A DNA stretch of 64,000 nt from Candidatus Fimadaptatus faecigallinarum (GTDB lineage: Bacteria; Bacillota; Clostridia; Christensenellales; Aristaeellaceae), in assembly GCA_018714445.1 (NCBI GenBank), contig DVNK01000032.1, positions 18,157 to 82,156 on the forward strand, given 5' to 3'. The position numbers and the translations under genes were made by a program. Below, in pieces: positions 1 to 64,000 of the stretch; the stretch's first letter is position 1, and each line of letters begins with the position of its first letter. The notes beneath the pieces were generated by a model, which worked only from the letters and a program-made list of their open reading frames with translations, had not been told where the DNA came from and made no database searches.

Positions 1-366
1 CGCGCGCCGGTAATGCATGAAGCCCTCTACGACCGGCGTCTCCAGCCTCAGGTCAGCTATCGGAAACGGATAGCCGGTCTGTCCCGCATAGCCGCGCTCG
101 GTGAGCGCCCGCGCCAGCAGCCCATCCGCGCCCGGCACGTCGCCCGCCAGTATCCGCCGCCGCATCTCGGGCAGCAGCTCGGATACGTCCGGCAGTTCGC
201 TTTGATAAGTCTCGCGCCAGCAGCGCGCATGGTTGAGCAGTATCTTCTCATGCACTGCGCCGCCGTATACCAACGCGCCAGTAAAGCCGTTGCCCAGCGG
301 CAGACCCTCGCGCCACTGACCACTCCACCAGGCGGCAGGCTGGCGCATCACAAGCGTATGTCTCAT
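1..366 (-). CDS. GH95-type glycosidase, N-terminal part only (runs off window)
   Basis: This open frame is missing from the ORF track because it leaves the window; it starts at ATG 366 after a good GGGAGGACA ribosome site and covers 122 residues. The N-terminus reads WWSGQWREGLPLGNGFTGALVYGG followed by EKILLNHARCW. That matches the N-terminal domain of glycoside hydrolase family 95 (alpha-L-fucosidase or related alpha-L-galactosidase), where the W-x-E-x-LP-x-GNG-x-x-GA-x-v-x-GG and E-x-i-x-LN-x-x-x-W motifs are conserved. No signal peptide is visible, so it is probably cytoplasmic. The catalytic barrel lies outside the window, so substrate cannot be judged. It probably works with the other glycan genes at this end. 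Confidence 0.75.
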   Translation of the reverse strand, partial: MRHTLVMRQPAAWWSGQWREGLPLGNGFTGALVYGGAVHEKILLNHARCWRETYQSELPDVSELLPEMRRRILAGDVPGADGLLARALTERGYAGQTGYPFPIADLRLETPVVEGFMHYRRA

Positions 367-682
367 ATTGTCCTCCCACGCACGTCGTTTGACAACTGGT
401 CGCCATACTCAGGATTACGACGCAGATTGCATTTTTCCTTTAGTCATGCGTCAACTCAGCGAATCCCCGCAATCTTTTCGCAAATTACATAAAACCTCAA
501 TTATTGCCAATGCTGATAGAAATTTGCGGCTGCCTGCAATCGGCCAAACCATACGCGTCACTGATTCGCCCTGCATGTCAGCCTATCAGCTCTGCAAGGC
601 AACCGCACCGCCACGCTCGCCCGCGTTATCTACCGGCGGCGCATAGGGTGCCTGCGGGCGTCATATCTGAAGATATACTTGC

Positions 683-946
683 TTTGCATTTGTGCCACGC
701 CAGATGATACACTGCGATAGGCGGCATGGCTGCCGCACATGTCCTATCGCTAAACGCACCTGCTTTAGATTTGCGCCACGTAAGATGATATACTGTGACC
801 GGCGGCATGACTGCCGCACATGTCCTATCGCTAAGTGCACTTGATTTAGATTTGCGCCACGCAGGGTGATATACTGCGACCGGCGGTATGGCTGCCGCAC
901 ATGTCCTATCGCCAAACGCATCCGCTTTGGATTTGCCTGACGTCCT
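683..946. repeat. 81-bp tandem repeat, about 3.2 copies, in a 778-bp gap
   Basis: The gap 367-1144 contains no gene I can support. In it an 81-bp unit recurs head to tail; the core gccacg falls at 694, 775 and 856, and a partial fourth copy fades out near 946. Each unit contains CGGCATGGCTGCCGCACATG followed by TCCTATCGC, with a few substitutions between copies. The unit length is divisible by three, which keeps spurious ORFs open (for example 626-1042 minus). I treat it as noncoding. Confidence 0.85.
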
Positions 947-1144
947 TTGATTACTGAATCTCGCGACTGCGGCATGACTGAAACAAGCGCACCCAATGCA
1001 CCGGCGCTTGTTGCAATTCTTCACAGCGCCGCTGACATACACGTTCTCACGCCACGCATATACGCAAAAGCCGCCGCCTGCGATTGTGCAAGCGACGGCG
1101 TATCTACTTATTAATTTGCTCCAAACCTGTGGCCAAATGCCGGC

Positions 1145-3256
1145 TCAGTCCTCGCCGGGCGTCCACTCGCCCAGCTCGATCAGCACCAGCTGATGTATCC
1201 CCACCCGGGGCAGAGCCACACTGCTCTCGCGGCTGTACTCGCGCACCTCCAGCGATTCGCCATCCGGCGTGCGCGCCGACAGCACGCGTCCCAGCCACCC
1301 GCTGACCGTGAGCACGCCGGCCGGTATCTCAGGCGCATCGCCGTTGGTCTTTTCGGCCAGGTTGCTTAGCAGGTGCACTATCAGCGTATCGCCGCGCCGG
1401 TATGCCGCAAAAGACACGCTCTCGGGCGTGCCGGTCGTCAGGTGCAGCGCCGGTGCGGGCAACAGCTCGTCCACAATGCCCGCAAACAGCTGCCGGTTCA
1501 GATTCAGTCCGGCGTTGACGCCCTCGAACAGCTCGAACGCCGCGTACATCACCCGACCCGCGCCCACCTGATTGTCGACCAGCGCCGGGTACTCTTCGGC
1601 GTACTCGCTTGGCGGCGGGCACCACCAGTTGACCCAGGTGTGCTCGGTAAGCCCCACGCAAGGCGGCACTATGCGCCCACAGCCATGCCCGGTCGTGAGC
1701 CTGACCGCCTGCTGCACCCGCCCCAGCGGCGGCAGCGTGTCCGGCAGCAGCTTAAAGCAGCTCGATTCATCGCGCAGCAGGTACGCGCCGTAGTCCGCAT
1801 CGGCAAACTTCGCCAGCTTCATCACAAAGCGGCAGCCCAGCAGTTCAGCCAATGCCGAGTCCTGCCGCCGTGTGCCATCGGCCTCGTACATGCCGCATTC
1901 GCCGTCGGCCAGCACGCAGCCGCCCGCGGACACATACTCCTCCAACACGCGCTTGAGTTCATCGGATACATGGAACGCGCCGGCCAGTATTATCAGCTTG
2001 AACCCCGCAGCCGTCTCGCGCGTCAGCTCCTGCTCGGGCACCACGCGCCAGGCACACTTGGCCCAGTCGCACAGCTTCATCGCGCCCAGTATCGCCGACC
2101 GGTGCGCGTCGGCACGCTTGCAGCGGCCTATTGCGTTTACTATGACTTCATTGCCCGAGCGCGCGCGCGATGCCGCGTCGCTTTGCAATATCGCCACATC
2201 GGCCACGGGTTCGCGTTCGCCCAGGTACTGTTCAAACTCCTTTACGTCTGCAAACGCGCGCCCCACGCGCCGCGCCTCCTCGTGTTCGAGCGTGCCGTCG
2301 ACATGTTGCGAGCCGCTGTACAGGAACGCCCGGCAGCCGCCCGCGACGATCTGCGCCGCCGCCAGCCGGTATACCGCCTCGGGCCGATAGTTGTACACGT
2401 CCGATACGTCGCCCGGTCCCAACTGCGGATACTGGCCCCTCGCCGTGTCGCGCGAATAAATCGCCGACAGCCAGTTGCCCGCCCACGGCTCGGTGAACTG
2501 GTAATCCAGCATGTCGCGTATCCGCTTGGGATACAGCGCCGCAAAGTTGATCGTGACCTTTATTTCCGGGTCGATCGCCTTAACGGTGGATATAATTTCG
2601 GCCAGCATGTCGCGCGCGCAGTCTTCCAGGAACTCGTTGACATCCCGGCCATGTCCGCCAAAGTCGAATGCCGCAAACTCATCCTGGGGCTGCTCATCGC
2701 TTTCGGGCAATGGGTAGCCATACTTTCGCAGGAACTTCTTGCGGCACGCGTCGCAGTAACACAGCGTCTTGCCAAATATATCAAGGAACAGGCTGTCGGG
2801 ATGGTACCGGCTGACCACTTCGCTCAGCTGCGCCAGCACGTATTTGCGGTAACCGGTCTCGTAGCACGCCATGCCCCAGCGCGCCATGCGCCCGCGCAGG
2901 CTCACCGGCTGACCCCAACGGTCGCGTATAGCCCACTCGGGATGCAGCCTGGGCGCGAGCGTATCGTATTCCAGGCAGTAATACGCATTGAACTCTATGC
3001 CATTGCGGCGCAGTATGTCGCTGACCATGGCTATGTAGTCGGTATGCAGGCCCGGATGGCGCGTGCCCACGTCGGTGTTATAGTAGCTGTAACCCCAGTG
3101 ATCTTTGGTGTACACCATGAGGCTGGATATGTTGGCCGTGCGGTAGAACCGCTCATACTCGGCCGGATCGAGGTGCGTAAAGTCGACCACAGGCGGTGCG
3201 GGCGAGTGATGATCTATCAAATAGCCGCGATATGCGCTCTTGTACTTGTCGGACAT
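1145..3256 (-). CDS. Glycosidase-like protein with beta-galactosidase trimerisation-type domain
   Basis: The predicted protein has 703 residues. I use ATG 3256 (MSDKYKSAYRG) rather than the ORF-track start because AGGGGGT lies just upstream and the extra 34 residues look like leader. Residues 1-350 resemble the hypothetical glycosyl hydrolase 6 type of TIM barrel, including NAYYCLEYDTLAPRLHPEWAIRD and a CYCDACRKKFLRKYG stretch. Residues about 375-560 resemble the beta-galactosidase trimerisation domain (class I amidotransferase-like fold). No signal peptide is visible, so an intracellular glycan or oligosaccharide role is likely. It lies on the same strand as the GH95-type gene, 778 bp upstream of it. 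The substrate is unknown. Confidence 0.65.
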   Translation of the reverse strand: MSDKYKSAYRGYLIDHHSPAPPVVDFTHLDPAEYERFYRTANISSLMVYTKDHWGYSYYNTDVGTRHPGLHTDYIAMVSDILRRNGIEFNAYYCLEYDTLAPRLHPEWAIRDRWGQPVSLRGRMARWGMACYETGYRKYVLAQLSEVVSRYHPDSLFLDIFGKTLCYCDACRKKFLRKYGYPLPESDEQPQDEFAAFDFGGHGRDVNEFLEDCARDMLAEIISTVKAIDPEIKVTINFAALYPKRIRDMLDYQFTEPWAGNWLSAIYSRDTARGQYPQLGPGDVSDVYNYRPEAVYRLAAAQIVAGGCRAFLYSGSQHVDGTLEHEEARRVGRAFADVKEFEQYLGEREPVADVAILQSDAASRARSGNEVIVNAIGRCKRADAHRSAILGAMKLCDWAKCAWRVVPEQELTRETAAGFKLIILAGAFHVSDELKRVLEEYVSAGGCVLADGECGMYEADGTRRQDSALAELLGCRFVMKLAKFADADYGAYLLRDESSCFKLLPDTLPPLGRVQQAVRLTTGHGCGRIVPPCVGLTEHTWVNWWCPPPSEYAEEYPALVDNQVGAGRVMYAAFELFEGVNAGLNLNRQLFAGIVDELLPAPALHLTTGTPESVSFAAYRRGDTLIVHLLSNLAEKTNGDAPEIPAGVLTVSGWLGRVLSARTPDGESLEVREYSRESSVALPRVGIHQLVLIELGEWTPGED

Positions 3257-3432
3257 GCTCTGACCCCCTTGACGTTGGCTTAATATGCATATTATAATAT
3301 CACGTAAGCATGCACATGACAAGCCGTCGTTTGAACTATGTATGGCTTTGAGGAACACGCGTTATATCGCATACGTCCAAGTTAATATTAATGGAAATAC
3401 CAGGGGGAAATATGACGAGAGGAGATCTTATT

Positions 3433-4317
3433 ATGAAGAGGTTACTTTCGCTGCTGCTGACCGCAGCGCTGCTGGCGCTGGCGCTGCCCGTGCTGGCTGA
3501 CGGCGACGCGACCGACGCGCAGGGGAGCGCTGAAGTCGTGGGCGATGCGAACAGCACGTCGACCGACACCGACAGTCCTGCGACCGACGCCTCTACCGAC
3601 GCTGACAGTGCCGTCACTGATTCGGATGCTTCGAACGCAGGCGCAGCCATCACGCCCACGCCGCTGTCCGAGGCCAACGCCGACGACGCGACGCTGGTAA
3701 ATGCCGCGCGCGACGCCGTGGACCGGCTGTACACGCTGTTCTCTGACCCAAACTACGTGAATCTCTATACCTCCGGCAGCAACATATCCACGATGATTGC
3801 CGAGGCCATGGATCAGGACTACTCCGCGCCCGATTCGATAGTAGTCCTGAGCATGCCGCTGGACACGCTTGACGCCGTGATATCCATGATATTCAGCGCG
3901 GGCGACGCGCCGTACGACGCCCAGGACGCGCAGATGCGTCGCATTATGCGCCTGAAGATGTACAACATGCTGCCCTCGTTGCTCAACTCCAGAGCGGGCG
4001 CGGAGTGGCTGGCGGCGACGTCGGTCATGACGCTGGGCGATATACAGGTGCTGGACGGCGTATCGCCGCGCGTGGCGTACGTGATATTTGACTACGGCGC
4101 GGAGCGTCCGGCGGCAATAGTCGCAGCGCACATCGATGAGGAAGGACTGACCTCGCTGGCCACCACGCTGTGCAAGCTGCCCGATGAACTGCGCACGCCT
4201 CTGCTGATCGGTCAGATCGGGCAACTTCTGACCGGCATGACGTCTAACGCAACACAGGCGCTCGATGATGTCGAAGGCATAATGACGTGCAGCATCTATG
4301 CGCTCGACGAACAATGA
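3433..4317 (+). CDS. Secreted protein of unknown function (paralogue A)
   Basis: The protein has 294 residues from ATG 3433, which sits behind GAGGAGATC. The first 23 residues (MKRLLSLLLTAALLALALPVLA) form a clear Sec signal peptide with an A-x-A-like cleavage site and no lipobox cysteine. A Thr/Asp/Ser/Ala-rich linker (about residues 24-75) leads to a globular domain. That domain shares an order of motifs with the next gene: PLSEANADDATL, NLYTSGS, RAGAEW, AYVIFDYG and AAHIDEEGL. I do not recognise the family. It is followed by its own terminator, so the pair can be expressed unequally. Confidence 0.7.
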   Translation: MKRLLSLLLTAALLALALPVLADGDATDAQGSAEVVGDANSTSTDTDSPATDASTDADSAVTDSDASNAGAAITPTPLSEANADDATLVNAARDAVDRLYTLFSDPNYVNLYTSGSNISTMIAEAMDQDYSAPDSIVVLSMPLDTLDAVISMIFSAGDAPYDAQDAQMRRIMRLKMYNMLPSLLNSRAGAEWLAATSVMTLGDIQVLDGVSPRVAYVIFDYGAERPAAIVAAHIDEEGLTSLATTLCKLPDELRTPLLIGQIGQLLTGMTSNATQALDDVEGIMTCSIYALDEQ

Positions 4318-4327
4318 ATATACGATT

Positions 4328-4380
4328 CGCGCGACGGGCACACATGGCGAAATGCCTGTGCGGCCCACGCGCCTTTTTTG
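4328..4380 (+). terminator. Intrinsic terminator after paralogue A
   Basis: A long GC-rich hairpin, with GCGCGACGGGC on one arm and CGGCCCACGCGC on the other, is followed directly by seven T residues. It separates the two paralogous secreted-protein genes. Confidence 0.75.
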
Positions 4381-4424
4381 TAATGGCACATGATTGCGAC
4401 ACTCTATCGGAAAGGATGCTGAGC

Positions 4425-5456
4425 ATGAAAAGAACGCTTCTGCTATTGCTGGCCATAGCGCTGATGGCGTTTACCTTGCCCGCGCTTGCCGGCGGCAACA
4501 CGACCGGCTCGGACACCGCGGCCACTGAGTCGGCCAATGCGGATACGGCGTCAGGCGCCGGCATGTCTTTAAGAGACATGGTCGGTTCGATAATCGATTC
4601 CGGACAGACCGCCGGTCAGGACACAGACGGTCAGACCGCGCAGGAGCACTCCGGCGGTGCGGCGTCGACCGACACAGGTGTATCGTCCGGCAGCATCTTC
4701 GACTCAATAATCGACTCCGGTCAGACCGCGCAGGAGCACTCCGGCGGGGCGGCGTCGACCGACGCAGGTGTATCATCCGGCAGCATCTTCGGCTATATAA
4801 TCGACTCCGGCAATGCCGCCAAGCTGATACCGCTGAGCCAGGCCACGCCCGACGATGCACGGTTAATTGAAATCGCGCGCAGCGTCTCGGACACCATGTT
4901 CAAAATATGCGCGCATGAGAGTTACATCGATATTTACACGTCCGACGATGATTTGAAAGCCATGATGGCCGACATGATACCCGCTGACGGCTGCGAGCCT
5001 GCATCCATAGCGGTATTGCGCATGTCCCCCGATAAGGCCGATTCGTTTATCAACATGCTGTTCACCATGACCGGCACGCAGTACAACGCCGACGAAGCCG
5101 GACTGCACCGGCTTATCATCATGAGTATACGCAATATGCTGCCCAATTCGATCATCATGCAGGCCGGCGCGGACTGGCAAGAGATATCCGCGATAGCGAA
5201 TTGCACCGACGTGCAGCAGCTGGACGGCATGGAGCCGGGCCTGGCATACGTGATATTCGACTATGGCGAGGACCTCCCGGCAGCGGTGGTCTCAGCCTGC
5301 ATTGACGAGGATGGCCTGGCTACGCTGGACGCGTCGCCGTGCATGCTGACTGCGTCGATGCGTGAGGCGCTGCTGAGCGGACAGCAGCCCAGCACGTTCG
5401 ATCAAGTCGGCGTTTTAATGGCGCTGATGTCCCAAACCGTCTACACTCCCGACTGA
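4425..5456 (+). CDS. Secreted protein of unknown function (paralogue B, with 30-residue repeats)
   Basis: The protein has 343 residues. ATG 4425 is chosen because GAAAGGATG precedes it and it begins a signal peptide (MKRTLLLLLAIALMAFTLPALA). The linker after the signal contains two near-identical 30-residue repeats (GQTAQEHSGGAASTD followed by SGSIF). The C-terminal domain is paralogous to the preceding gene: PLSQATPDDARL, DIYTSDDDL, MQAGADW, AYVIFDYGEDLPAAVVSACIDEDGL. The family is not recognised. Secretion without a lipobox suggests an extracellular or wall-associated role. The YpsA-like gene starts 20 bp downstream, so the two are probably co-transcribed. Confidence 0.7.
   Translation: MKRTLLLLLAIALMAFTLPALAGGNTTGSDTAATESANADTASGAGMSLRDMVGSIIDSGQTAGQDTDGQTAQEHSGGAASTDTGVSSGSIFDSIIDSGQTAQEHSGGAASTDAGVSSGSIFGYIIDSGNAAKLIPLSQATPDDARLIEIARSVSDTMFKICAHESYIDIYTSDDDLKAMMADMIPADGCEPASIAVLRMSPDKADSFINMLFTMTGTQYNADEAGLHRLIIMSIRNMLPNSIIMQAGADWQEISAIANCTDVQQLDGMEPGLAYVIFDYGEDLPAAVVSACIDEDGLATLDASPCMLTASMREALLSGQQPSTFDQVGVLMALMSQTVYTPD
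4629..4808 (+). repeat. 90-bp in-frame duplication within paralogue B
   Basis: The segment starting GGTCAGACCGCGCAGGAGCA at 4629 recurs at 4719, giving two 30-residue copies in the linker. A third, degenerate end (IIDSGNAAK) follows. The copies differ at only a few bases, which suggests recent duplication. Confidence 0.85.
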
Positions 5457-5476
5457 CAGTAAACGGAGGCATACGC

Positions 5477-5986
5477 ATGGACATAGACCGCGCACACTGC
5501 TGTTGTTTCACCGGCCACCGGCCCGAAAAGCTGTTCCTGCCCGAGGCCGAACTCAAGGCGATGCTGGGCCACCAGATCGACGCAGCCATCGCCGACGGCT
5601 ACGACACGTTCATAAGCGGCATGGCGCGCGGCATAGACGTGTACGCCGCCGAAGAAGTGATGGCGCGCCTGGACAGGGACATAAAGCTGGTTTGCGTCTG
5701 TCCGTATCAGGACAGCTACATGAAGTTCGGAGCGCCCTGGCGCGAGCGCTGCGTCGCAATAGCAGCGCATGCCGCCATGCAGATAAGCGTATGCGACCAT
5801 TACATAAGCTCCTGCTTTTCAAAGCGCAACGCCTGGATGGTCAACAACAGTTCACGGCTGATAGCCGTATTCGACGGCACGCGCGGCGGCACGTACGGCA
5901 CGATAGCGCGCGCCGCCAAATGCGGGCTGGACGTGAGGATACTTATGCTGGATACGCGTCCGCGTGCGACATCGGACACCATATGA
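5477..5986 (+). CDS. YpsA-like SLOG family protein (DUF1273)
   Basis: The protein has 169 residues and starts at ATG 5477 behind AACGGAGGC. It carries the hallmarks of the DUF1273/YpsA branch of the SLOG superfamily: CCFTGHRPEKL near residue 8, ISGMARGIDVYAAEEV near 46, and DGTRGGTYGTIARAA near 133. These glycine-rich turns form a Rossmann-like nucleotide-binding fold. YpsA-type proteins have been linked to cell division and growth phenotypes in Bacillota, but their biochemical role is unsettled. The gene follows paralogue B closely and ends at a terminator, so it is probably the last gene of that transcript. Confidence 0.8.
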   Translation: MDIDRAHCCCFTGHRPEKLFLPEAELKAMLGHQIDAAIADGYDTFISGMARGIDVYAAEEVMARLDRDIKLVCVCPYQDSYMKFGAPWRERCVAIAAHAAMQISVCDHYISSCFSKRNAWMVNNSSRLIAVFDGTRGGTYGTIARAAKCGLDVRILMLDTRPRATSDTI

Positions 5987-5997
5987 CCTGACCTAAA

Positions 5998-6043
5998 CAG
6001 CCCGGCACGGCTCCCATGTAATGAGCTGCGCCGGGCTGTTTCT
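5998..6043 (+). terminator. Intrinsic terminator after the YpsA-like gene
   Basis: CAGCCCGGC pairs with GCCGGGCTG and TTTCT follows. The hairpin begins 12 bp after the stop codon at 5986. Confidence 0.75.
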
Positions 6044-6233
6044 ACCCAAAGCGCGAATCTGCGCCGCATCCGAAGGCATATTGGCTGTTATATAGTATCT
6101 ATACGCAAATCACAGGTCGAGGCTTGCATGCGCCGCATGGCGCTCGCAGGTTTGCTAACTGCGCATTGCACTTATTTAAAAAGAAGCACGGCCTCGCACG
6201 GTTTTGCGGCCGAGTTCTTTATCCATGCCAACA

Positions 6234-6270
6234 GTCCGGCGCGGCTCCCGTGTAAGGAACCGCGCCGGAC
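6234..6270 (-). terminator. Hairpin after glcK, probable terminator
   Basis: GTCCGGCGCGGCTCC and GGAACCGCGCCGGAC form a nearly perfect 15-bp stem. It lies 38 bp beyond the glcK stop. On the minus strand the following sequence is only weakly T-rich, so termination strength is uncertain. The rest of the gap 5987-6307 shows no gene. Confidence 0.5.
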
Positions 6271-6307
6271 AATAATAATGCAATTTATTTTTATGCCATA
6301 TAAACCA

Positions 6308-7252
6308 TCAGCGCCCCAGCATCGCCGCGCCGATTATGCCCGCGTCGTTGCCCAGCACCGCCAGCTCTATGCGCGCATACGGCACTTCCTTGCAGAACAC
6401 ATTCTTGGCGACCTCCTCGCGCACCGCGTCGCGCAGGAACGGCCCCGCCGCCGATACGCCGCCGCCCAGCGCTATGACCTCCGGGTCGAGCACGTTTATT
6501 ATCGACACTATGCCCACCGCCAGGTAGTGCACATACTTGTGGAACACCTCCAGCGCGACCTCGTCGCCGGCTTTGGCCGCGTCCATCACGTGGCGCGCGG
6601 TGAGCTTGTCGGGATCGCCGCCACAGGCCACGGCTATCGCACTGTCGGGATGCTCGGCCATGGTCTCGCGGCCCATGCGTATCAGCGCCGTAGCGCTGGT
6701 GTAGCGCTCCCAGCAGCCGCGATTGCCGCAGGTGCACTCTATGCCGTCAGCCGCGATAATCATGTGACCCAGCTCGCTGCCTATGCCATGCGTGCCGGAG
6801 TATACCTGACCGTTTATCACAATGCCGCCGCCCACACCGGTGCCCAGCGTTATGAACACGCTGTTGGCCACGCCGCGCGACACGCCCGCCACGCTCTCCG
6901 CCAGTCCGGCCACCGTCGCGTCGTTGCCTATGTACACCGGCAGGTTGATCGACTTGTTCATCAGCTCGCGCAGCGGCACCTTGTGCCAGTACAGATTTGT
7001 GCAGAACTCTACTATGCCGTTGCTGGGATGGCATATGCCCGGCACGCCCACGCCTATCGCCTTTATATCCGATATAGCATGACCGGTCTCCTCCAGCAGG
7101 CGCCAGCAGAGCTTGGCCATGTCGGCTATGACCGCCTCGGCGCCGCGCTCCACTCCGGTGGGACTGGAACACTTGTGCAGTATCCTGCCCTCGTCGTCGA
7201 CCAGACCCACGGCTATGTTAGTTCCTCCCAGATCCACGCCAATATACAACAT
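6308..7252 (-). CDS. glcK: ROK-family glucokinase
   Basis: The 314-residue protein phosphorylates glucose, or a close sugar, with ATP in the cytoplasm. ATG 7252 follows AAGGAGGAAGG and directly begins MLYIGVDLGGTN, the ROK phosphate-binding loop. The ROK zinc-binding signature CTCGNRGCWE lies at about residues 173-182, and the catalytic Asp sits in YIGNDATVAG (about 111). No DNA-binding helix-turn-helix precedes the kinase domain, which separates it from ROK repressors. It is followed by a hairpin and lies just downstream of hprK, so glucose entry and carbon-catabolite signalling genes sit together. Confidence 0.9.
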   Translation of the reverse strand: MLYIGVDLGGTNIAVGLVDDEGRILHKCSSPTGVERGAEAVIADMAKLCWRLLEETGHAISDIKAIGVGVPGICHPSNGIVEFCTNLYWHKVPLRELMNKSINLPVYIGNDATVAGLAESVAGVSRGVANSVFITLGTGVGGGIVINGQVYSGTHGIGSELGHMIIAADGIECTCGNRGCWERYTSATALIRMGRETMAEHPDSAIAVACGGDPDKLTARHVMDAAKAGDEVALEVFHKYVHYLAVGIVSIINVLDPEVIALGGGVSAAGPFLRDAVREEVAKNVFCKEVPYARIELAVLGNDAGIIGAAMLGR

Positions 7253-7297
7253 GCGCCCTTCCTCCTTCTCATGCACGTATATGACCCATTTTCCGGT

Positions 7298-8236
7298 TTA
7301 CTCGTCGTCGAACTCGTCGTCGCCGCCGCGCGCCATGCGGTTCATCAGCCGGTTGTCCAGCTCGCGCGCCGCGTTGTAGCCCTGCTGCTTGAGTCGGTAG
7401 TTGCGCGCCGCGACTTCCAGCACTATCGCCACATTGCGCCCCGGGCGTATCGGCAACTCCAGCAGCGGCACCTTGACGTCCAGCAGTTCTGTGAACTCCT
7501 CGGTCAGGCCCAGCCGGTCGTACTCCTTGTCCTTTTTCCACAGCTCCAGATTGACCACCATGTCTATCGACTTGGAGTGTATGACCGAGCCTATGCCATA
7601 CATAGCAGATATATCTATTATACCTATGCCGCGTATTTCCATGAAGTGGCGCACGACCTCGGGCGACTCGCCTATCAGGCGCCGGTCGGACACGCGCTTT
7701 ATATCGACCACATCGTCGGCGACCAACCGATGACCGCGCTTTACCAGCTCCAGTGCGGCCTCGCTCTTGCCCACGCCGCTCTCGCCGGTTATCATTATGC
7801 CCACGCCGTACACGTCCACCAGCACGCCATGGCGCGTTATGCGCGGCGCCAAGCGATTATTCAGGTAATTGGTCAGATTGAGCACCAGCCGGCTGGTCGG
7901 CAGCGACGACGAGAATATCCACACATCGCGCTCGCGCGCCAGCTTGAGCAGCTCCTGCGGACAGCGTATGCTGCGGCAGATTATCACGCACGGCGGGTCA
8001 TACGACATGAACCGCTTGAGCCGCTCGTACCGCAGCAGCGGTTCGAGCTGTTCCAGGTATGTCATTTCGACCTTGCCCAACACCTGCGGCCGCTCGTGCG
8101 GGAAGTAATCCCAGAACCCCGCCAGCTGCAGTCCGGGGCGATTGATGTCGCTGAATTCGATATTCAACCGCTTGTTTGAGCCGGCGTGTATCAGTTCCAG
8201 CTCGAGCGTCTTTTGTATGTCGGCGGCCACGATCAC
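7298..8236 (-). CDS. hprK: HPr kinase/phosphorylase
   Basis: This 312-residue enzyme phosphorylates and dephosphorylates HPr at its regulatory serine and so controls CcpA-dependent carbon catabolite repression. The Walker A loop GESGVGKSE lies at residues 151-159. The HprK signature MEIRGIGIIDISAMYGIG is near residues 205-222. The start is GTG 8236: the preceding HAD gene ends TGA at 8235-8233, so stop and start overlap as GTGA, which points to translational coupling. GGGGGTGAT upstream serves as ribosome site. The length is normal for the family. Confidence 0.93.
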   Translation of the reverse strand: MIVAADIQKTLELELIHAGSNKRLNIEFSDINRPGLQLAGFWDYFPHERPQVLGKVEMTYLEQLEPLLRYERLKRFMSYDPPCVIICRSIRCPQELLKLARERDVWIFSSSLPTSRLVLNLTNYLNNRLAPRITRHGVLVDVYGVGIMITGESGVGKSEAALELVKRGHRLVADDVVDIKRVSDRRLIGESPEVVRHFMEIRGIGIIDISAMYGIGSVIHSKSIDMVVNLELWKKDKEYDRLGLTEEFTELLDVKVPLLELPIRPGRNVAIVLEVAARNYRLKQQGYNAARELDNRLMNRMARGGDDEFDDE

Positions 8237-9051
8237 GCGATATCACCCCCGGCGGACGAAGTCATGCGCTCTATCAGCTGGGCAATGCCCTCGTCCTGAT
8301 TGGACGGACACACTATATCGGCCTGATCGCGCACATCCTGGCGCGCGTTGGCCACGACCACGCCCAGGCCCGCCAGCCGTATCATGCCCAGATCGTTGAG
8401 CCCATCGCCGCACGCCATGACCTCGTGAGGCTTTACCCCCACCATGCCGCACAGCCGCTCAAGCGCCGCGCCCTTGTTGGCGTCGGGATGGGTCAGCTCT
8501 ATGTACATGGGCTTGGATATCGCCACTTCCAGCCGCCCGGCAAAGTGCGCCTTTATCTCGGGCAGCAGTTCGCGCGTGCGCTCGGGCGTATTTATAACGA
8601 CTATCTTGGGCGACAGCTCGTCCACGCACTCGCTCAGCGGCCGACCGGTCTCCACGCCCTGCACGCCCGACACCCGCGCATAGTACCGGCTGAACTCGCA
8701 CTCCCGCTCAAAGAAATATCCCTTTTCGTCATACGACTGCGCGTACAGCCCCATGCGCTCAAACAACTCCAGCGCCTCGCGCGCCAGATCACGCGGTATG
8801 AAGGTGCGGTCCAGCGGCTCGCCGGTCACCGTATCCACTATCATCGCGCCATTGAGCGTCACCGCCGGCGCGCTCACGCCCAGCTGCTGCACATACCGGC
8901 GCATAGCCGAATACATGCGCCCCGATGCCAGCGCTATCGTCACGCCGCGCGCAGCCAGCGTCTGCAATGCCCGTTCGGTGCGCGCGCCTATCGTCTGGTC
9001 GTCGCGCAGCAGTGAGTCGTCCAGATCCGATATAAACAGCTTTATAGCCAC
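8233..9051 (-). CDS. Cof-type HAD-superfamily phosphatase
   Basis: The protein has 272 residues. The start is GTG 9051, placed 7 nt after GGAGG; the longer ORF-track start lacks a ribosome site. The nucleophile motif is DLDDS (Asp9 and Asp11), slightly different from the usual DLDGT. The ALASGR motif follows near residue 40, and GDGLNDLGMI near residue 215 supplies the metal-binding aspartates of HAD motif IV. The cap domain is of the Cof/IIB type. Family members dephosphorylate sugar phosphates or nucleotide-like substrates; the exact substrate cannot be told. It is the first gene of the HAD-hprK-glcK transcript. Confidence 0.85.
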   Translation of the reverse strand: MAIKLFISDLDDSLLRDDQTIGARTERALQTLAARGVTIALASGRMYSAMRRYVQQLGVSAPAVTLNGAMIVDTVTGEPLDRTFIPRDLAREALELFERMGLYAQSYDEKGYFFERECEFSRYYARVSGVQGVETGRPLSECVDELSPKIVVINTPERTRELLPEIKAHFAGRLEVAISKPMYIELTHPDANKGAALERLCGMVGVKPHEVMACGDGLNDLGMIRLAGLGVVVANARQDVRDQADIVCPSNQDEGIAQLIERMTSSAGGDIA

Positions 9052-9094
9052 AAACAACCTCCAAATTGCTTCGCCTCGGCGTATTTTCAGCACA

Positions 9095-9122
9095 ATTATA
9101 ATACATTCGGCCCGTTTTTTAA
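9095..9122 (-). promoter_or_regulatory. Sigma-A-type promoter of the HAD-hprK-glcK operon
   Basis: Read on the minus strand, TTAAAA and TATAAT are separated by 16 bp. The start of transcription would lie about 40 nt before the GTG at 9051. Confidence 0.55.
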
Positions 9123-9133
9123 AGTACCGCGGT

Positions 9134-9190
9134 GAAAAAAATACCGTCCGCGCGCTGGCAGGGGGCGATGCGCTCCTCGGCGCGGACGGA
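9134..9190 (-). terminator. Intrinsic terminator of the sulfatase gene
   Basis: On the minus strand CCGTCCGCGC and GCGCGGACGG form a perfect 10-bp stem, and TATTTTTTT follows. It lies about 60 bp past the sulfatase stop and just before the promoter of the HAD gene. Confidence 0.8.
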
Positions 9191-9252
9191 ATCTTTACAT
9201 TTATAGGCTCCAGTCACCAGCCCTGCGCCTTGATGCGGCGCGGACGGGGTAC

Positions 9253-10707
9253 TCAGGCGTCGGTCAGATCGCCCAGCCACGACTCGATGTGCCGCCCCAC
9301 GACCAGCCGGCCAGCCTGCACAAAGCCCTCGGGCCGGTCGGCCAGCTCGGATATCAGCGCGGCACGCAGTTCGGCAATGCGCGCTTCGTACTCCGGGTCG
9401 GCGATGGCGTTGTGGGTCTCGTCGGGATCGCGCTCCAGGTCGAAGTACTGCTCCTGACCCAGCGGCGAATCGGCCTGCGAGAACCATACGTACTTGTCGC
9501 GTGGCGTGACTATGAAGTGATTGCTGAGCGCGCCGTACGTGTGCTCACCATGTATGTAGTCGCGCGATATCGGCCGGCCGGCGCGCAGTTCGTCTGCAAG
9601 CGATACGCCCTCGACCGAGTCGGGCACAACGCCGCCGCCCAACTCGACCAGCGTCGGCAGCACGTCGCGCAGCTCAACCACGCTATGGCTGACCGCGCCG
9701 CGCCTGAGCCCCGGGCCGCTGACTATGAACGGTATACCGATGGAGCCACGGTAGGGCAGCGATTTGCGTATAAAGCAGTGGTCGCTGAGCATCTCGCCGT
9801 GATCGCTGATGAACATTATTATCGTGTCGTTCAGCGAGCCGTCGTCGGTGAGCGTCTGTATCAGCCGGCCTATCTGGTAGTCGATATGGGTTATGCACGC
9901 GTAGTAGCCCACGCGCTGCCAGTTGATCTGCTCCTGGTCGAGCGGGCCGTAGATATTGTTGAATTCACGGCCATGCGCGGCCAGCGCGGCGGCATCATCC
10001 CAGTCGCCTTTGAGCGGCGGAGCGAGCTTTTTGTCGCGGTACATGTCGAAGTAGACCTGGGGCGCATCATATGGCGCATGCGGGCGCACATACGACGTCA
10101 TCAGGAAGAACGGCTTGTCACGGTCGCGCCGGCGCAGGAAGTCTATTGAACGGTCGGTCGCCCAGTTGGTCGGATGCAGCCGCTCCTCATAGCACCACGG
10201 CCGCGCCACCCATGAATTGCACTCAAGGCCCGTGTCTATTACATCGGCCTGCGCGCCCAGTTCGCATTTCAAGAAGTGCATGTAGTCGTCGGCGAAGTAC
10301 TGATTCTCGCACAGCGGCACGTTGTGTCCGCGATATGAGTGCAGATAGCCGTCGTGCAGTTCCACGCTCATGAACCCCTGCAGCGAGCGCAGCGGATGCA
10401 CGTGCATCTTGCCCACGACCTGCGTCTGATAGCCCAGCCGCGTCAGCTCGCCGCCCAACGTGACCGGGTAGTCCCAGCGCACGCGGTCCTTGTAGCCCAC
10501 GCGCCCATGCGAGCGCGGGCTGAGCCCGGTCATCAGCGAGGCGCGCGCCGCAATGCAGCTCGGGCACGCGGTCACGGCATTGTCAAACAGCGTGCCGCGT
10601 GCGGCAAGCGTGTCCAGATATGGCGTCTTTACGTCGGGATGGCGCAGTCCCAGGCAGTCGCCGCGCATTTCGTCGGTCATTATCAGCAGTATGTTGGGTC
10701 TATTCAA
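9253..10707 (-). CDS. Sulfatase (arylsulfatase-type, CxAxR active site)
   Basis: The protein has 484 residues if it starts at TTG 10707, which sits 7 nt after GGAGGTGA and gives MNRPNILLIMTDEMRGD, the standard sulfatase N-terminus with the metal-binding Asp. The longer ORF-track start crosses the promoter region. The formylglycine site reads CPSCIAAR, so Cys51 is followed by x-Ala-x-Arg instead of the usual x-Pro-x-Arg; radical-SAM anaerobic maturases are known to accept Ala there. FISDHGEMLSDH supplies further metal ligands. No signal peptide is present, which suggests it acts on imported sulfated glycans. No maturase gene lies in the window. Confidence 0.88.
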   Translation of the reverse strand: MNRPNILLIMTDEMRGDCLGLRHPDVKTPYLDTLAARGTLFDNAVTACPSCIAARASLMTGLSPRSHGRVGYKDRVRWDYPVTLGGELTRLGYQTQVVGKMHVHPLRSLQGFMSVELHDGYLHSYRGHNVPLCENQYFADDYMHFLKCELGAQADVIDTGLECNSWVARPWCYEERLHPTNWATDRSIDFLRRRDRDKPFFLMTSYVRPHAPYDAPQVYFDMYRDKKLAPPLKGDWDDAAALAAHGREFNNIYGPLDQEQINWQRVGYYACITHIDYQIGRLIQTLTDDGSLNDTIIMFISDHGEMLSDHCFIRKSLPYRGSIGIPFIVSGPGLRRGAVSHSVVELRDVLPTLVELGGGVVPDSVEGVSLADELRAGRPISRDYIHGEHTYGALSNHFIVTPRDKYVWFSQADSPLGQEQYFDLERDPDETHNAIADPEYEARIAELRAALISELADRPEGFVQAGRLVVGRHIESWLGDLTDA

Positions 10708-11013
10708 GCTCGTCACCTCCGCGCAAGTATTCGATAGTTCAATTATACCATACCGGCCGGAGATGCGCGAGAGGGTGCCGCCATTAACATGGCGGAAATG
10801 GCGCGCAATCCGCGCCAGCTCAGATGATATAATCTCCCCATCAACAACAGTGCGCCACTTGCGCGCTACAAGGAGGGATCGCAGCCAGACCATGAATGCT
10901 CAATCCGCCGCCGGCAGCCGGAAACGCCTCGCAATCAGCTCTGATCCCCATGGTATGATGAGTCCACAATCAAGTCGTTCCCCTTTGGCAAACAACTTTA
11001 AGGAGGATAAACA
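10708..11013. other. Divergent intergenic region, sulfatase / small secreted protein
   Basis: TATAAT-like elements point both ways: TATAAT on the minus strand near 10741 for the sulfatase, and GATATAAT on the plus strand near 10825. A 41-codon plus-strand frame (10892-11017) overlaps the next start as ATGA, but its AAGGAGG is about 15 nt away, so I do not call it a gene. Confidence 0.5.
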
Positions 11014-11421
11014 ATGAAGAAGAATCTGCTCAAGACGTTGGTATGCATGATACTGTGCGCCTGCATGATGAGTGCCGGCATGGCGCTCGCCGCTTCGGTC
11101 GAAGGCGACCTGATACGCTTCCTGCCGACCTACATAAAAATAGACGATGGCGACGTTACGGTCGAGGGCTATTTCGTCAATCTCAACGAGGACCACGCCG
11201 TCAAAAACTTCACCGACTTCGAGATGGTCGTATACATAGAAGACACCCAGATACTCGAGGGCGACTTTGGCGACATAAACGAGTTCACGATAGAGCCGCT
11301 GGGGCTGAAGTACCAGAGCTTCACGTTTGGCGGCTATGACTCGCTCGACGACGACGAGGTGATGTGCGACGACACCGTACATGTGCTGTTCGGCTGCGAC
11401 TTCACCAGCATAAAGCGGTGA
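11014..11421 (+). CDS. Small secreted protein with SLAP-like beta domain
   Basis: The 135-residue product starts at ATG 11014 behind AAGGAGGATAAACA, an excellent ribosome site. A signal peptide (MKKNLLKTLVCMILCACMMSAGMALAA) is evident; cysteines occur within its hydrophobic core, but the likely cut is A-x-A rather than a lipobox. The mature part (VEGYFVNLNEDHAVKNFTDFEMVVYIED) resembles the SLAP-type beta domain found in secreted Bacillota proteins, but I am not sure of that. The gene is monocistronic with a hairpin after it. Its function is unknown; a cell-surface role is likely. Confidence 0.6.
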   Translation: MKKNLLKTLVCMILCACMMSAGMALAASVEGDLIRFLPTYIKIDDGDVTVEGYFVNLNEDHAVKNFTDFEMVVYIEDTQILEGDFGDINEFTIEPLGLKYQSFTFGGYDSLDDDEVMCDDTVHVLFGCDFTSIKR

Positions 11422-11472
11422 GAGACTGAATTACCAGACCCACCCTAACGGCAAGCCGGGCCATAAAACTTG

Positions 11473-11505
11473 AGCGCGCGGAAATGATGCTCCGCGCGCT
11501 CGCTG
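11473..11505. terminator. Hairpin between convergent genes (secreted protein and pyrH)
   Basis: GAGCGCGCGGA and TCCGCGCGCTC form an 11-bp perfect stem between the plus-strand secreted-protein gene and the minus-strand pyrH. On the minus strand it is followed by AAGTTTTATGG, so it may serve both genes. Confidence 0.6.
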
Positions 11506-11516
11506 CGTTTATGCCA

Positions 11517-12236
11517 TCACATGTGGATCGTGGTGCCGATGTTTTCGCCATTGACTACGCGCACCAGATTGTGCGGGTCTTTCAGAGAGAATATGCGCAC
11601 CTGCGGTATCTTGCGCTCATGGCACAGCGTGAATGCGGTTATGTCCATCACGTGCAGCTGGCGCTGTATGACCTCGCCATACGATATGTCGATTATCGGC
11701 TTGGCGTCGGGGTTGACGTTGGGATCGGAGTCGAACAGCGTATCGACGGTCGTGCACTTGAGTATCGCGTCGGCATCGACCTCAGCCGCGCGCAGCGCCG
11801 CCGCCGAGTCGGTCGTAAAGTGCGGATTGCCGGTGCCCGCCGCGAATATTACGACGCGCCCCTTCTCCAGATGGCGCACCGCGCGCCCGCGTATGAACGG
11901 CTCGGCGATCTGACGCATCTCTATCGCAGTCTGCACTCGGGTGGGCATGCCGCGGCGCTCCAGCGCATCGCGCAGGCACAGCGCATTTATCACCGTGGCC
12001 AGCATGCCCATGTGATCGGCGGTCACGTCGTCCATGTCGGCGCCGAAACGGCCGCGCCAGATGTTGCCGCCGCCCACCACTATGCCGACCTGCACGCCTT
12101 CGTTTGCGACCTCGATAATCGCATTGGCGACGCCTTCGATGGCGTCCTTGTCGAACGCGCCATCGCGCGCGGCCTTATCGCCGGCAAGCGCCTCGCCGCT
12201 GAGTTTGATTATTATACGCTTGTAAATGGCACCCAT
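11517..12236 (-). CDS. pyrH: UMP kinase
   Basis: The 239-residue enzyme converts UMP to UDP with ATP in pyrimidine nucleotide synthesis. The start is ATG 12236 behind TAAGGAGGCTGC. Characteristic stretches are RIIIKLSGEAL at the N-terminus, VGGGNIWRG near residue 52, DHMGMLATVINALCLRDALE near 70, and FAAGTGNPHFTTDSAAALRA near 130. The rpsB-tsf-pyrH order is conserved in many bacteria. The usual next gene, frr, is not here; the operon ends at a hairpin facing an unrelated plus-strand gene. Confidence 0.95.
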   Translation of the reverse strand: MGAIYKRIIIKLSGEALAGDKAARDGAFDKDAIEGVANAIIEVANEGVQVGIVVGGGNIWRGRFGADMDDVTADHMGMLATVINALCLRDALERRGMPTRVQTAIEMRQIAEPFIRGRAVRHLEKGRVVIFAAGTGNPHFTTDSAAALRAAEVDADAILKCTTVDTLFDSDPNVNPDAKPIIDISYGEVIQRQLHVMDITAFTLCHERKIPQVRIFSLKDPHNLVRVVNGENIGTTIHM

Positions 12237-12280
12237 AAGCAGCCTCCTTAATCTATATCCGCGCGCCCCGCGCCGCACCC

Positions 12281-12314
12281 AAAAATAACCCGAAGGAAGC
12301 GGTGCTCCTCCGGG
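12281..12314 (-). terminator. Intrinsic terminator between tsf and pyrH
   Basis: On the minus strand CCCGGAGGA and CCTTCGGG bracket a 9-nt loop and are followed by TTATTTTTG. It probably lowers pyrH expression relative to rpsB-tsf. Confidence 0.65.
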
Positions 12315-12328
12315 CTGAATATACGCGA

Positions 12329-13243
12329 TTACTTGCCTATCTGCTCGGCAACCTCGGCGGCCAGGTCGTTGACCTTCTTCTCGAGGCCGTCGCCCATCTT
12401 GTAGCGGGTGAACGCCACGATCTTGGTGCCGGGAGCCTTGGCGTTGATCATCTTTTCGACGCTCATGTCGGGATCCTTTACGAAGGGCTGCTCCATCAGG
12501 CAAACTTCCTGATAGAACTTGTTGATGCGGCCGGTGACCATCTTCTCGATGATCTTTTCGGGCTTGCCTTCGTTGCGGGCCTGAGCAATGAGTATCTCCT
12601 TTTCGTGCTCGAGGTGATCGGCACGAACCTGATCGCGAGTCACGTACTCGGCGGCCACAGGCGACGCGGCAGCTATCTGCAGCGCAACGTCATGCAGCAC
12701 TTCGTGCACGGTCTCGGTGTTTTCGCCGGTGGCCTTCAGCAGCACGCCGACCTTGCCGCCCATGTGTATGTACGACTCCACCAGGCCGCCCTCGGCCTCG
12801 TAGCGCACAAAGCGACGCACGGTCATCTTTTCGCCGATCTTGGCGACCTTGCCGGTTATCATCTCGCTGACGGTCTGGGTATCGTCGCCGGCGACCTTGC
12901 AATTGAGCAGCGCGTCGACGTCGGCGGGGTTGGACACGATTATCGTCTTGGCGATGGTTTCGACCAGTTCCTTGAAGTCGGGGGTGTTGGCGACGAAGTC
13001 GGTCTCGCAGTTGACCTCGACCATCGCGCCCACGCCGCACTTATTGCAGATGTAGGTGCCCACGACGCCCTCGGCGGCTATGCGGCTCTCCTTCTTGGCG
13101 GCGGCAGCCAGGCCCTTTTCACGCAGGTAGTCGACGGCCTTGGCCATGTCGCCCTCGGAATTGACCAGCGCCTTTTTGCAGTCCATCATGCCCGCGCCGG
13201 TGGACTCGCGCAGCTCTTTGACCATAGCAGCGGTAATGTTCAT
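12329..13243 (-). CDS. tsf: Elongation factor Ts
   Basis: The 304-residue protein is the guanine nucleotide exchange factor for EF-Tu. ATG 13243 follows ATGGAGGTTT. The N-terminus ([24 protein letters not shown]) is the UBA-like domain with the first EF-Ts signature. The second signature, [13 protein letters not shown], lies near residue 80 and contains the TDF motif that contacts EF-Tu. The length matches long bacterial EF-Ts. An added CNKCGVG pair of cysteines near residue 65 is less usual. It follows rpsB by about 80 bp. Confidence 0.96.
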
Positions 13244-13280
13244 TGGAAAAACCTCCATTCAGATAGCGTCGATACAAGTG

Positions 13281-13312
13281 ACGGCCGCCGCCAGTTGAGC
13301 CGCGGCGGCCGT
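13281..13312 (-). other. Hairpin between rpsB and tsf
   Basis: ACGGCCGCCGC and GCGGCGGCCGT form a GC-rich stem with no T-tract. It may act as a processing or attenuation point inside the operon; nothing more can be said. Confidence 0.5.
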
Positions 13313-13324
13313 ATGGGTGATAGC

Positions 13325-14068
13325 TTATTCAGCGGCGGTCTCGGTCGCCTCTTCGGCGGCGGGAGCCTCTTCAGCGGCGTCCTGCTCGCCCTGACGGCCT
13401 TCGAGCACGGCGTCGGCCAGCTTGCCGGCGATCAGCTTTACGGCACGGATGGCGTCGTCGTTGCCGGGTATGACGTAGTCTATCTCATCGGGATCGCAGT
13501 TGGTGTCGACTATGCCGACTATCGGTATGCCCAGTATGCGGGCTTCGGTGACGGCGATGTGCTCCTTGCGCGGATCGACGACGAACAGCGCGCCCGGCAG
13601 TTCCTTCATGTTACGGATACCGCCCAGGTTCTTTTCGAGCTTCTCGCGCTCACCCTGCAGCTTTATGACTTCCTTCTTGGGCAGCACGTCGAAATCGCCG
13701 CGCTGTTCCATGGCGTCTATCTCATTGAGGCGCGCTATACGGGTGCGGATCGTGGGGAAGTTGGTCAGCATGCCGCCCAGCCAGCGATTGTTCACATAGA
13801 ACATGCCGCAGCGCTTGGCCTCGGACTCGATCGACTCCTGAGCCTGCTTCTTGGTGCCCACGAACAGTATGCTCTTGCCCGACAGCGCCACGTCGCGCAC
13901 GAACATGTACGCTTCGTCTATCTTGCGCACGGTCTTCTGCAGGTCGATTATGTAGATGCCGTTGCGCTCGGTGAATATGTACTGCGCCATCTTGGGGTTC
14001 CAGCGGCGGGTCTGATGACCGAAGTGCACGCCGGCTTCGAGCAATTGCTTCATGGAAATAACAGCCAT
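13325..14068 (-). CDS. rpsB: 30S ribosomal protein S2
   Basis: The protein has 247 residues; ATG 14068 lies behind AAAGGAGGATTT. The sequence runs [41 protein letters not shown], which is canonical S2, with [11 protein letters not shown] and [10 protein letters not shown] following. An Ala/Glu-rich C-terminal tail ([15 protein letters not shown]) is present, as in many Bacillota. It is the first gene of the rpsB-tsf-pyrH operon. About 150 bp upstream separate it from the MFS gene; I could not assign a known S2 leader motif there. Confidence 0.97.
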
Positions 14069-14305
14069 TGGGTAAATCCTCCTTTTGTTTTGCCACCCTG
14101 ACGACCCCTTGTCGGGAGCACCGCTCATCGCGGCACATGCGCCCGACGCGCCGGCAGGTGTGTATTGGCGCTTTATGCGCACCTTAATGATTATATCACA
14201 TCGTCCTACGCTTAACAAGGCGGCGCAAGGTTAAATTATACCGGTACGCATAACGCCCGGTCGCGCCGGCGCCGCGCCCACAGCGGCCTTAGCGCCGATG
14301 AACGG

Positions 14306-15466
14306 TCAGTTGGCGCTCTCGCCCGCCTCGCTGCCGCGGCCCAGGTACTTCTTCATATAGCACAGCACCGCCAGCCCCGATATCACAGCCGACACATAGA
14401 ACGTGCCCTGCCGCCCGAACCAGTTGATGCACATCGCTCCGCCCAGATTGCCTATGACCCGCGCCACGCCAAATCCCACCACGCCCAGCAGCATCTGGCC
14501 CGAGGCCTTCAGCTCGTCCGGCACGTGGTCGTTTACGTAATACGCCATCGTCACCGTCATGACTATGAATCCCCAGCCGTGGAACAGCTGCGTGGCCATG
14601 ACCGCGTAAACATTTGTGAGGCTACCCAGCAGCAGCCAGCGTATCGTGACCGACACGCCCGCGCTTATCAGCAGTTTGCCCGCGCCAAACCGCTTGTACA
14701 GCCGCCCCGACATCAGCAAAAACGGCACCTCGGCCAGCGACGATATCGTATAGCACAGCCCCAGCAGCGTCGAGTTCGCACCCTCAAGCTCGGTAAAGTG
14801 CAGGCCAAAATACGTGTAGAAATACCCCATCGATATCTGCAACGGCGTCACAAACCCCAGCAGCAGCAACAGTTCCTTCTGCTTGAACAGTTCGGTGAAC
14901 TTCATCTGCTGGCGGCCGCGCTCGCTCTGATGCCCGGCCACGTTGGGCAGCAGGAACGTCACCAGCGCCGCCACAATCAGCAGTCCGCCCGACATCCATA
15001 TCGACAGATCCCAGTTGTCGCCGATTATCGCGCCCGCCAGCGGCGATATCACCGCAAACGCAATCGTGCCTGCCATGCGCACCGGCCCAAACGGCGCGCC
15101 GTTTAACGCCTCCAGCACTATCGTGTCGTTCATAGGCTGCAGCGCCGTAAAGAAGAACGAGTACGCCAGCACCATGACCATAAGATACCAGAACGACGAG
15201 CTGATGAGATAGCTCAGCAGCAGCACCGCCGAACACAGATACATCAGCCTGAACACCGCGTTCTTGCTGTGCGCGCGATCGCCCAGCGTGCCCCATATCG
15301 GCTGCGCAATCAGCGATATCAGCGGCGGTGCGGCCATCAGTACGCCTATCTCAACGTCGTTTAGGCCCTTTGCGCCGAAGTACTTTGAAATGTAGTTCTG
15401 GTACACCCCCGTGACCGAGTAGTACGCGCCCATCGCGGCCGCAATCTTAATTGGGTATCTCATCAT
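14306..15466 (-). CDS. MFS transporter (MFS_1-like / LacY-related family)
   Basis: The 386-residue protein has about 12 hydrophobic segments and no signal peptide. The N-terminus (AMGAYYSVTGVYQNYISKYFGAKGL) and the loop QPIWGTLGDRAHSKNAV between TM2 and TM3 fit the MFS_1-like family that includes 3-phenylpropionate and oligosaccharide:proton symporters. HGWGFIVMTVTMAYYVNDHVPDELKASGQ is another family feature. Two adjacent ATGs (15466 and 15463) follow GGAGG; I use the first. The substrate is unknown. The gene is alone on its transcript and is oriented away from the MBL gene. Confidence 0.8.
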   Translation of the reverse strand: MMRYPIKIAAAMGAYYSVTGVYQNYISKYFGAKGLNDVEIGVLMAAPPLISLIAQPIWGTLGDRAHSKNAVFRLMYLCSAVLLLSYLISSSFWYLMVMVLAYSFFFTALQPMNDTIVLEALNGAPFGPVRMAGTIAFAVISPLAGAIIGDNWDLSIWMSGGLLIVAALVTFLLPNVAGHQSERGRQQMKFTELFKQKELLLLLGFVTPLQISMGYFYTYFGLHFTELEGANSTLLGLCYTISSLAEVPFLLMSGRLYKRFGAGKLLISAGVSVTIRWLLLGSLTNVYAVMATQLFHGWGFIVMTVTMAYYVNDHVPDELKASGQMLLGVVGFGVARVIGNLGGAMCINWFGRQGTFYVSAVISGLAVLCYMKKYLGRGSEAGESAN

Positions 15467-15694
15467 CCGCGCCTCCGCAAGCTAGTTATGTTGATTATTG
15501 TACCACGCCATGGCGCGTCGTAAAAGCGTTTGCGGGTTATCCTGAGAAATTTTTGCGCATTTTATGCCACTTATCTGAGCATTCGATGCGTCATTTGAGA
15601 CGCGCGCCGGCCAGGCAAGCGCTGCGCGCAATGCGTTCATAGTGGCCCCGCGCGGCGTCTTGCTGCGCCCTGTGCAATGCTCCGGCCCGCCGCG

Positions 15695-15723
15695 TTGCAA
15701 AAGCCCCCTGAATATGGTATAAT
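15695..15723 (+). promoter_or_regulatory. Sigma-A-type promoter before the MBL-rlmH pair
   Basis: TTGCAA and TATAAT are separated by exactly 17 bp. Transcription would begin about 75 nt before the start codon at 15806. Confidence 0.65.
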
Positions 15724-15805
15724 TCATAAGTCAAGCGCCGGGCCGATACCCGGCGCGCAATACGCGTCCGGCGCACCGCGCCGGCGCAACGCAAGGAGAA
15801 TGTCA

Positions 15806-16672
15806 ATGATACCGGCGATATCCCGCACCGACAGCCTGCCCCGGCACGCGTTGAGATTGTGCGCGCTGGCCAGCGGTTCGCGCGGCAATTGCATATATGT
15901 GGGCTGCGGTCAGACCCATCTGCTGATAGACTGCGGCATTGCCCAGCGCAGCATATCGGCGGGTCTGGGCCGCGTGGGCGAATGGCTGGGCATACCGGTC
16001 GAGCCCGGCGCGCTCAGTGCGGTGCTGATAAGCCACGAGCACTCCGACCATATACTGTCCTGCGCGGGACTGGCGCTGCGGCACGACCTGCCGATATACG
16101 CCAGCGCACCCACGCTCAGCGCGATATGCCGCCGTCCGCGCGCCGATGCGATACCGCCGCGCAACCTGCGCGCAATCGAGCCCGGCCAGGACTTCTACAT
16201 AGGCGATATCGACATAACCCCGTTTAAGACGCCCCACGACGCGGCATGCTCGGTGGGCTACCGGCTGGACGCGGGCGCGGCGTCTATCGCCGTAGCCACC
16301 GACATAGGCAAGCTGTCCGACAGCTGGCTGGACGCGGTCGAAGGCGCACAGCTGGTGATGCTGGAAGCCAACCACGACGAGGCAATGCTGCGCGCGGGCG
16401 ACTATCCCGAAGCGCTAAAGCGCCGCATACTGTCCACGCGCGGCCATCTGAGCAACGCCGCCAGCGCTCAGGCCGCCGTACGGCTGGCGCGCTCCGGCAC
16501 GCGCGTCATACTGCTGAGCCACCTGTCCGAGCACAACAACACCCCGCAACTGGCATACGACACCGTATGCGCCGCACTGGAGAACGCCGGCATACTGCCC
16601 GGACGCGACGTGTTCGTAGGGCTGCTCGAGCAGAACCACGCAAGCGACGTATTCGAACTCGCGTGCGAATGA
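15806..16672 (+). CDS. MBL-fold metallohydrolase (YycJ/WalJ-like)
   Basis: The 288-residue protein carries the metal-binding motif HEHSDH at residues 77-82, preceded by the phosphate-binding-like LASGSRGNCIYV. These features and the length fit the YycJ/WalJ group of metallo-beta-lactamase-fold proteins, which are linked to wall and DNA-repair phenotypes. Further ligands occur in KTPHDAA, ATDIGKL and HLSEHNN. The start is ATG 15806, 7 nt from AAGGAG; another ATG at 15800 is too close. In many Bacillota yycJ lies near rlmH, as it does here (24 bp apart), which supports the call. Confidence 0.85.
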   Translation: MIPAISRTDSLPRHALRLCALASGSRGNCIYVGCGQTHLLIDCGIAQRSISAGLGRVGEWLGIPVEPGALSAVLISHEHSDHILSCAGLALRHDLPIYASAPTLSAICRRPRADAIPPRNLRAIEPGQDFYIGDIDITPFKTPHDAACSVGYRLDAGAASIAVATDIGKLSDSWLDAVEGAQLVMLEANHDEAMLRAGDYPEALKRRILSTRGHLSNAASAQAAVRLARSGTRVILLSHLSEHNNTPQLAYDTVCAALENAGILPGRDVFVGLLEQNHASDVFELACE

Positions 16673-16696
16673 CGCGCGCAGACCTGGGAGGTGCAC

Positions 16697-17200
16697 ATGA
16701 ACGCGCTGATACTCTGCGTGGGATCGCTCAAAGAGAAGTACCTGAGCGACGCCGTGCGCGAATACATGAAGCGGCTGAGCCGCTATGGCACGTTTGAACT
16801 GCGCGAGGTGCCCGATCTCAAGCTCACCGGCGGCCGCTCGGGCGCCGACGACCACGCGGGCGGGCTCAGCGCGCTGGAGCGCGACCTGGTGCGCCGCGAG
16901 GGCGAGAGCCTGCTGCGCCAGATCCGCCCCGCCGACTTTGTCGTCGCGCTGGCGATAGACGGGCATCAGCCCTCGTCGCCCGAGCTGGCCGGGCTGTGCG
17001 GCCAATGGCGCATGAACGGCCGGCGCACCGTGCTGGTGATTGGCGGCTCGCTGGGCCTGAGCCCCGAGGTGCTCGCGCGCGCCGATTACAAGCTGTCGTT
17101 TTCACGGCTGACGTTCCCGCACCAGCTGATGCGCGTGGTGCTGCTGGAGCAGATATATCGCGCGATGACGATACTCGCCGGCGAGCGGTATCACAAATGA
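16697..17200 (+). CDS. rlmH: 23S rRNA (pseudouridine1915-N3)-methyltransferase
   Basis: The 167-residue SPOUT-class enzyme methylates pseudouridine 1915 in helix 69 of 23S rRNA using SAM. The C-terminal knot is clear: VLVIGGSLGLSPEVLARADYKLSFSRLTFPHQLMRVVLLEQIYRAMTI ending in GERYHK, the typical C-terminus. ATG 16697 follows GGGAGGTGCAC; the ORF-track start at the internal GTG (16691) lies inside that ribosome site. It is co-directional with, and 24 bp after, the MBL gene. The start in family members usually reads M-x-i-x-i-x-x-VGKLKE; here it is LILCVGSLKEKYL. Confidence 0.95.
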   Translation: MNALILCVGSLKEKYLSDAVREYMKRLSRYGTFELREVPDLKLTGGRSGADDHAGGLSALERDLVRREGESLLRQIRPADFVVALAIDGHQPSSPELAGLCGQWRMNGRRTVLVIGGSLGLSPEVLARADYKLSFSRLTFPHQLMRVVLLEQIYRAMTILAGERYHK

Positions 17201-17275
17201 CGCGCTGCTACCGGCTCAAGGTCGCAACGACCCGATTATGATACCGCCATCAGACCCCGTCACAGGAGGACGCAT

Positions 17276-18526
17276 ATGAGTCTTGAACAGTTGGGCGCGG
17301 ACAGGTTCTACGAGATGGACCGGCTCAGGTCGATAGCGTTTACAAGCGCGCTCGAAACCGTCAGGCCCGATATCGATCTCGAAGCCGCCAATCAGCAGGA
17401 ACTGTTGCGCGGCCGCGAGCGCTGGGGCATGATAGACGAGCAAACCGGCCGGCTGATGGGCCGCATGTTGCTCAGCGACTACCAGACGCGCGTGGGCGGG
17501 CGCTGGCTGAAGCTGGTCGGCATAAGCAGCGTGGCCACGCTGCCCGAATACCGGCGCATGGGCGTGATGCGCGAGGCGTTCAGGGGCGTGCTGCCGCGCA
17601 TGTACAGGCGGGGCGCGGCGCTGTCGGGGCTGTATCCGTTCTCGCACGCGTTCTACCGCAAGTTCGGCTACGAGGCGTTCGGCGGACAGAACGATGTGAG
17701 CGTAGGGCTTGAGCAGCTGCGCGCGTTCCCCAGGCCGGACGCGGTGCGCATGATAGACAGCGACGCCGATATGCTGGCCGCGCGCGCGATATACGAGCGC
17801 TTCGCCCAGACCCGCGACCTGGCAATGCGCCGCGAGCTGGACTATCAGTGGAAGCGCGAGGTCATGAGCGGCGATCCGTATAAAGACCTGACATACAAGT
17901 ACCTTATGCTGCGTAAAACCGCCTCGGGCGAGCTGGAGCCGTGCGCATACATATCGTTCAAACCCGAAAACAGATCCCCGAACACGCGCATAGCCAGCGC
18001 CCGCGAAGCCGCATACCTGGACGGCGACGCTTTCAGGCGACTGCTGGGGTTCATGTCCACGTTCTATCCCCATTACGAACGGCTGAACATGGCGCTGCCG
18101 GGCGACGTCAGGCTGGGCGCCATCTGCCAGGACTGCTACGACGTGGAGGACTCGATCAAGCACGGCTACATGCTGCGCGCAATAAACGCAAAGCTGCTGC
18201 TCGAATGCCAACCGGTCTCGCCGATAATGAGGCTGGCCGCTCAGGCGGGGCCGCTCAGCATGTCCATCGCGCTGGCCGACGAATTCATACCGCAAAACAC
18301 CGGCAGGTACGAGCTGACGCTCACGCCTGATGGACTTGAATGCGTTCAGGGCAGGTACGCAAGCGCCGATATCGAAGCGGATATACCGTCGTTTACACAG
18401 CTGGTCACCGGTTCGCTGTCGCTCGGTCAGGCCGGATACCGCGCCGGACTGCGCATAAACGTGGTCTCGCCGCTGGCGCAGGCGCTGTTCGCCGGCCGGG
18501 ATCAGTACATAGGCGACCATTATTGA
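17276..18526 (+). CDS. Eis-like GNAT N-acetyltransferase, copy 1
   Basis: The 416-residue protein follows AGGAGGACGCAT at ATG 17276. It has the Eis-type layout of an N-terminal GNAT domain (acetyl-CoA site near VATLPEYRRMGVMREAF, residues about 85-101), a second degenerate GNAT-like domain, and a C-terminal sterol-carrier-like domain. ALSGLYPFSHAFYRKFGYE is a strong Eis-family match. Substrates in the family range from aminoglycosides to lysine side chains; none can be predicted here. It forms a tandem pair with the next gene, 145 bp downstream. Confidence 0.85.
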   Translation: MSLEQLGADRFYEMDRLRSIAFTSALETVRPDIDLEAANQQELLRGRERWGMIDEQTGRLMGRMLLSDYQTRVGGRWLKLVGISSVATLPEYRRMGVMREAFRGVLPRMYRRGAALSGLYPFSHAFYRKFGYEAFGGQNDVSVGLEQLRAFPRPDAVRMIDSDADMLAARAIYERFAQTRDLAMRRELDYQWKREVMSGDPYKDLTYKYLMLRKTASGELEPCAYISFKPENRSPNTRIASAREAAYLDGDAFRRLLGFMSTFYPHYERLNMALPGDVRLGAICQDCYDVEDSIKHGYMLRAINAKLLLECQPVSPIMRLAAQAGPLSMSIALADEFIPQNTGRYELTLTPDGLECVQGRYASADIEADIPSFTQLVTGSLSLGQAGYRAGLRINVVSPLAQALFAGRDQYIGDHY

Positions 18527-18671
18527 GCCGGCGATAAGGCGCGGCTAACGTCAGAACATACATCCAATGCGTGGACAGACCGGCATATGCCCGACATGAA
18601 CTCGCGCGCATACGCGACGCCGCAGGCCCGTTGACCTGATGACCACTTAATTTCATCACAGGAGGAGACAG

Positions 18672-19922
18672 ATGAGACTCGAACAGTTAGGCGCCGACAG
18701 GTTTAACGAGATGAACCGGTTGGGTTCGATAGCGTTCACATACCCTATTTCCGATCCCGAGCAGAAGCCCGATCCCAATGACGCCCAACAGCAGGAACTG
18801 CTGCGCGGCCGCGAGCGCTGGGGCATGATAGACGAGGCCACCGGCCGGCTGATGGGCGGCATGCTGCTCATCGACTACCAGACGCGCGTGGGCGAGCACT
18901 GGGTAAAGCTGTCCGGCGTGGGTGGCGTGTCGACGTTGCCCGAATACCGGCGCGCGGGTGTGATACGCGAGGTGTTCCGCGCAGTGCTGCCGCACATGTA
19001 TGAAAAGGGCGCGGCGCTGTCGGGACTGTACCCGTTTTCACACGCGTTTTACCGCAAGTTCGGCTACGAGGTATACGGCGGACAGAACCGCGTAAGCGTG
19101 GGACTGGAGCAATTGCGCGCATTCACCGGGCCCGACGAGGTGCGCATGATAGAAAGTGAAGCCGACATGCTGGCCGCGCGCGCAATATACGAGCGCTTTG
19201 CCCAGACGCGCGACCTGGCGATGCGCCGCGAGCTGGACTATCAGTGGAAGAAGGAAGTCATGGACGGCGACCCGTATAAGGATCTGGCATACAAGTATCT
19301 GCTGCTGCGCAAAGACGCCAGGGGCGAACTGGAGCCGTGCGCGTACATATCGTTCAAGCCCGAGGATAACGGTTCCAATGGCCGCTTGGCCAGCGCCCGG
19401 GAAGCCGCATATGTCGACGGCGATGCGCTCCGGCGGCTGCTGGGGTTCATGTCGACGTTCTATCCGCACTACCGGCGGCTGCGCATGGCGTTGCCGGGCG
19501 ATGTAAACCTGGCCGCGTTGTGCCCGGACTGCTACGACGTGAGCGATTCAATCGACCACGGCTACATGCTGCGCGCGGTAAACGCCAAGCTGCTGCTCGA
19601 AAGCCAGCCGGTGACGCCGATAATGAAGCTGGCCGCGCAGGCAGGGGCGCTTGGCATGTCCATAGCGCTGACCGACGAGTTCATACCGCAGAACACCGGC
19701 AGGTACGAGCTGACGCTCACGCCAGAAGGCCTTGAGTGCGTTCAGACTGAATTCGCTCCCGCCGACATAGAGGTCGACATACAGACATTCACCCAGCTCG
19801 TGACCGGAGCGCTGTCGCTCCGCCAGGCCGGGTATCGCGCCGGACTGCGCATAAACACGGTCACACCGCTGGCCGAGGCGCTGTTCACCGGCCGGCCGCA
19901 ATACATAGCCGACCACTATTGA
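18672..19922 (+). CDS. Eis-like GNAT N-acetyltransferase, copy 2
   Basis: This protein is exactly as long as copy 1 (416 residues) and is very similar throughout, for example GRERWGMIDEATGRLMGGMLL and ALSGLYPFSHAFYRKFGYEVYGG. It has its own ribosome site (ACAGGAGGAGACAG). Divergence is greatest near residues 24-38, where copy 2 reads PISDPEQKPDPND, and near 230-240. Equal length and the same direction show tandem duplication followed by drift. Both copies keep the acetyl-CoA loop, so both could be active; a change of substrate is possible but not shown. Confidence 0.85.
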   Translation: MRLEQLGADRFNEMNRLGSIAFTYPISDPEQKPDPNDAQQQELLRGRERWGMIDEATGRLMGGMLLIDYQTRVGEHWVKLSGVGGVSTLPEYRRAGVIREVFRAVLPHMYEKGAALSGLYPFSHAFYRKFGYEVYGGQNRVSVGLEQLRAFTGPDEVRMIESEADMLAARAIYERFAQTRDLAMRRELDYQWKKEVMDGDPYKDLAYKYLLLRKDARGELEPCAYISFKPEDNGSNGRLASAREAAYVDGDALRRLLGFMSTFYPHYRRLRMALPGDVNLAALCPDCYDVSDSIDHGYMLRAVNAKLLLESQPVTPIMKLAAQAGALGMSIALTDEFIPQNTGRYELTLTPEGLECVQTEFAPADIEVDIQTFTQLVTGALSLRQAGYRAGLRINTVTPLAEALFTGRPQYIADHY

Positions 19923-20314
19923 GCGCGTACGCGCGCGGTTGAACATATGCATATTTTGTAACTCACCGCGCTTGCGGCGGACTGCACGCACTGCAGTCCG
20001 CCGCAACTCATATCGCCATCGCGCCGGCGTATAGACGCCGCCGGCCCCGGCATGCCCGGCGCGCCATGCTCCGGCAAAGCGCCACATCCAACAAACATCG
20101 TCCGCCGAATTATTATATGCGTCGTACAAATTGCGCAACGCAATAACAATTTTCTCAGGTCAAAAAAGTAACCCCCTGACGCCGCCGAAATTTAGCCAAA
20201 GCCATTGCGCCCCGGAGCGGGTTGCGCTATAATGATGGCGTAAATTGCGGCAGCCGCCGCTTCTGCCCCAAGCGTCCATACATAAACCGCGCCGCAAGGC
20301 GCAAGGAGTAGTGC
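19923..20314. other. Intergenic region before the URO-D-like gene
   Basis: This 392-bp gap has GC-rich partly palindromic stretches around 20035-20075 and an AT-rich patch near 20100-20165. Its last part holds the promoter of the next gene. No gene is seen. Confidence 0.6.
20205..20233 (+). promoter_or_regulatory. Sigma-A-type promoter of the URO-D-like gene
   Basis: TTGCGC and a perfect TATAAT are separated by 17 bp. The ATG at 20315 lies about 75 nt beyond the expected transcription start. Confidence 0.7.
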
Positions 20315-21439
20315 ATGAAGCAGATCACACCGATACGCAAGCCCTGGGCCGGCACGATGACCGGCCGCGAACGCTTCAATCGCCAGATGCACTGGCGCAG
20401 CGTTGACCGTTGCTTTAACATGGAGTTCGGCTACTGGGACGAGAATTTCAAGGAATGGCCGCTGTTCTACGAAAACGGCATAACCAACAATGCCGAGGCG
20501 GACGTGTTTTTCGCGTTCGACCCGATACGCACGGTATATGGCCGCGTCTGGATATACCCGCCGTTCGAGAGCAAGATCATAGAGCGCCGCGGCGACAAAA
20601 ACATAATCCAGAACAGCGACGGCCTGATAGCTGAAGTGCCCGCCGATGGGCACGACACGATAGCGCACTTCCTGGCCTCGTCGGTCACGACGCCCGACGA
20701 CTGGAAGCGCGTCAAGGAGGAGCACTTCGACGTCAATCACCCCGACCGCGTGATCGACATAGCCGCGCTCAAGGCGCGCTATCCCGACGATCACGACTAC
20801 CCGCTGGGCGTGGACTGCGGCTCGATGATAGGCCGTGTGCGCGACCTGCTGACGTTTGAAGGGCTGTGCTACGCGTGCTACGACTACCCCGACATGGTCG
20901 AGGACATGGTCGAGACCAGCTGCCAGCTCGTAGAGCATGCGCTGGATCAGCTGCTGCCCAACTTCCAGTTCGACTACGCATCCGGCTGGGAGGATATCTG
21001 CTTTAAGAATGGCCCGATCGTGTCGGTGCCGTTCTTCCGCGACGTCGTAATGCCCCGCTATAAGCGCATACGCAAGAAGCTCGACCAGTACGGCATAGAC
21101 CTGTGGTACACCGACTGCGACGGCGACGTGCGCCCGATACTGCCGTATCTGCTCGAGGGCGGCATAAACTGCCTGTTCCCGTATGAGGTCAACTCGTGCG
21201 CGCATCCGGGCGAGCTGCTCGACCAGTATCAGGGGCAGCTGCGCATAATGGGCGGCGTCGACAAGATGCGCCTGGGCGAAGGCCCCGAAGCAATCAAGAA
21301 GTATCTCGAATCGCTCGAGAAGTATGTCGCGCGCGGCGGTTACATACCGTTCTGCGACCACCGCTGCCCGCCCAACGTCAAGCCCGAGGATTACCTGTAC
21401 TACCTCGATCTCAAGGAAAAGATGTTCGGCATGAAGTGA
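20315..21439 (+). CDS. Uroporphyrinogen-decarboxylase-like (URO-D) family protein
   Basis: The 374-residue protein starts at ATG 20315 after CAAGGAGTAGTGC. The fold-level pattern is that of the URO-D superfamily, which also holds MtaA-type corrinoid methyltransferases: TGRERFNRQMHWRSVDRCFNMEFGYW at the N-terminus, a central PNFQFDYASGWEDICFKNGPIVSVPFF stretch, and a C-terminal GGVDKMRLGEGPEAIKKYLE. No haem-synthesis or corrinoid genes are nearby, and many such proteins in gut Clostridia sit beside sugar genes with unknown roles. It is monocistronic with a good terminator. The reaction is unknown. Confidence 0.75.
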   Translation: MKQITPIRKPWAGTMTGRERFNRQMHWRSVDRCFNMEFGYWDENFKEWPLFYENGITNNAEADVFFAFDPIRTVYGRVWIYPPFESKIIERRGDKNIIQNSDGLIAEVPADGHDTIAHFLASSVTTPDDWKRVKEEHFDVNHPDRVIDIAALKARYPDDHDYPLGVDCGSMIGRVRDLLTFEGLCYACYDYPDMVEDMVETSCQLVEHALDQLLPNFQFDYASGWEDICFKNGPIVSVPFFRDVVMPRYKRIRKKLDQYGIDLWYTDCDGDVRPILPYLLEGGINCLFPYEVNSCAHPGELLDQYQGQLRIMGGVDKMRLGEGPEAIKKYLESLEKYVARGGYIPFCDHRCPPNVKPEDYLYYLDLKEKMFGMK

Positions 21440-21448
21440 CATAAAAGA

Positions 21449-21477
21449 CCCGCTCTCGCTGAGGGAGCGGGCCTTTT
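21449..21477 (+). terminator. Intrinsic terminator after the URO-D-like gene
   Basis: CCCGCTC and GAGCGGG pair across a short loop and are followed by CCTTTTGCC, just 10 bp past the stop. Confidence 0.75.
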
Positions 21478-21502
21478 GCCGTTCAGCGACATGTCATACG
21501 GA

Positions 21503-21935
21503 GTCGCGTTGACGGATGCGTTGGTTTGACTTATCGTCAGTGGTGCCGCATTGCCGGACGCATCGGCATGCATTATCGTCAGTGGTGCTGTATTGCCGGA
21601 TGCATTGGCATTAATTATCGTTTTTGGCGTCGCATTGCCGGATGCATTGGTTTGCATTATCGTTTGTGGCGCCGCGTTGACGGATGCATTGGCTTGCATT
21701 ATCGTCAGTGGTGTCGCATTGCCAGATGCATTGGCTTGCATTATCGTTTGTGGCGTCGCGTTGCCGGACGCATTGGCTTGCATTATCGTTTGTGGCGTCG
21801 CATTGCCGGACGCATTGGCTTGCATTATCCTTTGTGGCGCCTCATTGCTGGATGCATTGGCATGCCTTGTCGTCAGTGGTGTCGCATTGACATATGCATC
21901 GGTTTGCCTTATATTCAGTGTCTCCGCCTGCCGAA
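21503..21935. repeat. 42-bp tandem repeat array, ten copies plus a partial
   Basis: The unit GTCGCATTGCCGGATGCATTGGCTTGCATTATCGTTTGTGGC recurs every 42 bp with start points at 21503, 21545, 21587 and so on to 21881, then decays. Copies differ by 3-8 substitutions. Because 42 is divisible by three, long frames stay open on both strands (for example a 14-residue NATPQTIMQANASG repeat on the minus strand), but none has a ribosome site or plausible protein ends. The rest of the gap 21936-22122 shows no gene. Confidence 0.9.
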
Positions 21936-22122
21936 CACATCGGCATGCCACATCGTAAGGCTCACCGGCTGCCGGACATTGACCGCGGCTATCTACCATG
22001 CGCCGCGTCCTGGCAAAACCGCGGTGTGCGTTTGGCGGCGTGATTACGCGTGGCTCGGGCGCATCCAAGAAACAGGCGCAACAGATGGCGGCACAGACTA
22101 CTTTGGTTTGGCGCGCATGCTC

Positions 22123-22168
22123 GCAAAAAGGCCCTCCCCGTTGCGGAATATCCGCAGCGAGGAGGGCC
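22123..22168 (-). terminator. Intrinsic terminator of the sugar ABC operon
   Basis: On the minus strand GGCCCTCCTCGCTGCGG and CCGCAACGGGGAGGGCC form a long stem followed by TTTTTGC. It lies 36 bp beyond the stop of the solute-binding protein. Confidence 0.88.
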
Positions 22169-22203
22169 ATGTCCGTATTTACATCACATACTTGCGATCA
22201 GAT

Positions 22204-23853
22204 TCAGCCGACGACCTCAACATAGCGGTCATAGGCGGCCTGCTCGATCTCAACGAGGCGATCCACGCCCATGTTCTGCAGGGTGCTGACAAAGTCGTCC
22301 CAACCCTCATCGACGCCAATTTCGCCGGTTATGAACTGCGCCTTGGCCTGCTTGATGTAGTTCTCTATATCAGTTTGCAGCGTAGCGCGCTCATTGGCTT
22401 CCTCAGCGGTGTAGGACAGTTTCGGGAAGCAGTCCACAGTCTGGATGCCATCCTGGCGCACGGCCAGCGCTACCAGCGCCGCCCAGCCGTATTCGGTCAG
22501 TATCTCGTCGCTGCCGACCACGTCCAGATCAGCGGTGAACAGCGCGCGGCGGTCATTGTTCCACTCGATGACGTTGAGCGTCTCGTTGAGGGTAGCGTAC
22601 TTATAGCGGGTCTCCTCACCGGAGGCGCAGCCTTCCAGCACGCGCATCTTGGGCACGTCGACGTCCAGCAGATCGTTGTGGTACCAGTCGAAGGTCTCGC
22701 CCTCGGCGCCAAAGGTGCCGGCCAGCTCGCCTTCATCGGTGTACATGTAGTCCATCATGCGTACCAGCGCTTCCTTATAGGGCGAAATGTCGTTTATCGC
22801 CACGCGGATAGCGGTGGACACGACGCTGGCCTTGCCGGCGGTGGGGGTCTCGTTGTACTCGGAGGTCAGACCGGCTATTCCGATGAAGTTCTTGTCATAG
22901 TCTATCGACTGCTGCGCAACGACGTAGGGAGCGGAGCCGCAGCCATAGAAGCCATAGCGGTCAGCCGATGCGCGCTCGGTTATCGTGTTGGCCTCGATTA
23001 CGTATGCTTCGGGCTCGATCAGGCCGTCGGCGAACGCGCTGGCCATCCACTTGAGGTATTCCTTGTAGGCATCGGTGGTGTTGGCCAGGTAGACCTTGCC
23101 ATCCGCGTCAGCCTGCAGTATGTACACGAACTCGGACGTATGTATGCCATACGCGCTCAGCAGCGGGCGCTCGACGGCCTCATAGCCGGCGGCATACAGG
23201 AACGGTATCTCATCGGTGGCATCGCCGTTGCCGTTGGCGTCCTGCTCCTTAAAGGCAGTCAGCACATCGTACAGCTCGTCCATCGTCTTGGGCACTTCCA
23301 GGCCCAGGTTGTCCAGCCACACGCCGTTTATGAACGTGCGCGAATAGCGGTCGGTCTCGTCCAGCGATATCTTGGCCAGGCCGTAGATGCCGCCGTCGGG
23401 CGCCGTCATGTAAGCCTCGGCTTCGGGATACTGCTCAAAGTAGGTGTTCATGTTGGGGGTCAGATCGCGGTACTTGTTGAAGTCGAGCAGATAGCCTTCG
23501 CTGCCCCACTCGTTGACGTCCAACGCGTTGAGGTTGGCCTGGCCGACGATATCGGGCAGTTCATCGGAGGCGACCATCAGCGTCATCTGCGTGGGCCAGT
23601 CATCAGAGTTATAGAAGTTGCAGGTGATGTTGATGCCCAGATCTTCGGCAAAGTTCTTTATCAATATGACATCCTGCCAGTTTTCCAGGCCCGAAGGCAT
23701 GGCGCCGGCCAGCGTCACATCGATGGTCTCGTCGCAGATCGGATAGCCCTCTTTGTTGTAGTAGCTCGCGTCGTCCGCGAAAGCCACCGCCGATGCGCTC
23801 AGCAGCATGGCTACTGCCAGCAGCAACGCCATCAGGTTCCGAACACGTTTCAT
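22204..23853 (-). CDS. Extracellular sugar-binding protein of an ABC importer
   Basis: The 549-residue protein starts at ATG 23853 behind AAAGGAGGTCTG. A signal peptide (MKRVRNLMALLLAVAMLLSASAVAFA) is followed by DDASYYN; there is no lipobox cysteine, although solute-binding proteins of this LplA-like family in Bacillota are normally lipoproteins. The body resembles family 1 binding proteins for complex oligosaccharides, with LMVASDELPDIVG, YGLAKISLDETDRYSRTFINGVWLDNLGLEVPKTMDEL and the loop DANGNGDATDEIPF that may bind calcium. It is the third gene after two permeases; no ATPase is present, as is usual for LplABC-like systems that share a MsmX-type ATPase. Confidence 0.88.
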   Translation of the reverse strand: MKRVRNLMALLLAVAMLLSASAVAFADDASYYNKEGYPICDETIDVTLAGAMPSGLENWQDVILIKNFAEDLGINITCNFYNSDDWPTQMTLMVASDELPDIVGQANLNALDVNEWGSEGYLLDFNKYRDLTPNMNTYFEQYPEAEAYMTAPDGGIYGLAKISLDETDRYSRTFINGVWLDNLGLEVPKTMDELYDVLTAFKEQDANGNGDATDEIPFLYAAGYEAVERPLLSAYGIHTSEFVYILQADADGKVYLANTTDAYKEYLKWMASAFADGLIEPEAYVIEANTITERASADRYGFYGCGSAPYVVAQQSIDYDKNFIGIAGLTSEYNETPTAGKASVVSTAIRVAINDISPYKEALVRMMDYMYTDEGELAGTFGAEGETFDWYHNDLLDVDVPKMRVLEGCASGEETRYKYATLNETLNVIEWNNDRRALFTADLDVVGSDEILTEYGWAALVALAVRQDGIQTVDCFPKLSYTAEEANERATLQTDIENYIKQAKAQFITGEIGVDEGWDDFVSTLQNMGVDRLVEIEQAAYDRYVEVVG

Positions 23854-23913
23854 AAGATACAGACCTCCTTTTTTATTATATCGCGATGTCCTCTGGGAAC
23901 ATTGGATACCGCA

Positions 23914-24861
23914 TCAACCCTTAACTGCGCCTATCATGACGCCCTTTTCGAAGTACTTCTGAAGGAATGGGTATATCACGAGCATCGGCACTGTGGATAC
24001 GATTATCACGCAGTACTTTATCATGTTTGCGGTTTCGGCCTGTTTGACCAGCGCCATCATCTGCTCAGCCGAGAACGACTGACCGCTGTTCATGGCCTGC
24101 TGGGCAAACTGCGATTGAACCAGTATCTCGCGCAGGAACAGCTGCAGCGGGAACTTGGTCCGATCCTTGAGATAGATCATCTCGGTAAAGTACGAATTCC
24201 AGCGGCCCACGCCATAGTACAACGCCATAACGACCGTTATCGCCGACGACAGCGGCAGCACTATCCGCAGCAATATGCCAAAGTCATTGCAGCCGTCGAT
24301 GCGCGCGGCCTCCTGCAGTTCTATCGGGATGGTGGTAGCAAAGAACGTGCGCGCCACTATCAGGTTGTAAACCGACACCGCGCCGTTTATTATTATGAAC
24401 GCGCGATTGTCCAGCAGATTAAAGCTCTTTACGTTCAGATAGCCCGCTATCATACCGCCGTTTACGTACATCGTGATCATGAACACGGTCATTATTACCG
24501 CGCGGCCCTTCATATCGCGGCGCGACAGCGCATATGCGCATGGAAGCGTCACGCCCAGATTCACCAACGTGCCCACTATCGTATACAGCAGCGTATTCAG
24601 ATAACCGGTCCATATCTCCTGATATTGCAGTATATACTTGTATCCGTCCAGCCGCACGCCCACCGGCCAGAGCAGCATCTTGCCGGTAGACACCATCCGC
24701 GGGTCTGAAAACGACGCGCTCAGCACGAATATCATCGGATACAGCATCGATATCATCAGCACGGCCAGTATCACATATACGACCGTCACGAACACCTTGT
24801 CGCCCATTGTCATGCGCGCGCCCAGGCGCGGCTTTTTATTTACCTGTACTCCTTGGGCCAT
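23914..24861 (-). CDS. Sugar ABC transporter permease, LplC/MalG type
   Basis: The 315-residue inner-membrane protein has about six TM segments. The EAA loop, which docks the ATPase, reads EAARIDGCNDFGILLRIVLPLS near residue 200. The C-terminus KYFEKGVMIGAVKG is the classic ending of COG0395 permeases. I choose ATG 24861 (MAQGVQVNKK): the ORF-track ATG at 24870 is only 1 nt from GGAGGT, while 24861 sits at a 10-nt spacing. It lies between the second permease (25 bp upstream) and the binding protein (60 bp downstream), forming one operon. Confidence 0.9.
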   Translation of the reverse strand: MAQGVQVNKKPRLGARMTMGDKVFVTVVYVILAVLMISMLYPMIFVLSASFSDPRMVSTGKMLLWPVGVRLDGYKYILQYQEIWTGYLNTLLYTIVGTLVNLGVTLPCAYALSRRDMKGRAVIMTVFMITMYVNGGMIAGYLNVKSFNLLDNRAFIIINGAVSVYNLIVARTFFATTIPIELQEAARIDGCNDFGILLRIVLPLSSAITVVMALYYGVGRWNSYFTEMIYLKDRTKFPLQLFLREILVQSQFAQQAMNSGQSFSAEQMMALVKQAETANMIKYCVIIVSTVPMLVIYPFLQKYFEKGVMIGAVKG

Positions 24862-24885
24862 AATCGCCATACCTCCATTCGCGCG

Positions 24886-25830
24886 TCAGAACAGGCTGGT
24901 CTTGGTCAGCCACTTGGACATGCCGTTGGCCAGCAGCAGTATGCACGTGTTAACGACCGAGTTAAACACGTCCGTTGCCGCCGAAAACGAGAAATCCGCC
25001 TGCTGGAGACCCACCTTGTACACGTATGTGGATATGACTTCCGACGCACTGAGGTTGGTGTCGTTTTGCAGCAGGTACACCTTTTCGTAGCCCACGCTCA
25101 GCAGCGAGCCGAAGTTGAGTATCAACAGCACCATTATAGTTGGCACCAGCACCGGCAGATTTATATACCATATCTTCTGCAAACGGTTGGCGCCGTCTAT
25201 ATCGGCGGCCTCAAGCAGCGACTTATCCAGGCTGGACAGCGCGGCGAAGTAGATTATCGAGCCCCAGCCTACCTCCTGCCATACGCCGCTGAGCACGTAC
25301 ACCCACTTGAAATCGGCCGCTATGCCCAGGAAGTTTATCGATTCAAAGCCCAATTTGTTTAGCAGTATGTTGAATATGCCATGCGTTGGATTTGTGAATA
25401 TCACCAGCATGCCGCACATTACGACCGTCGATATGAAGTGCGGCGCATACGACACCGTCTGGAACGTCTTGCGGAACCGACCGCTGTTCACCTCGTTGAG
25501 CATCAATGCCAGTATTATAGGCATCGGGAAGCCCACGACCAGACTCAGCAGGCTCAGCGTCAGCGTGTTTTTGATTATAACCGGGAACCAATATGAACTG
25601 AACAGGCGCGTGAAATTGGCCATGCCCACCCACTCGCTGCCCAGTATGCCGCGCCGCATGCTGAAGTCCTTGAACGCGATTATTATGCCGTACATCGGTT
25701 TGTAGTGAAAGAGCAGGATATACAGCAGCGCGGGTATGACCATCACGTACAGCTGCCATGATGCGAACCGTTTGCGCAGCCTTGTGCCGCGCGATGCGCT
25801 GCTCAGGTTTGAGCCCGCCGTTTTTTGCAT
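24886..25830 (-). CDS. Sugar ABC transporter permease, LplB type
   Basis: The 314-residue membrane protein has about six TM segments. Family features include LLFHYKPMYGIIIAFKDFSMRRGILGSEWVGMANF and the EAA loop EAADIDGANRLQKIWYINLPVLVPT. The start MQKTAGSN at 25830 is preferred because GGGTGAT lies just upstream and a TATAAT promoter element at 25895-25900 would leave the longer frame without a leader. It is the first gene of the permease-permease-binding protein operon. The cargo is probably an oligosaccharide, by analogy with the LplB/LplC group. Confidence 0.88.
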   Translation of the reverse strand: MQKTAGSNLSSASRGTRLRKRFASWQLYVMVIPALLYILLFHYKPMYGIIIAFKDFSMRRGILGSEWVGMANFTRLFSSYWFPVIIKNTLTLSLLSLVVGFPMPIILALMLNEVNSGRFRKTFQTVSYAPHFISTVVMCGMLVIFTNPTHGIFNILLNKLGFESINFLGIAADFKWVYVLSGVWQEVGWGSIIYFAALSSLDKSLLEAADIDGANRLQKIWYINLPVLVPTIMVLLILNFGSLLSVGYEKVYLLQNDTNLSASEVISTYVYKVGLQQADFSFSAATDVFNSVVNTCILLLANGMSKWLTKTSLF

Positions 25831-25894
25831 ATCGATCACCCGTTTTCCTTTATTCTTAATTTTGTTGACCATAAGCATCGTAAAATGCATAGAT

Positions 25895-25922
25895 ATTATA
25901 CCCTCCCCCGCCATCTTGTTAA
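25895..25922 (-). promoter_or_regulatory. Promoter of the sugar ABC operon
   Basis: On the minus strand TTAACA and TATAAT are separated by 16 bp. Its position inside the longest ORF fixes the start of the first permease gene at 25830. Confidence 0.65.
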
Positions 25923-26074
25923 CAGTTTTTTAAATCTCGATTAAACCAGCCGGTATAATAGCCATTTTTTATGTCGTTTAAGCGTATAATTGTATATATC
26001 GTATGTTCAGCATTTTCAATGCATGGTTTATGGCGCATTCCATCCACAATTCTTTTGGGCAACTTTGACACCAT

Positions 26075-26112
26075 GAAAAGAAAAAGCGCAGGCCGCACAG
26101 TTGCGACCTGCG
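26075..26112 (-). terminator. Intrinsic terminator of ddl
   Basis: On the minus strand GCAGGTCGCAACTG and the complementary GCGGCCTGC form a stem followed by TTTTTCTTTTC. It lies about 60 bp after the ddl stop. The rest of 25931-26169 is AT-rich and shows no gene. Confidence 0.8.
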
Positions 26113-26169
26113 TTTATCAGATATGCGTTTAATTGTTACCTGTTTTTAATGCCTGCGCGTCAGCGGCGC

Positions 26170-27465
26170 TTACACGCCCGGTCTGCCGCCCAGCTTGCCC
26201 GAACCGCCGAGTTTGGCGCCGCCCAGCTTGCCGCCGCCGAGCTTGCCGCCCTTTGCGCCCTTCAAGCCGCCCTGCACGCTGCGCAGTATGCTGCTGTCGT
26301 ACGAGAACACTGAGCGATTCTTCTCCGCGTGCGCGGCGAATGCGTCCTCAATCATGCAGTCGAGCATGTCCTTGAAGCTGATGCCCAGCGGCTCCCAGAG
26401 GTAGAACGCCAGCGAGCCGGGAATAATATTTATCTCATTTATGTACAGGTCGTCGCCATCGAGCATGTAGTCGATGCGCACTACGCCCTTGCAGTCCATT
26501 GCGCGGTAGACCTGCTGCGTCATCTGGCGGATGCGCGCGGTGAGCTCGTCGCTAATCGGCGCGGGCACCTTGCGCGCCAGCGACTCCATGCCCTGGCCCT
26601 TGCCCGACTTGGAGCCGCGCAGGTACTTGTCGTCAAACGTCAAAAACTCCTCCCACGACGCCGGCATCTCGCACAGCGACGCGCGCACCTCGCCCTTTAT
26701 GCGCAGCGCTGAGCAGTTGATCTCGACCGGCTTTTCTATGCCGCGCTCGACCAGTATGCGCCTGTCGTACTCGACCGCGGTCTCGATGGCCTTTATCAGC
26801 GACTCGCGGTCGGTCGCGCGCGATATGCCTATGGACGAGCCCAGATTGGCCGGCTTTACGTACATCGGATACCGGCACGACGCCTCCACGCGCGCCAGCA
26901 CGCCCTCGCGGTTCTCCTGCCACTCGGCGCGGCTGAACCACATGCCGTCCACGACCGGCAGCCCGCACCCGCGGAAGAACTGCTTCATTGCGATCTTGTC
27001 CATGCCCAGCGCGCTGCCCAGCACGCCCGAGGACGTGTACGGCACATTGAACAGCTCCAGCAATCCCTGCAGCGTGCCGTCCTCGCCGTTCATGCCGTGC
27101 ATGACCGGCAGCACTACGTCGCACTTTTCGACGGTGTCCTCGCCCAGGTTCATGTTGCTCATCAGCACCTTTATCATGCCCTTAAAGCCATGCGGCGCGA
27201 TCGACGACACCGGCATAAGCGTCAGCTTGCCGTCGTCGCTCATCACCGGCGCGACATGGTTGACCAGTTGCGGCCTGAACGCGCTGTAAAACGCTATGTT
27301 GCGCAGCAGCTGGCCGGTATACCACTGGCCGTCGCGCGCGATGTACACCGGCACCACGTCGTACTCGTTCTTGTCCAGGTTGTCCATCGCCTGCAGCGCG
27401 GACACTATCGACACGTCATGCTCGCAAGTGCGGGAGCCATATATCACCGCAACCCTCAGCTTCAT
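26170..27465 (-). CDS. ddl: D-alanine--D-alanine ligase with Gly-Lys-rich tail
   Basis: The 431-residue ATP-grasp enzyme joins two D-alanines for peptidoglycan precursors. ATG 27465 follows GGAGGATGGTTTG. Typical stretches are KLRVAVIYGSRTCEHDVSIVSA at the start, VLPVMHGMNGEDGTLQGLLE near 115, YVKPANLGSSIGIS near 200, and DLYINEINIIPGSLAFYLWEPLGISF near 345. The final 38 residues (GGLKGAKGGKLGGGKLGGAKLGG and on) are a basic Gly-Lys repeat absent from ordinary Ddl enzymes. It lies next to a MurF-like ligase, 79 bp away, so D-Ala-D-Ala synthesis and its use are paired. D-lactate or D-serine specificity cannot be excluded. Confidence 0.9.
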   Translation of the reverse strand: MKLRVAVIYGSRTCEHDVSIVSALQAMDNLDKNEYDVVPVYIARDGQWYTGQLLRNIAFYSAFRPQLVNHVAPVMSDDGKLTLMPVSSIAPHGFKGMIKVLMSNMNLGEDTVEKCDVVLPVMHGMNGEDGTLQGLLELFNVPYTSSGVLGSALGMDKIAMKQFFRGCGLPVVDGMWFSRAEWQENREGVLARVEASCRYPMYVKPANLGSSIGISRATDRESLIKAIETAVEYDRRILVERGIEKPVEINCSALRIKGEVRASLCEMPASWEEFLTFDDKYLRGSKSGKGQGMESLARKVPAPISDELTARIRQMTQQVYRAMDCKGVVRIDYMLDGDDLYINEINIIPGSLAFYLWEPLGISFKDMLDCMIEDAFAAHAEKNRSVFSYDSSILRSVQGGLKGAKGGKLGGGKLGGAKLGGSGKLGGRPGV

Positions 27466-27544
27466 ATCAAACCATCCTCCAAATTGCGTATCGCGGGCCG
27501 CCGCCCGCCGTCGCTGCCCGGCGCGCAACGCGCGCACAGCCGCG

Positions 27545-29125
27545 TCACTCGGCGTAGTTGTCGGGCAAATCGTTTTCAAACAGCGTCACGTCGGCGCCCA
27601 GCGCGCCCAGTATCGGCATCGCCGCGTCCAGACTGTCCACGACGAATATGTTCTTCTCGTTGAACCCGGCCTCGATCAGGCCCTTGCGGATAGGCTCCGA
27701 GCGCTTGCGCCCCAGCAGCACCGCCGCCTCGCACGCGCGCGCCATCTGCCGCCCGAACTCGCAGTTGAGCTCGTACTCGCGCTCGCCCAGCTCGACCATG
27801 CCCGGCGTCACCACGCACCTGAGCCCCTCAAACGACGCCAGCACGTCCATGGCCGCCGCCGCGCCCGCCGGGTTCGAGTTGAACGCGTCGTCTATCACTA
27901 TCTTGCCGGCCGCGCCGGGTATTATCTGGAGCCGGTGCGGCACGGGTTCGAGCTTGGATATGCCGCTGGCCAGCTGCTCCATCGTCACGCCCAGCCGGTG
28001 CGCCACCGCCGCCGACAGCGTTATGTTCTGTATGTTATGCCGGCCCAGCAGCCGCGTATGACACTCGACGCGTCCGCCGTCGTCGCACACCAGCGTGAAA
28101 CTCGAGCCCTCCGGCCCGACCGTAAGCCCTTCGGCGCGCATGTACATCTTGTCGCGCGTCAGGCCCGCGCGGTACTTTTCGCAACTCGCGCGCGCGTACA
28201 GCTTGTCGAGCCAGCCGCCGTCCGCCGCAAAGAACGCCTTGCCGTTTGCCGGCAGCGCTTCTATCAGCTCGTTCTTGGTCGCGGCCACGTTCTCTATCGA
28301 GCCGAATGTCTCCAGATGCTGCGGCCCTATCGACGTCATGACGCCTATCGTCGGATGCACCAGCTCGCACATCTCCTTTATGTCGCCCACGTGCCGCGCG
28401 CCCATCTCGGCCAGGAATATCTCATGCTCGGGCTTCAACTGCTCGCGGATTATGCGCGTCACACCCATCGGCGTATTGAAGCTCGACGGCGTAGCCAGCA
28501 CGTTATACTTCTCGTCCAGCAGCGTCTTGAGCGTGAACTTGGTGCTGGTCTTGCCGTAGCTGCCGGTTATGCCTATGCGTATCAGGTCGGGGCGCTCGGC
28601 CAACCGCCGCTGCGCATCCCGGAAAAAGCCGTTGTTTATGTGCTGCTCGCCGGGCTGCGCCGCATACGCGCCCGCCCATACCGCCAGCGGCATCAGCGCA
28701 TACGGCAGATATCCCACGCCCAGCAGCACGCATATCGCCGCCAGCAGCGCGAATACTCCGCCCAGATAGCCGTACAGCCGCTTGACCCGCGGCGTGAACG
28801 CCAGCGGCTTTTTCTGCGACTGCGCCGCCAGCGCCTTCATGTGCATAAACGACGTCAGCGCAAACACCGCCGCGATGCTCACCGCAGCGCCGCCCGCCGC
28901 CGCATCCGGCTGCCCGCGCATCAGCAGCCGCACCACTATGTCCAGCACGCTGAACAGCGCGCCCCCGCCGACATACGAAACCCAATGCCGCATCCCACGC
29001 GCCTTCAGCCAGCGCATGTAGCCGTCCAGCTGGTAGCTCTCCAGTTGCAGCATGTGCACAAAGTACCGCGCGCCCAGCATGCATCCCAGCATTATCAGCG
29101 CCCAGCATATCACACTTACCAACAT
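27545..29125 (-). CDS. Membrane-anchored MurF-like Mur ligase
   Basis: The 526-residue protein has an N-terminal part with about four TM segments (residues 1-150), then a Mur ligase domain. The ATP loop GITGSYGKTSTK spans residues about 175-186, AEMGARHVGDI marks the Mur central domain, and LLGRHNIQNITLSAAVA and IDDAFNSNP continue it. MurF joins D-Ala-D-Ala to UDP-MurNAc-tripeptide; the ddl neighbour supports that role. Canonical MurF is soluble, so this is either a membrane-tethered form seen in Clostridia or a related ligase. I take ATG 29125 (spacing 8 from GAGGGGG); the ORF track used TTG 29128. Confidence 0.82.
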   Translation of the reverse strand: MLVSVICWALIMLGCMLGARYFVHMLQLESYQLDGYMRWLKARGMRHWVSYVGGGALFSVLDIVVRLLMRGQPDAAAGGAAVSIAAVFALTSFMHMKALAAQSQKKPLAFTPRVKRLYGYLGGVFALLAAICVLLGVGYLPYALMPLAVWAGAYAAQPGEQHINNGFFRDAQRRLAERPDLIRIGITGSYGKTSTKFTLKTLLDEKYNVLATPSSFNTPMGVTRIIREQLKPEHEIFLAEMGARHVGDIKEMCELVHPTIGVMTSIGPQHLETFGSIENVAATKNELIEALPANGKAFFAADGGWLDKLYARASCEKYRAGLTRDKMYMRAEGLTVGPEGSSFTLVCDDGGRVECHTRLLGRHNIQNITLSAAVAHRLGVTMEQLASGISKLEPVPHRLQIIPGAAGKIVIDDAFNSNPAGAAAAMDVLASFEGLRCVVTPGMVELGEREYELNCEFGRQMARACEAAVLLGRKRSEPIRKGLIEAGFNEKNIFVVDSLDAAMPILGALGADVTLFENDLPDNYAE

Positions 29126-29280
29126 CAAATGCCCCCTCAGGCTCCGGCGCAGGCCATGGACGGCCCGCCCGCGTTATAGCGCGCTCCGCGCGCGGTGGTA
29201 TGTCGCATGAACCGGTTAAGCATACCACGCCGCGGCCGATTTGGCAAGCGTGCGCGCGTTAACGCGGCCTGGATGCCGCG

Positions 29281-30057
29281 TCAAACCTGTAAAAACTGCC
29301 GCACGACCGCCAGGAAGTTCGGATACCGCTCAAGATACGCAAAGTGCGTAGCGCCCGGCATCACGACCAGACCGGCATCGGGTATCTCCTTTTCCATCGT
29401 CTGGCCCATCCACAGCGGCGTGGCGGTGTCGTTCTCGCCCCAGAACAGCAGCGTCGACGCCTGGATCCGGGGCAGGCACCACTCCAGATCCTGATTTATC
29501 ACCTGCACGAACGTCTTGCGCATGTCGCCCGACAACGCCCGGTAGTCCGCCGAACCCAGCCTGGATTGCAGCGCGCTGGTCAGCTTGTCGGCGTTCTTGC
29601 CCAGCAGCTTTTGCACCGGCTTGCTTTCATAGCCCGCTTTGAGCGCGCTGAACACCGCCTGCTTGAGCTGCAATCCGCCCGAGCGCTTTGGCAGCAGCCC
29701 CGCGCAGCCCGTAAGCACCATCCGTCCCACGCGTTCGGGGTTCTCGGCCGCCAGCATCAGCGCCACCCGCCCGCCGAACGAATGCGCCACTATGTCCACG
29801 CGCTGCGCGCCTATCTCGTCCAGCAGCGCCACTATCTGCGCCTTGAACTCGTCCACATGCCACACTCCATCCGGCTCGGGGCTGCGCCCGTGACCCGGGA
29901 AGTCCACCGCTATCACCCGTGCCGCGCCCGGTATCGCGCTCAGGTCGCGCGTGAGCGGCTTGAAGCTGTCCATGTTGCCGCCCCAGCCGTGCATACACAG
30001 TATGTACTTGCCCTCTTTGCCGAATATCTCGTAGTTTATGCCGCACTCAGCTAACAT
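29281..30057 (-). CDS. Alpha/beta-fold hydrolase
   Basis: The 258-residue protein starts at ATG 30057 behind AGGAGGTAGCG. The oxyanion region is CMHGWGGNMDSF, and the nucleophile elbow is VAHSFGGR (Ser near residue 94). The acid lies in LLFWGENDTATP and the histidine in MPGATHFAYLE, so the full triad is visible. No signal peptide is present, hence it is cytoplasmic. The family covers esterases, lipases and peptidases, and the substrate is unknown. It lies 155 bp upstream of the MurF-like gene on the same strand. Confidence 0.82.
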   Translation of the reverse strand: MLAECGINYEIFGKEGKYILCMHGWGGNMDSFKPLTRDLSAIPGAARVIAVDFPGHGRSPEPDGVWHVDEFKAQIVALLDEIGAQRVDIVAHSFGGRVALMLAAENPERVGRMVLTGCAGLLPKRSGGLQLKQAVFSALKAGYESKPVQKLLGKNADKLTSALQSRLGSADYRALSGDMRKTFVQVINQDLEWCLPRIQASTLLFWGENDTATPLWMGQTMEKEIPDAGLVVMPGATHFAYLERYPNFLAVVRQFLQV

Positions 30058-30160
30058 CGCTACCTCCTGAAATACTGGGCCGCGCAGGCGCGTCGCACCC
30101 CGCCGCCGTCATTATGGGTCTTGTCATGCAATAAATCTTTTGTCCGCTCATGGCGCCGCC

Positions 30161-30360
30161 GCAGCGCCGACGCGTGCCCGGCGGGTAAGCGCCGGATTTA
30201 CGTGCATGAGCGTGTCGGGTTGCCATGCTGTACCTGAACCATCTAGGCCGGTCGCCGGTTGCAGCGCCGACGCGTGTCCGGCAGATAAGCGCCGGATTTG
30301 CGTGCATGAGCTTGTCGGGTTGCCACGCTGTGCCTGAACCCTCTCGGCCGGTCGCCGCCA
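30161..30360. repeat. 100-bp direct repeat, two copies
   Basis: GCAGCGCCGACGCGTG begins copies at 30161 and 30261; each copy carries TAAGCGCCGGATTTGCGTGC and GGTTGCCACGCTGT-type cores and ends GGCCGGTCGCCG. About 12 substitutions separate the copies. The remaining parts of 30058-30545 hold no gene I can support. Confidence 0.8.
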
Positions 30361-30545
30361 CAGCGTGCTGCGCGCCGTCACCGTTTCACGCATTTTGCAT
30401 CATTACGTTCTCAGTCAATGCTCGCTCTATTTTGCAGCGCGCGTCGCACAGTAGATGCTTATTGTATTTTGCAGCGTAAATCGCACAGTAAGCATTTTTG
30501 CTATTTGCACCGTCAGTGTCCTTTGCCATTTCGCGTGGCGTGCCA

Positions 30546-30986
30546 TCAGTACTTGTCGCCCTTTACAAGCTTATATGAGCGCTTGCAATAGCCCAGCCGT
30601 TCATAAAACGCGTGCGCACCGGTGCGCGCAAACCCGCTGGTCAGCATTATGTGCTTTATGCCAGCCGCGCGCGCCGCATTCTCGACGTGCTCCATCAGCG
30701 CCCGACCAACGCCGCGCCTGCGCACGCCGGCGTCGACCGCCAACCCCAGTATCGTCACGTACTCGCCCGCAATCTCCAGCGCCAGCGCGCGTTGTGCGCT
30801 TATCACGCCTGCGACCGCGCCGCCTGCCAGCGCCACGCAGGTCATATAACCGCCGCGCGCGTTCATCTCGGCCAGCTTTGCGCGCACGATGTCCCCGGTC
30901 ATGTATTCATAGCCCAGCGCCTCACGGTATATCCGGGCTATCGCATCGGCGTCATACGGCGTCGCGTCGCGTATTTCAATATCCAT
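30546..30986 (-). CDS. GNAT N-acetyltransferase (RimI-like)
   Basis: The 146-residue protein starts at ATG 30986 behind GGGAGGAGACAC. The acetyl-CoA loop is VDAGVRRRGVGRALMEHVE near residue 89, followed by LTSGFARTGAHAFYERLGY, a standard GNAT ending. The substrate is unknown. It starts 16 bp after the MocR-type regulator gene and is therefore co-transcribed with it, which hints at an acetyl-transfer or amine-related function controlled by that regulator. Confidence 0.8.
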   Translation of the reverse strand: MDIEIRDATPYDADAIARIYREALGYEYMTGDIVRAKLAEMNARGGYMTCVALAGGAVAGVISAQRALALEIAGEYVTILGLAVDAGVRRRGVGRALMEHVENAARAAGIKHIMLTSGFARTGAHAFYERLGYCKRSYKLVKGDKY

Positions 30987-31002
30987 GTGTCTCCTCCCGC
31001 GC

Positions 31003-32451
31003 TCAGTCAAACACGCCTCTGAGCCGGCGCACGCCCTCGCGTATCTCCGCCGCGCTCAGCCGCGAAAATCCCAGCCGCATCGAATCGCGCCCCCGGCCGT
31101 CCGGGTAGAACACATCGCCCGGCACGTACATCACACCCGCTGCACGGGCCCTGTCCAGCCGCGCCCGCGCGTCCACGCCTCCGCGCAGCGTCACGAACAC
31201 CGAAAACCCGCCGTCCGTGCGGCGCCAGTCGGCTATGTCGCTGAAGTGCTCATCCAGCGCATCCAGCAGCGCCGCCATGCGCTCGCGATACAGCACCCGA
31301 CTGGCCTTGAGGTGCCGCTCCAGGCACCCGCGCCGCAGAAACTCATTGAGCGCCGCCTGTATCACTGTGGATGTGTGTATGTCCTGATTGAACTTCTCGT
31401 TGAGCAGGTAATGGTACAGCTCCCGCGGCGCGAGCACCCAGCCTATCCGCAGCCCCGGGAACAGCACCTTGGAAAAGCTGCCCGCGTATATCACGACTCC
31501 CGCCGGATCCATCGACTTGAGCGTGGGATAGCTCTCGCCGCGAAAGCGCAGTTCCTCATTGAAGCCATCCTCAAGTATCGGCACGCCGTGCCGCGCGCAC
31601 ACCCGGAGCACCTCGCGCCGACGCTCCAGCGACATGTTGATGCCGGTGGGGTTCTGGTAGGTCGGCACGCAGTACACCAGCGCCGGACGCTTTTTTAGTA
31701 TCTCGCGCTCCAGCCGTTCCGGATCCATGCCCTGCGCGTCCATGTCGACCGCGCCTATGTCGGCAATGCGGCTCTTGAGCACGCCTATCACGCCGTTGTA
31801 CGTGGGCGCTTCGACGAGCACGCGCGTGCCCTCGTCGACCAGCACTCTGGTGACCAGCTCCACGCCCTGGCGAAAGCCGTTCACTATAATCAATTCCTGA
31901 CCGTCGGTGTTTATGCCTTTGGCGCGCATGTCGCTCAACAGGTACTGGCGCAGCGGCTCATACCCGCGCGCATAGCCATAGTTGAGCAGCCGCCCGTCGT
32001 CGGCCGCCAGCACGTCGTTCATGACCTTGCGAAACGCCTGCACCGCAAACGTATTGTGATCGGGCGCAAGCGACGTGAACGATATCACGTCGCGCCCGCC
32101 GTGTTCAAGCGGAGCCTCGTCCTCGCGGTAGTGCGTAAACGCGCGCGCGGCGCGGCTGATGCGCGCGTCCCAGTCCAGCGCCGATTCGACCTGCGCGGGT
32201 CGAGCGCTCGCGCCGCTGACCACGAACGTGCCCTGGCCCGGCCGCACGCTGACCAGGCCCTCGTCGCGCAGGTATGCGTACGCCGCGTCCACGGTATTGC
32301 GGCTGACGTGCTCCAGCCGCGCCATGTCCCGCGCCGACGGCAGCTTGCCCGGCGGCAATTCGCCCGACAGTATCGCCCGCCGCAGCTTGTCGCGCAACAG
32401 CAGGTACAGCGGCTTGCCGCCCTCGCCGTCCGGCCCGAACAGTTGACTCAT
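31003..32451 (-). CDS. MocR-type regulator (GntR HTH fused to aminotransferase domain)
   Basis: The 482-residue protein begins with a GntR winged helix (residues 10-80, LYLLLRDKLRRAILSGELPPGKLPSARDMARLEHVSRNTVDAAYAYLRDEGLV). A class I aminotransferase-like domain follows, with the PLP-lysine site IYAGSFSKVLFPGLRIGW near residue 310 and PTYQNPTGINMS near 240. MocR proteins sense PLP or amino compounds and control vitamin B6, GABA or taurine genes. The start is ATG 32451 behind GAGGAGGTGCGG. The GNAT gene follows in the same operon and is a candidate target. Confidence 0.9.
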   Translation of the reverse strand: MSQLFGPDGEGGKPLYLLLRDKLRRAILSGELPPGKLPSARDMARLEHVSRNTVDAAYAYLRDEGLVSVRPGQGTFVVSGASARPAQVESALDWDARISRAARAFTHYREDEAPLEHGGRDVISFTSLAPDHNTFAVQAFRKVMNDVLAADDGRLLNYGYARGYEPLRQYLLSDMRAKGINTDGQELIIVNGFRQGVELVTRVLVDEGTRVLVEAPTYNGVIGVLKSRIADIGAVDMDAQGMDPERLEREILKKRPALVYCVPTYQNPTGINMSLERRREVLRVCARHGVPILEDGFNEELRFRGESYPTLKSMDPAGVVIYAGSFSKVLFPGLRIGWVLAPRELYHYLLNEKFNQDIHTSTVIQAALNEFLRRGCLERHLKASRVLYRERMAALLDALDEHFSDIADWRRTDGGFSVFVTLRGGVDARARLDRARAAGVMYVPGDVFYPDGRGRDSMRLGFSRLSAAEIREGVRRLRGVFD

Positions 32452-32766
32452 GCCGCACCTCCTCGCGATAGCGCCATTTGCGTCGTCTCGTTGCGCGCCG
32501 CCAGACGCAAACGCTCATGTCGTGCACGCAGGAGCGCCGCGTTTTAAAGCGCAATCAATCTGCGTGCGGCCGGAGCGTTGCCGGTCAACGGTCAAGTCCC
32601 ACGCGCATATTGCCGCGCGCGAGCCTGGCGCAACGCCGGCGTCAACGCCTCAGCCCGCACCGGCCTGCGCCGCGCACAACTTCACACTGCTATTTTATCC
32701 CATTTAGCGCAAATAATAAAGTGCCGCCGCGTCGCTTATTTTGCGATTCGGTGGCACCATTGATAT

Positions 32767-33294
32767 ATGCCTGTTAAGTGCCGCGACTGGCGCGCCGTTA
32801 CAGACGTTTATGCGGCAGGTTTATGGCCGCAATGCCCGGTGCATTGAGCATGCCTTCCCGCCACGAAACCATGCGCGAATTGCCGTACGCTCCAGGCAGG
32901 CAGCATGTGCTCGAGTATCCGCGGCATCGCATCCAACCTACTTGCGCTTTCATTTGCGATAACAGCGGCGCGACCTGACTATTTATCGCGCGCCTGCCGC
33001 GCGGAGCAGATCGCAGCCCCGTACGCTATCATGCCTGTTAAGTGCCGCGACTGGCGCGCCGTTACAGACGTTATGCGGCAGGTTTATAGCCGCAATGCCC
33101 GGTGCATTTAGCATGCCGTTCCGCCACGAAACCACGCGCGAATTGCCGTACGCTCCAGGCAGGCGGCATGCGCTCGAGTATCCGCGGCATCGCATCCAAC
33201 CTACTTGCGCTTTCATCCGCGATAACGGCGGCGCGACCTGGCTATTTATCGCGCACCTGCCACACGGAGCAGATCGCAGCCCCGTCCGCTCTCA
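32767..33294. repeat. 264-bp tandem duplication in a 980-bp gene-free region
   Basis: ATGCCTGTTAAGTGCCGCGA begins copies at 32767 and 33031, and the two copies stay alike over about 264 bp with one single-base indel and scattered substitutions. The gap 32452-33431 has no credible gene on either strand. Short ORFs in the two copies correspond to each other but lack ribosome sites. Confidence 0.85.
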
Positions 33295-33431
33295 GCAAGC
33301 GCGTTTACAAAATTTGAAGTTGCAGCGCCCATAACCGCATTTGCCCAAAGTCTAACTGACATTTGTTAGCCCAGCGCGTTTTGCGCCTGCGCAACGCTGA
33401 TTTATCTCCCGGCGCGCAAAACTGCGCCCGC

Positions 33432-33932
33432 TCACTCCTGCGTTTCGTCCGGCTCGTACACCAGAAACGGGTCGTCGTCGGGATGCGGCTCGGGCAGGCT
33501 CAGCGTCGTCATTATCAGCGCGTCCTCATGGTTGTCCTCGTAGTAGCGCTTGCGGTAACCCACGTCCACAAAGCCGTGCGCGCGATAGAGCCGCTGCGCG
33601 ATCTCGTTTGAGCGCCGCACCTCCAGCGTCATGAACGCCATGCCCGAGTCCGCCGCAAACTGCAGCATGTCACTGAGCAGTTGCGTGCCCAGCCCCTGAC
33701 CGCGCCAGCGCCGCGCTATCGCTATGTTGGTCACATGCGCCTCGTCGACCACGAACCACACCCCGCCATAACCCGCGACCTCGCCGTCGCGCTCTATGAC
33801 CAGGTAGCGCGCGCACTTGTTGCGCGTCAGCTCGTCTATGAACGACTGGCGCGACCACGGCGTCGCAAACGCCTCGTGCTCTATCGCCAGCACCGCGTCC
33901 AGATCGTCCAGCGTCATCAGCCGGCATGTCAT
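33432..33932 (-). CDS. rimI: Ribosomal protein S18 alanine N-acetyltransferase
   Basis: The 166-residue GNAT enzyme acetylates the N-terminal alanine of S18. The motif order fits RimI: FATPWSRQSFIDEL near residue 22, ITNIAIARRWRGQGLGTQLL around 68-85 (here read VTNIAIA), and LEVRRSNEIAQRLYRAHGFVDVGYRKRYY near 105. The start ATG 33932 overlaps the tsaB stop as ATGA, indicating translational coupling. The tsaE-tsaB-rimI order is a well-known conserved cluster. A Pro/Asp/Glu-rich tail follows the domain. Confidence 0.92.
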   Translation of the reverse strand: MTCRLMTLDDLDAVLAIEHEAFATPWSRQSFIDELTRNKCARYLVIERDGEVAGYGGVWFVVDEAHVTNIAIARRWRGQGLGTQLLSDMLQFAADSGMAFMTLEVRRSNEIAQRLYRAHGFVDVGYRKRYYEDNHEDALIMTTLSLPEPHPDDDPFLVYEPDETQE

Positions 33933-34618
33933 ACCTTCAACCCCTTTGCCAGCCGCTCGCGCTCAGCCTGCGGTGCGCGCAGGTAAAGCGGCTTGAGCGT
34001 CAGATAGTCCACCGCGCGTTCGGGCGCACGCTGCGCCAGCGCGCACACCGCCGCCGCGCGCGGATAGTTCAGATGCCCCGGCGCAAACCGCGCATCCTCC
34101 CGCAGCGCACGTATCTTCTCGCGGCATGCGTCCGCTCCATCGCCCAGGAACATGACCTCGCCCGCCGGCAGCGCCGCCACAAACTCCTCAACCGGCGCAG
34201 CCACGTCGTCGGTCAGCCGCTCAAATCCCGCGCCGCCCCTGAACGCCGCCGCGTACACCTGACTGCGCCGCGCATCAAACATCGGCGCTATCACGCCGCC
34301 AAATCCCGCCGCGCCGTACGCCAGCGCTTCCAGCGCGTCCACGCCCAGCGCCCGCGCCCCGGTCGCATGCGCCAGCGCCTTGACCGTCGTCACGCCTATG
34401 CGCACGCCGGTAAACGAGCCCGGTCCCACCGTGCATGCGAATATCTCGATATCCGCCGCGCGCAGCCCGGCGCACTCCAGCGCATGCTGCACCATCGGCA
34501 GCACGGTCTGCGAATGCGTAAGGCCATGCCGGGCATTTTCCTCATGGGTGACTACGCCGTCCTGCATCAGCGCGACCGACGCGTATGGCCCGGATGTATC
34601 CATCGCCAGTATGTTCAT
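33929..34618 (-). CDS. tsaB: tRNA t6A37 biosynthesis protein TsaB
   Basis: The 229-residue protein is the TsaD partner and scaffold in N6-threonylcarbamoyl-adenosine synthesis at A37 of ANN-decoding tRNAs. Signatures are MNILAMDTSGPYASVAL at the N-terminus, ENARHGLTHSQTVLPM near 28 and CTVGPGSFTGVRIGVTTVKALA near 62. It overlaps tsaE by 4 nt (ATGA) at its start and rimI by 4 nt at its end. TsaB is an inactive ASKHA-fold relative of TsaD; tsaD itself is not in the window. Confidence 0.95.
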   Translation of the reverse strand: MNILAMDTSGPYASVALMQDGVVTHEENARHGLTHSQTVLPMVQHALECAGLRAADIEIFACTVGPGSFTGVRIGVTTVKALAHATGARALGVDALEALAYGAAGFGGVIAPMFDARRSQVYAAAFRGGAGFERLTDDVAAPVEEFVAALPAGEVMFLGDGADACREKIRALREDARFAPGHLNYPRAAAVCALAQRAPERAVDYLTLKPLYLRAPQAERERLAKGLKV

Positions 34619-35112
34619 GCCTCATCCTCCCCCGGCGCGGCTATCGTTATGCGGCGCGCAAAGCCGTCGGCCAGTTCGCTCACGTTGTGGTCGCCGGATA
34701 CCGGCTGCTCGCCCGCCGGCACGTCGCTCATGCTCACGCGCTCCACGCACACTGTGTACGCGCCTTCCGGGTCCAGATCGGCGTTCTCGGGCCATTCTAT
34801 CGCAGCTATGCCATCGCCGCCTATGTATTCGTTTAAGCCGGTCTCAAACAGCTGCTCCGGGTCGTCCATGCGGTACAGGTCGAAGTGGTAGAAGTTGCAA
34901 GTCGGCCCTGAGTACTGCTGCATCGTCGTGAACGTCGGGCTGGTTATGTGGCTGGTTATGCCCAGCCCCCGCGCCAATCCCCGCGCAAACACCGACTTGC
35001 CTGCGCCCATGTCCCCGCGCAACAGCACTATGTCGCCCGCGCGCAATCTCGCGCCCAGCTCGCGCGCTATCTCCAGCGTGCGCGCCTCGTCCGTCGTATA
35101 GTATATCTGCAT
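34615..35112 (-). CDS. tsaE: tRNA t6A37 biosynthesis ATPase TsaE
   Basis: The 165-residue ATPase drives turnover of the TsaB-TsaD complex. The Walker A loop GDMGAGKSVFARGLARGLG lies near residue 33, the switch region SPTFTTMQQY near 58 and the Walker-B-like FYHFDLYRMDDPEQLFETGLNEY near 73. The start ATG 35112 has GAGAGGCAAT upstream. It is the first gene of the tsaE-tsaB-rimI operon, with a consensus promoter 55-83 bp before it. Confidence 0.95.
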   Translation of the reverse strand: MQIYYTTDEARTLEIARELGARLRAGDIVLLRGDMGAGKSVFARGLARGLGITSHITSPTFTTMQQYSGPTCNFYHFDLYRMDDPEQLFETGLNEYIGGDGIAAIEWPENADLDPEGAYTVCVERVSMSDVPAGEQPVSGDHNVSELADGFARRITIAAPGEDEA

Positions 35113-35166
35113 ATTGCCTCTCTGTGGCGCGGCCTGCGCGCCTTGCGGTTTGTTTTATTCGATGAT

Positions 35167-35195
35167 ATTATACCCCACCCGCCGACCCCTGTAAA
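35167..35195 (-). promoter_or_regulatory. Promoter of tsaE-tsaB-rimI
   Basis: On the minus strand TTTACA and a perfect TATAAT are separated by 17 bp. Confidence 0.72.
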
Positions 35196-35353
35196 GGCGC
35201 GCAGTGTTACAGCATGGTTTGCCCTGCGGGCCGCGCCATGCGGCGACTGCCGGCTTAATGCCGCAATTTAATCGCATTGCCGGCCCATGCAAACACCGCC
35301 CGCATCACCGGCTCGCCGCCCAATATGACGCCTCATGCAGCTCCATCCCGGCA

Positions 35354-35395
35354 TAAAAAACCGGGCAGGCCGCGGCGCTTGCCACAACCTGCCCG
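35354..35395 (-). terminator. Intrinsic terminator of ribU
   Basis: On the minus strand CGGGCAGG and CCTGCCCG enclose a GC-rich loop and are followed by GTTTTTTATG. The hairpin lies 15 bp after the ribU stop. Confidence 0.88.
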
Positions 35396-35409
35396 ATATT
35401 ATTCTGCGC

Positions 35410-36036
35410 TTACCTGCCGCGGCGATCGTGCAGCAGCGGCGACAGCGGCTTATACAGTATGAACGTCACCAGCGCCAGCGCCAGGCCCTTGACCGCATTG
35501 AACGGTATCACGCCGTATATGAACAGCGTCGCCAGGCTGGTTATCGCCGGATTGTCGGCCATCGCGATTATGCCCTCCATGCCGGAGAACTTGGCATACA
35601 TCGGCAGCAGTATGTACTGGTTGGTGACCACCGACATCGCAACCATGAGCACCACGCCGATCAACATGCCTATCAGCGCCGAACGGCGATTGATACTCAC
35701 ATGGTTCTCACGCGCGGCGTTCTTCACGCGCGCACGCTGATATATCCACGCCGACGGCACCACCAGCGCCGCCGAACACAGGAAGTCGGCCAGTTCGCCT
35801 ATGCCCGCCGTCGTGCCCATCGGTATATGTACCAGCGCCTTTATAAGCAGCACTATCAAACCCTGCACCGGCCCCATCGCAAACCCCGCCAGCAACGCCG
35901 GCATCGTCGAAAAGTCCAGCTTCAACCACGGCAGGAACATCGGTATCTCGAATATCGGCATCCACAGTATTATCGATACCGCCGAAAGCATGGCTACGCG
36001 CACCATATAGCGCACCCTGGTGTCAACTTGCTGCAT
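35410..36036 (-). CDS. ribU: Riboflavin-specific ECF transporter S component
   Basis: The 208-residue membrane protein has about six TM segments and binds riboflavin for ECF-type import. ATG 36036 gives MQQVDTRVRYMVRVAMLSAVSIILW, matching RibU N-termini; the ORF-track start would lie inside the riboswitch. The stretch PWLKLDFSTMPALLAGFAMGPVQGLIVLLIKALVHIPM is the conserved RibU core. The assignment is fixed by the FMN riboswitch directly upstream. AAAGGGGG lies 11 nt before the ATG; a second in-frame ATG at 36060 has AAGGG at 4 nt and remains possible. The energising EcfAA'T genes are not in the window. Confidence 0.92.
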   Translation of the reverse strand: MQQVDTRVRYMVRVAMLSAVSIILWMPIFEIPMFLPWLKLDFSTMPALLAGFAMGPVQGLIVLLIKALVHIPMGTTAGIGELADFLCSAALVVPSAWIYQRARVKNAARENHVSINRRSALIGMLIGVVLMVAMSVVTNQYILLPMYAKFSGMEGIIAMADNPAITSLATLFIYGVIPFNAVKGLALALVTFILYKPLSPLLHDRRGR

Positions 36037-36126
36037 AACTTGAGCAGCCCCCTTTCGCATATCGCCCTTGCGGGCAACCTGCGCGCGCCCGGCGATCGCG
36101 GGCCGCGCCCGAAACTCGGAGGCATA

Positions 36127-36160
36127 CAAAAACACGCCCCCGATGCTTCTCAGAGGCGTG
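36127..36160 (-). terminator. Expression-platform terminator of the FMN riboswitch
   Basis: On the minus strand CACGCC and GGCGTG close a hairpin followed by TTTTTGT, 26 nt after the aptamer. This is the layout of a riboswitch that stops transcription when FMN is bound. Confidence 0.85.
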
Positions 36161-36185
36161 AAAAGACGGCAAACAAACTGCTGCT

Positions 36186-36382
36186 CTTCTCTCATCCAGA
36201 CTCACCGGACCACCTGTCCGATACACTGTCGGCTCCGGAATCGCCAGATTGCGCCTTGCTGCCGCGCGTTCCTTTATCGAACGCCGGGAGCCGGGTACGC
36301 ATACTGATCGCTGACCGGATCTGCGCGCATGCACGCTCGCGGGCTACACCGCCGGTGGGGCTTCGCACCCCGCCCTGAAGAT
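36186..36382 (-). ncRNA. FMN riboswitch (RFN element) controlling ribU
   Basis: Read on the minus strand the aptamer begins ATCTTCAGGGCGGGGTG and has the conserved ACCGGCGGTGTAGCCCGCGAGC, GGTCAGCGATCAG, AGCCGACAGT and final GTCTGGATGAGAGAAG blocks in the right order. These are the diagnostic RFN elements. An unusually long P4-P5 region (about 90 nt between the second and third blocks) is visible. A terminator follows, so riboflavin uptake is turned off when FMN is plentiful. Confidence 0.96.
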
Positions 36383-36499
36383 CGCACTGGAACTCGTCGT
36401 TCCATCTACAATTATATGCATACCCCGCCTCAGCTGCAATGCATTGGCGTTATGAGCATGTAAATTTATTTTTACATGGCGTCATGCCACGCCGCCACG

Positions 36500-37315
36500 T
36501 CAACCCGCGTTTACCAAGTCTTCAAAGAGCTCGCGCACTATGCCCGGCATGACCTCGCCGCGCACGTACGCCCTGCGCCGTTCATCCGCCTCGGTATGCG
36601 CGTTCAGCAGCGAGCGGCCGGCGGCAGTATTGTCGGACACGCAGCTCAATGCCGCAATGGGCAGCCCGCACAGCTTGGCCGCGCGCAGTGCCGCCGCCAG
36701 CTCCATGTCCAGCCCGTTGCAGCCGCGCGCACGTATCGCATCGATATGGGCATACTGCGCAAACAGCGTGTCCGTGCAGAACGTGCGGCCCACATGCAGC
36801 CGCACGCCGCAGGCCCTGCAGTGGCGCGCGGCGATAGCATCGAGCCGGTCAAGCAATGCGGCGTCCGGAGTCATGCGCTCGCCAAACGCATCGAACGCCA
36901 GGTCTGCCGAGGCAATGTACCGGCTTGCGCCGTCACCGCATACCGTGCTGTGGGTCACGACCAGGTCGCCTATCGCCATGTCCGGATCCAGCGCGCCCAC
37001 CGAACTGACAAACAGCACCCGCTGGCAGCCCGTGAGCCCCAGCGCCAGCACCGCATCCAGCACGACCGGCGCACCATACCCCGCCATGACGTATGTCAGC
37101 CCGCAGTCCGGCAGATCGTACGCGCGCACCGAGTTCAGTCCGCGCCCCATAAGTTCGGCTCGGCCGAGCGCTCCAAACCTTTCGGGTGGCCAGCCGGGCG
37201 TGACTATCACACCGGCTCGGACGCGCGTGGCCTCCACGCCCAGCGTGCGTCGGCAGGCGGCTTCGGGCGCAGCGCCGTAGCGCCGCATAGCGGCTATAAG
37301 GTCGGCATACTGCAT
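36500..37315 (-). CDS. Nucleoside phosphorylase family protein (uridine/purine phosphorylase-like)
   Basis: The 271-residue protein starts at ATG 37315 with GAAGGAGCG upstream. The PNP/UDP phosphorylase fold is shown by VMAGYGAPVVLDAVLALGLTGCQRVLFVSSVGALDPDMAIGDLVVTHSTV near residues 75-125 and by NGLDMELAAALRAAKLCGLPIAALSCVSDN near 200-230, where the Asp-Met-Glu binds the sugar. Substrate class (uridine, purine nucleoside or methylthioadenosine) cannot be fixed. It lies upstream of the FMN riboswitch with no shared function evident. Confidence 0.8.
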   Translation of the reverse strand: MQYADLIAAMRRYGAAPEAACRRTLGVEATRVRAGVIVTPGWPPERFGALGRAELMGRGLNSVRAYDLPDCGLTYVMAGYGAPVVLDAVLALGLTGCQRVLFVSSVGALDPDMAIGDLVVTHSTVCGDGASRYIASADLAFDAFGERMTPDAALLDRLDAIAARHCRACGVRLHVGRTFCTDTLFAQYAHIDAIRARGCNGLDMELAAALRAAKLCGLPIAALSCVSDNTAAGRSLLNAHTEADERRRAYVRGEVMPGIVRELFEDLVNAG

Positions 37316-37737
37316 GTCGGATCCGCTCCTTCATTTATTACTGTCGAAATCCCGTGATGTCTCGTCTCAGGCAACGCCCGCGCAGCACAGGCAAAGTTTG
37401 AGCCCCTGCCGCAAGTCTCAGACCGCCTTCAACAGGTCAGGCAGCCGAATCGCGCGCTTATTGTAATTGCATGACTGATTTCTGCGTCAGGCACGCCACG
37501 GGCCGCATTTACCGTTGCCTAAGCGCGCCTATTAAATCATTCGGTTTGCAGTCGCGCTGCTGTGCGGGTTTGTCGTGCATTCAACGGGCTGGGCCCATGC
37601 CGCAAGGCATGGGCCCATTTGGCGCGCATAGGCGCCGCTCGTATGATACTGCGCAGCCTGGCGCCGCATTGCCTGCGACGTCTCAACCGTCAAGCGCCGC
37701 GCATTCCAAACGCGTTCCCAAACGGCACGCCGCCGGC
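37316..37737. other. Intergenic region with a perfect GGGCCC hairpin
   Basis: The 422-bp gap contains no gene. At 37590-37617 TGGGCCCATGCC and GGCATGGGCCCA form a perfect 12-bp stem around a GCAA tetraloop, followed on the plus strand by TTTGG. On the minus strand it lies 120 bp after the amidohydrolase stop and lacks a T-tract. Confidence 0.6.
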
Positions 37738-38886
37738 TCAGCGCTCAAACGCCACTTCGCCGTTCACGATAGAATGCGTCACATGCGAGCGCGCATCCAG
37801 CGGATGGCCATCGTACAGGCAGATGTCGGCGTCCTTGCCCGCCTCGAGCGAGCCCACGCGGTCAGCCAGACCTATCGCCTCTGCGGCATTGATCGTTATC
37901 GCCTTGAGCGCGCCCTCCTCGCTCAGGCCGTTGCGCACGCAGATGGCAGCCTCCACGGCCAGATACTGCTCGGGTATGACCGGCGAGTCGGTCATCAGCG
38001 CGAACTTCACGCCCGCCTGCTCGAACTTGGCCGGCGCTTCAAACGTCAGATTGCCCAACTCGATCTTGCTGCGGTCGGTGAACAGCGGGCCCAGCGTGAC
38101 CGGTATCTGCTCCTTGGCCAGCCGGTCGAGTATCAGATAGCCCTCCGTGCAGTGCTCAAGCGTCATGTTCAGGTTGAACTCGCGGCCCAGACGTATGGCC
38201 GTAAGTATGTCGTCGCTGCGGTGCGCGTGGCACTTGACCAGTATCTCGCGCTTCAACGCCTTGACCAGCACCTCGAGTCCCAGATCGCGGTCAGGCCGCT
38301 TGTCCGGGTCGGGATTGTCCATCTTGCGCATGTAATTCTGGGCCTTCACGAACGCCTCGCGTATCACCGACGCCGTGCCCATGCGCGTCATGGGCAGCTT
38401 GCCCTTGCTGCCATAGCAGCGCTTGGGATTTTCGCCGTACGCCATCTTTAGCGCCAGCGGTTCGCGGATTATCATGTCCTCAAGGTAGCTGCCCGCGGTC
38501 TTCATCGCCACGAACTGGCCACCTATCGCGTTGGCCGAACCGGGGCCGGTCGCAACCGTCGTAACGCCGCCCGCCAGCGCCTCGCTGAAGCACCGGTCGC
38601 GTGCGTACAGGCTGTCCAGCGCGCGCATCTGCGGCGTCACCGGATCGGTTATCTCATTGCCGTCCGAGCCCTCAAAGCCCATCGAGTCATCCCACATGCC
38701 TATGTGGCAGTGCGCGTCCACCAGGCCCGGCAGCGCGTACAGGCCCTTGGCATCTATCACACGCGCATCGGGCGCGCTCAGCGCGCTGTCCACGGCGACT
38801 ATGCGTCCCGCGTCTATCAGCACGTCGCCCTGCGGCAGGTACTGGCCCGCCATGGTGTACACCTTTGCGTTTTTGATGAGCAGCAT
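37738..38886 (-). CDS. Amidohydrolase (imidazolonepropionase-like)
   Basis: The 382-residue protein starts at ATG 38886 (MLLIKNAKVYTMAG), 6 nt after GGAGG; ATG 38892 directly abuts it. The metal motif DAHCHIGMW lies near residue 53; further ligands appear in KCHAHRSDD, TLEHCTEG and the catalytic Asp in LMTDSPVIP. The C-terminal AAEAIGLADRVGSLEAGKDADICLYDGHPL is standard for this superfamily. Members act on cyclic amides and dipeptides; substrate is unknown. It is alone on its transcript. Confidence 0.85.
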   Translation of the reverse strand: MLLIKNAKVYTMAGQYLPQGDVLIDAGRIVAVDSALSAPDARVIDAKGLYALPGLVDAHCHIGMWDDSMGFEGSDGNEITDPVTPQMRALDSLYARDRCFSEALAGGVTTVATGPGSANAIGGQFVAMKTAGSYLEDMIIREPLALKMAYGENPKRCYGSKGKLPMTRMGTASVIREAFVKAQNYMRKMDNPDPDKRPDRDLGLEVLVKALKREILVKCHAHRSDDILTAIRLGREFNLNMTLEHCTEGYLILDRLAKEQIPVTLGPLFTDRSKIELGNLTFEAPAKFEQAGVKFALMTDSPVIPEQYLAVEAAICVRNGLSEEGALKAITINAAEAIGLADRVGSLEAGKDADICLYDGHPLDARSHVTHSIVNGEVAFER

Positions 38887-39079
38887 TTGCATCCTCCTTC
38901 GCCGGGCGCGAGGCCCGCACCTTGTCGCAATGTAAACTTCCCATTGCATTTTAGCGCTTTTGGCGCGCGTTTGCAACATATTTCTTCAGCCACGGCGCCC
39001 GGGCCGACCGGCGCAAACCGCCCGCACGGCATCAGAATGCGCGCAGGTTGGCCATCTGCATATCGATGCAGCGCACGCG

Positions 39080-39385
39080 TCAGCCGTCGCCAAACAGCTC
39101 GCGCACCAGTTCACGCGCCTCGTCAAGCTGCTCGTACGGCACAAACACCCGCTGCCGCTCCAGGTTGTGCCCGACCTCCTGCGACAGCGCCGCCCCCAGC
39201 GCGCTGCGCGTCACGCACGGTATGCCGTTCTGGCCCAATACGTCCATCAGCATGCCCGCCCACATCGCCGGCCGCTCGTCCAGCAGGCAGAAGTCGCCCG
39301 GCCGTGGCGCGCGCAGTTTGCGCCGGTTGCAGCGCACGCACCGTTCGCCCTCCGTAAGCAACATGCAGTTCTCGCAGTAATTCAT
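39080..39385 (-). CDS. Small zinc-ribbon protein with DUF2007-like domain
   Basis: The 101-residue protein starts at ATG 39385 behind AAAGGAGTATTC. The N-terminus holds four cysteines (NYCENCMLL and ERCVRCNRR) that could bind zinc. The remainder (AMWAGMLMDVLGQNGIPCVTRSALGAALSQEVGHNLERQRVFVPYEQLDEARELVRELF) matches DUF2007-type putative signal-transducing proteins. Its function is unknown. It is separated from neighbours on both sides by non-coding sequence. Confidence 0.75.
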   Translation of the reverse strand: MNYCENCMLLTEGERCVRCNRRKLRAPRPGDFCLLDERPAMWAGMLMDVLGQNGIPCVTRSALGAALSQEVGHNLERQRVFVPYEQLDEARELVRELFGDG

Positions 39386-39787
39386 ATGAATACTCCTTTC
39401 GCTCGCCCGGGCGCGAGGCCCGGCGCTGCAACGCATCGCCCGTGCGGCGGCCAAACGCGCCAGCGCCATTCAACAGATCAAATAACCTCAGCATCGCCCG
39501 ATAAGCCCAACGGCACTACGCTGCGCCAATGAGCTACGCAGCACCGGCTTCCAACTCAGCGGCACGCTCCGCTGATGCCACGGCCCGGTTCAACGCCGGT
39601 CCCCATGCCGCATATCCCGATTCGATCTGATGACGGCGCAGCCTCCGCCGATATTAAGCGTTATGCACTGACCATGCATATCGATACGCCCAACGCCCAA
39701 ACCGCGCCTCAGCCACGGCCAACTTCACCATACCGCCCAAAACGCAGCCGCGAGCCAGCCAGCGCCGGCCCGCGGTAGTATGTCGCA
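39386..39787. other. Gene-free stretch between the DUF2007-like gene and galK
   Basis: I see no gene, tRNA or tandem repeat in these 402 bases; the plus-strand ORFs listed here lack ribosome sites. No good terminator is evident after galK. Confidence 0.5.
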
Positions 39788-41074
39788 TCAGATATTCCAC
39801 TGTATCGCGCCCGAATGCCGTATATCCAGCACGGTGCAGCTGTGCGCGCCGAAAACGGCTTCCAGCTTGCGCGTGAACGTGGGCAGCATGTCGTTGGGCA
39901 CGAACGCAAGTATCGTGCCGGCAAAGCCGCCGCCATGTATGCGCCACGCGCCCTTGCCTTCCAGCATCCGGCGGCACATCTCCAGCGCCAGCGCCAGCGG
40001 CTCCTCGGTCTGGCCCGCGACGTACACGTTCTGCAGCAGTTTCCAGCTGCTCTCGCCCGAGGCGATTATCAGCCGGAAGAACTCGTTCAGATCGCCCTGC
40101 TTGAGCGCTTCGACCTGGCATTTGACGCGCTCGTTCTCGTCAAAGAAGTGCAGCGCGCGCAGTATCGCGCGATCGCTGACCTTGCCGCGCAGCTTGTCGA
40201 TGCCTTCCTCGACCTGCTCGGGCAGCACCTCGCGCAGCACGTTGCAGCCGAACTGCGCCGCGACCTGCTTCATCTCGATCGGTATCGCCGCGTACTCGCC
40301 GGTCAGGTCGGCGTGGTTGCCGCCCGCGCCCACGACTACCAGCGCATACCCGCGCGCCGCAAAGTCGAAGTCGACGTTCTCCACGCGCGGCGTGGACTTG
40401 CGGAAGTCTATCGTGACCAGTCCGCCCAGCGCGCTGGCCGCCTGATCCATCAGGCCCGAGGGCTTGCCAAAGTACACGTTCTCGGCATACTGCGAGATCT
40501 GCGCCAGCTCCAGGCCGGTCAGCTCGCCGCCGTTGTACATGCCGTTTAGTATGTCGGCCATCAGCACTTCAAACGCCGCAGACGACGACAGGCCCGAGCC
40601 CTTGAACACGCTCGAGGTCACTATCGCGTTGAAGCCGCCCACGCGCTTGCCCAGCTGCTTAAAGCGCGCCGCCACGCCGCGTATCAACGCCATGGACGTC
40701 TCCTTTTCGGACTCTACGGCGTCAAGCTTGTTGGTATCCACCACCAGCGCGCCGTTGTAGCCCTCGGAGTATACGGTGATTATGCCATTGGCCGTAGGCG
40801 CGGCTATCGCCACGGTGTCCAGGTTGACGCCCGCAGCCAGCACGCGGCCAGCCTGATGATCGGTGTGGTTGCCGCCTATCTCCGTGCGGCCCGGCGCCGA
40901 GAAGAAGCTCACGCCTTCCACCGTGCCGAACTCCTCACTGAATCGCTTGGCTATGCGGCTGTAACGCTCCATCTGGTACAGCAGCACGCCCTCGCGCTTG
41001 CCGTAAAGCTCCTGGAACTTGCCTGCGGCCTCATTGGACCTCAGGTACTTCAAGATATCAGGCAGATTATTCAT
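39788..41074 (-). CDS. galK: Galactokinase
   Basis: The 428-residue GHMP-family enzyme phosphorylates alpha-D-galactose at C1. The galactokinase signature reads GRTEIGGNHTDHQAGRVLAAGVNLD near residue 62, the variant common in Clostridia. The GHMP ATP loop VFKGSGLSSSAAFEVLM lies near 155, and IHGGGFAGTILAFVPND near the C-terminus is motif 3. ATG 41074 is the only sensible start, though GGGAG is 13 nt upstream, which suggests modest translation. It is not clustered with galT or galE. Confidence 0.92.
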   Translation of the reverse strand: MNNLPDILKYLRSNEAAGKFQELYGKREGVLLYQMERYSRIAKRFSEEFGTVEGVSFFSAPGRTEIGGNHTDHQAGRVLAAGVNLDTVAIAAPTANGIITVYSEGYNGALVVDTNKLDAVESEKETSMALIRGVAARFKQLGKRVGGFNAIVTSSVFKGSGLSSSAAFEVLMADILNGMYNGGELTGLELAQISQYAENVYFGKPSGLMDQAASALGGLVTIDFRKSTPRVENVDFDFAARGYALVVVGAGGNHADLTGEYAAIPIEMKQVAAQFGCNVLREVLPEQVEEGIDKLRGKVSDRAILRALHFFDENERVKCQVEALKQGDLNEFFRLIIASGESSWKLLQNVYVAGQTEEPLALALEMCRRMLEGKGAWRIHGGGFAGTILAFVPNDMLPTFTRKLEAVFGAHSCTVLDIRHSGAIQWNI

Positions 41075-41254
41075 AGCAGTACATACTCTCCCATCCGTAA
41101 AATATGACTGGCCCTGCGCGCGCAATGTCGCGCGCCTGCGTCGCCGCTCCGCTCAGCTGCGGCAGTCGGCGCGTATACTTATTATTATTTTATACTACTC
41201 AAACCTGTTTTTCAAGCGCTTCTTACAAAAATCGCGTAAATAATCGCGAGCCAA

Positions 41255-42610
<1,356 letters not shown>

Positions 42611-42615
42611 TCACA

Positions 42616-42642
42616 GCGGCGCGGCCGGCAAGACCGCGCCGC
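42616..42642. terminator. GC-rich hairpin between queA and tgt
   Basis: GCGGCGCGG and CCGCGCCGC pair perfectly around a 9-nt loop just past the queA stop. There is no T-tract on the minus strand, so it may pause or process rather than end transcription. Confidence 0.4.
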
Positions 42643-42649
42643 ATAAAAC

Positions 42650-43675
42650 CTACCTTATGAACATCGCGTCGCCAAACGAGAAGAACCGGTATTCGCGTTC
42701 TACCGCCTCGCGGTACACCGCCAGCGCATTCTCGCGTCCCATGAACGCCGATACCAGCATCAGCAGCGTAGAACCCGGCAGGTGGAAGTTGGTTATCAGC
42801 GCGTCCACCGCCTTGTAGTGGTAACCCGGGTATATGAATATGCTGGTGTCGCCCGCGCCCGCGTGAACTATGCCGTCCTCGGTGGCGGCGCTCTCCAGCG
42901 TGCGCACGCTGGTCGTGCCCACGCACACTATCCGCCGTCCGCGCGCCCGCGCCGCGTTAATGCGCGCGGCCGCATCCGGGGTCACCTCCCAGTGTTCGGT
43001 GTGCATCTCGTGATCCTCGATGTGCTCCTCCTTGACTGGGCGGAACGTGCCCAACCCCACATGCAGCAGTATCGGCACAATATCTATACCCTTGGCCGCT
43101 ATGCGCTCCAGCAGTTCGGGCGTGAAGTGCAGCCCCGCCGTGGGCGCGGCCGCCGAGCCGTCCTCGCGCGCATACACCGTCTGATAGCGCGTGGGGTCCT
43201 CCAGCTTTTCGTGTATGTACGGCGGCAGCGGCATCTCGCCCAGTGCGTCCAGCAGTTCCTCGAACACGCCCTCATACTCGAACCTGACCGTGCGCATGCC
43301 GCCCTCGTCTATCGACAGCACCTGCGCATGCAGCCGTCCGCCGCCAAACTCGAACCGCGTGCCCGGCTTGGCCCGCCGTCCCGGCCTGAGTATCACCTGC
43401 CAGGTGTCCATCGACAGCCGCTTGAGCAGCAAAAACTCTATCGGCCCGCCGGTGTCCTCGCGCACGCCATAAAGCCGCGCCGGTATTACACGCGTCTCGT
43501 TTATCACCAGCGCGTCGCCCGGCTCCAGGTACTCGATTATGTCCCGAAACACCCGGTGCTCGGGCGCGCCGCCCGTGCGCGAGCACACCATCAGCCGGCT
43601 GGAGTCGCGCGGCTCCACCGGCGTCTGCGCTATCAGCCGCTCGGGCAGATCGTATACAAAATCAGACGTATTCAC
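42650..43675 (-). CDS. queA: S-adenosylmethionine:tRNA ribosyltransferase-isomerase
   Basis: The 341-residue enzyme transfers and isomerises the ribose of SAM onto preQ1-tRNA to give epoxyqueuosine. Signature stretches are [23 protein letters not shown] at the start, [17 protein letters not shown] near 52, [23 protein letters not shown] near 157 and [43 protein letters not shown] at the end. The start is GTG 43675, with GAGGTG spanning the end of ruvB two bases away, so translation is coupled. Confidence 0.96.
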
Positions 43676-43677
43676 AC

Positions 43678-44736
43678 TTACACCTCGTCGTCAAATTCAA
43701 ACCTGAGCTGTTCGACCGCCGGGCCATCCTCGCGCGGCATGGGCTGCTTCATGTGCTCGTACGCCGCCGGCGTAAGCACCCGCCCCCGCGGCGTGCGCAT
43801 CATAAAGCCCAGCTGCATCAGATACGGCTCGTACACGTCCTCGATCGTGCCGGCATCCTCGCCGGTCGACGCCGCCAGCGTGTCCAGTCCCACCGGCCCC
43901 CCGCCGAACTTCTTTATTATCGTCATCAGCATCGCGCGGTCGGTGCGATCCAGCCCCAGCTCGTCTATCTCCAGCAGGTTCAGCGCCTCGGCCGCCACCG
44001 CGCGCGTTATCACGCCGTCGCCGCGCACCTGCGCATAGTCCCGCACGCGCTTTATCAGCCGGTTGGCCACGCGCGGCGTGCCCCGCGAGCGCCGCGCTAT
44101 CTCCAGCGCGCCCTCGTCCTTGCAGTCGATCTTGAGTATGCGCGCCGAACGCGCCACTATCTGCGCCAGTTCCTCGGGCGTGTACAGCTCCAGCCTGAAC
44201 GATATGCCGAACCGGTCCCTGAGCGGCGAGGACAGCATGCCCGCCCGCGTCGTCGCGCCTATCAGCGTGAACTTGGGCAGATCCAGCCGCAGCGAGCGCG
44301 CCGACGGCCCCTTGCCTATCATTATGTCCAGCGCGAAGTCCTCCATCGCCGGGTACAGCACCTCCTCGACTGCGTGCGAGAGCCGGTGTATCTCGTCGAT
44401 GAACAGTATGTCGCCCTGATTGAGGTTGGTCAGTATGCTGGCCAGATCGCCCGGGCGCTCTATCGCCGGGCCTGAAGTGGTGCGTATGTTCTGGCCCATC
44501 TCGGACGCGATTATGCATGCCAGCGTCGTCTTACCCAGCCCGGGCGGGCCGTACAGCAGCAGGTGGTCCAGCGGTTCGCGCCGCTTGACCGCCGCCTGTA
44601 TGAACACGCTCAGCGACTCCTTGAGCCGCTTCTGGCCAAAGTAGTCGGCCAGCGCGCGCGGACGCAGCGTCAGCTCGCTCTCGTCCTCCTGCTCGCGCAT
44701 GGCCGTGGTAATAAGTCTGTCGTCATCCTGCCGCAT
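43678..44736 (-). CDS. ruvB: Holliday junction DNA helicase RuvB
   Basis: The 352-residue AAA+ motor drives branch migration with RuvA. ATG 44736 follows GGGGAGGTATT. The sequence [25 protein letters not shown] precedes Walker [12 protein letters not shown] near residue 60; Walker B is [10 protein letters not shown] near 110; sensor 1 is [21 protein letters not shown] near 155; the winged helix ends near [22 protein letters not shown]. All catalytic motifs are intact. It follows ruvA by 45 bp. Confidence 0.97.
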
Positions 44737-44781
44737 AATACCTCCCCACCGCCGGGGCGCGCGCCCCGGACCGTCCATGCG

Positions 44782-45375
44782 CTAGCCGCGGTCCATCCCG
44801 CGCAGCGCCATAAGCACGAGCTTGTCCACGCTGTCGGCGCTGTCGGACACCGCCGCAATCGCGCGCTGCGCATCCTGCGCGCTGTAACCCAGCGCCATCA
44901 GCGCCTCTATCGCCTCGCCGACCGGGCCCGTGACCGCACTGGCCGGCAGCGCCGACGTTCCTTCAAGCGCCGCGTTGTCTATCTTCTCGCGCAGCTCAAG
45001 CACCACGCGCTGCGCGGTCTTTTTGCCCACGCCCGGCGCGCGCGATATCGCCGTCACGTCGCCGGTCACTATCGCCACCGACAGCTCGCGCACGCTCAGC
45101 GCCGACAGCATGTTCAGCGCCGTGCGCGGGCCTATGCCCGACACCGCGCGCAGCTTTTCGTACAGCGCCTTTTCCTCGCGCGTCGCGAAGCCGAACAGCT
45201 CCAGCGCATCCTCGCGCACGCTCAGCACCGTAAAGCACTTCATGCGCTCGCCCACGCGCGGCGCGGCGCTTATCGTCGTGCGCGAGCAGATCAGCTCGTA
45301 CCCTACTCCGCCGCAGTCTATCACCAGCGAGTCGGCTCCCTTTTCGGCCAGCACGCCGTCTATATGCGCATACAT
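44782..45375 (-). CDS. ruvA: Holliday junction binding protein RuvA
   Basis: The 197-residue DNA-junction binding protein starts at ATG 45375 behind GGGAGGTGGCG. MYAHIDGVLAEKGADSLVIDCGGVGYEL is the N-terminal OB domain; two helix-hairpin-helix motifs occur at LRAVSGIGPRTALNMLS and ISRAPGVGKKTAQRVVLEL; the C-terminal third (AIEALMALGYSAQDAQRAIAAV) binds RuvB. It is separated from ruvC by 735 bp of repeat DNA, an unusual break in this cluster. Confidence 0.96.
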   Translation of the reverse strand: MYAHIDGVLAEKGADSLVIDCGGVGYELICSRTTISAAPRVGERMKCFTVLSVREDALELFGFATREEKALYEKLRAVSGIGPRTALNMLSALSVRELSVAIVTGDVTAISRAPGVGKKTAQRVVLELREKIDNAALEGTSALPASAVTGPVGEAIEALMALGYSAQDAQRAIAAVSDSADSVDKLVLMALRGMDRG

Positions 45376-45639
45376 TGCGCGCCACCTCCCATGTCCGCCA
45401 TCGCGGGCATTCTGTCGAGATAATATTCATCAGCCTGGCACGCGCTACCGGTCGCATGGCGCGCCTGGACGGCCCGCTTTTGTGCGCCGCCGTTAAATCG
45501 CAATGGCACGGCGTGCGGCGATATTGCCGCCGTACATGCCAGGCCGCGCTCAACCTATACTTGCACGCCGCATCGCGCTGAACCGGCATAACCTGCGCGC
45601 TGAACCGCCGCGCTTTCGTTGCCATGCCGCGCGATGGTG

Positions 45640-46055
45640 AGCGCTGGCGGAAAGCTACGCGTTGACGTGCGGGATAGGCCGCACTGCACACTGGCGAGCG
45701 CTTAACCGCCCGATGCGCCGTCGCCCGGCATGGGATAGGCACCTTCGCGCGCTGGCGAACGCTGGCGGAAATCTACGCGTTGACGCGTGGGATAGGCTGC
45801 ACCGCACGCTGGCGAGCGCTTAACCGCCCGATGCGCCGTCGCCCGGCATGGGATGGGCACCTTCGCGCTCTGGCGAGCGCTGGCGGAAATCTACGCGTTG
45901 ACGTGCGGGATAGGCCGCACTGAACACTGGCGAGCGCTTAACCGCCCGATGCGCCGTCGCCCGGCATGGGATGGGCACCTTCGCGCGCTGGCGAACGCTG
46001 GCGGAAATCTACGCGTTGACGCGTGGGATAGGCTGCACCGCACGCTGGCAAGCGC
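45640..46055. repeat. 118-bp tandem repeat, about 3.5 copies, between ruvC and ruvA
   Basis: The 20-mer GCTGGCGGAAATCTACGCGT (or one variant base) occurs at 45643, 45761, 45879 and 45997, an exact 118-bp period. Between these points lie CGCTTAACCGCCCGATGCGC, then GTCGCCCGGCATGGGAT. Alternating copies share variants (GACGTGCGGGATAGGCCGCACT versus GACGCGTGGGATAGGCTGCACC), so the array may have grown by duplicating pairs of units. The unit is not divisible by three. The rest of 45376-46110 shows no gene. Confidence 0.9.
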
Positions 46056-46110
46056 CGCCCGCGAATTGCCCGTCGTCTATGCCGATGCCGGATGTCGGGC
46101 TCGAGCGCCG

Positions 46111-46605
46111 TCACTTGATGCGGTATATCGCGCGCGCCTGCCGCGAGTGCGCGTGACAGATCGCCACCGCCACCGCGTCGGCCGCGTCGTCCGGACGGAT
46201 TATCGCGTTCATGCCCGTCAGCATCTTTACCATCTGCTGTACCTGCGCCTTGTCGGCCTTGCCGTAGCCGGTCACGGCCAGCTTGATCTGCATCGGCGTA
46301 TATTCGTACAGTTCCTCGGTGCGCTGCGCCGCCGCCACCAGCGCCGCCCCACGCGCCGCGCCCACGTTCATCGCCGTGGTCACGTTGCGCGCAAAGAACA
46401 GCTCCTCAAACGCTATCTCATCGGGTCGGTACGTGTCTATCAGCTGGTTCATGCCCAAAAAAATAGAGCGCAGCCGCTGCGGCGTCGGCGACTTGGCCTG
46501 CGTCTCGATGCAGCCGTATTGCACCAGCTTTATCTTCTGCCGGTCAAAGTCTATAACTCCGTACCCCATCAGCGCCAGCCCGGGGTCCACTCCCAGTATC
46601 CTCAT
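46111..46605 (-). CDS. ruvC: Crossover junction endodeoxyribonuclease RuvC
   Basis: The 164-residue resolvase starts at ATG 46605 (MRILGVDPGLALMGYGVID); GCAGGTATT lies upstream. The catalytic acids are visible as Asp7 in GVDPG, Glu in AFEELFFARNVTTAMNVGAARG (about residue 67-68), and the final acids in RPDDAADAVAVAICH near residue 140. No truncation is seen. It is on the same strand as ruvA-ruvB-queA, but 735 bp away. Confidence 0.96.
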   Translation of the reverse strand: MRILGVDPGLALMGYGVIDFDRQKIKLVQYGCIETQAKSPTPQRLRSIFLGMNQLIDTYRPDEIAFEELFFARNVTTAMNVGAARGAALVAAAQRTEELYEYTPMQIKLAVTGYGKADKAQVQQMVKMLTGMNAIIRPDDAADAVAVAICHAHSRQARAIYRIK

Positions 46606-46760
46606 ATGCCAATACCTGCCCATATTCTCATACTGTAATAATACAGCCCCGCGGCCCGCCATGTCAAGCTACCCGCACCCCTCAAACCCAAACGCCAAGT
46701 TGCTTTGCGGTAAATTTCCGCGCCCGTCCAAAAATATACATACAGTTTACACCAGAGCTA

Positions 46761-46789
46761 TTGTATTTTTATGCACGAAGTTGTATACT
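46761..46789 (+). promoter_or_regulatory. Promoter of argG-argH
   Basis: TTGTAT and TATACT are separated by 17 bp. The AT-rich stretch TTTTTATGCA between and around the elements could include an ArgR-type site, but I cannot identify an 18-bp ARG box with confidence. Confidence 0.65.
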
Positions 46790-46856
46790 CTTTGTGTGCT
46801 GAGGGACACGCGACGCCGTAGGGCGCGCGCAAACATATAACTGGAGGTATATCACA

Positions 46857-48074
46857 ATGGCTAAGGAAAAGGTCGTGCTCGCGTATTCGGGCGGTCTGGA
46901 TACGACGATAATAATACCGTGGCTCAAGGAAAACTACGATTGCGAAGTCATCGCGGTGGCGGTGGACGTGGGTCAGGGCGAGGAACTCGCGCCGCTGAAC
47001 GAAAAGGCGATAAAGTCCGGCGCTAGCAAGATATACATAGAGGACGTGCGCGAGGAGTTCGTGACCGACTGCATCTGGCCCACGCTGCAGATGGGCGCGG
47101 TGTACGAGGGCGAATACCTGCTGGGCACCAGCTTTGCCCGGCCCGTGATAGCCAAGCGCCTCGTCGAGATTGCCAAAAAGGAAGGCGCCACGGCGATCTG
47201 CCACGGCGCAACCGGCAAGGGCAACGATCAGGTGCGCTTTGAGCTGACGATAAAGGCGCTCGCACCCCACATGAAGATAATCGCTCCCTGGCGCATATGG
47301 GACATTAAGACCCGCGAAGAGGAGATCGATTACGCCGAGGCGCGCGGTCTGGACGTGCCGGTCACCAAGAAGCGCCCCTACTCGATGGACCGCAACCTCT
47401 GGCACATCTCCCACGAGGGCGCCGACCTGGAGGATCCGTGGAACGAGCCGCCTGAGGATCTGTGCCTGATATGCAAGCGCCCCGAAGATGCCCCCGATAA
47501 GCCCGAATACGTCGAGATAGACTTCGAGCAGGGCATACCCAAGAAGATAAACGGCGTGGCCTATGGCCCGGTCGAGATAATCGAAAAGCTCAACGAGATC
47601 GGCGCGCGCAACGGCGTTGGCATAGCCGACCTGGTCGAGAACCGCCTGGTGGGCATGAAGAGCCGCGGCGTGTACGAGACCCCCGGCGGCACGATACTCT
47701 ACAAGGCCCACTCGATACTCGAATCGATAACCCTGGATCGCCAGACCGCGCACTACAAGGAGCAGATGGCCGTGCGCTTTGCCGAGCTGGTTTACGACGG
47801 CTGGTGGTACACCACGCTGCGCGAGTCGATGAGCGCGTTCGCGGCCAGCACCCAGAAGTACGTGACCGGTACCGTCAAGCTCAAGCTGTACAAGGGCAAC
47901 CTGATACCCGCGGGCGTCAAGTCCCCGTACACGCTCTACATGGAGCAGATAGCCACCTTCGGCGACTCCAAGGAGCTCTACGACCACAAGGACGCGGGCG
48001 GATTCATCAACCTGTTCGGCCTGCCGCTCAAGGTGGACGCCATGATGAAGGAACGCGCAGGCATAACCGACTGA
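46857..48074 (+). CDS. argG: Argininosuccinate synthase
   Basis: The 405-residue enzyme condenses citrulline and aspartate using ATP in arginine synthesis. The start is ATG 46857 behind CTGGAGGTATATC. The PP-loop [15 protein letters not shown] lies at residues 9-23, the second signature [14 protein letters not shown] near 119, and [18 protein letters not shown] near 175 binds substrate. The length is normal. It is followed by a hairpin and then argH. Confidence 0.97.
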
Positions 48075-48095
48075 AAGCCTTACATGTGAATACCC

Positions 48096-48138
48096 GGGCC
48101 GCGCGCGGCATTATTGGATATGCGGCGCGCGGCCCGTT
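48096..48138 (+). terminator. Hairpin between argG and argH
   Basis: GGGCCGCGCGC and GCGCGCGGCCC form an 11-bp perfect stem followed by GTTTGTC. It may partly end transcription after argG or stabilise that part of the message. Confidence 0.55.
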
Positions 48139-48192
48139 TGTCGCATAAACTTACACACCGGCGCACTGCGCCGCGCAAAGGAGCGGATGGCT

Positions 48193-49578
48193 ATGAAGCT
48201 ATGGGGCGGCCGCTTTGAAAAGGCCACCGACGGCATGGTCGACGACTTCCACTCGTCGATATCGTTTGACAAGCGCCTGTACAGGCAGGACATACTCGGC
48301 TCGATAGCGCACGCGACGATGCTGGGCGAACAGGGCATAATACCCAAATCCGACGCCGATCTTATCGTCGAGGGCCTCAAGGGCATACTCGCCGACATAG
48401 AAGCCGGCAAAGTCACATTCGAGATCGACGCCGAAGACATACACATGAACGTCGAAAAGCTGCTGACCGAGCGCATAGGCGCGGCGGGCGGCCGCCTGCA
48501 CACCGGGCGCAGCCGCAATGACCAGGTCGCTCTCGACGTGCACATGTTCGTAAAAGACGCTATCATTAAAGTGCAGGCCGAACTGGAAGCGCTGCTCAAC
48601 ACGCTGCTCAACATTGCGCGCGCCAACCTGCACACCGTCATGCCCGGCTACACTCACCTGCAAAAGGCACAGCCGATAACGCTGGGTCATCACATGATGG
48701 CGTACTTCCAGATGTTCCGGCGCGACTGGCAGCGGCTGGAGGACCTGTTTGTGCGCGCGGATGTGATGCCGCTGGGCTCGGGCGCGCTGGCAGGCACGAC
48801 GTACCCGCTCGACCGGCAGCGCGTGGCCGAGCTGCTGGGCTTTGGCGCGATAAGCATGAACTCGCTGGACGGCGTGAGCGACCGCGACTTCATAATAGAG
48901 TACGCATCGGATGCGTCGATGACGATGATGCACCTGTCGCGGTTCTGCGAGGAGCTGATACTCTGGTCGAGCAACGAGTTCGGGTTCGTAGAGATGGACG
49001 ACGCGTTCTCGACCGGCTCGTCGATAATGCCCCAGAAGAAGAACCCCGACGTATGCGAACTGATACGCGGCAAGACCGGGCGCGTGTACGGCGATCTGAT
49101 GGGGCTGCTGGCGATGATGAAGAGCCTGCCGCTGGCCTACAACAAGGACATGCAGGAGGACAAGGAAGCGCTGTTTGACGCCCACGACACGGTGTACAAG
49201 TGCCTGATGGTGTTCACCGCGATGCTGGAGAGCGTGAAGTTCAACGCGGCTCGCATGGAGCGCGGCGCGGCTGGCGGCTTCACCAACGCCACCGACGCCG
49301 CCGACTACCTGGTCAAGAAGGGAATGCCGTTCCGCCAGGCACACGAGGTCGTGGGGCGGCTGGTGCTGGATTGCATAAAGCACGACAAGGCGCTGCTCGA
49401 CCTGTCGCTTAGCGAGCTCAAGCAGTACTCGGAGCTGTTCGACGAGGACGTGTACGAGGCGATATCGCTGCACGCGTGCGTCGACCTGCGCTCGACCGTG
49501 GGTGGACCGTCGCCCGACGCCGTCAGCGCCGCGATAGATGAGGGCGCTGCATGGCTGGATGCGCATAAGCACGGCTGA
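48193..49578 (+). CDS. argH: Argininosuccinate lyase
   Basis: The 461-residue enzyme cleaves argininosuccinate to arginine and fumarate. The fumarase-superfamily signature [12 protein letters not shown] lies near residue 276 and carries the catalytic serine. [23 protein letters not shown] is the standard start; [13 protein letters not shown] near residue 98 and [14 protein letters not shown] near 345 support it. Of two ATGs, 48193 is preferred (9 nt from AAGGAG) over 48187 (3 nt). It forms the end of the arginine operon begun by argG. Confidence 0.96.
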
Positions 49579-49648
49579 TGGGCCTTGTCTGGCAGATATG
49601 GAGACGCCATAGTGCCCGCATGTTCTGATATATGGCATCGGTGGGCTG

Positions 49649-49870
49649 GCGCTCGGTAAAATGCTGAACTGGCACGCTTGGGTGATTTGGCCGTCTTTAT
49701 TGGATTGCGCTCGGCAAAACGCTGAGCTGGCGCGCATGTGCGGATTGGTCGTCTTTATCGCCTTGCGCTCGGTAAAATGCTGAGCTGACGCGCATGTGCG
49801 GATTGGTCGTCTTTATCGCCTTGCGCTCGGTAAAATTCAGAGCTGACGCGCATGGGTTAATAGACGCCCT
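49649..49870. repeat. 58-bp tandem repeat, about 3.8 copies, after argH
   Basis: GCGCTCGGTAAAATGCTGAG-like starts fall at 49649, 49707, 49765 and 49823, an exact 58-bp period. The unit continues with CGCGCATGTGCGGATTGGTC and GTCTTTATCGCCTT. The last two full copies are nearly identical. The remaining part of 49579-50031 shows no gene. Confidence 0.88.
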
Positions 49871-50031
49871 CACTCAGCAAGACGCTAAGCCTGCGCAATC
49901 TATGCACGTACAGGACTGATTGCGCGTTCGGATTCGGTCAGCATCCCGGCCCATGCCCCCGCGCTCGCATGCATGGCGCGCAGACTTGCTCCACTCCCCC
50001 GGCGCATATTCGATTAATAGTCGTGGATGAG

Positions 50032-50061
50032 TGTACATATCCGCGATAGATATGATATAAT
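50032..50061 (+). promoter_or_regulatory. Possible promoter before the CD3324-family gene
   Basis: TGTACA and a perfect TATAAT are separated by 18 bp. The message would carry a leader of about 195 nt before the ATG at 50265. Confidence 0.5.
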
Positions 50062-50145
50062 GTCCATGTACCCAGACGGGCGCGGTCGCTTAACGGGCGG
50101 CCGCGCTCGTCGGCTTATTTACGCATACGAGGAGGCTGAGACTGC

Positions 50146-50175
50146 ATGCTTGATCCCATCACATGCGCCGCCTGA
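50146..50175 (+). CDS. Possible nine-residue leader peptide
   Basis: ATG 50146 is preceded at 7-8 nt spacing by GAGGAGGCTGAG and encodes MLDPITCAA before a TGA. The strong ribosome site in an otherwise empty leader is the only reason to list it. It lies about 90 nt upstream of the CD3324-family gene. It may be chance. Confidence 0.25.
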   Translation: MLDPITCAA

Positions 50176-50264
50176 GCAAGGGCCGCGCAGCCATACTATG
50201 ATTAAATAGAAGTTGCTGAACAGGGCCTTTGCCGTTCCATATATAAGCATATAAGGAGCGCGAC

Positions 50265-50576
50265 ATGAGCTACAAGAAGGCAACGAACCTGCTGCCCGAC
50301 GAACTGCTGCGCAAAGTCCAACAGTACGTCGATGGCGAGCTGATATACATACCCCGGCTGGACGCCCACAGGCGCGACTGGGGGCAGGATACCTCCACAC
50401 GCCGCGAGCTGGCCGCGCGCAATGCGCTGATACTGGCCGACCACCGCGCCGGCATGAACACGCGGCAATTAGCCGAAAAGTACTTTCTCTCCGAAAAGAG
50501 CATTCAACGCATACTGCGGCAACTGCGGCGCTGCGCCGCTGACGACCCCGCAGACGGCGGCACGGGCATGGACTGA
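50265..50576 (+). CDS. CD3324-family small HTH protein
   Basis: The 103-residue protein starts at ATG 50265 behind ATAAGGAGCGCG. The pattern KKATNLLPDELLRKVQQYVDGELIYIPRL followed by WGQDTSTRRELAARN and a C-terminal helix-turn-helix (LADHRAGMNTRQLAEKYFLSEKSIQRILRQL) is that of the CD3324 family, common in Clostridia and related to Mor-type DNA-binding proteins. It is probably a transcription regulator of unknown target. The next gene starts after its own promoter, so the two need not be co-expressed. Confidence 0.8.
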   Translation: MSYKKATNLLPDELLRKVQQYVDGELIYIPRLDAHRRDWGQDTSTRRELAARNALILADHRAGMNTRQLAEKYFLSEKSIQRILRQLRRCAADDPADGGTGMD

Positions 50577-50630
50577 GTTCCAGCCCGTGCTTTTTCATGT
50601 ATCATATTTAGTTTGTATCCGAATATTAGG

Positions 50631-50659
50631 TTGGACGCGCCGCCCGGCAATGGTACAAT
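50631..50659 (+). promoter_or_regulatory. Promoter of the DUF1062 gene
   Basis: TTGGAC and TACAAT are separated by 17 bp, with the ATG at 50692 about 26 nt past the expected start of transcription. Confidence 0.65.
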
Positions 50660-50691
50660 CGCCTAAAGTACACGGTAAGGCGGTGCGCCAT

Positions 50692-51243
50692 ATGGACGAA
50701 ATAATCTGGAATATAGATTGCGCCACGCTGCCCACGGTCACGCGGCACTGCAAAAAGTGCGGCAAACTGCGCGCATTCGAGTGCTCGGGCTGCTTCCGGG
50801 TCAACGCGCAGAAGCGGCTGATGGATGTGTGGCTGATATACAAGTGCCCCGAATGCGACGACACCTGGAACCTGCCGGTGCTCAGCCGCGTGTCGCCGCA
50901 GGCGGTCCCGGCAGCGTTGCTGGCGGGCTTCCACCGCAACGACGCGGCGCTGGCACGCAGGTACGCATTGGACGGCGAACTTATGCGGCGCAGTGGTGCC
51001 GCGCTTGACATGCCCGAGCTGCGCGTGACCGGCGTCACGCCGCCCGCAGGCCAGCGCGTCACAATGGCGCTGACGCCCGAATGCGCGCTGCCGGTGCGCG
51101 TGGCGGCCGTACTGCGCATGGGGCTGAGACTGAGCCGCAGCGAGTTTGAGCGCCTGGTCGCAGACGGCCGTATACGTGCTCACGGCGGCGACGTACTGCG
51201 CATGAAGCTGGGCAGTGGCGCACGCGTGGACGTCGAGTTATGA
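50692..51243 (+). CDS. DUF1062 domain protein
   Basis: The 183-residue protein starts at ATG 50692 behind GGTAAGGCGG; the ORF-track start lies upstream of the promoter. Two CxxC pairs (HCKKCGKL and YKCPECDD) suggest a zinc ribbon. The sequence FECSGCFRVNAQKRLMDVWLIYKCPECDDTWNLPV is the DUF1062 hallmark. The C-terminal part (LRMGLRLSRSEFERLVADGRIRAHGG) resembles an S4-like RNA-binding motif, which fits reports of such domains in this family but is my inference. Function is unknown. Confidence 0.82.
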   Translation: MDEIIWNIDCATLPTVTRHCKKCGKLRAFECSGCFRVNAQKRLMDVWLIYKCPECDDTWNLPVLSRVSPQAVPAALLAGFHRNDAALARRYALDGELMRRSGAALDMPELRVTGVTPPAGQRVTMALTPECALPVRVAAVLRMGLRLSRSEFERLVADGRIRAHGGDVLRMKLGSGARVDVEL

Positions 51244-51265
51244 CAAGCGTGTCGGACTTGATACG

Positions 51266-51800
51266 GGGCGCCGGGCTTGGCAATATCGCCAGCTTTATCC
51301 ACAGCTCCAAGTTGCAAGTCAGATACGGCTTGCCGATCTAAGCCGTTTTAACTGATATGGATCGCCTGACCCAGCCATATCGCCGACTTTGTCCACAGCT
51401 CAAAGCTGCAAGTCAGATACGGCTTGCCGGTTTAAGCCGGTTTAGCTGTTATGGCGCCGGGCTTGGCAATATCGCCGGCTTTATCCACAGCTCCAAGCTG
51501 CAATTCAGATACGGCTTGCCGGGCTAAGCCGGTTTAACTGATATGGCGCCGGGCTTGGCAATATCGTTGGCTTCGTCCACAGCTCCAAGCTGCAAGTCAG
51601 ATACGGCTTGCCGATCTAAGCCGGTTTAACTGATATGGATCGCCTGACCCAGCCATATCGCCGACTTTATCCACAGCTCCAAGCTGCAATTCAGATACGG
51701 CTTGCCGGGCTAAGCCGGTTTAGCTGTTATGGCGCCGGGCTTGGCAATATCGCCGGCTTTATCCACAGCTCCAAGCTGCAAGTCAGATATGGCGTGCCCT
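51266..51800. repeat. Six-copy ~93-bp repeat array carrying DnaA-box-like 9-mers
   Basis: Six head-to-tail units of 92-94 bp occur in two types: A begins GGCGCCGGGCTTGGCAATATCG and B begins GGATCGCCTGACCCAGCCATATCG, ordered A-B-A-A-B-A. Each contains a 9-mer at 51295, 51389, 51481, 51573, 51667 and 51759. Four read TTATCCACA, the exact DnaA-box consensus; one is TTGTCCACA and one TCGTCCACA. All point the same way. A conserved CAGATACGGCTTGCC follows each. No dnaA or dnaN is near, so I do not call it oriC. The rest of 51801-51917 shows no gene. Confidence 0.85.
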
Positions 51801-51917
51801 CCAAACCAAAATAAACGACATGAGCCGCCGGTAAAAACCGACGGCCCCAATATTAATATATCGCCGGCGACAGTCATATTTGCTCCATTGTGCGCCTATG
51901 ACTCTGCGCGTGCGCCA

Positions 51918-53609
51918 TCACTGCGCCTTGAGCGCACGCAACCGGCGCGCAATGTCGAAGTACTCTCGCTCCAGCTCCTCGCGCTGGTCAGCAGACAGTC
52001 CCTTGCCATTCAGCCGCGCGTCTATCGCGGCCATGCGCATCCGGAGCGTGTCCGCGCCCAGCTCGACCTGCTGGCGTGCGCGCTCGGCCTGTTCGTCCCG
52101 TATCGCGCGCTTTGCCTCGTAATCGGCCAGCGTGCCTTCAAACGCCGCCAGCGTACCGCCTTCAATTACCAACAGCCGCTGCGCTATGCCGCTCACAAAG
52201 CGCCGGTCATGGCTGACCATTAACAGCGTGCCCGCGTACTCGCTCAGCAGCTTCTCCAGCGCCTCCAGCGCAAACACGTCCAGATGGTTCGTCGGCTCGT
52301 CGAGTATCAGCAGATTGCTCTCGCTCAACAGCAGCCGCGCCAGCTCAACCTTGACCCGCTCGCCGCCCGACAGCACGCGCACAGGTTTAAATACGTCGTC
52401 CGCGCCCAGCATCAGGTTGCTGAGCACCGAACGCGCCACGCTCTGCGGCAATGCGCTGTCGGCCATGGCGTTTTCAAGCGCGGTCGCATCCATGTCCAGC
52501 GTGCGCTCGCTGAGCTGACTGAAGTAACCTATCTTCACGCCCGGACTGAGCCGCACGCCGGGCGCGCCGTCGACCAGTCGGCCTATCAGCGTAGTCTTGC
52601 CGCAGCCATTTGCCCCCATTAACGCGGTGCGACTGCCCGTGGGCAGCGCGAAGTTCACATCCCGCACCAGCACTCGTCCCGGCACGTCCAGCTTCAGATG
52701 CTTGACCTCCAGCGCGCGCCGGCTGACCACGCCGCCCGCCGCACCCAACTTCATGCTGACCGCGGGCAGATCACGCGGGCGCTCCTTGCGCTCAAGCTGA
52801 TCCAGTCGCGTGCGCATCGCCGACGCCGACTTGTGCAGCTTTTCCTCGACCTCGGTCGCACTGCGCTTGTGCAGGCGCGCCTCGGAGTTGCCCATGCGCG
52901 TGGGGAGTTTGGTGCGCCTGGCGCGACGCTCGCGGGCGTCTATCGCCTCGGACAGGCGGGCGCGTTCGCGCTGATAGCTGTCGTATTCGAACTGCTGGAA
53001 CTCGCGCCGGCGATGCTTTTCGGCCATGTAGTCGGAGTAATTGCCGGGATACATGGCAATGTGCGCATCCTCCAGCTCGGCTATCGACGTGCACAGCGCG
53101 TCCAGCAGCGCCCGATCATGGCTTATCAGCAGCAGCGCGCCGTCGAACGCCTTGAGCTGGCGCATCAGTTCGTCCACACCCTGTGCATCCAGGTCGGTCG
53201 TGGGCTCGTCGAGCATCAGCAGCCGCGGATGCTGAGCCAGTGCGCCGGTTATGCGGCGGCGCGTGCTCTCGCCGCCCGACAGCCCGCCATGCAGCGCGCC
53301 GGTCTTGAAGCGCGAGCTCAGCTCGCCCGCCGCAGCCAGGTCGACCTGTACGCCCTGCTCGTCCATAGCTGCAGCGTATTCCTCGCCGCTGCCGAACTGT
53401 GGCACCAGCGCTATCGGGCAGTTCACAGTCACATGACCCTGGTCAGGCGCGCGCCGGCCCGCCAATATGCCCATAAGCGTCGACTTGCCCGCGCCGTTTT
53501 CGCCGACCAGGCCTATCCGATCGCCATCGTATATCGTAAACTCGGGCACGTCCAGCACCCGTCTATCCGCAAAATCCTGTATTATCTCACTCGCCTGCAA
53601 AAGCAGCAT
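51918..53609 (-). CDS. ABC-F ribosome-associated ATPase (antibiotic-resistance type candidate)
   Basis: The 563-residue protein has two ABC domains and no TM segment. Domain 1 has GENGAGKST, LSGGESTRRRI and LLMLDEPTTDLD; domain 2 has GANGCGKTT, LSGGERVKVELA and LLILDEPTNHLD. A charged linker (residues about 205-290, rich in Arg/Lys/Glu) separates them, as in ABC-F proteins. The C-terminal helical arm ends EREYFDIARRLRALKAQ. The attenuator-like leader suggests the drug-protection subgroup (Vga/VmlR-like) rather than the housekeeping EttA type. The start ATG 53609 follows GAGAGGCG; the longer ORF runs into the leader. Confidence 0.85.
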   Translation of the reverse strand: MLLLQASEIIQDFADRRVLDVPEFTIYDGDRIGLVGENGAGKSTLMGILAGRRAPDQGHVTVNCPIALVPQFGSGEEYAAAMDEQGVQVDLAAAGELSSRFKTGALHGGLSGGESTRRRITGALAQHPRLLMLDEPTTDLDAQGVDELMRQLKAFDGALLLISHDRALLDALCTSIAELEDAHIAMYPGNYSDYMAEKHRRREFQQFEYDSYQRERARLSEAIDARERRARRTKLPTRMGNSEARLHKRSATEVEEKLHKSASAMRTRLDQLERKERPRDLPAVSMKLGAAGGVVSRRALEVKHLKLDVPGRVLVRDVNFALPTGSRTALMGANGCGKTTLIGRLVDGAPGVRLSPGVKIGYFSQLSERTLDMDATALENAMADSALPQSVARSVLSNLMLGADDVFKPVRVLSGGERVKVELARLLLSESNLLILDEPTNHLDVFALEALEKLLSEYAGTLLMVSHDRRFVSGIAQRLLVIEGGTLAAFEGTLADYEAKRAIRDEQAERARQQVELGADTLRMRMAAIDARLNGKGLSADQREELEREYFDIARRLRALKAQ

Positions 53610-53610
53610 A

Positions 53611-53644
53611 ATAAAAACGCCTCTCTCCGCCTGCCGGAAAGACG
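53611..53644 (-). terminator. Leader terminator overlapping the ABC-F ribosome site
   Basis: On the minus strand CGTCTTTCCG and CGGAGAGAGGCG form a stem around GCAGG and TTTTTATT follows, directly before the ATG. The 3' arm contains the GAGAGG ribosome site, so the hairpin could block both transcription and translation. Confidence 0.7.
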
Positions 53645-53712
53645 CGCGCATACTGATCCCGCCCGAAGGCGCGGCTATTTCATGGCCAGCGCAAAGCGTC
53701 TTTCAGGCAGGA
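53630..53712 (-). promoter_or_regulatory. Antiterminator element of the ABC-F leader
   Basis: CCTGCCTGAAAGACG (revcomp of 53698-53712) can pair with CGTCTTTCCGGCAGG (revcomp of 53630-53644) in 14 of 15 positions. This pairing uses the 5' arm of the terminator and would open it. The two structures are mutually exclusive, the classical layout of an attenuator. Confidence 0.65.
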
Positions 53713-53788
53713 TAATCAGGTCGCCACCTGAACGGTGCGACCGCGCCGGCGACCAGACCCGCCGGCAAACCGCGCTGCGCGCGGCCAT
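53675..53788 (-). CDS. Putative 37-residue leader peptide of the ABC-F attenuator
   Basis: ATG 53788 opens MAARSAVCRRVWSPARSH, ending in GDLIILPERRFALAMK with a TAG at 53675. The codons for LPERR coincide with the 5' arm of the antiterminator, so a ribosome stalled in or near FALAMK would affect the hairpin choice. The ribosome site is weak (TAAGG about 10 nt upstream), and the frame also stays open further upstream, so the true start may differ. Confidence 0.45.
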   Translation of the reverse strand: MAARSAVCRRVWSPARSHRSGGDLIILPERRFALAMK

Positions 53789-53849
53789 TATCCCAAACCT
53801 TACTTCTTCAACACTTTGCGCAATGACCGTCCTTTCTCAGTATGCGTAT

Positions 53850-53878
53850 ATGATATCAGCATCAGTCGGCTTTGTCAA
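53850..53878 (-). promoter_or_regulatory. Promoter of the ABC-F leader
   Basis: On the minus strand a perfect TTGACA and TATCAT are separated by 17 bp. It produces a leader of about 235 nt before the ABC-F start codon. Confidence 0.78.
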
Positions 53879-54580
53879 GTGATTTTGTTGACATGACGGC
53901 CTGCAATTCCATGCGTCCTGTACCATGGCAGCATTGGCACATCATCCCCTGACAGCATCGCCGCATCGCGTTCGCCATTGCGGCTTAAACGTCGTGCAGG
54001 CGGCAACAGCCGTGCAAATGTGCGCCATCGCCCAGCGATACACAATCTGCTGCGGGCATTTGGTATGAATGGCAAGTTTGGGCCATGTGCCTGGCGCGCC
54101 GTTTGACGTATATGCTCAGGCACGCGGGCAGGGCTCGGGCACATGCCCGGCGCGCACATTGCGGTTTTCGGTCACACGCACAGCGGGTATTTGACGTGCG
54201 AACTCGGCCAGCGGCAGATCGCGGCCACGGCTCCCAGCTGCGCAGAGGCGTTCCGCACCATTCAGGCAATCAAAGCGACGAGCAATGCCGCCCTCCAGTG
54301 CATAAACGTTCAAGTCCAACCGCGCCGGATTATCATCCCATATAGTCGCAACAGCCGCGTTAGCACGCGTCAGCGTTTACCCGGTCGCGCAAGTTCACGG
54401 CCCTTTGCGGCGCGCCATAAGACAGATTTGAAAATAATTCCACATTTCCGACACCATTTCACATTTGCCCCACAAAATCTGCAACAAACGCCGCGCCAAA
54501 AGCGTTTATCAAGTGAACCGCGGATTACCGCTCCGCCGGCACGCAGCTTGCCGCGCAGCGCGGACTAGGAGCGTGATATT
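53879..54580. other. Gene-free divergent region between the ABC-F and sigma-factor genes
   Basis: No gene is supported in these 702 bases and no tandem repeat is seen. A frame at 54143-54568 contains FGHTHSGYL, reminiscent of calcineurin-type phosphoesterases, but has no other family feature. The region nearest the sigma gene (54420-54580) must contain its promoter; I could not identify an ECF-type consensus. Confidence 0.5.
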
Positions 54581-55126
54581 ATGTTCATATTGTTGAGTGT
54601 GTTTACGGCCGGACACACCGAACTGGATGTAGAGGCGCTGATCGACGCGCATTCAGGCGCGGTCAAGCGCTGCGCATATCTGTGCCTGCGCGACGAGCGC
54701 ATGGCCGAGGATGTATGCCAGGAGGTGTTCGTAAAGCTCTGGCAGTCCCCGCCGCGCGCCACTAATGAGGCCGGCATGCGCGCATGGTTGCTGCGCGTGA
54801 CGCTCAACGCATGCCGCAATATGCTGCGCACACCGTGGCATAGGCGCGTGCAGCACGGTCCGGACGAGGTATTCAACCAGCTTTCGGCCCAGGGGCCCAT
54901 GCCCGAGGCCGAAGCACTGCGCCGTGAGCGCGACGAGGCGCTCTATCAGGCCGTGATGGATCTGCCGCTCAAGTACCGCGAACCGATAATACTGCACTAC
55001 TACTTCGACGTCTCCCAGCGCGACACCGCGCGCATACTCGCCATAGGCGACAGCACACTGCGCACGCGCCTGCTGCGCGCACGCCTGCTGCTGCGTAAGG
55101 CGTTGGGCGAGGAAGTCGAACTCTAG
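54581..55126 (+). CDS. ECF-type RNA polymerase sigma factor
   Basis: The 181-residue protein starts at ATG 54581 after CTAGGAGCGTG. Sigma region 2 is visible as LIDAHSGAVKRCAYLCLRDERMAEDVCQEVFVKLWQ (residues 18-53, with the D-x-x-Q-x-x-F core). Region 4 is ALYQAVMDLPLKYREPIILHYYFDVSQRDTARILAIGDSTLRTRLLRARLLLRKAL (118-175). The intervening region 3 is missing, as in ECF (group 4) factors. The next gene, 67 bp downstream, starts with a short cytoplasmic segment and a TM helix and is probably the anti-sigma factor. ECF group cannot be assigned. Confidence 0.92.
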   Translation: MFILLSVFTAGHTELDVEALIDAHSGAVKRCAYLCLRDERMAEDVCQEVFVKLWQSPPRATNEAGMRAWLLRVTLNACRNMLRTPWHRRVQHGPDEVFNQLSAQGPMPEAEALRRERDEALYQAVMDLPLKYREPIILHYYFDVSQRDTARILAIGDSTLRTRLLRARLLLRKALGEEVEL

Positions 55127-55193
55127 CCGGCAGCAAGCCCAGACATACACCTATGCGCGCAGATCGCGCCTTCTGAAAGGCAGGTACTTTATC

Positions 55194-58145
55194 ATGAAAT
55201 ATTCGCTGAAGGATTTCAAGCGCGCCGCCGACCGCCATATAGGCAACATGGAGCCCAGCGCCGAGGGCCGCGCGCGACTGACCCGCCAGGTAAACCATAA
55301 ACCGTCGCCGATGAGTTGGCTGGGCTGGGCAGCGGTTGTTGCGGCGTGCCTGATAGTGGTGGCGCTGCTCAACCTGCCCGCGCCGCGCATGCACGACTCG
55401 CCCGACGACGGCCGGCCGCTCACCGGAGTTGTGCCGCTCGGCACCGAACGTCCGCTGGACACGCCCAGCCCCACGATGGCTGACGTCATGCCCACAGAGC
55501 TAGACCAATCGCTGAACACGCCCAACCCCACGATAGCTGACGTCATGCCCACGGGGCTAGACCTGTCGCTGAACACGCCCAGCCCCACGATGACTGACGC
55601 CATGCCCACAGAGCTAGACCAATCGCTGAACACGCCCAACCCCACGATAGCTGACGCCATGCCAACGGAGCTTGACCGGTCGCTGAACACGCCCAAACCT
55701 ACGATGGCTGACGCCATGCCAACAGACCTAGACCTGTCACTGAGCACGCCCAAACCTACGATGGCTGACGCCATGCCAACGGACCTAGACCAATCGCTGA
55801 GCACGCCCAACCCCACGCTTACGGCGATAATCACATCCGAGTCTTACGCATCGGCTTCGCCTTCCCCATCGCCAGCACCTGCTGCGACAAATTCCCCGTC
55901 GCCGTCGGCAACGCCCGCCGCGTCGCCTTCCGCCGCGCGCAGGCTGACTGCCCGCGACAGCGCGCTGCTGTGCAAGCGCGACGACGAATGCTTCGTTGGC
56001 TACGACCACGCGGGGCGCGCGTACATAATCAAAGACCTGCTGCAGGTATTCGACGAGAACTACTACGCTTACAGCGTGGATTTCAGCGACGAGTACTTCC
56101 TCACGCTTGAGGAAGTGCTGGCCACCGACGAGGGCCGCGCGTACTACGGCGTAGACAACCCTGACGACGTGACCAGCTACTTCTACCAGGCGCTCTGGCC
56201 GCGTCCCGAAGTCGTGACCTGGCTGCCCGACTGTTCGCCATCGAATTGGATAAGTTACTATACGGAACTGGACGTGGGCGTGGTGCAGTCGCTGCGGCAG
56301 CTGTCAAATGACGACATGTCCCGATTTGGGCTGGCAAGCGCCGACGGACTCATAACCCCGGCTGAATGCGTGGACATATTCGGCTTTACGACCGACGACG
56401 TAACCGTCGCGTCAGTGCCGGCGCTAGATGGATACAGCGCAAGCGCATATCGCAGTTATGGCGTGCTCAACGCGCGCGGCGAGTGGGTACGCCAGCCCGT
56501 GGCGGGCGAACTGGAAACGCTGTACGCCGACCTGGCCGGCAACGGCGGGAGCGTGCCGGTGTATTACATGCTGCGCACATACGCTGAGCTGGAGTTAAAG
56601 TACGATGAGGCAACCAGTGCAGAGTATATCGACTACGATTACGGCCCCACGCTCATAATGGATTTGTCGGGCAATGTGCTCATGACCGTGGATGAGTTCG
56701 GATACATGTTCATAAACACCCTGACCGACGCGCCAATACCGTACAAGGATATCGAGACCGGACTGTGGGGCTATGTCGACATGGACCTGAACATAGTCAT
56801 CCAGCCGCAGTACCTGAGCGCTCAGAACTTCGGCGGCGGACTGGCGGCGGTGAAGGTCGCCGTCGAGCCCAGCCCGGAAACCGGCAATTACAGCACGCTG
56901 TACGGCTTCATAGACGAGACCGGCGAACTGGTCATTGAGCCGCAGTACGCCCTTGTGATGAGCGGCTTTACCGATGAGGGCGGCAATGCCCGCGTATGGC
57001 TGCCCGATGACGACACCGTGCAACACACCATAGACCGCAATGGCAACGACGTGAGCAACCCGCTCTCGCTGACATGGCAGCGGCTGTTTGCGATGCGCGA
57101 GCGCGTGCCGCTCGTCCCGCGGCTCAGCACCTGGGCACTGCTGATGCTGCTGGCCATGACGATATCATGGAAACGGCTGCGCGGCTACCCGGATGGCTAC
57201 GGCGCTCAGAACAAGCGGATCAGCGCCGGCTTTGGGGGCTACATGGGCTTCATGTTGATGTACGCGGCGCTGGATGTCGGCATGCAGTCGGCACTGCCGG
57301 GGCTCATGCTGTTTAGCAGCGCGACCGGCTACGAGTGGACGGCATACGCGCTGGTCTTGGGTACGGCGGTACTGGGCGGCGCGATATACGGCTGGGCGGC
57401 GCGGGCGAGATGCCGCACGCGCATGGGGCTGGCGCTGTCCTGCCTGACGGCGGTGGCCTTGCCGGTCGCGGCGCGCTGGCTGATGGGCATGTGCACGCGC
57501 ATGGACATCGATGCAGCGCTGGCGTTGGCGCTGGGCATGGCTGCAGGCGCGCTGACAAGCGCCGAACGCGACGACGAACCGGTGAGCTTCAAGTACAGGC
57601 TTATATGCATGGCGCTGAGCGCAGCGCTGACTTTCGGCCCGCTTGCGCTCGACTCACAGGACCTGACGCCGCGCAGCTGGCCCGCGACTGCGGCGCTTGG
57701 CGAGGTCGAACTGACGCTGACTCCGCTCAGCGACCCGGCCAGTTTGGACTACGTGCGCGCCCGCGCCGACGACTCGTCGCTGGATGATGAGTATTTATCG
57801 ATGGTATACGGCGAGGACTGGCGCGACCAACTCGACGCGCTGCTAGCCGAGCCCGAGGGTTATGCGCTGCTCACACTGGACATACCGCTTTACAACCCCT
57901 ACCTGCGCGCGCAGAGCGTTGCCGCCTATGCCTACCTGACGCCCGATCCGGAAGCCGACGCGGCGTGTTCAAGCGCGTACCTCGAATCCGCATATGAGAT
58001 CATGGATTACGCCCCGCATGATCTCGCGCCGCTGACCAGTCAGACCGCTTCGGTCATGTACCTGGTGCGAGTCGGCGACACGCCGCTAGACGAGTGGCTT
58101 AACGGGCTGAAGGCGTGCTGCCGGATACAGGCAGGCGTATACTGA
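55194..58145 (+). CDS. Large membrane protein with WG repeats, probable anti-sigma partner
   Basis: The 983-residue protein begins with about 38 cytoplasmic residues (MKYSLKDFKRAADRHIGNMEP), then one TM helix (residues 40-61). Residues about 88-206 form six 19-residue repeats (TPNPTIADAMPTELDQSLN type), followed by a Ser/Pro/Ala linker and a large extracellular domain (215-640). WG-type beta repeats lie near 523 (LWGYVDMDLNIVIQPQY) and 569 (YGFIDETGELVIEPQY). About six TM helices follow (645-845) and a C-terminal globular part ends the protein. Position behind an ECF sigma gene suggests sigma-sequestering control; no classic zinc-binding anti-sigma motif is visible, so that role is inferred. 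Confidence 0.7.
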   Translation: MKYSLKDFKRAADRHIGNMEPSAEGRARLTRQVNHKPSPMSWLGWAAVVAACLIVVALLNLPAPRMHDSPDDGRPLTGVVPLGTERPLDTPSPTMADVMPTELDQSLNTPNPTIADVMPTGLDLSLNTPSPTMTDAMPTELDQSLNTPNPTIADAMPTELDRSLNTPKPTMADAMPTDLDLSLSTPKPTMADAMPTDLDQSLSTPNPTLTAIITSESYASASPSPSPAPAATNSPSPSATPAASPSAARRLTARDSALLCKRDDECFVGYDHAGRAYIIKDLLQVFDENYYAYSVDFSDEYFLTLEEVLATDEGRAYYGVDNPDDVTSYFYQALWPRPEVVTWLPDCSPSNWISYYTELDVGVVQSLRQLSNDDMSRFGLASADGLITPAECVDIFGFTTDDVTVASVPALDGYSASAYRSYGVLNARGEWVRQPVAGELETLYADLAGNGGSVPVYYMLRTYAELELKYDEATSAEYIDYDYGPTLIMDLSGNVLMTVDEFGYMFINTLTDAPIPYKDIETGLWGYVDMDLNIVIQPQYLSAQNFGGGLAAVKVAVEPSPETGNYSTLYGFIDETGELVIEPQYALVMSGFTDEGGNARVWLPDDDTVQHTIDRNGNDVSNPLSLTWQRLFAMRERVPLVPRLSTWALLMLLAMTISWKRLRGYPDGYGAQNKRISAGFGGYMGFMLMYAALDVGMQSALPGLMLFSSATGYEWTAYALVLGTAVLGGAIYGWAARARCRTRMGLALSCLTAVALPVAARWLMGMCTRMDIDAALALALGMAAGALTSAERDDEPVSFKYRLICMALSAALTFGPLALDSQDLTPRSWPATAALGEVELTLTPLSDPASLDYVRARADDSSLDDEYLSMVYGEDWRDQLDALLAEPEGYALLTLDIPLYNPYLRAQSVAAYAYLTPDPEADAACSSAYLESAYEIMDYAPHDLAPLTSQTASVMYLVRVGDTPLDEWLNGLKACCRIQAGVY
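55455..55812 (+). repeat. 57-bp in-frame repeat, six copies, in the WG-repeat protein
   Basis: A 57-bp unit encoding TP-x-PT-x-ADAMPT-x-LD-x-SLN recurs six times with a partial seventh. Proline and acidic residues alternate, suggesting an extended stalk outside the membrane. Copies are 85-95 percent alike by eye. Confidence 0.88.
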
Positions 58146-58294
58146 TGCAAACAATTCGGCGCTTCAACCAGTCGGCCGGGCGCCGCATGTCATTGACAAA
58201 GTATCCGCCCGTCAAGTCGGTTATCCGCGTAAGCGCCCAAACTGCTTTCACAGCCGAACGCTCCGCCAAGATTGGGGCGGCTTTGAGAGCTTGA

Positions 58295-58323
58295 CCGGCA
58301 GCCCGCATCCTTGAGGCTGCCGG
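58295..58323 (+). terminator. Hairpin after the WG-repeat protein gene
   Basis: CCGGCAGCC and GGCTGCCGG form a 9-bp perfect stem about 150 bp past the stop. No T-tract follows, so this is only a weak terminator candidate. Confidence 0.4.
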
Positions 58324-58364
58324 AGCCTATCTATAAACCCAATTGGCCGCAACCGGACGCATAT

Positions 58365-58407
58365 AAGCGCGCGGCGCGACAACTCATGCAGTTGCCGCGC
58401 CGCGCGC
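58365..58407 (-). terminator. Long hairpin after the Met-rich repeat protein gene
   Basis: GCGCGCGGCGCGACAACT and AGTTGCCGCGCCGCGCGC form a nearly perfect 18-bp stem with a 5-nt loop. On the minus strand it follows the Met-rich gene by about 30 bp and leads into TTATAT. Confidence 0.65.
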
Positions 58408-58439
58408 TTCGCATATACGTTCAATTAATAAATTATGCC

Positions 58440-58853
58440 TTATCCGACCGCTATGACGCTGTCCATCACTTCGCCTTCTGATTGCTGCTGGCCGACCTGC
58501 GCGTCGCCGTCAGTCGTATCGTCGCTGCCGGCGTCCTCGCCGGTCATGTCACCGGCCATGTCGCCAGTCATATCCCCGGCCATGTCGCCGGTCATGTCAC
58601 CGGTCATATCACCGGATATGTCACCGGTCATGTCGCCAGTCATATTCCCGGACATATCCCCGGTCATGCCGCCATAACTCATGTCGCCGCCCAGCGCGTC
58701 ATCCGTCTGATCGGATACGCCCATGAGTTGCTTTACCATGTCGGGATTGCTTATCGCCACGCCATATATCATGACCACCAGCAATGCCAGCGCACATATG
58801 CCCAGCAGCGCCATGAAAAAGCCCGACGGCCCCCGCCGCGTAGAATTGTCCAT
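58440..58853 (-). CDS. Single-TM protein with Met-x-Gly-Asp tetrapeptide repeats
   Basis: The predicted protein has 137 residues from ATG 58853, 6-8 nt after GGGGGGAT; the ORF-track start adds 132 residues without a ribosome site. A short basic N-terminus (MDNSTRRGPSG) and one TM helix (FFMALLGICALALLVVMIYGVAI) are followed by an external domain with about 12 tandem tetrapeptides of the form M-(T/S/A)-G-D, then an acidic tail. The orientation expected from charges puts the repeats outside. Methionine and aspartate spacing suggests metal binding, for example copper or calcium, but nothing else supports it. I know no family with this repeat. Confidence 0.65.
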   Translation of the reverse strand: MDNSTRRGPSGFFMALLGICALALLVVMIYGVAISNPDMVKQLMGVSDQTDDALGGDMSYGGMTGDMSGNMTGDMTGDISGDMTGDMTGDMAGDMTGDMAGDMTGEDAGSDDTTDGDAQVGQQQSEGEVMDSVIAVG

Positions 58854-59007
58854 GCGTCCATCCCCCCAATATGCTCTGCTTATTAAGACTCGGGCGCGCG
58901 CGGTTTTGTTGCGTTTTCGGAGCAAAATGCGCCCTGTACGCGCATATACTATAACGTAAATAAAAATGCCGGCGATTGGGCCGCCGGCTGAATGGAGGCA
59001 GATCGAT

Positions 59008-59292
59008 TTGGATTTCGCGGTTTTCGTAACCAGCCGCATGCTGGCGGTGGTACCGGCGCTGTGGTTTGTGGGCTGGCTGCTCAAGCAGTCAAAGCTGCCC
59101 AATGCGCTGATACCATTTGTGCTGGCGGCGCTGGGCGCGGTCGCCGGCGTGCTGATCGACGGGCCGTCGGCCAACAGCGTGGTGCAGGGCATACTGGCCG
59201 CTGCGGCTGCGGTGTTCGGGCACCAGGCGGTCAAGCAGGGCACGACCATAGTCGCGCGCCAGTCACACGACGAACCCGGTCCTGCGGCTTAG
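59008..59292 (+). CDS. Holin-like small membrane protein (Hol44/holin V-type)
   Basis: The 94-residue protein starts at TTG 59008, 8 nt after GGAGGCAG. It has two or three hydrophobic segments (VFVTSRMLAVVPALWFVGWLLK, ALIPFVLAALGAVAGVLI and VVQGILAAAAAVFGHQAVK). The pattern of a short N-terminus, the LIP-like LPNALIPFVLAALG step and the C-terminal GILAAAAAVFGHQAVKQG resembles phage holin superfamily V (Hol44). No endolysin or phage gene is near, so it may be a domesticated holin used for protein release or wall turnover. The assignment is tentative. Confidence 0.6.
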   Translation: MDFAVFVTSRMLAVVPALWFVGWLLKQSKLPNALIPFVLAALGAVAGVLIDGPSANSVVQGILAAAAAVFGHQAVKQGTTIVARQSHDEPGPAA

Positions 59293-59293
59293 G

Positions 59294-60262
59294 TCAGCTC
59301 ACCGTCTGTTCATACATACCCAGCACGGCCATGTCGGCGTCCACGCCTTCAAACCCGTCCACAGCGTACACCAGCAGCGTCAGCTTGCAGCCGGTGATCT
59401 CGGTATCGGATATCGCCGACACCAGGCTGATCTCGCGCGGCATGTCCAGGCCGGCCTGAGTATACGACACCGGGTCGCCGTCGGCCTCCCATATAACTTC
59501 GCCATTGGCGTTGGTCAGCAGCGCGTGTATCTTGATGTCGTACAGATCGGGCTGGTTGGTGTAGAGCAGGCTCAGGCAACCGGTCGTGGTGCCCGTAACC
59601 ATAAGCGCCGGCGCGCCGTTTAAGTTGGTCAGCGTGCCAAGCTGCACCGTGACGTCGTAAATGTCAAACACCTGCGGGTCCTGTATGACCACATTGCCCA
59701 GCGTACTGGGCAGCGTCGTGAGCGCCTTTACGGTTATGTCAGGGCGTTCGGCCACTGCCTCTTCGGACGTCACGCACACTGTACACGGTTTGAGGCCGCG
59801 GTTATACGCCACCAGCATGGTCTCCTGAGTAGCGTTGCGCATGCCCTGGCAGTTTTCGTCAAAGTGGAAAGACTCGCCATTTTCGGTATCCCATACCAGC
59901 GGGCCTTCATTGACCGTGGGCGCGGGCGTGGGTGCGACAGTGGGCGTCGCGGTAGGCGCAGGCGATTCGCTTGAATCCGCCAGCGTGCCATCGGCGTTGG
60001 TCACTGCGGGCGTGGCGCTGGCGTTTGCGCCCAGCGCGTCCAGTTCGGTCGTGCCCTGGTTGCGCACGCCCCACTTCATGACCGAACCGCATATCAGCAC
60101 CACGCACAGCGCCATTGCGGTGAGCAGCCACACTATGGGCTGCTTATATACGGGGCGCTTGACCACGTATCTTCTGCGCCTTCGATTGCCTTGATACGCC
60201 GGCCGCCACACTGACCCGTTTTTTTCCGAATCGCGGCCGCGATTATTGCGATAGTCCGACAT
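59294..60262 (-). CDS. Single-TM protein with one Cys-His module
   Basis: The 322-residue protein starts at ATG 60262 behind TAAGGAGGCAACC. An Arg-rich cytoplasmic N-terminus (GNRRRRRYVVKRPVYK) precedes one TM helix (PIVWLLTAMALCVVLICGSVM, about 42-62). A Thr/Pro/Ala linker (80-115) follows, then the module FHFDENCQGMRNATQETMLVAYNRGLKPCTVC (about 130-162), whose His and three Cys could bind zinc. The same pattern occurs three times in the protein at 62237. The C-terminal half (165-322) looks like an all-beta domain of FxLYD type. Function is unknown; an envelope role is likely. Confidence 0.65.
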   Translation of the reverse strand: MSDYRNNRGRDSEKNGSVWRPAYQGNRRRRRYVVKRPVYKQPIVWLLTAMALCVVLICGSVMKWGVRNQGTTELDALGANASATPAVTNADGTLADSSESPAPTATPTVAPTPAPTVNEGPLVWDTENGESFHFDENCQGMRNATQETMLVAYNRGLKPCTVCVTSEEAVAERPDITVKALTTLPSTLGNVVIQDPQVFDIYDVTVQLGTLTNLNGAPALMVTGTTTGCLSLLYTNQPDLYDIKIHALLTNANGEVIWEADGDPVSYTQAGLDMPREISLVSAISDTEITGCKLTLLVYAVDGFEGVDADMAVLGMYEQTVS

Positions 60263-60579
60263 ACGGTTGCCTCCTTAACCACTGCATAGCTTGATTCCAT
60301 TATACTACATCGCAAGGTTTTTTTAAATGGTATCTTTGGCGTACCGCTTAAAAAACCGCAAAAATGCCTCAATTGGCCGCAGGACGCGCGCGCCTCGCGC
60401 AGGCCCCGCGCAAACTTGCGCACTGCGCCCTGAATGCGGCCCAGTAAGTACCCGGTTTGCCACAATGACGTCAAACCGATATGTTACAATCGACTTGCAA
60501 TAAAGTCCGGCTCAAGCGCCGGAACCCGACCGGCGGCGCATCCTGCCAGACGCCGCCCCCCTAGAAAAGAGGTGCCAAT
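60263..60579. other. Divergent intergenic region
   Basis: This 317-bp gap contains AT-rich promoter-like DNA near 60300-60330 for the minus-strand gene and CG-rich sequence near 60380-60440. AGAGGTG before ATG 60580 is the only plus-strand ribosome site. No gene is seen. Confidence 0.5.
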
Positions 60580-61005
60580 ATGCATGACAGTCATGACGAT
60601 AATATAAAGAACGTCGCCGTATGCGTGACGGGACAGCGCGATTGCGGCCAGCTGATACGCGCCGGACGCGAGCTGGCCGACAGCACCGGCGGCGCGCTGG
60701 TGGTAATGAGCGCGCTGCCACGGCTCTACGGCCAGGACACCGCGCGCGTGCTGGAATACCTGTACGAGTGCAGCGCCCACGCAGGCGCACAGATGCTGGT
60801 GATGTACACCAACCGCCCATTCGAGGCGCTGACAGACGGCTTCAAAAAGCACGGCATTGGTCATGTGCTGCTGGGCGAACCGCGCCGGCGCAGTTCACAG
60901 ATGCGCACGCGGCTCAAGGGCGGCTATCCCGGAGCCAAATACTACGCGCTTGACCAGAGCGGCCACGCGTGCCAGACACAACAGCTGGCCGCCTGCGCAC
61001 TGTAG
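60580..61005 (+). CDS. Universal-stress-protein-like domain protein
   Basis: The 141-residue cytoplasmic protein starts at ATG 60580 behind AAAAGAGGTGCC. The alpha/beta pattern NVAVCVTGQRDCGQLIRAGRELADSTGGALVVMSAL then GAQMLVMYTNRPFEALTDGFKKHGIGHVLLGEPRRRSSQMRTRL fits the USP domain as found in KdpD-like proteins (nucleotide-binding Rossmann-type fold). The ATP-binding G-x-x-G-x9-G-S/T motif is not intact. No kdp genes are near. Function is unknown. Confidence 0.65.
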   Translation: MHDSHDDNIKNVAVCVTGQRDCGQLIRAGRELADSTGGALVVMSALPRLYGQDTARVLEYLYECSAHAGAQMLVMYTNRPFEALTDGFKKHGIGHVLLGEPRRRSSQMRTRLKGGYPGAKYYALDQSGHACQTQQLAACAL

Positions 61006-61569
61006 CCGGCGCGTTGACATAGATTATTACATGCAAAGCTCCAAGGCGCGGCGCACGTCCCGGCATTCAGGGCGCGCGCCGCAAGTCGCTTTTGGTTGCG
61101 TTTTACGCCGGCCATATCCTGTTTCTTCCAATTTATATGCGCTTATTCCATACCTGCCGTATTCTTACAGCGCGGTCCGTCGGCTCATCTGAGTCGCCGG
61201 GCAGCTGGAGCGGCAGCGCGTCAAGGCCATATGCCATGGCGTGCTATACTTTGCCTTCGATGTCGCATGACTCGCCCGTACATGAGTGTGTGATTGAAAG
61301 CGTCATGCCGCGGTTTAGCATATCGCCGACCTGTCAAGCCACATTAATTGTATGCGCTTTAGTGTGAGATCACACAGCGACATGCCGCGACTGAACGTAA
61401 AGCCGTGCATGCGAAACCGCATTCGTGCGCAGATTGCAGCCGTCCGTACTTGCGCATTGACCGCGCTCACCTGGCCAATGCCCCGCCTGCGTGCGATGCC
61501 CATGACCCCGCCGCGTCAGTCCGCTGCCAGTTCAAGACACCTCACCGGCATGCCCCGCGCCCTCCATAG
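61006..61569. other. Gene-free stretch before the tRNA terminator
   Basis: I find no gene, RNA gene or tandem repeat in these 564 bases. The ORFs listed here lack ribosome sites and protein-like composition. Confidence 0.5.
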
Positions 61570-61599
61570 CAAAAGAAAAAGCCCGGACCATGTCCGAGC
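61570..61599 (-). terminator. Intrinsic terminator of the tRNA pair
   Basis: On the minus strand GCTCGGACATGGTCCGGGC forms a hairpin followed by TTTTTCTTTTGC, just 7 bp past the end of tRNA-Met. Confidence 0.88.
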
Positions 61600-61605
61600 T
61601 AAAAG

Positions 61606-61679
61606 TAGCGGCGGTGGGATTCGAACCTACGACACTCCGGGTATGAACCGAATGCTCTAGCCAACTGAGCTACGCCGCC
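61606..61679 (-). tRNA. tRNA-Met (elongator, anticodon CAT)
   Basis: The minus strand folds as GGCGGCG (acceptor), GCTC-loop-GAGC (D arm), TTCGG-TTCATAC-CCGGA (anticodon arm with CAT), and GTAGG-TTCGAAT-CCCAC (T arm with one A-C mismatch). The body closely resembles Bacillus elongator tRNA-Met and lacks the initiator features. CCA is not encoded. Confidence 0.93.
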
Positions 61680-61683
61680 AAAG

Positions 61684-61757
61684 TTGCGGGGGAAGGATTT
61701 GAACCTTCGACCTCCGGGTTATGAGCCCGACGAGCTGCCAGACTGCTCTACCCCGCG
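61684..61757 (-). tRNA. tRNA-fMet (initiator, anticodon CAT)
   Basis: The minus strand reads CGCGGGG at the 5' acceptor arm and CCCCGCA before A73, giving the unpaired C1-A72 typical of bacterial initiators. The anticodon arm TCGGG-CTCATAA-CCCGG has the three consecutive G:C pairs required for initiation. The T arm is GAAGG-TTCAAAT-CCTTC. CCA is not encoded. It is transcribed first, with tRNA-Met 4 bp behind it. Confidence 0.96.
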
Positions 61758-61785
61758 ATACTGCCGGTCTCCCGACGACTTTTTC

Positions 61786-61814
61786 AGTATACCACTTTCA
61801 GCCACCTTTGTCAA
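61786..61814 (-). promoter_or_regulatory. Consensus promoter of the tRNA pair
   Basis: On the minus strand a perfect TTGACA and TATACT are separated by 17 bp, ending about 29 bp before tRNA-fMet. Confidence 0.88.
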
Positions 61815-61920
61815 TAGGTTTTGCGAAATTTTTTTGCCGCGCACTGACTCACTTACTCTCTTGCCATTGTAACATTCTACACAAAAACGAAATACTTTCA
61901 AAATTTATTAAAAAACTCAT

Positions 61921-61948
61921 TTAAAAGTGACTTTGTTTGTGGTATACT
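61921..61948 (+). promoter_or_regulatory. Extended -10 promoter with no gene assigned
   Basis: TTAAAA, 16 bp, then TATACT preceded by TGG (extended -10). Transcripts from here would read about 290 nt before the ATG at 62237 and include the stem CATTGCC/GGCAGTG near 61962-61988. Confidence 0.5.
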
Positions 61949-62102
61949 AGGTTAGCCGGTACATTGCCAGGCGCTTGCGCGGGCAGTGCAACTATTGGTC
62001 GGCGGCGGCTTACAAGCTACACATGCAATATGACAGGTGGATTTAACAGCCATTTTTCACGAGCTGTGAACAAAGGCGGGACTTCATTCGTCCCATAAAG
62101 AG

Positions 62103-62131
62103 TTGAACTTTTGTCCAAGAAGGTATATAAT
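62103..62131 (+). promoter_or_regulatory. Promoter of the triple Cys-His module gene
   Basis: TTGAAC and a perfect TATAAT are separated by 17 bp. The leader is about 100 nt and begins with a small imperfect hairpin around TTGGACAGGTGTCCTGATACCAA. Confidence 0.75.
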
Positions 62132-62236
62132 GATGCTATGCTTGGACAGGTGTCCTGATACCAACCCCGACAAAGACAGATTATTGCGGGCGGAAGCCGC
62201 AGCCTGAATAATCCAAACAGTAAAGGAGCGTCCGAT

Positions 62237-63667
62237 ATGCGCACAACCGATAACTTTGACCACGATCCGCCGCGCAAGGCAGCCAGCGATTCGCGTGCCT
62301 CCAGTACCGCACGCAATCAGGCGCCGCGCCAGCCGGTGCGCCGCCCGCCCGTTCAGATGGATAATGACTCATATGATGACGATATCCGCTACGACGATGA
62401 GCTGGACGAGCAGCAGGATCAATACGACCCCGAATACGATGAATACGACGACTACGATGAACCCGCACCCTGGTATGACAGCTTCTGGTTCATCTGCGTT
62501 TGCCTTGTTATATGCCCGCCGTATGCGCTATACCGCATATGGAAGGATGAACGCTTTACCCTCACCAATCGCTGGTTGATATCCGCAATCGACGTGTGCT
62601 GGATGCTTATAATACTTATACTGCTGTTCAGCTCGCTGTTCGCACGCGACAACTCCTCCAGCGACGTAAACGGCGTCAACTCCGTGCCCACTTCGGGCAT
62701 AGATATTTCGATGCCCTCGGCCGATCCCAATGCGTCGGCGTCGACCAGCCCCAGCGGCTCGGCAGGCCCGCAGGTGACGCCTGATCCCAACGCGTCGCCC
62801 AGCGCCTCGTCCACTGCGCTGGCTGGCAATACCGTGGCTCAGCCCGGTCAGAGCGCTGCGCCCGGCACTACGTTACGTCCCAGCTCGACCAGCACGGCTT
62901 CGGCCACTACCAGACCCACTTCTACGACAAACTCGTCTCAGAAGGTCTGGTATACCTCGGGCGGCACCTACTACCACAGCACCAGCACCTGCGGCGGCAC
63001 CATGAGCGGAGCCAGCCAGCATACGCTGGCCGAGGCGGAAGCGGCTAACAAGAAGCGCTGCCCGTACTGCTATGACGGCGTGCCGCGCGGCGATTCGTCC
63101 TCCGGCTCGTCTTCGGGCTCGTCGACGACGCATACTACCGTCACCCGTACGGCGCGGCCCACTACTCGCCCCACCGCGCGCGTGACCCAGCGTCCGACCG
63201 CTAACGCTACTACCGTGGTGGTCACGCCTACGCCGCAGCCCACGCCCTCTTCGACTTCGCCGTACGCGGTCATGGTCTACTTCAACGTCAACGGCGAGTA
63301 CTACCACAGCATAAGCAACTGCCAGGGCATGAAGAATGCCGGCTACTACACGATAGGTCAGGCCATAGACGCCGGTAAGAAGCGCTGCCCGGTCTGCAAC
63401 GCGCCCGAGCCCGGCTCGACTGTGACGCCGTCGCCGTCGCCGGTACCCACGCCCACGCCGGTACCCACACCCATAATTCACATAGTCTGGTATCGTCCGG
63501 ACAGCCAGTGGTATCACGCGGTAAGCAATTGCCAGGGCATGGTAGGTGCAACCCGCCATACGCTGGGCGAGGCTATCGACGACAACAAGCCGCCGTGCCC
63601 GTACTGCCATCCGCCGACGGCTGACAGCATCTACGCCACGGCAACGCCGATGCCCACAGGTAACTGA
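62237..63667 (+). CDS. Membrane protein with three Cys-His modules
   Basis: The 476-residue protein starts at ATG 62237 behind TAAAGGAGCGTCC. An acidic N-terminus (residues 1-75, many Asp/Glu/Tyr) precedes two hydrophobic stretches (about 80-99 and 113-135). A long Ser/Thr/Pro linker follows, then three copies of a module with the pattern W/Y-x-YH-S/A-x-S/T-x-C-(8-11)-T-x-x-EA-x-x-x-x-K-x-x-C-x-x-C near residues 235-275, 345-390 and 415-455. The single His and three Cys per copy could hold zinc. One copy occurs in the protein at 59294. The family is known to me only as a domain seen at the ends of secreted Clostridia proteins. A terminator follows. Confidence 0.7.
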   Translation: MRTTDNFDHDPPRKAASDSRASSTARNQAPRQPVRRPPVQMDNDSYDDDIRYDDELDEQQDQYDPEYDEYDDYDEPAPWYDSFWFICVCLVICPPYALYRIWKDERFTLTNRWLISAIDVCWMLIILILLFSSLFARDNSSSDVNGVNSVPTSGIDISMPSADPNASASTSPSGSAGPQVTPDPNASPSASSTALAGNTVAQPGQSAAPGTTLRPSSTSTASATTRPTSTTNSSQKVWYTSGGTYYHSTSTCGGTMSGASQHTLAEAEAANKKRCPYCYDGVPRGDSSSGSSSGSSTTHTTVTRTARPTTRPTARVTQRPTANATTVVVTPTPQPTPSSTSPYAVMVYFNVNGEYYHSISNCQGMKNAGYYTIGQAIDAGKKRCPVCNAPEPGSTVTPSPSPVPTPTPVPTPIIHIVWYRPDSQWYHAVSNCQGMVGATRHTLGEAIDDNKPPCPYCHPPTADSIYATATPMPTGN

Positions 63668-63672
63668 TAATC

Positions 63673-63702
63673 ATGAGCGGCTCCTGCATGGGAGCCGCTC
63701 AT
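63673..63702 (+). terminator. Intrinsic terminator of the triple Cys-His module gene
   Basis: ATGAGCGGCTCC and GGAGCCGCTCAT form a perfect 12-bp stem, followed by TAAATTTATT. It begins 5 bp after the stop. Confidence 0.82.
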
Positions 63703-64000
63703 TAAATTTATTCCCAAATGGCGGAGTTATGCCAATGAACTCGCCTGCAAATCAGGCGCTGTGGAGGCAAGCTTAAATGACTGCTGAAATTGTAAAAGTT
63801 AGCGTTTACATGCCGTTCGGCAGTTTAAATTCCCAGCAAGAGATATGTATTATGCTGTGGCTCCCTTGATAGGATTTGATACAATTTGGCGAAAGACAAG
63901 CGTCCGAACCACAAGGGGAATTTTTTCTCCCCCTTTTGGTTTTCCTGCATAGGGGGGAATTTCACCTCCTATATTAGTTTAAATCATTCATTGTAATACC
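63703..64000. other. Window end: structured but unassigned sequence
   Basis: No gene is seen. Two stems stand out: GCCTGCAAATCAGGC near 63747-63761, and AACC..AAGGGG with CCCCCTT..GGTT near 63906-63940, which ends in TTTTCC and looks like a terminator. A third, ATAGGGGGG with CCTCCTAT, lies near 63950-63975. The AT content rises towards the end. I could not match any known RNA family. Confidence 0.4.

Follow-up and report, generated by a model that had tools for sequence, protein, structure and literature searches.

Gene order and layout of the locus

The window, i.e., the whole 64,000-nucleotide stretch of DNA analysed here, holds a sigma factor gene that is followed after a gap of 67 bp (55127 to 55193) by the gene of a large membrane protein (Table 1), with coordinates and lengths exactly as given in the original prediction for this pair. 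The ATG at 55194 is the earliest ATG, GTG, or TTG of the membrane protein frame, and a search for a terminator 3' of 58145 found none. Both Sigma70_r2 (4.3e-13) and Sigma70_r4_2 (2.5e-11) match the sigma factor above their Pfam cut-offs, and the presence of regions 2 and 4 in the absence of region 3 identifies it as an ECF sigma factor. In an NCBIfam search, its best matches are likewise sigma factor models, with TIGR02937 above cut-off and PRK09415 at the top but below its own cut-off.

Table 1. Features of the sigma factor locus (positions in the window)
Feature	Positions	Strand	Evidence and remarks
Putative autoregulatory ECF promoter, TGCAAC-N17-CGTT	54480..54506	+	Ends 74 bp 5' of the sigma start codon
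ECF sigma factor gene	54581..55126	+	181 aa; Pfam Sigma70_r2 and Sigma70_r4_2; regions 2 and 4 only
983-aa membrane protein, putative cognate anti-sigma factor	55194..58145	+	Single open frame; synteny with small WG proteins of nine relatives
Residues 1-42, short cytoplasmic segment, putative sigma-binding domain	55194..55319	+	N-terminal profile match; charge
TM1, residues 43-61, with AA motifs	55320..55376	+	Hydropathy 2.47
Pro/Thr/acidic stalk, 57-bp (19-residue) tandem repeat, 6.4 copies	55453..55817	+	Tandem Repeats Finder, 87% matches
Pro/Ser-rich linker, residues about 209-250	55818..55943	+	Read directly from the sequence
Ectodomain without detectable homologues, residues about 251-524	55944..56765	+	Pfam and family-genome searches
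Two WG repeats, about residues 525-601	56766..56996	+	PF14903, E 8.9e-14
Predicted polytopic module, about six TM helices, residues 640-820	57111..57653	+	Hydropathy, loop charge, low-confidence AlphaFold helices
Acidic C-terminal domain, residues 821-983 (163 residues), predicted outside, mixed alpha/beta	57654..58142	+	Charge, AlphaFold

The layout of the large protein is also the one described originally, comprising a short N-terminus, one transmembrane segment (TM1), a 19-residue proline/acidic repeat, WG repeats, about six more TM helices, and a C-terminal domain. The six later helices are a prediction, because hydropathy is strong for TM1 and weaker for the six hydrophobic stretches at about residues 640 to 820, and because the single-sequence AlphaFold model of the C-terminal part, which places helices at the predicted TM positions, is of low confidence (mean pLDDT 55). 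Loop charges fit an arrangement with the N-terminus inside and both the ectodomain and the C-terminus outside. The cytoplasmic segment is basic (9 K+R versus 4 D+E) and free of cysteine, and TM1 carries the AA motif GWAAVVAACLIVV where relatives have motifs of the LAAAC and CAAAG type. Copies of the stalk repeat are about 87% alike at the DNA level, which suggests that the stalk expanded fairly recently. The WG repeat units (56766 to 56858 and 56901 to 56996) match PF14903 with 51.7 bits at a cut-off of 25.6, and residues 216-518 before them have no Pfam match up to E = 10. The C-terminal domain (27 D+E versus 8 K+R) is modelled with helices and strands, most blocks at pLDDT 50 to 88. A structure prediction had been proposed for residues 215-640 and was run as a single-sequence AlphaFold model of residues 216-661, which was unusable (pLDDT 36).

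Other parts of the window hold further repeat-bearing sequences. A 92-bp tandem repeat of 5.7 copies (51267 to 51798) separates a DUF1062 gene from an ABC-F-like gene, and a 269-aa frame without Pfam match (58440 to 59249, minus strand) ends in a Met-Thr-Gly-Asp repeat tail of 12-bp units. Two membrane-anchored proteins (59294 to 60262, minus strand; 62237 to 63667, plus strand), again without Pfam match, have in common a unit like HxxxNCQGMxxA...PCxxC, of which the second has about three copies.

The sigma gene and a WG-type partner in nine relatives

Outside of the organism's own genome, the window sigma factor has its best match in another family of the order (G057, 40% identity), and its closest relatives are 35% to 43% identical. 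A two-row sigma model separates nine species of that family (222 to 331 bits) from all others (at most 161 bits), a gap that is partly built in since the model contained one of the nine. It had been proposed to look for the same pair in relatives, where a sigma gene lying next to unrelated genes would have spoken against a link. In all nine of these closest relatives (L123-L131, of which L128 was read by hand), the ECF sigma gene is instead followed by the gene of a protein of about 174 to 204 residues, in which a short N-terminus and a TM are joined by a linker to a WG-like unit at the C-terminus. PF14903 exceeds its cut-off in five of the eight small proteins scanned; it is below cut-off in L129, marginal in L131, and visible by alignment only in L130. 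These proteins resemble the window protein in their ECF sigma neighbour, in their N-terminus with its single TM, and in having a WG-like unit, but that unit is the only one and lies at the C-terminus, and they have neither a stalk nor extra TMs; their genes overlap the sigma gene by a few bases where the window has its 67-bp gap. Most of the species with a WG-type pair recur among the best 80 loci from 84,980 scanned species (L181-L188, public copies that include "Christensenella sp." and uncultured Clostridia MAGs), and the non-WG loci among these 80 (L189-L260) carry other ectodomains.

The relatives also share a candidate promoter with the window. AAC-N17-CGTT lies 5' of the sigma gene in the window (54483 to 54506) and in 9/9 relatives of the WG clade, compared to 1 of 71 control sigma genes, and the probability of its chance occurrence in a random 130-bp piece of the window is 0.0074 (0.74%). 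Across the organism's own genome, TGNAAC-N17-CGTTT occurs at three sites, two of them inside genes, and this search revealed no further convincing targets of the sigma factor.

WG repeats occur widely in the genomes of clostridia. For the stalk, the domain before the WG repeats, the polytopic module, and the C-terminal domain, no homologues could be detected in the genome sets searched; specifically, no orthologue was found in 308 genomes of the organism's own family, where all matches lie at or around the WG units, and no homologue of the C-terminal part among 297 genomes of the order. Weak matches to the C-terminal module among 381 genomes of the class (G500 and G663) were spurious, one being a WG-repeat protein and the other an ectodomain that bears repeats but is unrelated. 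Searches with the whole protein gave weak matches at residues 183-324 (L028, which shares a Pro/Thr linker, L033, and L034), the viral contigs searched hold no relative, and a plasmid search returned one distant WG-repeat match. A structure search with the C-terminal model had zero matches at E <= 0.001. Other genomes of the organism's family encode secreted WG-repeat proteins (L265-L278) with a first unit similar to the one in the window protein (DPETGLWGYID), and no sigma gene was seen in their fetched flanks.

ECF-linked membrane proteins across the lineage

Almost every related ECF gene of the lineage is followed by a gene for a membrane protein that has one TM and, before it, a short cytoplasmic N-terminus. 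Our comparison set comprises 83 loci fetched via sigma similarity, with a few from the same species twice, and every next gene with a detected TM encodes exactly one at the hydropathy threshold used, at which the window protein has a second. These next genes encode a median of 309 residues and usually overlap the sigma gene by 4 to 50 bp, and none of the 83 loci shows a polytopic C-terminal module. Other ECF sigma genes of the organism's own genome are followed by one-TM proteins of 356 aa (contig C18), 1343 aa (contig C32), 407 aa (C48), and 296 aa (C31). The initial statement that anti-sigma factors normally have 100 to 300 residues thus does not hold in this lineage, and large size alone is not new. 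A sigma factor followed by a membrane protein with a large ectodomain being the rule here, the main peculiarities of the window protein are the polytopic C-terminus, the WG ectodomain, and the 67-bp gap.

The 1343-aa protein (L075:2242-6273) resembles the window protein in its link to an ECF sigma factor, its short N-terminus, its one TM, and a very large repeat-bearing ectodomain, but it lacks WG repeats; the IGVIGGADG(S/P)T repeats of its predicted outer domain instead match, in four stretches, a fragment of the beta subunit of oxaloacetate decarboxylase (OAD_beta, PF03977). The 356-aa protein (L072:6402-7469, minus strand) combines an RsgI_M domain with a tail of Gly/Asn/Gln-rich repeats, and its sigma factor looks ECF-type rather than like SigI.

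Relationship of the window pair to the WG-type pairs

A profile built from 74 sigma-linked N-termini matches residues 1-45 of the window protein with 13.8 bits, a modest score that was reached by none of 3000 shuffles and none of 159 controls, i.e., TM proteins not adjoining a sigma gene. With the nine species only, the profile scores 14.0 bits (again 0/3000 shuffles and 0/159 controls), and leaving this group out lowers the score to 9.4 bits, reached by one control and one shuffle. In the best sigma tree, the window sigma factor sits on a very long branch outside the WG clade, and a tree constrained to unite them is not rejected (p-AU 0.446).

This uncertain placement of a long branch would fit the strongest alternative to common descent, in which WG-type pairs have two separate origins. 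In this genome, an unrelated ECF sigma factor may have come to pair with a WG ectodomain, for which the secreted WG proteins of the organism's family, with their similar first unit, are a possible source, and the likeness to the nine pairs would then be convergence with an unchanged anti-sigma role. The window ectodomain and C-terminus, for which no ortholog was found, agree with such an origin. We consider it possible but rather doubtful, as the sigma rows nearest to the window by both path and identity are those of the WG clade, the N17-CGTT promoter spacing common to this clade and the window is rare elsewhere, and the N-terminus of the window protein aligns with that of L131. Common descent of the window pair with the nine WG-type pairs is therefore favoured, though not proven, because promoter, N-terminus, and domain content agree and the tree leaves the choice open.

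A putative membrane-anchored anti-sigma factor

Several observations fit a cognate anti-sigma factor: the gene of the large protein adjoins the sigma gene, the pairing is conserved, and a cytoplasmic N-terminus, the putative sigma-binding part, precedes the TM. The promoter motif shared with the relatives, the N-terminal profile match, and the one-TM layout of the linked loci point the same way. Arguments against this reading are the 67-bp gap, which departs from the usual overlap, the long branch of the sigma factor, the modest profile score, and the genome search that gave no further convincing targets. On balance, we favour the reading in which the first gene encodes an autoregulated ECF sigma factor and the second its cognate anti-sigma factor, anchored in the membrane, with a probability of roughly 0.74.

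Class I anti-sigma domains average about 101 +/- 33 residues, have at least 50, and often contain an Hx3Cx2C motif (PMC7406223). A domain of this kind (RseA/RsiW type) is not recognizable in the window protein, which has 42 residues before TM1, no cysteine, and no Pfam match there. With an N-terminus of fewer than 50 residues and no cysteine, its sigma-binding part would be of a class II-like kind instead, comparable in small size and lack of a zinc motif to CnrY-type factors, which wrap sigma4 and sigma2 with two helices; this likeness is one of size and motif content rather than of established sequence similarity.

Among anti-sigma factors with large sensors, RsiV of Bacillus subtilis (the DUF4179 anti-sigma factor of the sigma V system) shares with the window protein a short cytoplasmic part, one TM, a large outer sensor, and an ECF sigma partner, and is known to work by regulated intramembrane proteolysis (PMC6066255). 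Unlike the window protein, it has no polytopic part, and its DUF4179 and lysozyme-binding domains were not detected in the window protein (DUF4179 not being listed around TM1 up to E = 1 in Pfam). DUF4179 is the site-1 control element of RsiV, and its absence likewise speaks against the reading favoured here. RsgI of Clostridium thermocellum has an N-terminal sigma-binding part, one TM with an XAA motif, and large variable sensor domains (PMC12203970), but it pairs with SigI and not with an ECF sigma factor of this group; neither RsgI_M nor any other N-terminal or central RsgI domain is listed for the window protein up to E = 1, and RsgI_M was detected in the C18 pair of the same genome. The XAA sites in the TM of RsgI are read by ClpXP after RseP cleavage (PMC12203970), and the AA motifs in TM1 of the window protein resemble them. 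RsiV and RsgI serve as our working models, with a cut outside followed by a cut in the membrane by an M50 protease and then by breakdown through cytosolic proteases such as ClpXP (PMC6066255; PMC12203970).

By analogy, we infer that residues 1-42 would hold the sigma factor at the membrane while the stalk, the unique domain, and the WG repeats sense or present something on the outer face, from where the signal would pass through TM1. On activation, a first cut of the anti-sigma factor would most likely fall outside TM1 and a second one within TM1, made by the M50 site-2 protease, for which the genome has a strong match (3.8e-55); a genome search for PrsW as the site-1 protease found none. Clp would then most likely degrade the remnant so that the free sigma factor transcribes its own operon and its targets. 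The ancestral form was probably a protein of about 180 residues with N-terminus, TM, linker, and one WG unit as kept in the nine relatives, and the window lineage would have gained the repeat stalk, further ectodomain, and the six-TM C-terminal module.

How this module might contribute can be read in more than one way. Fused to the anti-sigma factor, it or the outer C-terminal domain could form a second sensor besides the WG ectodomain, with two signals being integrated before sigma release, an elaboration that we regard as improbable. We give still less credit to an anti-sigma factor working without proteolysis, in which a transporter- or channel-like module would be the primary sensor and free the sigma factor by a conformational change via TM1. 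The about six extra TMs and the C-terminal domain predicted outside, missing from all 83 comparable loci, would suit this idea, as does the lack of the DUF4179 element, but the module shows no homology to any transporter or Pfam family, its poor structure model has no significant match, and the AA motifs of TM1 are like those of proteolytically released anti-sigma factors. Similarly implausible is a role of the large protein not as inhibitor but as target, effector, or positive co-regulator of the sigma factor. Its position behind an apparent autoregulatory promoter and a 67-bp gap as well as large extra domains found in no other linked protein could be taken this way, yet the nine relatives keep the same gene order, and the short cytoplasmic N-terminus is common to the proteins beside nearly all related sigma factors, whose ectodomains otherwise differ. 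Finally, the long frame could be a recent fusion, or an artefact of assembly, in which a small anti-sigma factor is joined to an unrelated membrane protein gene. This would explain why the relatives end soon after the WG unit and why no homologue of the C-terminal module lies beside an anti-sigma factor, but it is very unlikely given one uninterrupted frame of 983 codons, positive-inside charges that are consistent along the whole protein, and matches of both the N-terminal and the WG parts to relatives.

Novelty and implications

The pair was originally taken for an undescribed sigma-control system. This is too strong for the core sigma/anti-sigma layout, which is the norm in the lineage and resembles RsiV and RsgI. 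The unusual parts are the pairing of WG repeats with an ECF sigma factor and the predicted polytopic C-terminal module, which we propose to be new. We found nothing relevant in the literature on WG repeats with ECF or other sigma factors, and no paper on a role of WG repeats in any signalling system; subscription literature was thinly covered, so the pairing may be recorded somewhere. The conserved pairing with an ECF sigma factor would give WG repeats a signalling function, and AAC-N17-CGTT would be a testable promoter that could be used as a reporter. The enlarged form in the window shows how far the ectodomain of a putative anti-sigma factor can grow in this lineage.
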